Source: a virus. From it: a stretch of DNA of 21,261 bases. Position numbers and translations under genes: made by a program. Below are positions 1-21,261 of this stretch, in pieces; within the stretch, counting starts at the first letter, position 1; every line of letters starts with the position of its first letter. The stretch lies in IMG/VR virus record IMGVR_UViG_3300047554_001229, positions 1-21,261 of that record; one strand, 5' to 3'. The notes beneath the pieces were generated by a model. It was not told the origin of the DNA, did no database searches, and was given only the letters and a program-made list of their open reading frames with translations.

Positions 1-32
1 ATTGCAATTTCATATACCAATCGTCCCATGCA

Positions 33-878
33 ATGAATCCTCTTGACTCTTTGCTGCGCCATTTCTCGCTTCAAGCGGGTGTGTTCTACACAGGCAACAT
101 CTGTGGCCGTCATGACTTTGAGCAAGATCTGATGCGAGGCCATCTTCATGTCATCAGGCATGGCGTGGTGGAGCTGATTGGGTCTAAGCGCGAGAAGTTT
201 GAAATCACTGAACCCACCTTGGTCTTTTTGCCGCGCCCAGATGATCACAGACTGATGGCCGACAACCAGGCGGGCGCGGAGGTGGTGTGTGGCACCGTTT
301 TTTTCGATGGTGGAGGCGCCAATCCCATCACTGACTCGTTACCTGATTGTGTGCTCATCAAGCTGTCAGAAACTCGGGGGATTGAACAGCTTCTGGATCT
401 GATGGTGGAGGAAGCGTTCAACTCTTGGGATGGTCAACAGGCAACCTTGGATCGGCTCTGCGAGATTCTCATCATCCGATTGCTCAGGCATTGCATCGCC
501 CACGGTGTGGCGTCAAGCGGCACTCTGGCTGGACTGGCAGACATCCGACTCGCCAAAGTGATGCAGGCCATACACGACTACCCTTCTCGTGCTTGGACGC
601 TTGAGAACATGGCTGAGACTGCTGGCATGTCTCGTGCCCGATTTGCCGCACATTTCAAAGCGCAGACAGGGACAACGCCCGCCAATTACCTGGCCTCGTG
701 GCGGCTCATGCTTGCGCAGAAGCTGATGAAAAAGGGGCTGGCACTCAAACTTATCGCCGCAGAAGTGGGCTACGGAAGTTCTAGCGCCCTGGCCAGGGCC
801 TTTGCCAGAGCGTTCGATTGTTCGCCGTTGCAATGGCTTCAGGCTCAAAGCTTGCCCGAAACCCCAGATTTGGGATGA
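33..878 (+). CDS. AraC-family transcriptional regulator with N-terminal cupin domain
   Basis: 281 aa, a usual length for an AraC regulator. Residues 1 to about 180 resemble the Cupin_6/AraC-binding sensor domain: the start MNPLDSLLRHF is followed by a GHLHVIRHGVVELI strand pair. Residues about 190-275 hold the two helix-turn-helix motifs: the first around LENMAETAGMSRARFAAHFK, the second around LIAAEVGYGSSSALARAFARAF, ending in the conserved SPLQW. It should bind DNA as a dimer and respond to a small ligand through the cupin domain; the ligand is unknown. It lies 81 bases upstream of the AhpD-like gene on the same strand, so it probably controls that cluster, though this is inferred from position. 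The ATG at 33 is chosen because the ATG at 28 runs into a stop at once. Only 32 bases lie upstream, so its promoter is not visible. Confidence 0.9.
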   Translation: MNPLDSLLRHFSLQAGVFYTGNICGRHDFEQDLMRGHLHVIRHGVVELIGSKREKFEITEPTLVFLPRPDDHRLMADNQAGAEVVCGTVFFDGGGANPITDSLPDCVLIKLSETRGIEQLLDLMVEEAFNSWDGQQATLDRLCEILIIRLLRHCIAHGVASSGTLAGLADIRLAKVMQAIHDYPSRAWTLENMAETAGMSRARFAAHFKAQTGTTPANYLASWRLMLAQKLMKKGLALKLIAAEVGYGSSSALARAFARAFDCSPLQWLQAQSLPETPDLG

Positions 879-959
879 ATCGTCGGATCTTTGAGACGAA
901 TGGTATCCACGGAATCACAGCCAATACCCAAAATATCATTTCTTTCAATGGAGATGATT

Positions 960-1526
960 ATGTCGAACCGCTACCTCAATTCACTGTCGGCCCTGAACCT
1001 TGAGACCGCCACTGGCGCGCAAAAGGAAATTCTGGAAACCGCCCAAAAGCAAGTGGGCTTCATTCCGAACATGTACGCTAACATGGCTAATGTGCCCGGG
1101 GTGCTGAGCACCTACCTGCATGGATATGGACTGTTCCGCAAAGACTCCGGCTTCACGCCGACCGAGCAGGAAGTCGTGTTTTTGGCCGTCAGCCAAACCA
1201 ACGGCTGCAAATACTGCACCGCAGCGCACAGCATGATTGCCGACAAGATGTCTGGAGTGCCAGCAGATGTCTTGCAGGCGATTCGTACAAGTCAGCCCAT
1301 CGCAGATGCACGTCTGGCTGCACTCTTTACCTTGACCCAAGACATGGTCAAGCACCTTGGCCAACCCTCTGCGGAAAAAGTCAAAGCCTTTCTGGACGCG
1401 GGCTACACCGAGAGCCATGTGCTCAACATCGTTCTGGCCGCGGCCGTGAAGGTGCTCAGCAACTACACGAACCATGCTTTTGCAACAGAAGTCGATGAGC
1501 GATTCGCCGCCTACAAAGTGGTGTAA
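960..1526 (+). CDS. AhpD-like / carboxymuconolactone decarboxylase family protein
   Basis: 188 aa. The AhpD-type active-site signature is clear: Glu70 in TPTEQEVVFLAVSQT, then Cys83-Lys-Tyr-Cys86 and His90 in NGCKYCTAAH. In this family the CxxC pair plus Glu and His form a proton relay used in thiol-dependent peroxidase activity. It belongs to the peroxidase-related subfamily rather than to the decarboxylase proper, which lacks CxxC. A longer reading from 891 is possible, but the ATG at 960 has GGAG placed upstream (in ggagatgatt) and gives the normal N-terminus, so it is preferred. It is followed after 6 bases by a small ORF and then by a haloacid-dehalogenase-type gene. This suggests a detoxification or stress operon under the upstream AraC regulator; the substrate is not known. 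Confidence 0.88.
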   Translation: MSNRYLNSLSALNLETATGAQKEILETAQKQVGFIPNMYANMANVPGVLSTYLHGYGLFRKDSGFTPTEQEVVFLAVSQTNGCKYCTAAHSMIADKMSGVPADVLQAIRTSQPIADARLAALFTLTQDMVKHLGQPSAEKVKAFLDAGYTESHVLNIVLAAAVKVLSNYTNHAFATEVDERFAAYKVV

Positions 1527-1532
1527 ACACAC

Positions 1533-1841
1533 ATGACCCCATCCCAGATCCCACAGCACTTTGAGAGAACCATGGGCTGTAGCCAGGCCGATTTGCTGCG
1601 GTGGCTACCTGACGCCTTAGCTGGTGCATCGATCAAGGTCGATGAAGAGCAGCGATTGTGTCTTGCGCGCTGGGATTGGGGTCATCTGCAACTGGGCTGG
1701 GAAATTCTTCAAGACAGAAAAATCGCTCTCTTGTCTATCCCCTGCATGAAGGTGAGCTTCAGCTACTCTGGAGCCACTGCAGAGCAGAGATTTCAAATCC
1801 AGCGCAAATTCGATTTGCATACTCAAAGAGGGGGTGGGTGA
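1533..1841 (+). CDS. Conserved small protein of unknown function
   Basis: 102 aa, not assigned to a named family. It starts 6 bases after the AhpD-like stop and ends in TGATG, overlapping the next start by one base, so it is embedded in a tight operon. The N-terminal half looks helical (SQADLLRWLPDALAGA). The middle looks like alternating beta strands with several Trp residues (LARWDWGHLQLGWEIL, then RKIALLSIPCMKVSFSY). The C-terminus ends FDLHTQRGGG. The overall pattern of a hydrophobic strand pair and a charged FDL...RGGG tail resembles small uncharacterised betaproteobacterial proteins I recall only vaguely. No signal peptide, membrane segment or catalytic motif is visible. The operon position, rather than sequence bias, is the main evidence that it is real. 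Confidence 0.7.
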   Translation: MTPSQIPQHFERTMGCSQADLLRWLPDALAGASIKVDEEQRLCLARWDWGHLQLGWEILQDRKIALLSIPCMKVSFSYSGATAEQRFQIQRKFDLHTQRGGG

Positions 1842-2560
1842 TGTCCAAAATTCGCGGGCTGGTGTTCGATGCCTATGGCACTTTGTTTGATGTTTACTCG
1901 ATCGGGCGTCTGGCTGAAACGATGTATCCCGGATCGGGGGCAGCTATCACTTCGATATGGCGCGACAAACAGATTGAATATTCCCGACTGATTACATTGT
2001 CAGATCCTGACGTCAGTGGAAGCCGTCACTACCAGCCCTTTTGGGATCTGACCCTGGCGGCTCTTGAATACAGCCTTCAAAAGCTGGGTCTGCAATACGG
2101 TCAGCAGGACATCCAGAGGTTGATGGATCAGTATGCACAGCTGGATGCTTTTCCTGAATGCAAAGGCGTCCTGCAAAAGCTGAGTGAAATGGGATTGCCT
2201 ATGGCCATCCTCTCCAACGGCTCCCCTCAAATGCTTCAATCTGCAGCGCATCACTCTGGCTTGATGCCCTATCTGGCTCACCTGATTTCAGTGGAACAAG
2301 TCAGGCAATTCAAGACACACCCACAAGCCTACGCTCTTGCCTCAAAGACTCTGAGTATTCCCACCGAGGAATTGCTGTTTGTCTCCTCCAACGGCTGGGA
2401 TGTCATGGGCGCAACCTGGTATGGGTTCAAAACCTGTTGGATCAACCGCGCTGGATTGCCTTTTGAGACAATCGGACCGCGCCCTTCGTTTGACGGCTCT
2501 GATTTGAGTATTGTGCTCCGTGTGTTGCAGAGTAACGAAGAACAGCCAAGTTCACATTAA
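1841..2560 (+). CDS. HAD hydrolase, type II (S)-2-haloacid dehalogenase family
   Basis: 239 aa, close to the size of known L-2-haloacid dehalogenases. The nucleophile is Asp10 in FDAYGTLFDVYS, with Thr14. Arg41 follows Trp40 as in characterised enzymes. Motif II is Ser125-Asn126 in ILSNGSP. The motif III lysine is Lys158, followed by Tyr164 (QFKTHPQAY). Motif IV is SSNGWD (Ser182, Ser183, Asn184, Asp187). Every residue of the family's catalytic set therefore appears to be present. Such enzymes hydrolyse the C-halogen bond of short 2-haloacids with inversion, through an aspartyl ester. The ATG at 1841 is chosen because it places Asp10 normally and overlaps the preceding stop as TGATG. A longer reading from 1658 adds 61 residues with no family likeness. 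The natural substrate cannot be read from sequence; some relatives act on other compounds. Confidence 0.88.
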   Translation: MSKIRGLVFDAYGTLFDVYSIGRLAETMYPGSGAAITSIWRDKQIEYSRLITLSDPDVSGSRHYQPFWDLTLAALEYSLQKLGLQYGQQDIQRLMDQYAQLDAFPECKGVLQKLSEMGLPMAILSNGSPQMLQSAAHHSGLMPYLAHLISVEQVRQFKTHPQAYALASKTLSIPTEELLFVSSNGWDVMGATWYGFKTCWINRAGLPFETIGPRPSFDGSDLSIVLRVLQSNEEQPSSH

Positions 2561-2593
2561 GCGCTTTACGCGTCTAGGACCTACGTCCGCTCT

Positions 2594-2613
2594 TGGCCGG
2601 TTGCTGCCGGCCA
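2594..2613 (+). repeat. Short GC-rich inverted repeat after the dehalogenase gene
   Basis: TGGCCGG, a six-base loop and CCGGCCA form a perfect 7-bp stem 33 bases after the HAD stop, between the convergent HAD and fic genes. It could end transcription from the plus strand, but no T-run follows, so a standard intrinsic terminator is not supported. The flanking wording (acgtccgctcttggccgg) resembles short dispersed intergenic repeats seen in many proteobacteria; that comparison is from memory. Confidence 0.4.
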
Positions 2614-2730
2614 TCAAGAAATTTCGCTGACGTCAACACACAAGCAACATCCAACAATACGACTGACATATTCATCCACTACAAACACCCCTCATATGAA
2701 ACCGTCGTGGAACGACAGGAGTTGGCTAGA

Positions 2731-3891
2731 TTAGCGCGGCTTATTCAATGTGTCAGGAATGAACCCTTCATTGGACAAAGAACGGATAACACCTCGTATC
2801 AAAAAGTTATTGGCGAAACCGACCGTGTATTGCCTCGATCCCGAGCGGATTGGCGCCAACATGCCACGCTCAACGAGTTTGCTGATCATGTAGGTGCGTT
2901 GCCGTTCCGAAAGCTCAGGCATGGCCACTTTCAGATCGCTGGCTTTGACTACACCGAGACGTGCAGTCGTCAACAGCACCGACTCTTCGACTGCTGTGAC
3001 CAGCTCACGTTCCCGGGCATAGTGCAATGCAGGGGTCAGGATCCTGTCAATGAGGTAGCCTGCATCTGTCAAGCGATCAACCTTGCGCAACTCCTCTAGC
3101 ATTCCGCTGAGCACATAGACACACCATTGTTCGAGGCCGTTGACTGAGCCCCTGTCGGCCACACCGAGCATGGCGTAATAGCGGTCTCGGTCATTACAAA
3201 AAACTGCTGTCGGGTTCAGTACTCGGCCTCCAGCCTTCACGTTGAATCCGTACTTGATGAGCAAGGTGTAGGTCAGCAACCGGACCACACGCCCATTTCC
3301 GTTACGGAACGGGTGTATCCATGCAAACCTATGGTGCGCCAAAGCAACCTTGATGAGGTCATATTTCGCGGGATCCGCTCGATTGATGAACTCCACCAGT
3401 TCCGCCATGTACTGAGGAACAACCAACGCCTCTGGCGGCAAATGCTCTGACTTGGAAATCTGCACAGGCTTTTGGCGATATGCCCCCGGTGTGGCATCCC
3501 CCTCTCGCTCCAAGCCCGTGACCGTCATGGCGTGCAGCTCTCGCACCCAGTGCTCCGTCACATCCTGCCCAGGCTGAAAATGCTCCTCAATGAAGCTCAT
3601 CGCCTCCTCGATGTTGGCCATCTCCCTCAACTGATCGCTCAATGGAGCAGGCTGCGCTTCCAGACGGCTTTCCACGTAATCTGCCAAGGTTGTGTGATTG
3701 CCTTCGATACGCGCCGACCCCAAGCTCTCCAGCATGTGAAAAATATGTTTCAGCTGAAAGAAGACTGGCGCAGGCGTGCTGCCTCCAAGGCGCAGACGCC
3801 GCAGATGTTCCAACTCGGTCACCACGTCCACCAGTGGCGAATCGAATGCTGGGTTCAGCAATGAAAGATCATGATGCTTGAAAGTTGGCAT
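2731..3891 (-). CDS. Fic family protein (AMPylator-type), class II with N-terminal inhibitory motif
   Basis: 386 aa. The Fic core motif is intact: His193 to Arg201, HPFRNGNGR, in the context [18 protein letters not shown]. Fic enzymes usually transfer AMP from ATP to a Ser, Thr or Tyr hydroxyl of a target protein, and the histidine is the base. Residues 59-64, Ser-Ala-Arg-Ile-Glu-Gly, match the (S/T)xxxE(G/N) inhibitory helix motif. Its position N-terminal to the Fic core makes this a class II, self-inhibited protein that needs no separate antitoxin. Residues about 300-360 look like a winged helix ([29 protein letters not shown]), common at the C-terminus of this group. The ATG at 3891 is preferred to the in-frame GTG at 3924, which adds an odd hydrophobic stretch. 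It is convergent with the HAD gene and divergent from the SRAP gene. The target protein is unknown. Confidence 0.92.
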
Positions 3892-3916
3892 ACTCACACA
3901 CAAAAGTATGGTCAGA

Positions 3917-3925
3917 ATTATCACA
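3917..3925 (-). promoter_or_regulatory. Possible extended -10 element of the fic promoter
   Basis: On the minus strand TG-T-GATAAT fits an extended -10 (TGn plus a five-of-six TATAAT match). It lies 25 bases before the fic ATG, in an AT-rich gap. No convincing -35 was found, so this is a weak call. Confidence 0.3.
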
Positions 3926-4017
3926 CAACATCTACAAAATTCGTCGTGATTTTCTGCATTGAAGTGATATTTATCCTTTTAAATCAATACTTTGCAGTTT
4001 TTTTGTGGGTCGTTTTT

Positions 4018-4047
4018 TTGCAAACGCTTTGGGTAACTATATACAAT
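4018..4047 (+). promoter_or_regulatory. Putative sigma-70 promoter of the SRAP gene
   Basis: TTGCAA at 4018-4023 and TACAAT at 4042-4047 are separated by 18 bases and lie about 78 bases before the SRAP start. An overlapping TATACA at 4040 gives 16-base spacing. The gap 3892-4124 is clearly more AT-rich than its surroundings and holds no gene. No CTG-N10-CAG LexA box was found here, so the SRAP gene may not be under direct LexA control. Confidence 0.45.
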
Positions 4048-4124
4048 CCACACCCATCAAGAACAACAAACCAGTGCCCTCATGAACTTGCATGTTGGCA
4101 CCCGCGAGTATTCGTCTGCCTGTC

Positions 4125-4790
4125 ATGTGCGCCCATTACGAATCCGTCCACGATAAGGCCCGTCTGAAACAGCACTTCGGAGTCGAATTCCCAAGCGAGC
4201 TGGCCCGCCGCGATGTCTGGCCGGGTTACCTGAGCACCTTCATCCGCCGCCACCCACATGCCGACGGGGGTGACGACACGGTGCCCGAACGTGAAGCGCT
4301 GGTAGGAAGCTTTGGCCTGATCCCGCACTGGGCGACAGACACCAAGATTGCCCGCCATACCTACAACGCCCGCACCGAAACCGTCGCCGAAAAACCCAGC
4401 TTCAGGGACGCCTGGCGCAAGGCGCAGCACTGCATCATCCCGGTGGAAACCTTCTTCGAACCCGACTGGCGCAGCGGCAAAGCCATCCCCACCCGCATTG
4501 GCAACTCCAACGGCGATCCCCTGGGCGTGGCCGGCCTGTGGTCCACCTGGCGAGATCCCAAGGGCCAGACTTTGCACAGCTTCACCATGCTGACCATCAA
4601 CGCGGACCATCACCCGTTGATGAACCAGTTCCACAAGCCCACCGACGAGAAACGGATGATCGTGATCCTGCCGCCTGAGCGCTACCGAGACTGGTTGGAG
4701 GCCAGTGCGAAGGACAGCGGAGATTACTTGCGGGCATGGCCAGCCGAGCTGATGGTGGCAGAAGCCCCCCAACACGGCTTTGCCTTGTAA
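4125..4790 (+). CDS. SRAP-domain protein (SOS response-associated, YedK/HMCES family)
   Basis: 221 aa. SRAP proteins form a covalent thiazolidine link with abasic sites in single-stranded DNA through Cys2, after the initiator Met is removed. The start at 4125 gives Met-Cys-Ala-His-Tyr, placing Cys2 exactly where it must be; the upstream ATG at 4092 would bury it, so it is rejected. The other family residues are in order: Asn81 in TYNARTET, Glu112 in ETFFEP, and His170 in MNQFHKP, matching the Asn, Glu and His of YedK. Differences from the usual MCGRY and GFYEW motifs suggest a divergent subfamily. The gene stands 112 bases before umuD on the same strand, so its job in tolerating DNA damage fits its neighbours. 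No strong ribosome-binding site is visible. Confidence 0.9.
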   Translation: MCAHYESVHDKARLKQHFGVEFPSELARRDVWPGYLSTFIRRHPHADGGDDTVPEREALVGSFGLIPHWATDTKIARHTYNARTETVAEKPSFRDAWRKAQHCIIPVETFFEPDWRSGKAIPTRIGNSNGDPLGVAGLWSTWRDPKGQTLHSFTMLTINADHHPLMNQFHKPTDEKRMIVILPPERYRDWLEASAKDSGDYLRAWPAELMVAEAPQHGFAL

Positions 4791-4874
4791 AAAAACCGCC
4801 CCGTCACCTTGCGGCAGCGTAGCGTAATCGGAGCGCATCAGGGCAACTGCAATCGTCCTGATGGCTGTATGATA

Positions 4875-4890
4875 CTGTACATAACAACAG
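4875..4890 (+). promoter_or_regulatory. LexA (SOS) box upstream of umuD
   Basis: The 16-base element CTG-TACATAACAA-CAG fits the CTG-N10-CAG LexA consensus exactly and ends 12 bases before the umuD ATG. A -10-like TATGAT (4868-4873) lies immediately upstream, so LexA bound here could block transcription start or early elongation. This follows the known SOS control of umuDC operons. Confidence 0.8.
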
Positions 4891-4902
4891 TATTTGGCGG
4901 CC

Positions 4903-5328
4903 ATGCAAGCCTTCTCCCCACTGCTCGTGCCCACGCCACAGGCCTGGGTGCGGTTCATCGCCGGCAAGGTGCCCGCCGGGTTTCCCTCCCCGGCCGAAGA
5001 GCATCTGGTCGAACGCATCGACCTGATGGCCAAGCTGGTGGTCCACCCGCAGGCCACCTTCTTCGTGCGCATCAAGGGCGACAGCATGCAGGGCGCCGGC
5101 ATCTTCGACGGTACGGTCGTCATGGTGGACAAAGCCATCAAGCCCCGGCATGGCCACATCGTCATCGCCGTAGTCGATGGGGATTTCACTTGCAAAAGGC
5201 TGCACCAGCGCGGCGGCACCATGCGCCTGAAACCAGAGAACCCCGATTTCCAGGACATCGTGCCCAAAGAAGGCCAAACCGTTGAAATCTGGGGCGTGGT
5301 CGCGGCCACCATCAACCAGCATCTCTGA
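4903..5328 (+). CDS. umuD: UmuD-like translesion polymerase V subunit, self-cleaving
   Basis: 141 aa, about the length of E. coli UmuD. The cleavage site is Ala25-Gly26 in [12 protein letters not shown]. The serine-lysine dyad is Ser61 (GDSMQ) and Lys98 (FTCKRL), one residue off the E. coli positions. RecA-ssDNA filaments should stimulate autocleavage to UmuD', which then partners UmuC in polymerase V. The ATG at 4903 is preferred over an in-frame TTG at 4894 because it gives the normal N-terminal length. The LexA box just upstream indicates SOS induction. umuC begins 16 bases after the stop, giving one operon. Confidence 0.95.
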
Positions 5329-5344
5329 CCCTGCTCGTCAGAAC

Positions 5345-6664
5345 ATGATTGCGCTTCTCGACGGCAACAACTTCTATGCAAGCTGCGAGCGCGTCTTTCA
5401 GCCGCACCTGGTTGGCCGCCCGGTCGTGGTGCTGTCCAACAATGACGGCTGCGCCATCGCGCGCAGCGACGAAGCCAAAGCGCTGGGCATCAAGATGGGC
5501 GCGCCCTACTTTCAGATCCGCCACCTGGAACACCAAGCCGGCCTGGTGGCGCTGTCTGCGAACTTCACCCTGTACGGCGACATGAGCGACCGCATGATGA
5601 GCCTGGCCGCAGGCCTGGGCCATCGGCAGGAGATCTACAGCATCGACGAATGCTTCATCGACATGGCCGGCATCCGCGGGGACCTGAGTCTGCGTGCGCG
5701 CAAGATCCGCGCTCGCATCCACCAATGGACTGGCCTGCCGACTTGCATCGGCATCGCTCCGACCAAGACCCTGGCCAAGCTGGCCAACCACGTCGCCAAA
5801 AGCGCGGAACGCAAACCCGGCAGCTACCCGACCCAACTCGCCCAGGTCTGCCAGTGGCCAGATTTGTGCGACAGCGCACACGCTGTGTGCGAAATCACAC
5901 ACAAAGCCCTGCTGCAGGCCACAGAGGTGGGCGAAGTCTGGGGCGTCGGCCGCAAGCTGTCCGCCCAGCTGAGCGAAGTCGGCATCCGCACCGCCCTCGA
6001 CCTGGCCCAGGCCGATCCGGTGGCCGTGCAGCGCCGCTGGTCCATCGTGCTGGCCAAAACCGTGCGCGAACTCAACGGCACCGCCTGCCTCACGCTCGAC
6101 GACATCCCGCCCGACAAACAACAGATCGCCTGCACCCGATCCTTCGGCCGCCCGGTCACCGAACTCAATGACCTGCTCGAAGCCATCACCGAATTCGCCA
6201 GCCGCGCCGCCGAAAAGCTGCGCAAGCAAAACGGCCAGGCTGGCCAGCTCATGGCCTTCATCCGCACCAGCCCCTTCCGCAAGCAGGACAAGCAACACAG
6301 CGCCTACCGCACCATCCCCCTGCTCGCCCCCACCAGCGACAGCGCCCACCTGACCGAACTGGCGTGCGCCATCGTCCGCCACATCTACCGCCCCGGGCAC
6401 AACTACGCCAAAGCCGGCGTGATGCTCATGGACCTGCAACCGGCCAGCACCGAACAACTGAGCCTGAACCTAGGCAACGAAGAACCCGAAAACCGCACCC
6501 GCCTGATGCAAGCCCTGGACAGCATCAACCAACGCTTCGGCCGCGGCACCCTGCACCTGGCCAGCGCAGGCACAGCGGGCAAGCACAGGACGTGGGAGAT
6601 GAAGCAAGAGCGCAAGACACCGGGCTACACAACGGATTGGGAAGGGTTGCTGGTGACAACGTAA
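5345..6664 (+). CDS. umuC: UmuC-like Y-family DNA polymerase V catalytic subunit
   Basis: 439 aa. Y-family polymerase metal ligands are present: Asp6 in [13 protein letters not shown] and Asp101-Glu102 in YSIDECFID. The finger motif [11 protein letters not shown] is at 31-41. A helix-hairpin-helix region lies at about 192-225 ([16 protein letters not shown]). The little-finger domain follows, and the C-terminal DUF4113-type tail has W417 ([17 protein letters not shown]). QLSLNL at 371-376 is a possible degenerate beta-clamp binding motif. With UmuD' it should bypass DNA lesions at the replication fork, with low fidelity. The ATG at 5345 is chosen because it places the DGNNF motif at the usual distance; the longer ORF start at 5282 lies inside umuD. 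The gene looks intact and functional. Confidence 0.95.
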
Positions 6665-6680
6665 TGGCAGGCGTCAACCA

Positions 6681-6701
6681 TGTTTCAACACTGTTGAAAC
6701 A
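6681..6701. repeat. Perfect 10-1-10 inverted repeat between convergent umuC and crp-like genes
   Basis: TGTTTCAACA, one C, then TGTTGAAACA: both arms are exact reverse complements over 10 bases. It begins 17 bases after the umuC stop and 26 bases before the end of the crp-like gene. It is AT-rich with no T-tract on either side, so it looks more like a protein-binding operator than a terminator. The binding protein is unknown. Confidence 0.75.
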
Positions 6702-6726
6702 ACATCGCGTGAATCCTAACCATGAA

Positions 6727-7419
6727 TCATGCTGTGGCCAGCATGGGCCTGTGTCGACCTTGACCGATCCAATAGCAGTCGCACGACAGGTTTTCCAAAC
6801 CTTCGCGATCCAATACGGTGATGTGGCCGCGGCTGACCTCTACAAAACCCGCATCCAGCAGACGACCGATCGCAAGCGTCACGCCCTCGCGGCGAAACGC
6901 CAGCAGATCGGAAATCTCACGGTGTGTGATTTGGATGTGTGGCGTCAAGGTCCTGTCGAGAGTGACCAGCAGCCAGCGAATCAGCTGCTGGTCCACGGAA
7001 TGTTTCTTGCCGCAGTAGATGCTTTGCGTCTTGCGCTTGAGCATGAGCTGCACCCCCTGATTGACGTGTTGGACATACACGGGGCAACGGGGAATCACAC
7101 GCCGCATGTCAGCAACCGAGATCCGGTAGGCCAATCCTGAATTCCTGACGGTGGCGCGGTAAAAACTCGGCTGGCCTGACGTCCCCACCCCCACAAAGCA
7201 GGCGTTGCCCATCATGTAGGTCTCCACACAGCCACCGTCGGGCTGATCCACGATCATCGAGACCAGTGCGCCGACAGGAAAGTAAAGCTGGGTAACCGTG
7301 TCACCGGCGTGGAAAAGAGTCTGACCCTTTTGCAACGAAACAAGGTGCATGCGTTCAGTAATGATGCGGTATTCGTCCTCAGGCAGCGACGCAAGCAAGT
7401 CATTGATTTGGGGGCTCAT
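6727..7419 (-). CDS. Crp/Fnr-family transcriptional regulator
   Basis: 230 aa. The N-terminal half is a cyclic-nucleotide-binding-like beta barrel (about residues 15-125, with GQTLFHAGDTVTQLYFPVGALVSM). A dimer helix follows, and the C-terminal HTH_crp winged helix sits at about 165-210 (ITHREISDLLAFRREGVTLAIGRLLDAGFVEV). It ends with the EGLENLSCDCY pattern common in this subgroup. The usual cAMP-contacting RSA-type motif of Crp is not obvious, and there is no N-terminal FNR-type cysteine cluster, so the signal sensed is unknown. The gene is divergent from the small winged-helix gene at 7564, and a perfect inverted repeat lies midway in the shared upstream region. Confidence 0.9.
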   Translation of the reverse strand: MSPQINDLLASLPEDEYRIITERMHLVSLQKGQTLFHAGDTVTQLYFPVGALVSMIVDQPDGGCVETYMMGNACFVGVGTSGQPSFYRATVRNSGLAYRISVADMRRVIPRCPVYVQHVNQGVQLMLKRKTQSIYCGKKHSVDQQLIRWLLVTLDRTLTPHIQITHREISDLLAFRREGVTLAIGRLLDAGFVEVSRGHITVLDREGLENLSCDCYWIGQGRHRPMLATA

Positions 7420-7484
7420 GCTTTCACAGATTTACGGGAAAACCCGCGATGTTTGATGAAACCCTCAAAAATAGCAACATATTG

Positions 7485-7505
7485 AACATGTACTTTGTAC
7501 ATGTT
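7485..7505. promoter_or_regulatory. Perfect 9-3-9 inverted repeat, probable operator between divergent regulators
   Basis: AACATGTAC, TTT, GTACATGTT is an exact inverted repeat. It lies about 65 bases from the crp-like start and 58 bases from the start of the 125-aa winged-helix gene. Its length and symmetry suit a dimeric regulator, and its position suits control of both promoters. Which of the two neighbours binds it, if either, cannot be told from sequence. Confidence 0.7.
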
Positions 7506-7563
7506 GTTTAGATAGGCAATTTGATCAATTCCACATAGTCTTTCGCTCACAAAAAGAAGAGCG

Positions 7564-7941
7564 ATGACAACAAGATCCAACAACAATGAGCAACTCCTAC
7601 CGGCCACAGAAAACGCCCTGAAGGTCCGGTTTTGGGAGAAAGCCAATCTCCCTATCGAGCAAAGCGCGCTGGCACTGGATCTGTTCCTGGTGATCGCCTA
7701 CAACACCCTGCGCGGTCAACCCCTGACCCTCAAGTTGCTGTTTCACAGCATTGATTTCAGCGAAGCGGGCATCCGCAAGCATCTGCGGCGCATGCTCACC
7801 GAGGGCTGGTGTGTGCTCGAAGGCAGCGAGCGCGACAAGCGCCTTCGGCACGTGGTGGCCCAGCCCAAGATGCTGGACGCCCTGTCCGACTACATCGACG
7901 TGCTCAAGGACGCCTTCGGCACCCCTACCCTGGCCGACTGA
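7564..7941 (+). CDS. Small winged-helix-like protein, possible MarR-type regulator
   Basis: 125 aa. Residues about 25-100 look like a MarR-like winged helix: a long helix (SALALDLFLVIAYNTLR), a helix-turn-helix-like segment (TLKLLFHSIDFSEAGIRKHLRRMLTEGWC), then a wing (VLEGSERDKRLRHVVAQPK) and a C-terminal helix (LDALSDYIDVLKDAF). The SERDKR wing matches the usual D-x-R wing of MarR proteins in style. A good ribosome-binding site (AGAAGAG) precedes the ATG. The protein is shorter than a typical MarR regulator, and no ligand site can be named. It is divergent from a Crp/Fnr-like gene and is the last plus-strand gene before the prophage; its end is 35 bases from the convergent end of Rz. It may be host or prophage-carried. 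Confidence 0.75.
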   Translation: MTTRSNNNEQLLPATENALKVRFWEKANLPIEQSALALDLFLVIAYNTLRGQPLTLKLLFHSIDFSEAGIRKHLRRMLTEGWCVLEGSERDKRLRHVVAQPKMLDALSDYIDVLKDAFGTPTLAD

Positions 7942-7976
7942 ACCAAGCGCTTGGATCCAGTCTTTCCTGGCGCTGG

Positions 7977-8450
7977 CTACTTCGGCCAGGCCTGCTGCAG
8001 CATCAGCGCGTCGGCAGCGTGTCCATCAGCCTGGCCTGCCACTTCTCGATAAGCTGCCTGGCACTCGTCGAGTACGGCTGAGACGGTGCTGGCGTACTGA
8101 GTGCAGGCGCCGGGGGCATCAGCAAGGGCGCGCTCGCGTTGGGCGCCAAGGGTGGAACTGAACACCCGGCCAGCAGCATCGGCAGAGCGCTGAGCGCTTT
8201 GCGCCAGAGCTCGGCTTTGTTGGGCTTGGGATTGCGCATGGCTTAACTCCTTCATCCAGTTCATCTCTCGCGTGTGCATTGCCTGCACTTGTTGGTGGGC
8301 CCGCTGCTCGCACAGTGCACGCTCGCGCTCGGCGCGAATGCTCTGCTGGTGCACGTTGTAGCGGTACCCCAGCCAGATCCCCAGCAAGGCGGCCGCCAAT
8401 GGCAAGCCCACATGGCGCAACCAATTCCCGGCCCAGAACCAATCAATCAT
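7977..8450 (-). CDS. Rz-like i-spanin (inner-membrane lysis protein)
   Basis: 157 aa. It has an N-terminal signal-anchor segment at about residues 11-29 (LRHVGLPLAAALLGIWLGY), then a long charged, glutamine- and alanine-rich helical region (about 33-110) likely to form a periplasmic coiled coil. Two cysteines (116 and 130) lie in the C-terminal part. This is the architecture of Rz-type spanins, which join the outer-membrane Rz1 to fuse the two membranes in the last step of lysis. The ATG at 8450 is chosen over the longer reading from 8492, because it overlaps the endolysin stop by 8 bases and gives the normal short N-terminus before the membrane helix. Rz1 is nested inside it in another frame. 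Confidence 0.85.
   Translation of the reverse strand: MIDWFWAGNWLRHVGLPLAAALLGIWLGYRYNVHQQSIRAERERALCEQRAHQQVQAMHTREMNWMKELSHAQSQAQQSRALAQSAQRSADAAGRVFSSTLGAQRERALADAPGACTQYASTVSAVLDECQAAYREVAGQADGHAADALMLQQAWPK
8003..8239 (-). CDS. Rz1-like o-spanin lipoprotein, nested in Rz
   Basis: 78 aa, encoded entirely inside the Rz gene in a different frame on the same strand. It has a lipoprotein signal: charged N-terminus, hydrophobic stretch and lipobox Leu-Leu-Ala-Gly-Cys26 (LPMLLAGCSVPP). The mature 53 residues are rich in proline (11 by count), as expected for an Rz1 outer-membrane subunit that contacts Rz across the periplasm. A strong Shine-Dalgarno sequence, AAGGAG, lies about 8 bases before the ATG at 8239, supporting real translation. 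The combination of lipobox, proline content and nested position is diagnostic for Rz1 and argues against a chance ORF. Confidence 0.88.
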   Translation of the reverse strand: MRNPKPNKAELWRKALSALPMLLAGCSVPPLAPNASAPLLMPPAPALSTPAPSQPYSTSARQLIEKWQARLMDTLPTR

Positions 8451-8901
8451 CGAAGAGGTCCGCTTCCCGCCGGCGGCGAATGACCAGGCCATCCATCACG
8501 CGCCCGGCGCTGTAGACCCAGCGCTTGAACTCGGCGTTGGCGCCTTGGTAGTCGCCCAGGTTCAGGCGCTGCAGCAAGGTGGAACGCGCCAGGTTCAAGG
8601 GGCCCAGGTTGAAGGTGAAATCCACCAGGGCATTGAACTGGCCCTGGGTCAGGGGGACGGTGACCAAACGCTTGACGGCGCGCGAAGCGCTGGCAATGTC
8701 CTCCATCAACCACTCCTCGGCCTGGCGGTGACCGATCTCCAGGCCCTCATGCACTTCGGGCCCAGTGTGGCCGTAGCCGATGGTCCAGGGCGCGCCGTGG
8801 CTGCCCGGGTCGGGGTAAGCCTTCAGACGCAAGCCCTCGGACAGGCGCACCAGATCGATGCCCTGCAGGTCCACGCTGAGTTTGTCGTTGACCGATTTCA
8901 C
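8443..8901 (-). CDS. Phage endolysin, GH24 lysozyme
   Basis: 152 aa from the GTG at 8901. The catalytic triad of T4/R21-type lysozymes is visible: Glu22, eight residues, Asp31, then Thr40, in SEGLRLKAYPDP and WTIGYGHT. It cuts the beta-1,4 bond of peptidoglycan. No signal peptide or signal-arrest-release helix is seen, so release through a holin is expected, which fits the two small membrane proteins just upstream. The GTG start overlaps the previous stop as GTGA, typical of coupled phage genes. A longer reading from ATG 8961 would overlap the preceding gene by 64 bases and add residues unlike the family. It is followed by Rz with an 8-base overlap. Confidence 0.9.
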   Translation of the reverse strand: MKSVNDKLSVDLQGIDLVRLSEGLRLKAYPDPGSHGAPWTIGYGHTGPEVHEGLEIGHRQAEEWLMEDIASASRAVKRLVTVPLTQGQFNALVDFTFNLGPLNLARSTLLQRLNLGDYQGANAEFKRWVYSAGRVMDGLVIRRRREADLFDD

Positions 8902-9128
8902 GGTGCCTGCACCGGTTCGGTGTCCTTTTTCATGAGCAAGGCCGCGCCGTGCGTGGAGCACAGGATGCCGATGGCCTGAGCAAACTGCATCAGGTCCACC
9001 GCCCCGGTCTGCACCGCGTTCCAGGCCGCTCCCACGATGGTGGCCAGTGTGGTGATGAGCCAGGACCAGCGCGCCAGGTCATGCGTGCAGTTGTCCTTGC
9101 CCGTGACCATTTGCCGGATCAGGTTCAT
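8898..9128 (-). CDS. Small membrane protein, holin candidate
   Basis: 76 aa. There are two hydrophobic segments: about 21-38 (WSWLITTLATIVGAAWNAV) and a weaker one at about 46-66 (LMQFAQAIGILCSTHGAALL). The N-terminus is charged and the tail hydrophilic. It starts at ATG 9128, overlapping the previous stop as ATGA, and ends overlapping the endolysin GTG. A two-segment protein next to an endolysin is a standard holin setting, but no holin family can be named from sequence. It could equally be the antiholin partner of the neighbouring 103-aa protein. Confidence 0.65.
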   Translation of the reverse strand: MNLIRQMVTGKDNCTHDLARWSWLITTLATIVGAAWNAVQTGAVDLMQFAQAIGILCSTHGAALLMKKDTEPVQAP

Positions 9129-9436
9129 AGCGGCTTGCCCCCGTGACCTGCGCCGTAGATGGCCGCCCAGATCGCGGCCAGGGCCCCGGCAATCGTGGCC
9201 ACCCACTTGGCCACCGTGCCCAGCACGCCAATGACGCGAAGCCCCGTCTTGGCCAGATCAAAGGCGTCCTTCATTTCCCGCGTGATGGCCATGTTTTCGG
9301 CAATCACCGTGGCCGTGGCCAGGCTCGCCTTCTGGTTCTCCAGGATCATCTGCTCGATGGCATCCATGCGCTCGATGCCCTTGGCAAAGCGCTCATTGAC
9401 CAAAGCCTGGAACGCTCGGAACTCTTCTGGATTCAT
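9125..9436 (-). CDS. Small phage membrane protein with coiled N-terminus, holin or antiholin candidate
   Basis: 103 aa. Residues 1-60 are hydrophilic and helical (coiled-coil-like: ALVNERFAKGIERMDAIEQ). Residues about 66-95 are a long hydrophobic segment (RVIGVLGTVAKWVATIAG onward) ending in GHGGKPL. A very strong ribosome-binding site, AGGAGG, precedes the ATG. It is the first gene of the lysis block (two membrane proteins, endolysin, Rz/Rz1) and is separated from the tail genes by the only sizeable gap in the prophage part. Its function is inferred from position. Confidence 0.65.
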   Translation of the reverse strand: MNPEEFRAFQALVNERFAKGIERMDAIEQMILENQKASLATATVIAENMAITREMKDAFDLAKTGLRVIGVLGTVAKWVATIAGALAAIWAAIYGAGHGGKPL

Positions 9437-9466
9437 GGCACGCCTCCTAGGGATGGATCGATTTTA

Positions 9467-9490
9467 GCTATCATTTTGATAGCCTATCAA
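9467..9490. repeat. Three-arm inverted repeat between tail and lysis genes
   Basis: Arm A GCTATCA (9467-9473), arm B TGATAGC (9477-9483) and arm C CTATCAA (9484-9490). Arm B pairs perfectly with A over 7 bases; its shifted version TTGATAG (9476-9482) pairs perfectly with C. The two hairpins exclude each other. GCTATCA-type palindromes are, from memory, very common between genes in Comamonadaceae, so it may be a dispersed repeat unit rather than a regulator. Confidence 0.65.
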
Positions 9491-9491
9491 G

Positions 9492-11783
9492 TCAAAACTG
9501 GGTGACCAGCAAATTCAGGGTGACATCCGACAGCGTGGGATCCTGGGGAATGGCTGCGGTCACGGAGAACACATCACCCACCTCGAAGGTGGTGGCGGTG
9601 GTGCTGAAACTGGTGCTGCCGTTGCTCTGGATCACCAACTGACCGATGGACGTGCCGTTTTTGGCCAGGGTCCAACTGGTGGAAGTGGCCGTTGGCAGGG
9701 TGCCCACCAGCACCTTGCTGCCCGCAAAGTTCGCCAACGCCTGGCAGCGCGCGTTGATCACGGCGCTGACCACTTTGGCCCCGGCTGCCGGTTTGCCCCC
9801 GATGAAGTACGACAGGTAGGTGCTTTGCTGTGAGCCCAGGCCGGTGAGCACGTAGGTGCTGGCAGACACCTGATCAAGCGTCTGCTCGGACTGGCCGTAG
9901 ATGTTGAAACTGGTGAGCTTGATGAAGAACTGCTGGCCGATGTAGGCACTGCTGGGCAGGGTGTACTTGAGACAAACGTTGTTGAGCAGCGCAAAGTTGG
10001 CCCCTTGGTCGTGGGCACTGGTGGTGCTGCCGAACTGGCCGCGGTACAGCCCCGTGAGGTCATACACCCCAGCGGCCACCAGCGTGGCGGTGGTGTAACT
10101 CAGGTATTCGCCGCCCACGTAGCACAGCGAGCGTCCCGCCTGGGCGTCGATGGCCGAGACCGACATCAACTGAGCGTCCTCTTGCACGTTCACGCGCAGC
10201 GTGTTGACGTTGTCCGGGTTGGTGCCGCTGTAGGCCGGCAGAGCACTGGCGGTGGCGCCATAGACACAGCCCAGCGGGATGCGCCCGATCGTCTGGTAGC
10301 TGTTGCCGTCCAGCGAAATCCAGACCCTCGCCCCGCCCCAGGTGCTGGCATTGCCATTGGAGAAAAACCAGACCTGGGGTGCGGCCCCGTTGAGCAAGGT
10401 GACGTTGGGCTCGAAGATCAGGGGCGCATCGGACATGCCCGGCGCCACGAAGCTGTTGCCGGTGTAGCCCTGGTTGGTCTGGCTGGGGTACTCGGGCGCC
10501 CACTGGGCGCCCTCCATGAACTCCTCGGCCGTGACCTGCAGCGTGCCATCGTCGTTTTCCACGATCTCCATGATGCGTACCGGGTACTGCAGCAGCCCCA
10601 GGTCCGCCTGCGTGAGGGAGACGATGTCCATCGGTTCGAGCAACACGTACTCCCAGGACAGGCTGAACTGGAAGGTGTTGCGCACGTAGTGCAGGCGGTT
10701 TTTCATCAATTCCACACAGCGCATGCCCGCACTGGGGTTGGATATGAAGGGGGCGGTGCGCAAATCGGCCGAACGCAGCCCCAGGTCCTCGATGCTGGCC
10801 TGGTCCTTGGACTCCACCACTGCGGCGTTGAAGTTGTTGTCCTTGTCCACCACCTGCAGCCGGATGTGGTTGTAGCAGTCGTAGGGGTCGCGGCGGCTGA
10901 TCTCGACGGGCTCGGCACTGCCCCCAGTCAGGAAGTCTTCGTCGGTAAGGTGGTAACGGATGGTGTTTTGCGGGGTGTAGGTCACCCCGTTTTGCACCAG
11001 CAGCTGATCGCCGAAGGGAACGAACTTGAGGACATCGCCAGACCACACCGCGGCGGTGTTGGTCACCTCCAGCCAGTCGGCGATCCACTCGCGCGCCGCC
11101 CTCGCCCGCGCCAGCGTGTCGGAAAACCCGATGCCGTTGGCGCCGCAGTAGTTGGCGTAGCAGTTGGGCAGCACGAACAGGGAGTCGTGGTCCAGCATCG
11201 GGAAGTTCGCCCCGTACTGGGTGTTGGTGCAAAAGTCCCAGATCACCTGCGCTGGGCCCGCATCGTCTGGCCCGACGGCGGCTGTGCCCCCCAAGTGCCC
11301 GAGCACCTCGAACCACAACTGCGGGGTGTAGTTGGAAGTGCCCAGGTCAAAGGCGCTGTGGCACAGGTAGGCGATCTGGCTGTAGGAGAGCGCTGCCTCG
11401 GGGTACTCGGTGGCGGTGAAGCCCCAGGGGGCCTGACCGGTATCGCCCTCGTACAGCAACAGGCCCAAATCGGCGTAACTGGTGATGCCCTGGTTCTTCC
11501 AGACCTTCTGGCCAAGGCCCAGCACCCCCTCGCCCAGACCAAAAATGATTCCGGTGGTGTAGGTGTAACTCACGGAAGTGACCGAGCCACCGCCCTTGCC
11601 GCCCACCGAGCTTTCATGGCGGATGGCCTTGAAGTTGTCGTACCAGAGCAGGTTGGCCGCGGTCTTCACACGTCCATAAATGATGGGGATTGGCAACCCC
11701 TGGGTGGCCGACTGGATCTGCAGCGTGCCGTACCGTGTGGGCTCAGGGGGCTGCGATCCCCCACCAAAGAGCAAGCCGCTCAT
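9492..11783 (-). CDS. Large phage tail-tip protein (host-specificity / J-like, Phage-tail_3 type)
   Basis: 763 aa. The N-terminal part (MSGLLFGGG, then LQIQSATQGLPIPIIYGRVKTAANLLWY) and the middle domain (RAAREWIADWLEVTNTAAVWSG, followed by VLKFVPFGDQ) are typical of the Phage-tail_3 domain in tail-tip proteins of gene transfer agents and related siphoviruses. The C-terminal third is beta-rich and may contact the host or the hub. It should form the central fibre or baseplate core at the tail end, and is shorter than most lambda J proteins. It overlaps the NlpC gene as ATGA and is the last tail gene before the lysis block. The exact fold boundaries are inferred. Confidence 0.85.
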   Translation of the reverse strand: MSGLLFGGGSQPPEPTRYGTLQIQSATQGLPIPIIYGRVKTAANLLWYDNFKAIRHESSVGGKGGGSVTSVSYTYTTGIIFGLGEGVLGLGQKVWKNQGITSYADLGLLLYEGDTGQAPWGFTATEYPEAALSYSQIAYLCHSAFDLGTSNYTPQLWFEVLGHLGGTAAVGPDDAGPAQVIWDFCTNTQYGANFPMLDHDSLFVLPNCYANYCGANGIGFSDTLARARAAREWIADWLEVTNTAAVWSGDVLKFVPFGDQLLVQNGVTYTPQNTIRYHLTDEDFLTGGSAEPVEISRRDPYDCYNHIRLQVVDKDNNFNAAVVESKDQASIEDLGLRSADLRTAPFISNPSAGMRCVELMKNRLHYVRNTFQFSLSWEYVLLEPMDIVSLTQADLGLLQYPVRIMEIVENDDGTLQVTAEEFMEGAQWAPEYPSQTNQGYTGNSFVAPGMSDAPLIFEPNVTLLNGAAPQVWFFSNGNASTWGGARVWISLDGNSYQTIGRIPLGCVYGATASALPAYSGTNPDNVNTLRVNVQEDAQLMSVSAIDAQAGRSLCYVGGEYLSYTTATLVAAGVYDLTGLYRGQFGSTTSAHDQGANFALLNNVCLKYTLPSSAYIGQQFFIKLTSFNIYGQSEQTLDQVSASTYVLTGLGSQQSTYLSYFIGGKPAAGAKVVSAVINARCQALANFAGSKVLVGTLPTATSTSWTLAKNGTSIGQLVIQSNGSTSFSTTATTFEVGDVFSVTAAIPQDPTLSDVTLNLLVTQF

Positions 11784-12229
11784 GCAACACCCCCCTGCCA
11801 GGCCGTGAAGTACTTCTTCTCACGATGGACAAACGGCTCCTTGTGCAGATCGGCGTAGGTCACCACCTTGTCCACCGCGTAGGCGTGGATCACCCGCGGG
11901 TAATCGATCACGATGGCCGAATGGCTGTAGGTGCGCCCGAATTTGGTCAGCACCAGATCGCCGGGAAGGACCTCTTCCTTCGAAATCTCGCGCACATAGG
12001 GCATCACGGTCTCCAGGTACCGCTCGCTGTCCCGATGCAAGTGCCAGTCCTGCGGATAGGGACGTGGATCCAGACTGGCGTCGGTGACCCCCACCACGGC
12101 ATACACCCGCACCAGGATCATGGCGCAGTCCACCCCCACCCCTTTGACATCGCCGTGGTGGTGGTACGGCGTGCGCAGCCAGCTTCTGGCTTCTCGCACG
12201 ATGGCGTCTCTGAAGTCTTGCTCGGTCAT
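11780..12229 (-). CDS. NlpC/P60 family tail peptidase (lambda K-like, GTA g14-like)
   Basis: 149 aa. The cysteine-peptidase residues are visible: Cys35 in GVDCAMILVRVYA, His103 in YSHSAIVID and His115 in RVIHAY. NlpC/P60 proteins cut peptide links in peptidoglycan; in phage tails they help the tail tip pass the cell wall. The protein is a single NlpC domain without the JAMM domain of lambda K. Its ATG directly follows the previous stop codon (TAA then ATG), and its end overlaps the tip-protein start as ATGA. Its place between the hub protein and the large tip protein is the same as in the Rhodobacter gene transfer agent. Confidence 0.9.
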   Translation of the reverse strand: MTEQDFRDAIVREARSWLRTPYHHHGDVKGVGVDCAMILVRVYAVVGVTDASLDPRPYPQDWHLHRDSERYLETVMPYVREISKEEVLPGDLVLTKFGRTYSHSAIVIDYPRVIHAYAVDKVVTYADLHKEPFVHREKKYFTAWQGGVA

Positions 12230-13081
12230 TTACAACCCCAATTCGCTGGACGGGATGAATGGCATGGAGGTGTTGCGACTGGTGTTGCCAAAGCGGTTCT
12301 GGCAGGTCTGCAGGGTCTTGTCGCAGCCCCAACTGGCGGCAAAGGTGTCCCCGACCTGCGGCGCGTGCGGCAGCGGGTAGGACAGCACAAAGCTCAGGCC
12401 AGTGCTGTTTTTGATGGTGCGGCGCTGGCCCGCATTGGCCCCGCTCGTGAACAGGATCGTGCCCTGCCAGTAGTTGCCCGAAGTGGCACTGGCCCAATAG
12501 ACCAAGGAGGGTGTGGAGACGGCGTCCACCACCCCGTCCTGGGTGAAGCTGGACTTGGTCAGGCCACAGTTGGTGTCGTAGAGGGTGTGCACACAGGCGC
12601 TTTGCCACTGGCGCCGGGGCATCTGCAGGTCCAGCAGTGCCATGTTGGATTTGACCGAGATCTCGGCCTGCAGTCGGGTGATGGCGCGGATGGAGGAGAC
12701 ATAACCCGTGAACAGGGTCACCTCCCCCACCACCTCGCCCCATACTTCCATGTAGGCGCGGGCGCGCCGGATCTTGGCGCCATCGAGCGATCCGCTGCGC
12801 ACAGCGTCCAGGAACGACAGGCCATCGAGCAGATGGGTTCGCTGCGCGGCAATCACCACCGTCTGCTCGTCCGCGTCCATGCCCGCCGTGATGCGGTAGC
12901 GCAGGCCGGAGATCTGTACGCCATAAGGGTTGTAGGTGATGCCCTGCGAGGTCACCACCCGGTCCGCCGTGGTCAGATGAAGCACATTGGTGCTCAGTTG
13001 CGTGATCGTGAACAGGTCTGCGCATATGAACTGGCGTTTGCTTTGCAGCAACTCCTGCAGGGCGGGACTGGCAGTTTTCAT
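12230..13081 (-). CDS. Tail-tip hub protein, BR0599/DUF2163-like, four conserved-looking cysteines
   Basis: 283 aa from ATG 13081, which overlaps the preceding stop as ATGA. The N-terminal half resembles DUF2163 (ICADLFTIT, LHLTTADR, ITYNPYG), and the C-terminal half resembles the phage BR0599 domain (GCDKTLQTCQNRFGN and a FIPSSE end). Cys163, Cys172, Cys253 and Cys260 lie in two pairs, CVHTLYDTNC and CDKTLQTC. Four cysteines in the corresponding hub protein of lambda (gpL) bind an iron-sulfur cluster, so a similar cluster is likely here, but this is inference. It should form the hub ring between distal tail protein and tip protein. The ORF can be read from 13120, but that start lies well inside the upstream gene. 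Confidence 0.85.
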   Translation of the reverse strand: MKTASPALQELLQSKRQFICADLFTITQLSTNVLHLTTADRVVTSQGITYNPYGVQISGLRYRITAGMDADEQTVVIAAQRTHLLDGLSFLDAVRSGSLDGAKIRRARAYMEVWGEVVGEVTLFTGYVSSIRAITRLQAEISVKSNMALLDLQMPRRQWQSACVHTLYDTNCGLTKSSFTQDGVVDAVSTPSLVYWASATSGNYWQGTILFTSGANAGQRRTIKNSTGLSFVLSYPLPHAPQVGDTFAASWGCDKTLQTCQNRFGNTSRNTSMPFIPSSELGL

Positions 13082-14025
13082 GGCTTGACGGACTGGATGG
13101 AGAGTTTCTGCAACTGCCACAGATCGAACATGAAGTTGTCGTAGTCCTGGCTGTCCTCGGCAAAACGCACCCGGTAGTACCAGGTGAAATCGATCCAGAC
13201 GCTGGTGCCCACCGCAGGCGGCGCCGCAAAGACGATCTGGTTGGGGCTCACGAACGTCCAGCCCGTGGTCTGGGGCTGGGCCAGCGTGGCGCCTGGCGCC
13301 TGAAACCGGATGGCCAGCGAACTGCTGTCCACATAGCCACAGGGCTCGGTGAAGCCGCCATAGGTCTTGCTCAATGTGAATTTGGTGGTGGCCCCGTCCC
13401 CCACCGCCAGCAGATGGTCCTGCATGAGGTTTTCTTCACTGGGGTCGCGGTACAGGAAGGTGTCAAAGCTCCCCGCGCGCGCCAGAAAGAAGCCCATGAG
13501 TTGCTGCAACTCGGTGTGGGCATCGGCGCGCAGGAACTCGTACTTCATCTCCCACTCCCAGATCGGGTAGGCGTAGTTGGAGATGCGCACCTCGCGTCCG
13601 GAGACGTGGCTGGCGATGGCGGTGTTGAATTTGGGTCGTTTTTTGACGTGCCAGGCCAGGCCGGGCAGCGTCGGCAAGAGGTGATCGCTCACGGGTTGCA
13701 ACTCCTGGGTCAAGGGGGAAGGTTCATCCAGGCCGTACATGACCTGCAGCACCAATTGGCGGGCCAGCGCCGCAGACGGTGCCTCCAGCAGCCAAGCCGA
13801 TGCCAGCAGTTGGACGGCGGCGTTGGCAGGCCGCGTCACCAGCGCCTCACTCACCACCTGCGCGCTCTGGTGAGCGCTGACGACGGCCGGTTCGTAGAGC
13901 ACGCTCAGGCACGACTGGCCGCTGCGGATGCCGCCCGACTCCACCAACAGCAGCGCGCTCACGCGCGATGCGCAGGCATGGCCGGCACCGTCCAGCAGGG
14001 CTTGCAGGTTGACCTGGGAGTACAT
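13078..14025 (-). CDS. DUF2460 (TIGR02217-like) distal tail protein with an N-terminal repeat extension
   Basis: 315 aa. Residues about 128-315 match the DUF2460 pattern seen in GTA g12: PKFNTAIASHVSGREVRISN, then a Trp-rich stretch (WEWEMKYEF), then FFLARAGSFDTFLYRDP and a C-terminal VRFAEDSQDYDNF. This domain should form the distal tail ring below the tape measure. Residues 1 to about 125 are extra compared with the usual roughly 200-aa protein, and seem built of about five degenerate 16-17-residue units (near 19, 35, 52, 68 and 84). A GAGG ribosome site precedes the ATG at 14025. It lies 7 bases after the lectin-like gene and overlaps the hub gene as ATGA. Confidence 0.82.
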   Translation of the reverse strand: MYSQVNLQALLDGAGHACASRVSALLLVESGGIRSGQSCLSVLYEPAVVSAHQSAQVVSEALVTRPANAAVQLLASAWLLEAPSAALARQLVLQVMYGLDEPSPLTQELQPVSDHLLPTLPGLAWHVKKRPKFNTAIASHVSGREVRISNYAYPIWEWEMKYEFLRADAHTELQQLMGFFLARAGSFDTFLYRDPSEENLMQDHLLAVGDGATTKFTLSKTYGGFTEPCGYVDSSSLAIRFQAPGATLAQPQTTGWTFVSPNQIVFAAPPAVGTSVWIDFTWYYRVRFAEDSQDYDNFMFDLWQLQKLSIQSVKP

Positions 14026-14032
14026 GCGGGCC

Positions 14033-15643
14033 TCAACTCATCGTCTTGTAGCCAATCTGCGCCGCATTGGCTTCGGCCACGGTCCAGGGACTGCCGGTAT
14101 CGGGGTTGGTGGCCCAGACGGTGGATTTGTAGGAAAAAGTGGAGCCCAGGTTGTAGGTGGCCCCCACCGCCTCGGTGCTGCCGGTCTTGATCAGGTTGGC
14201 CACTGTGCGCGGGTTGGCATCGTCCTTGGCGTACATGCCCGTGACCTGCACCGCGTAGACGGAAGAATCGGTGGCCAGGTTGCCGTCCGTCGTGAACAGG
14301 TCCTTGAGCCCCACCCCACCGGTCATGTTGTAGGTCGTGGCCCCATCGCCTGAGGTCTCCTGCACCGCCCCGTGGTTGGGGGTCGGTGTGAAGGTCAGGT
14401 TGTAGAGCACGAAGTAGGACACCGAACTGAGGCTGGTGGCGCCGGTGTACGGAAATGTGGCCGGCACACTTGGATACGTACTGGCGCTGTAGCACCAGGC
14501 TGGCACCCCGCCCGAGATGGCCAAAGTGTCGTAACGGATGTCAAAGCTGGTGTTGGCAATGAAGCCGATGAAGTACTTCTTGCCCTTTTGCAAGGTGACA
14601 CCGGCGGGGAACGTCAGTGTGATCAGCCCCGCTGTGAAGGCCCCGTATTCGTTGCCCAAGGCCAGCAAGGCCCCGGGCTGATTGGGGACGTTGGGGTCCT
14701 CGCCATAGATCACCGGACGGCACTTGATGTCGGCCAGGTTGTTGTTGCACATCACACCAAAAGAGTTGATCGTGCAGTCGCGCTTGGCAGCGATGAAACC
14801 GTTGCCCATCGAAACATAACGGTTGTTCATCACGTACTTGTCCGTCTGCCAGCGTCCCAGATAGACACGGTTGGCCACCGCCGTCATGTAGTACGAGGAA
14901 GTGGAGGTCTGCGGGTTGGGATCGACCGCATAGGCCCCGGAAGATGTGAATTGGCTCACCACATCGGCTTTGGGCCACATGGTGAAGACCCGCTTTTCGC
15001 CAAGCAGGGTATTCATAGGGTAAGCACCGGGGCCGATGCTGGCATCACACACGTACAGGTCATCTACCGCAGCGGCCAGACCAGAAAACACGAGCACGTT
15101 CATTTGGGTCTGTGCGGTCAGGCTGGTGCTCAGGTTGAACACGCTGGCCACCACCTCATTGTTCACGCGCGCCACCAAGGCACCGTCATTGCTGCCCAGC
15201 TTCAGGCGGATTTCAAAGTACATCCAGGTGTTGAGGGTGAAGGCGCTGGGTACGCTGGCCGCCACGGTGGTGTAACTGCTGGTCGCAGCGTTGTAGAGCT
15301 GCAGCGTGATGGCCAGTGAAGCTGGATCAAAGACCACCCGGGCGATGATGTTGCTGCCGTTTCGCAGTGAGATCTGGCGGGTGTAAAGGGTGTTGTTGAT
15401 GGAGTAAATCTTGAGGGCCATCCCGACAAAAACTTCGGAGAGGTTCGCGCCCAGACTCAGGGTGTTGAGGCTGTTGTACTGGCCCATGACCAACGCAGTT
15501 CCATTGAAACGGCCCTGAATGAACATCGGCAGGGAGCCTTCGGTATCTGTGAAACAACTCACATCAAGCAAGCTCCAGCCCGCCGTCGACATGTCGCTGG
15601 TGCCGGTGTAGTGGTCAAAGCCCTCGCACAGGATCAAGGCCAT
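14033..15643 (-). CDS. Large phage structural protein with lectin-like N-terminal domain
   Basis: 536 aa. The start, MALILCEGFDHYTGTSDMSTAGW, is typical of phage proteins with a concanavalin A-like/LamG jelly-roll domain, and residues about 1-205 show the alternating beta pattern and the phrase TWMYFEIRLKLGSNDG seen in such folds. The middle is beta-rich and Asn/Thr/Ser-rich. The C-terminus ends in VWATNPDTGSPWTVAEANAA, a phrase I associate with this protein group. A carbohydrate- or surface-binding role is plausible but unproven. Its start has GGGAG upstream and lies 3 bases after the tape-measure stop. It sits between tape measure and distal tail protein, where the Rhodobacter GTA has no such gene. 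Confidence 0.75.
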   Translation of the reverse strand: MALILCEGFDHYTGTSDMSTAGWSLLDVSCFTDTEGSLPMFIQGRFNGTALVMGQYNSLNTLSLGANLSEVFVGMALKIYSINNTLYTRQISLRNGSNIIARVVFDPASLAITLQLYNAATSSYTTVAASVPSAFTLNTWMYFEIRLKLGSNDGALVARVNNEVVASVFNLSTSLTAQTQMNVLVFSGLAAAVDDLYVCDASIGPGAYPMNTLLGEKRVFTMWPKADVVSQFTSSGAYAVDPNPQTSTSSYYMTAVANRVYLGRWQTDKYVMNNRYVSMGNGFIAAKRDCTINSFGVMCNNNLADIKCRPVIYGEDPNVPNQPGALLALGNEYGAFTAGLITLTFPAGVTLQKGKKYFIGFIANTSFDIRYDTLAISGGVPAWCYSASTYPSVPATFPYTGATSLSSVSYFVLYNLTFTPTPNHGAVQETSGDGATTYNMTGGVGLKDLFTTDGNLATDSSVYAVQVTGMYAKDDANPRTVANLIKTGSTEAVGATYNLGSTFSYKSTVWATNPDTGSPWTVAEANAAQIGYKTMS

Positions 15644-15646
15644 GGT

Positions 15647-18223
15647 TCATCTCCCGAATTTCATGCTGTTGCTCAGCTGTGTGCCGTTGCGGCTGGCCGC
15701 GCGGATGGACTCCATCAGCGAGACTTTGTGCTGGTTGAAAAAGCGCCGCACGCTGTCGCCGTCCAGCGCCTGCACATGAAAGTGCACGTCCTTGACACCT
15801 GCGCTGCCCCCACCCTCTCCGCTGGCCAGGCCGCGCACGGCGTCCGCCTGCGCCGCGGGCAGCACCATCTCGCGCTCATGCAACTGGGTCAGGGGGTTGA
15901 CGCCACCGGGCACATCAAAGCCATCGCGCGCGCTGAACAGGCTCATGGCCCCCATCGCCATGGCCAGCGTGCCGGCATAGGCGCTCGCGGCCAAGGCCGG
16001 CCCGACAAAAGGGGTGGGCGCCACCGAAGCCGCCGCCCCGGTGGCCGCTTCAGCTGCATTGGCCCCCACCACGGTGGTCGCCTCGCCAATCTTGATGGAC
16101 TTGACCAGCGCGCTGTTCATGATCTGGTTGACCACGAACTTGGCCAGCATGTTGGTGAAGGCGTCCAGCACGGCCGTAGCCATGCCCCGCATCAGCCCCG
16201 TGATGCTCAAGGTGCCCTTCATGAAGTTCTGCAGCACGCCAGTCATGCCCGACTCCATGCCGTCCTTGAAGGACCGGGTGTACTTGGCGTTCTCCTGGGC
16301 GCTGCGCGCGCGGATGGCCTGCATCTCCTGTTGGTGCGCCAACTCCAGCGCCTGGATCTCCGACAGGAGCTTCTGGTAGGCCACTGGGTCCATGTCGTCG
16401 CCCATGGCCAAGAGCGTCGCCTTGCGCTCCATCAGGGCTTGGTACTTGATGGCGTTGCGCTCTTGCTCGAACTGCGCTTGCTGGGCCAGCAACTCGGCGT
16501 TGGTCATCAGGCCCAGCGAGACCTGCAACTGGGCATCGCGCTCGCGCGCTCCCACCTCGGCCAGTTGCAAGTTCACCTGCATGGCACGTTGCTCATCGGC
16601 GATGGCTTTTTCCTGATCGGCCAGGGCCCGGCGAGCCATCAAGACCTTCTTCTGGGCCTCGATGGCCTGGCGGCTGTCGGCGTCGTAGTGCCGCGCCACC
16701 TCGGCGGCCATGCGCTCGGCGATGGCCAGGCGCTCCTTCTGGTTGTAGCGCCAGCCCTCCAGCTCGTCGTTCATGCGGGCGATGCGGATCTGGTACTGCT
16801 CCTTGAGGATGTCCAGTTCGGACTGCGCCACCTTGCGGGAGAGCGCCAGCATTTCCTCCTTGGTCAGGTCGCTGCGTGTCTGGATCTCGCCCCAGTAGTC
16901 CATCTCCTGCTGCTTGGACATCTCGCGCAGGTCGTTTTCCTTCTGGTAGGCCACCTTGCGGTCCATCAGGTCCACTTCCCACTGGCCCATGCGGCTTGGC
17001 GGGGTCTTGCCCTCACCGGATTCGCCCATGCTGCGCTGGCCACTGGCGGGCTTTTGCGCGGGGGTGCTCTTGCCCGACCAGGCGTCCTGGATGCGTTGCC
17101 AGGCGCGCTGGCCCTGCCCCACCATGTCCTCGGCCGCCTTGCTCCAGGTCTCCCGGATTTCCTGAAAGCGGGCGCTGGCGGCCGCTTTGGCTCCGGCGAA
17201 GTCGCCACCGGCCAGCTTGCTGAAGAACTCGTAGACCGCCATACCCGACAGGTACAGGGTGCGGGTAGTGGCCAGGCACACCGTCATCAGTTGCTCAAAG
17301 CCCGCCACCGCCAGGTTGAGCGCCGTGCCCAACACCTTCATGGCCGTGCGCATGAACTCCACCCGTTGCGGGCCGGTGGTGGCGAACCACTCCCCCAGTT
17401 CGGTGAGGATGGGTATCAGCGCATCGCCAATGGTCTTCTTGATGGCCAGCATCACATCGCCCGCGTCGTTGAGCGCGGCCTTGTAACGCTTGTAAGCGTC
17501 CACGTTTTCCTGGCTGACGGTCAGGCCCAGGGCTTCTTGCTTCTGGCGCGCCTCCTCCAGCACCTGGGCGTTGAGCTTGAGCAGTTGCATGGCTTCTTGC
17601 GCGCCGCGGCCAAACAGGGCCTGGGCGGCGATGTTGCGGTCGGTGCCCTCCTTGAACTCATTGAGCACTTTGAGGCTGGAGGTCATGATCTCCTGCATGG
17701 GCAGGAGGTGGCTGTTGGCGTCCCGGGTCTGCACTCCCAGCGCGCGCAGGCCGTCTTCGTTGGTGCGCAACTGCCGCGTGAGCATGGCCGAGGCCCCAAT
17801 GAAGGTGTCGCTGGAGACGTAGATGTCGCCCAGCGCGATGTTCAGTCGGGCCGCCTCGTCCACTGTGATGCCCAGGGCGCGGCTGAGCTTGATGGCTTCG
17901 CCAGTGAACTTCTTGGTCTCGTCCACCGCTTCGCTGAAGAACTTGCCCCCCGCCAGCAAGGCGGTGAGCGCCACCAGAGGGGCCATGGCCAGCGTCATGG
18001 CTGCCCCCACGCGTTCAAAAGCCCCGGTCACCCCACTGGCCATCCCCTGGCTGGCGGCCGTGACCGCGCTGGTGTGGCCCTGCAGCGCGCTGGCCAGCCC
18101 AGAAAACGCCCCGTTCATGCGGTTGATGGCGCCTTCCACCGTCCCGGCCGCGCCCTCCATGCCGGATTTGAGTCCGGAGGTTTCGGCGCCGAACTTGACT
18201 TCGACGTTGTTGCCCTCGCTCAT
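15647..18223 (-). CDS. Phage tail tape measure protein
   Basis: 858 aa, the longest gene of the tail block. The N-terminus (MSEGNNVEVKFGAETSGLKSG) begins a helical, alanine- and glycine-rich region with a hydrophobic stretch at about 75-93. A long charged helical middle (about 390-660) probably forms the extended coiled rod. A second hydrophobic region lies at about 700-765. The C-terminal phrase (GGVNPLTQLHEREMVLPA) is common at the end of tape measure proteins. It sets tail length and is ejected with the DNA; using about 0.15 nm per residue would predict a tail near 130 nm, an estimate only. It overlaps the previous ORF as ATGA. Confidence 0.92.
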   Translation of the reverse strand: MSEGNNVEVKFGAETSGLKSGMEGAAGTVEGAINRMNGAFSGLASALQGHTSAVTAASQGMASGVTGAFERVGAAMTLAMAPLVALTALLAGGKFFSEAVDETKKFTGEAIKLSRALGITVDEAARLNIALGDIYVSSDTFIGASAMLTRQLRTNEDGLRALGVQTRDANSHLLPMQEIMTSSLKVLNEFKEGTDRNIAAQALFGRGAQEAMQLLKLNAQVLEEARQKQEALGLTVSQENVDAYKRYKAALNDAGDVMLAIKKTIGDALIPILTELGEWFATTGPQRVEFMRTAMKVLGTALNLAVAGFEQLMTVCLATTRTLYLSGMAVYEFFSKLAGGDFAGAKAAASARFQEIRETWSKAAEDMVGQGQRAWQRIQDAWSGKSTPAQKPASGQRSMGESGEGKTPPSRMGQWEVDLMDRKVAYQKENDLREMSKQQEMDYWGEIQTRSDLTKEEMLALSRKVAQSELDILKEQYQIRIARMNDELEGWRYNQKERLAIAERMAAEVARHYDADSRQAIEAQKKVLMARRALADQEKAIADEQRAMQVNLQLAEVGARERDAQLQVSLGLMTNAELLAQQAQFEQERNAIKYQALMERKATLLAMGDDMDPVAYQKLLSEIQALELAHQQEMQAIRARSAQENAKYTRSFKDGMESGMTGVLQNFMKGTLSITGLMRGMATAVLDAFTNMLAKFVVNQIMNSALVKSIKIGEATTVVGANAAEAATGAAASVAPTPFVGPALAASAYAGTLAMAMGAMSLFSARDGFDVPGGVNPLTQLHEREMVLPAAQADAVRGLASGEGGGSAGVKDVHFHVQALDGDSVRRFFNQHKVSLMESIRAASRNGTQLSNSMKFGR

Positions 18224-18459
18224 CGGGCCACCTGCGCGAACTGGGCCATCAGCTTGGCCATGTCCTCTTCACTGTCTGAGCGCTGAGGCTTGGCCTTGGG
18301 ATACCCAAAGTAGGCCGCCACGAGCACGTGCAGGGGCGGAAACTGCTCGCAGTACCGGTTGAAGGCCTGCAGGCGGGGAATGTCGAATTGCTCACGGACC
18401 TGCTCGACGCTCATGCCCATGGTGATGGCCACATGCATGAACACCTCCGGCCAGGTCAA
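18220..18459 (-). CDS. Second tail assembly chaperone ORF (lambda T-like position), possibly made by -1 frameshift
   Basis: 79 codons if read from the TTG at 18459. It has Trp/Pro and aromatic-rich helices (TWPEVFMHVAITMGMSVEQV; LQAFNRYCEQFPP), like the small downstream ORF between tail tube and tape measure in many siphoviruses. Its frame is exactly -1 relative to the upstream ORF, and that frame stays open upstream past 18540, so it can be made as a fusion. Alternatively it may start independently at the ATG at 18438, which has GGAGG 5 bases before it; that would drop the TWPEVF residues. The TTG overlaps the upstream TGA. It ends overlapping the tape measure start as ATGA. Confidence 0.75.
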   Translation of the reverse strand: MTWPEVFMHVAITMGMSVEQVREQFDIPRLQAFNRYCEQFPPLHVLVAAYFGYPKAKPQRSDSEEDMAKLMAQFAQVAR

Positions 18460-18815
18460 CGCGTCGCCATCCCCGCCGGCGCTTCCCCCAGCGGGGTCCC
18501 GGCCAGCTCGGCTTCCTGCTGCTTGCGCTTGAGGCCGGAGACATCCATCACCGCTTCCATCACCTCGGCCATATTGCCCAGGTCCAGCAAATCGTTGACC
18601 ACCCGCTCCCGGGTGATCTCGGGGTAGTTGCGGTGCAGCGCCATGAGCGTTGCATCCACCACCAGGCCCACGCTTTGAGGATCCAGCGCACCGGTGAAGC
18701 CGACCAGGCGCTCTTGCAGCACCTCCACGGCAGCCAGGTTCAGCGGCGGCACGACCAACTCGGTGCCGTCGGCAAAGACCTGGCGCACCCCTTTGAATTT
18801 GGGCAAATTGCTCAT
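18456..18815 (-). CDS. Tail assembly chaperone, first ORF (lambda G-like position)
   Basis: 119 aa from ATG 18815, which has AAGGA about 7 bases upstream; a longer reading from 18836 lacks this support. It is mostly helical with an acidic middle (EVLQERLVGF, TRERVVNDLLDLGNMAEVMEAVMDV) and a low-complexity tail (LAGTPLGEAPAGMATR). By order (tail tube, this ORF, a small overlapping ORF, tape measure) it is the G-type chaperone that coats the tape measure during tail assembly. In most such phages part of the product is extended by -1 frameshifting into the next ORF, and the arrangement here allows that. Confidence 0.8.
   Translation of the reverse strand: MSNLPKFKGVRQVFADGTELVVPPLNLAAVEVLQERLVGFTGALDPQSVGLVVDATLMALHRNYPEITRERVVNDLLDLGNMAEVMEAVMDVSGLKRKQQEAELAGTPLGEAPAGMATR
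18483..18489 (-). other. Candidate -1 ribosomal frameshift site
   Basis: On the minus strand the heptamer G-GGG-GAA lies across the codons ctg ggg gaa of the first chaperone ORF, 25 bases before its stop. After a -1 slip the P-site codon stays GGG; the A-site would re-pair GAA to GGA with one imperfect position, so it is not an ideal XXXYYYZ site. A slip here would join 111 residues to 87 residues from the -1 frame, giving 198 aa. This is a candidate only. Confidence 0.4.
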
Positions 18816-18832
18816 GAAGATTCCTTCGGGGC

Positions 18833-19600
18833 TCACTTGTCAGAGGTGGCGTAGGTCAGCACGTTGCCAGCGCTGTCGGCAAAACCCTCGAAATCGAATT
18901 CAGGCATGGCAAAGTCGTCGAGCTTGGTGGCAAAGGTCAGCTTGGTGCTGATGGCGTTGGGCAGCGTCCAGATCACGCTCTTGCCTTGGAACGGCGTGGC
19001 CAGATCCACCCGGAACGATGGCGCATAGCCCATGAGCACGTTTTGCACGGTGGACTTTTGCGCGCTGGTGCTGGTGGCGGTGTACTGGTAGTTGATGAAG
19101 ACCACCTTGCCAGAGTCGGCGGCGGCGAAGGTGTAGACCCCGGCGCTCACGCTGTACTGGCCCGAGGTGGGGGCCGAGGCCACCCGCGTCATGGGCAGGC
19201 CGTTGGCATCCCGCACACCCAGGTCCACGGACCAGGTGCCCGAGCCGGGGGCCGAAGGCGTGACGGTGTAGGGGGAACTGGCCGGCACGGGGGTGCCCGC
19301 GGTGTCATAGACATCGGCAATCACCCCCGAGGTCAGGGTCTGGCCAAAGAACAGGTTGTTGAGCAGCGTTCCGTTGATTTGGGCGAACTTGGCCTTGCCG
19401 GTGACCTTGCCCTTGCCGCGGCCCACGGCCACAGGGAACTGGTTTTGCCCGTGCAGGGTTTTGTTCTCAAAGGACACGTCGAGCGACACGTCCTGCAAGG
19501 TGCCGAACTGGATCGGCGTGGGGGTGGCCAGCGGGTTGCCGGCGGCATCGGTCTGCGCCGTGCCCCACAAGATGCCCGAACCAAAAACGAATTGCGACAT
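18833..19600 (-). CDS. Major tail tube protein
   Basis: 255 aa. The ATG at 19600 is chosen because it has a strong AAAGGAG ribosome site 6 bases upstream and gives MSQFVFGSGILWG. The reading from 19672 adds 24 unlikely residues overlapping the preceding gene. The sequence is beta-rich: FGTLQDVSLDVSFENKTLHG is followed by FPVAVGRGKGKVTGKAKFAQING, a pattern common in phage tail tube proteins. A central Ig-like or loop insertion (about 105-165, with VTPSAPGSGTWSVDLGVRD) is followed by FINYQYTAT. It should polymerise into the tail tube. It stands between the tail-terminator candidate and the chaperone ORFs, the usual place. Confidence 0.82.
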   Translation of the reverse strand: MSQFVFGSGILWGTAQTDAAGNPLATPTPIQFGTLQDVSLDVSFENKTLHGQNQFPVAVGRGKGKVTGKAKFAQINGTLLNNLFFGQTLTSGVIADVYDTAGTPVPASSPYTVTPSAPGSGTWSVDLGVRDANGLPMTRVASAPTSGQYSVSAGVYTFAAADSGKVVFINYQYTATSTSAQKSTVQNVLMGYAPSFRVDLATPFQGKSVIWTLPNAISTKLTFATKLDDFAMPEFDFEGFADSAGNVLTYATSDK

Positions 19601-19611
19601 GGTCTTCTCCT

Positions 19612-20058
19612 TTAATTTGCAACCACCAACATGCGAAGCGGCACCACCGCGATGGACTGCAGCCCCAGCCAACCTTCATCGGTGTGAATCTCCCCCTCGA
19701 TCCAGCAGTGCTCCACCAGACCGCCGAGGGTTTGTTTGAAAGCGGGGCCGGCCGGCGGGCGCAGCACCTCATCGAGTTCGTCCAGGATCTGGTTGACCGC
19801 CACGCTGGGCACGACCCCCGCGGTGTCGCGGTGGGCGTAGATCCAGACCTTGGCGTCCAGGTGGTACTTGGTGGGCAGGCCCGTCACCTGCTCGGCGGTC
19901 TGTGAGGTCACGGTCATGAACACCGCCGGTTGCAGGTTGGCGGGCACGTCCTCGTGGTGCGGCAGGATGCGCTCGCACTGCACCGGCGTGGGCATCTGCT
20001 GCAAGCGCTTGAAAAGCGCCTGGTAGCAGGTCTCCCGTTTCATGGAAGGTGTGGCCAT
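19612..20058 (-). CDS. Tail terminator / minor tail protein candidate
   Basis: 148 aa from ATG 20058, which has GGAG 8 bases upstream. A GTG at 20067 would add three residues and overlap the previous stop as GTGA, so both starts are possible. The protein has an N-terminal helix (CYQALFKRLQQM), then strands (AVFMTVTSQTAEQ; YHLDAKVWIYAHR), a helix (SVAVNQILDELDEVL) and final strands (LGLQSIAVVPLRMLVVAN). This alpha-beta pattern and the position between an HK97-gp10-like gene and the tail tube suggest the terminator, which caps the finished tube. The family was not recognised with certainty. Confidence 0.7.
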   Translation of the reverse strand: MATPSMKRETCYQALFKRLQQMPTPVQCERILPHHEDVPANLQPAVFMTVTSQTAEQVTGLPTKYHLDAKVWIYAHRDTAGVVPSVAVNQILDELDEVLRPPAGPAFKQTLGGLVEHCWIEGEIHTDEGWLGLQSIAVVPLRMLVVAN

Positions 20059-20063
20059 GGCGT

Positions 20064-20561
20064 TCACTCCACACCTTTGGTGAAGGCCTGGCGGACTTGG
20101 GCGCTAGCCGTGGTGGACAGGCGCTGCAAGATCTCGGGCGTCATTTCCTGTAGCGAGGACTGCAGAAAGGAGCGCTGACGCAGGTTGTACGGGGGCACAA
20201 AAACGCGTTTCACGAAAACATCCCCACCACCTTGCAGAAAATGCAAGGCCTTAGCCTGCTGGACCTGCACCACATGGCCGGGCACACTGTGGCCGAGTTC
20301 ATGCAGACGGCCATAAAAGACGTTGGTGCCCACCACCGCGTCGGTCGAGTGGCTGGTGCGCTGCATCTCCAGGTGAATGGAACGGCGCAGGCGGCCCGTT
20401 TGGACCTTGAGCACTTCCCCCGAGAGCTTTTGCTTGACACGCGCGCTGAGTTTGAGACCCAGCGCCAGCACCTCACGGTCCAGCGCGCTGGTGAGCGCGG
20501 GGATTGCCTGGCGCAGCGCAAAGGGCAGGCGTTTGCCCCGGGAGACTTCGGCGTGGATCAT
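20064..20561 (-). CDS. HK97 gp10-like head-tail joining / tail completion protein
   Basis: 165 aa. The middle carries the typical pattern of this family: a helix (LDREVLALGLKLSARVKQKLSG), then VQTGRLRRSIHLEM, and after about 15 residues VVGTNVFYGRLHELG. The TGRLRRSI and Y-x-x-x-x-E-x-G phrases are the family hallmarks. It helps join the DNA-filled head to the tail. The ATG at 20561 overlaps the connector stop as ATGA, and the end overlaps the alternative GTG of the next gene. Gene order agrees with HK97-like phages. Confidence 0.88.
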   Translation of the reverse strand: MIHAEVSRGKRLPFALRQAIPALTSALDREVLALGLKLSARVKQKLSGEVLKVQTGRLRRSIHLEMQRTSHSTDAVVGTNVFYGRLHELGHSVPGHVVQVQQAKALHFLQGGGDVFVKRVFVPPYNLRQRSFLQSSLQEMTPEILQRLSTTASAQVRQAFTKGVE

Positions 20562-21109
20562 GCCGGCACCACCCTGCGGTAGCGGTTCAGCAAGGTGCGC
20601 ACCGATTCGGGCATGTCCTTCAAGCTGTAGGCGGTGGTCTCACCGGCCAGGCCCTTGCTGACCAGGCCCACCCGATCTTTCTCGCGATACCGCAGCGAGA
20701 CCATCTCGATGCAGGCCTGCGTCAGATCGGCCGGGGGCGCGGCAAAGCCTGCCTGGTAGCTCACGCTCACGTTGCCCCGCCCGCGCGGAAACACCAGGCC
20801 GCGCAGCACCAGGCGGTTTTCGTCGTGCCAGTAACCGATGGCGCTGTCGCTGGCGGCAGCGGCAATGACAGCCCCGTTGATGCGCAACTCCGCCACCGAC
20901 ACGATGGGGAAATTGCGCAGCACCAGGGTGTCGCTGCCGTTGCCGTCAAGCAAAGCGCTGTAGCTCTGCAACTCCAACGAGCGGTTGATCCAGGTCTGGA
21001 TGAAACCGCTGGCGGCGTCGAGCATGCGGGCGAGCAAGGCGTCATCGGCCACACTGCCGATGGCCAGGTAGCCCTTGAACTGCTCGACGGTGGCCAGTTG
21101 CATCGCCAT
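20558..21109 (-). CDS. Head-tail connector protein (HK97 gp6-like)
   Basis: 183 aa. The N-terminal phrase ATVEQFKGYLAIG, followed by DDALLARMLDAASGFIQTWINRSLE, is characteristic of gp6-like head-tail adaptors, as is a helical C-terminal end (SVRTLLNRYRRVVP). It should form the ring below the portal to which the tail completion proteins bind. The start at ATG 21109 overlaps the preceding stop as TGATG; the GTG at 21112 and the ATG at 21103 are alternatives. It precedes the HK97-gp10-like gene, in line with the usual order. Confidence 0.88.
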   Translation of the reverse strand: MAMQLATVEQFKGYLAIGSVADDALLARMLDAASGFIQTWINRSLELQSYSALLDGNGSDTLVLRNFPIVSVAELRINGAVIAAAASDSAIGYWHDENRLVLRGLVFPRGRGNVSVSYQAGFAAPPADLTQACIEMVSLRYREKDRVGLVSKGLAGETTAYSLKDMPESVRTLLNRYRRVVPA

Positions 21110-21261
21110 CACTTCTTGCCCTGAGCGCCGGTGGGAGCTACGCTGGCGGGCGGCTGATCGAGCACAGGCAGCTTGACCGTTTCGGGCGCCACTTCAGAGG
21201 CCGCAGGCACTTTGTACTGGGCGCCCTCGTCCTCTCCTTTGTCCTCGCCCTTGTCATCGGC
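21109..21261 (-). CDS. 3' end of an unidentified phage protein (partial)
   Basis: The last 50 residues of a minus-strand ORF that enters from beyond the right edge. The visible part is highly acidic and lysine-rich at first (ADDKGEDKGEDEG), then proline-, valine- and alanine-rich (YKVPAASEV; LPVLDQPPASVAP), ending GAQGKK. It looks like a disordered tail. It sits directly before the head-tail connector, where many HK97-like prophages carry a small protein after the major capsid gene. The family cannot be named from this fragment. Confidence 0.6.
   Translation of the reverse strand, partial: ADDKGEDKGEDEGAQYKVPAASEVAPETVKLPVLDQPPASVAPTGAQGKK

Follow-up and report, generated by a model that had tools for sequence, protein, structure and literature searches.

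A candidate operator upstream of a small MarR-like winged-helix gene beside a prophage

Genes and palindrome of the locus

The DNA analysed here (the window) is a stretch of 21,261 nucleotides, IMG/VR record IMGVR_UViG_3300047554_001229. The left third of this viral-classed record appears to be host chromosome adjoining a prophage. The genes at positions 1-7941 (assigned partly by eye) are AraC-like, HAD-like, Fic, SRAP, UmuDC, Crp and winged-helix (wHTH) genes, and prophage lysis genes begin near 7977. A location next to a prophage had been proposed by the sequence-only reading of this DNA. This is the case in the window but not beyond it, as no relative of the wHTH gene is found in viral contigs (three queries). 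Searches of phage and plasmid records give no wHTH relative either.

Two other elements are located in this region. A LexA-type box (CTGTACATAACAACAG, positions 4875-4890; 0.34 chance matches expected in the window) lies just upstream of the umuD-like frame (4894) of a SRAP-UmuD-UmuC set. A 10-1-10 palindrome (TGTTTCAACACTGTTGAAACA, 6681-6701) is positioned between the converging ends of the umuC and Crp/Fnr-type genes, and viral contigs have no exact copy of it.

The features of the divergent region are as follows.

6727-7419, minus strand: Crp/Fnr-type regulator of 230 aa (by Pfam domains), the divergent neighbor of the wHTH gene in the window only
7420-7563, no strand: divergent intergenic region, 144 nt, 62.5% A+T, between the starts of the Crp/Fnr-type and wHTH genes
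7485-7505, no strand: palindrome (exact match), the putative operator of the wHTH protein, with counterparts upstream of the wHTH gene in relatives
7492-7505, plus strand: the part common to this site and those of the close relatives (14-mer match), consisting of the core ACTTTGT and the wHTH-proximal half-site ATGTT
7564-7941, plus strand: MarR-like winged-helix protein of 125 aa, a putative autoregulator, with SEAGIRK in the recognition helix (by AlphaFold2 model, MepR match and family profile)

The divergent neighbor was correctly described as Crp/Fnr-like from the letters of the sequence. Both defining domains of that family, the cNMP-binding domain (cNMP_binding, PF00027, 8.2e-07) and the Crp-type HTH (HTH_Crp_2, PF13545, 3.4e-10), are above the Pfam cut-off.

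The palindrome, AACATGTAC-TTT-GTACATGTT (in full, AACATGTACTTTGTACATGTT), is a perfect 9-3-9 inverted repeat with an odd centre. It is located 65 nt from the start of the Crp/Fnr-like gene and 58 nt from that of the wHTH gene, and is indeed almost centred between them, as had been noted. A perfect repeat with arms of at least 9 and a gap of at most 10 is present in 48 (about 1%) of 5000 dinucleotide-shuffled versions of the 144-nt gap, and the whole window has four such repeats as compared to 0-4 in 20 shuffles. As a result of this chance level in the gap and a window-wide count within the shuffle range, the palindrome by itself is mildly unusual, and as evidence for an operator on its own it is only suggestive. 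The 14-mer class has two matches in the window, one per strand, both of them at this palindrome only.

A consensus scan of 7420-7563 finds no sigma-70-like promoter. A reading of the palindrome as a terminator was dropped, as no terminator was found and the flanking genes diverge. A search of viral contigs with the palindrome as a 19-mer with a free centre gives three stretches (L020-L022), two of which are near copies, in phage regions without Crp/Fnr or wHTH genes. Near-identical phage terminase-like genes (by eye) are present in L021 (785-2410) and L022 (1-2251), with the L022 copy interrupted in frame by an intein-like sequence and the L021 copy uninterrupted. Nothing related was found in the literature on the 9-mer of the site as an operator.

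The winged-helix protein and its relatives

The wHTH protein has no match above the cut-off in Pfam or NCBIfam (the best, PaaX at 0.019, is below the cut-off), and none in PHROGs at 0.01. Its AlphaFold2 model (pLDDT 86) contains helices at residues 4-28, 35-49, 56-62, 67-79 and 101-118, and strands at 83-87 and 95-99. This corresponds to a winged helix with N- and C-terminal flanking helices, a feature of MarR-type proteins. The top structural match of the model is DNA-bound MepR (4lll), with a Z score of 13.1 and an rmsd of 2.4 over 109 residues, and the best rows of the structure comparison are MarR-family chains. The gene had been described simply as a short winged-helix gene; it has no confident family match, yet the structure predicted for its product is of the MarR winged-helix type.

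The predicted fold is like that of MepR, including its DNA-bound form, among the autoregulated MarR-family repressors (MepR, MarR and SlyA type). There are differences, however. The protein is short (125 aa, with the last predicted helix at 101-118), its sequence is 8-9% identical to that of MepR, and no library match is above the cut-off. A profile of the wHTH family matches MarR chains in the Protein Data Bank with an E value of 2.7e-4, and for L029, a distant relative, the Pfam MarR match is at 0.002, short of the cut-off. The profile also matches chains of SarA, a single winged-helix regulator of the SarA/Rot type, but weakly (E values of 0.004-0.05) and with low similarity. Moreover, SarA sites are A/T-rich, unlike the AC-WWW-GT site described below. 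Judged by its predicted structure, the wHTH protein is MarR-like, in a family unnamed by the protein-family libraries scanned (Pfam and NCBIfam).

A scan with one genome per species gives four wHTH loci, from two Limnohabitans and two metagenome bins (Burkholderiales and Comamonadaceae). In the genus of one such relative, 13 of 90 genomes have a wHTH match, five of them with a close relative and the others with distant ones only. Five close relatives (L002, L003, L004, L005 and L025) are 68-70% identical to the window protein, with values of 70-74% given by the genus search. The gene is rare in draws from the family and order, being found in 4 of 299 genomes (three of these are weak matches) and in 3 of 399 at an E value of 1e-15. 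A search of a second genus, with a wHTH match in 22 of 84 genomes and the best 10 of 35 matches fetched as loci, adds L070 (50% identity) and L071 (37%). The last search, of 399 genomes, finds the same two genomes and one distant wHTH match. The wHTH start codons are predicted ones, and the wHTH counts leave out L028 (start unclear) as well as L016 and L017 (weak matches, outside the family by eye).

Several of the relatives have neighbors of their own. In L002, L003, L004 and L025, a convergent second small winged-helix-like gene and a membrane-protein-like gene are located downstream of the wHTH gene. In L031 (about 907-2759), the wHTH relative, a histidine kinase and a response regulator adjoin the C-terminal part of an umuC-like gene (by eye), and umuC is near the wHTH gene in the window as well. 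The distant relatives L015, L029, L030, L032, L033 and L035 adjoin TolC-, HlyD-, two-partner secretion- and histidine-kinase-like genes (by eye), and the L032 locus has an additional HTH-receiver regulator (Pfam). Such neighbors hint at the control of surface-protein secretion, and the wHTH family may matter there in Burkholderiales.

Counterparts of the site in relatives

The 14-mer ACWWWGTNNATGTT is present once per locus in L002, L003, L004 and L005 (12 kb) and in L025 (3.4 kb), always preceding the wHTH gene. Its distance to the wHTH start is 58 nt in L002, L003, L004 and L025, and 55 nt in L005. The site sequences are ACTTTGTACATGTT in the window, ACTTTGTATATGTT in L005 and ACAAAGTGAATGTT in the other four loci. 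In shuffled 200-nt upstream regions the 14-mer is found anywhere in 4-8 of 20,000 per region, a figure to be read with its definition after the inspection of L002-L005 and with the similarity of L002, L003, L004 and L025 across most of the upstream region, which makes them one lineage.

The five whole genomes contain 30 matches to the 14-mer, five of which are those upstream of the wHTH gene. Another 21 are within frames of at least 103 aa (either strand), three are over an ABC-transporter-like start codon (L040, L046 and L054), and the last is in a doubtful 94-aa frame (L051). The reversed 14-mer, as a control, has 3 matches as compared to 30, and the excess is mostly within coding frames. 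As the clear intergenic matches of the five genomes are all upstream of the wHTH gene, the 14-mer looks like a dedicated local site at this gene.

The orientation of the core varies, with ACTTTGT in some members and ACAAAGT in others. Compared with the window without gaps, L003 and L005 are identical at 3-12 of the 20 positions in each bin, with no peak at the site, since L003 has the core in the opposite orientation and L005 is shifted by 3 nt. The site was misaligned by MAFFT in the upstream regions, and was revealed by alignment on the distance from the start codon. With L003, L004 and L025 the highest 21-mer score is 13 of 21, a level that shuffles often reach (748, 549 and 726 of 2000, respectively), and the evidence for these three loci is the 14-mer and its position, not the 21-mer score. 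Scores as good are found in 159 of 2000 shuffles for L002 and 6 for L005. L003 has another 21-mer, at 124 nt, whose score equals that of the 58-nt one. A 29-base pattern was over-specified (0 of 5 genomes), and the 14-mer was used instead.

L070 and L071 were fetched after the 14-mer had been defined, and the strict 14-mer is absent from both. Each has an AC-WWW-GT semi-palindrome before the wHTH start, AGCCTTTACTTAGTACATATT at 51 nt in L070 and TAACTTTACTAAGTAAAGCTT at 46 nt in L071, and the L070 site is the best palindrome match across its 3-kb locus (16 of 21). All nine symmetric pairs of the site are present in the window, as compared to 2-4 in the five close relatives, five in L070 and seven in L071. 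Of these copies, the one in the window is alone in having full dyad symmetry, and the idea of a symmetric operator conserved across relatives is limited accordingly.

The core together with at least five of the nine symmetric pairs, at 40-65 nt, is found in 3 of 19 further relatives (L070, L071 and L067), with L067 counted only from its upstream GTG start, which is uncertain. The shuffle expectation is 0.11, giving a P value of about 2e-4, or about 0.005 without L067, both of them too favourable as the rule (core, 40-65 nt, five pairs) was set after these three sites had been seen. With L068 and L079 added, the site is present in 3 of 21 distant relatives. It is absent in most of them, 16 of 19, or 18 of 21 when these two are included. 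Two of the site-less relatives, L035 and L032, have palindromes with 12-bp arms and gaps of 4 and 5, at 117 and 104 nt before the wHTH gene, which may be operators of different specificity.

Among 27 family members, the AC-WWW-GT core is located at 40-65 nt in all eight with the SEAGxRK recognition helix as compared to one of the 19 others, a grouping made after the sites were known and in which the eight represent about four or five lineages, with four of the proteins belonging to a single lineage. The site is 46-58 nt upstream of the gene in all eight. This distance is less variable than that between the site and the divergent gene, which is 65, 71, 75, 88 or 115 nt.

The divergent gene in the five close relatives is not Crp but an excisionase/MerR-type HTH (Pfam HTH_17 in L003 and L005, the two of the five on which Pfam was run). 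L070 has a lipoprotein-like divergent gene 71 nt from its site, and L071 a nitroreductase-like one at 75 nt (both named by eye). For the three groups formed by the window and its close relatives, the site is 65, 115 and 88 nt from the divergent gene, with the L002 and L025 starts placed at an internal ATG in line with those of the other relatives (longer frames exist).

Close relatives of the Crp/Fnr-type protein (E value of 1e-50 or better) are found in 2 of 399 family genomes, 2 of 84 and 3 of 90, these genomes being partly shared, and no Crp relatives are found in viral contigs. Six close Crp loci (L018, L019, L069, L080, L081 and L082; 3.7 kb, about 1.5 kb per side) lack both the 14-mer and a wHTH gene. 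Upstream of the Crp gene in L018, the closest 21-mer matches at 14 of 21 positions and is without the AC-WWW-GT core. Three of five genomes with a close Crp relative hold a distant wHTH member (25-32% identity), on another contig in G091 and G455 and more than 1 Mb away in G871. The Crp-type proteins of four genomes that carry a close wHTH relative reach at most 35% identity, save one partial match of 39%, and are on other contigs or tens of kilobases from the wHTH gene.

A conserved Crp/Fnr-wHTH pair is not supported by this comparison. The Crp gene is divergent in none of the seven SEAGxRK relatives with the site, and a wHTH gene is present in none of the six close Crp loci, in a sample in which no genome of the window's own species or one near it was found. 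The pairing looks incidental. As for the suggestion that one symmetric operator serves both regulators, the palindrome behaves like a regulatory site and follows the wHTH gene, but the two-gene pair is not conserved.

Proteins that may bind the site

The palindrome probably serves as the operator for the wHTH protein (7564-7941), a small MarR-like regulator that would be autoregulatory. The site is read in this way because it accompanies the wHTH gene in relatives, and the Crp/Fnr-type gene does not. MarR regulators form dimers through their terminal helices and bind pseudo-palindromes, often at their own promoter. In a wHTH dimer, the recognition helix of each subunit (SEAGIRK) would be placed in one AC...ATGTT half-site around the AC-WWW-GT core. 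The bound dimer, directly upstream of its own gene, would adjust its own transcription, and the simplest form of this would be autorepression, as is usual in the MarR family. Sequence comparison gives the site, its position ahead of the wHTH gene in seven relatives, its link to the SEAGxRK helix and its occurrence next to various divergent genes; protein binding at the site, the dimer state and the sign of regulation are inferred. The reversible core (ACTTTGT or ACAAAGT) is in keeping with a symmetric protein. Binding could quite conceivably also affect the divergent gene, here the Crp/Fnr-type regulator, as the site is just 65 nt from it. As an example of autorepression among MarR-type regulators, CrtR is reported to repress the promoter of the crt operon as well as its own promoter (PMC7432914).

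The conserved stretch could instead be a promoter or activator element of the wHTH gene for a general host factor, with the perfect dyad of the window being secondary. In the close relatives, conservation is chiefly of the core and the proximal half, whose distance from the start is constant, and the sites in most relatives are asymmetric, both of which are consistent with such an element. We consider it unlikely, as a reversible core suits a symmetric protein and not a directional promoter, the only clear intergenic 14-mers in the five genomes are those before the wHTH gene, the presence of the core tracks the recognition helix, and the consensus scan is without a sigma-70-like promoter. That the palindrome is a functionless chance repeat is scarcely credible. 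Its frequency of about 1% in the gap and a window-wide repeat count not above that of shuffles would allow for chance, but its position is conserved in relatives from several lineages.

Crp/Fnr-family regulators frequently bind to palindromes in the vicinity of the genes that encode them, and the start of the Crp/Fnr-type gene is 65 nt from the site. The Crp/Fnr-type protein might then bind here and control both genes as a master regulator. However, the site precedes the wHTH gene in genomes whose divergent gene is not Crp, the 14-mer is missing from the six close Crp loci, and the best candidate in L018 is coreless. Moreover, the consensus sites of Crp and Fnr, TGTGA-N6-TCACA and TTGAT-N4-ATCAA, are of even length, whereas the palindrome has an odd length and different half-sites, so that the sequence-only reading was right in finding it unlike either. 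Binding by the Crp/Fnr-type protein is very unlikely on these grounds. A role for the excisionase/MerR-type partner, which would bind the site in the Limnohabitans relatives and leave a relic in the window, is harder still to accept. Such a gene is divergent from wHTH in five of five close relatives (with Pfam on two). However, sites of the same type stand next to other divergent genes in L070 and L071, and no excisionase/MerR-type gene is seen beside the wHTH gene of the window, although the window site is the most symmetric.

With the wHTH protein as the probable ligand of the palindrome, what is described here is an ordinary autoregulation motif, in which the operator persists while its neighbors change. 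It is tempting, but rather doubtful, to go further and suppose that the small, patchily distributed MarR-like regulator moves together with its operator as a portable control cassette, and so faces a different divergent neighbor from one bacterium to the next. If this is true, any gene across the operator would fall under wHTH control, and in the window the operator would have become fully symmetric and captured a Crp/Fnr regulator. At the level of the family, these observations propose an operator for MarR-like proteins that are unnamed in the libraries scanned, and would link the SEAGxRK helix to the AC-WWW-GT site.
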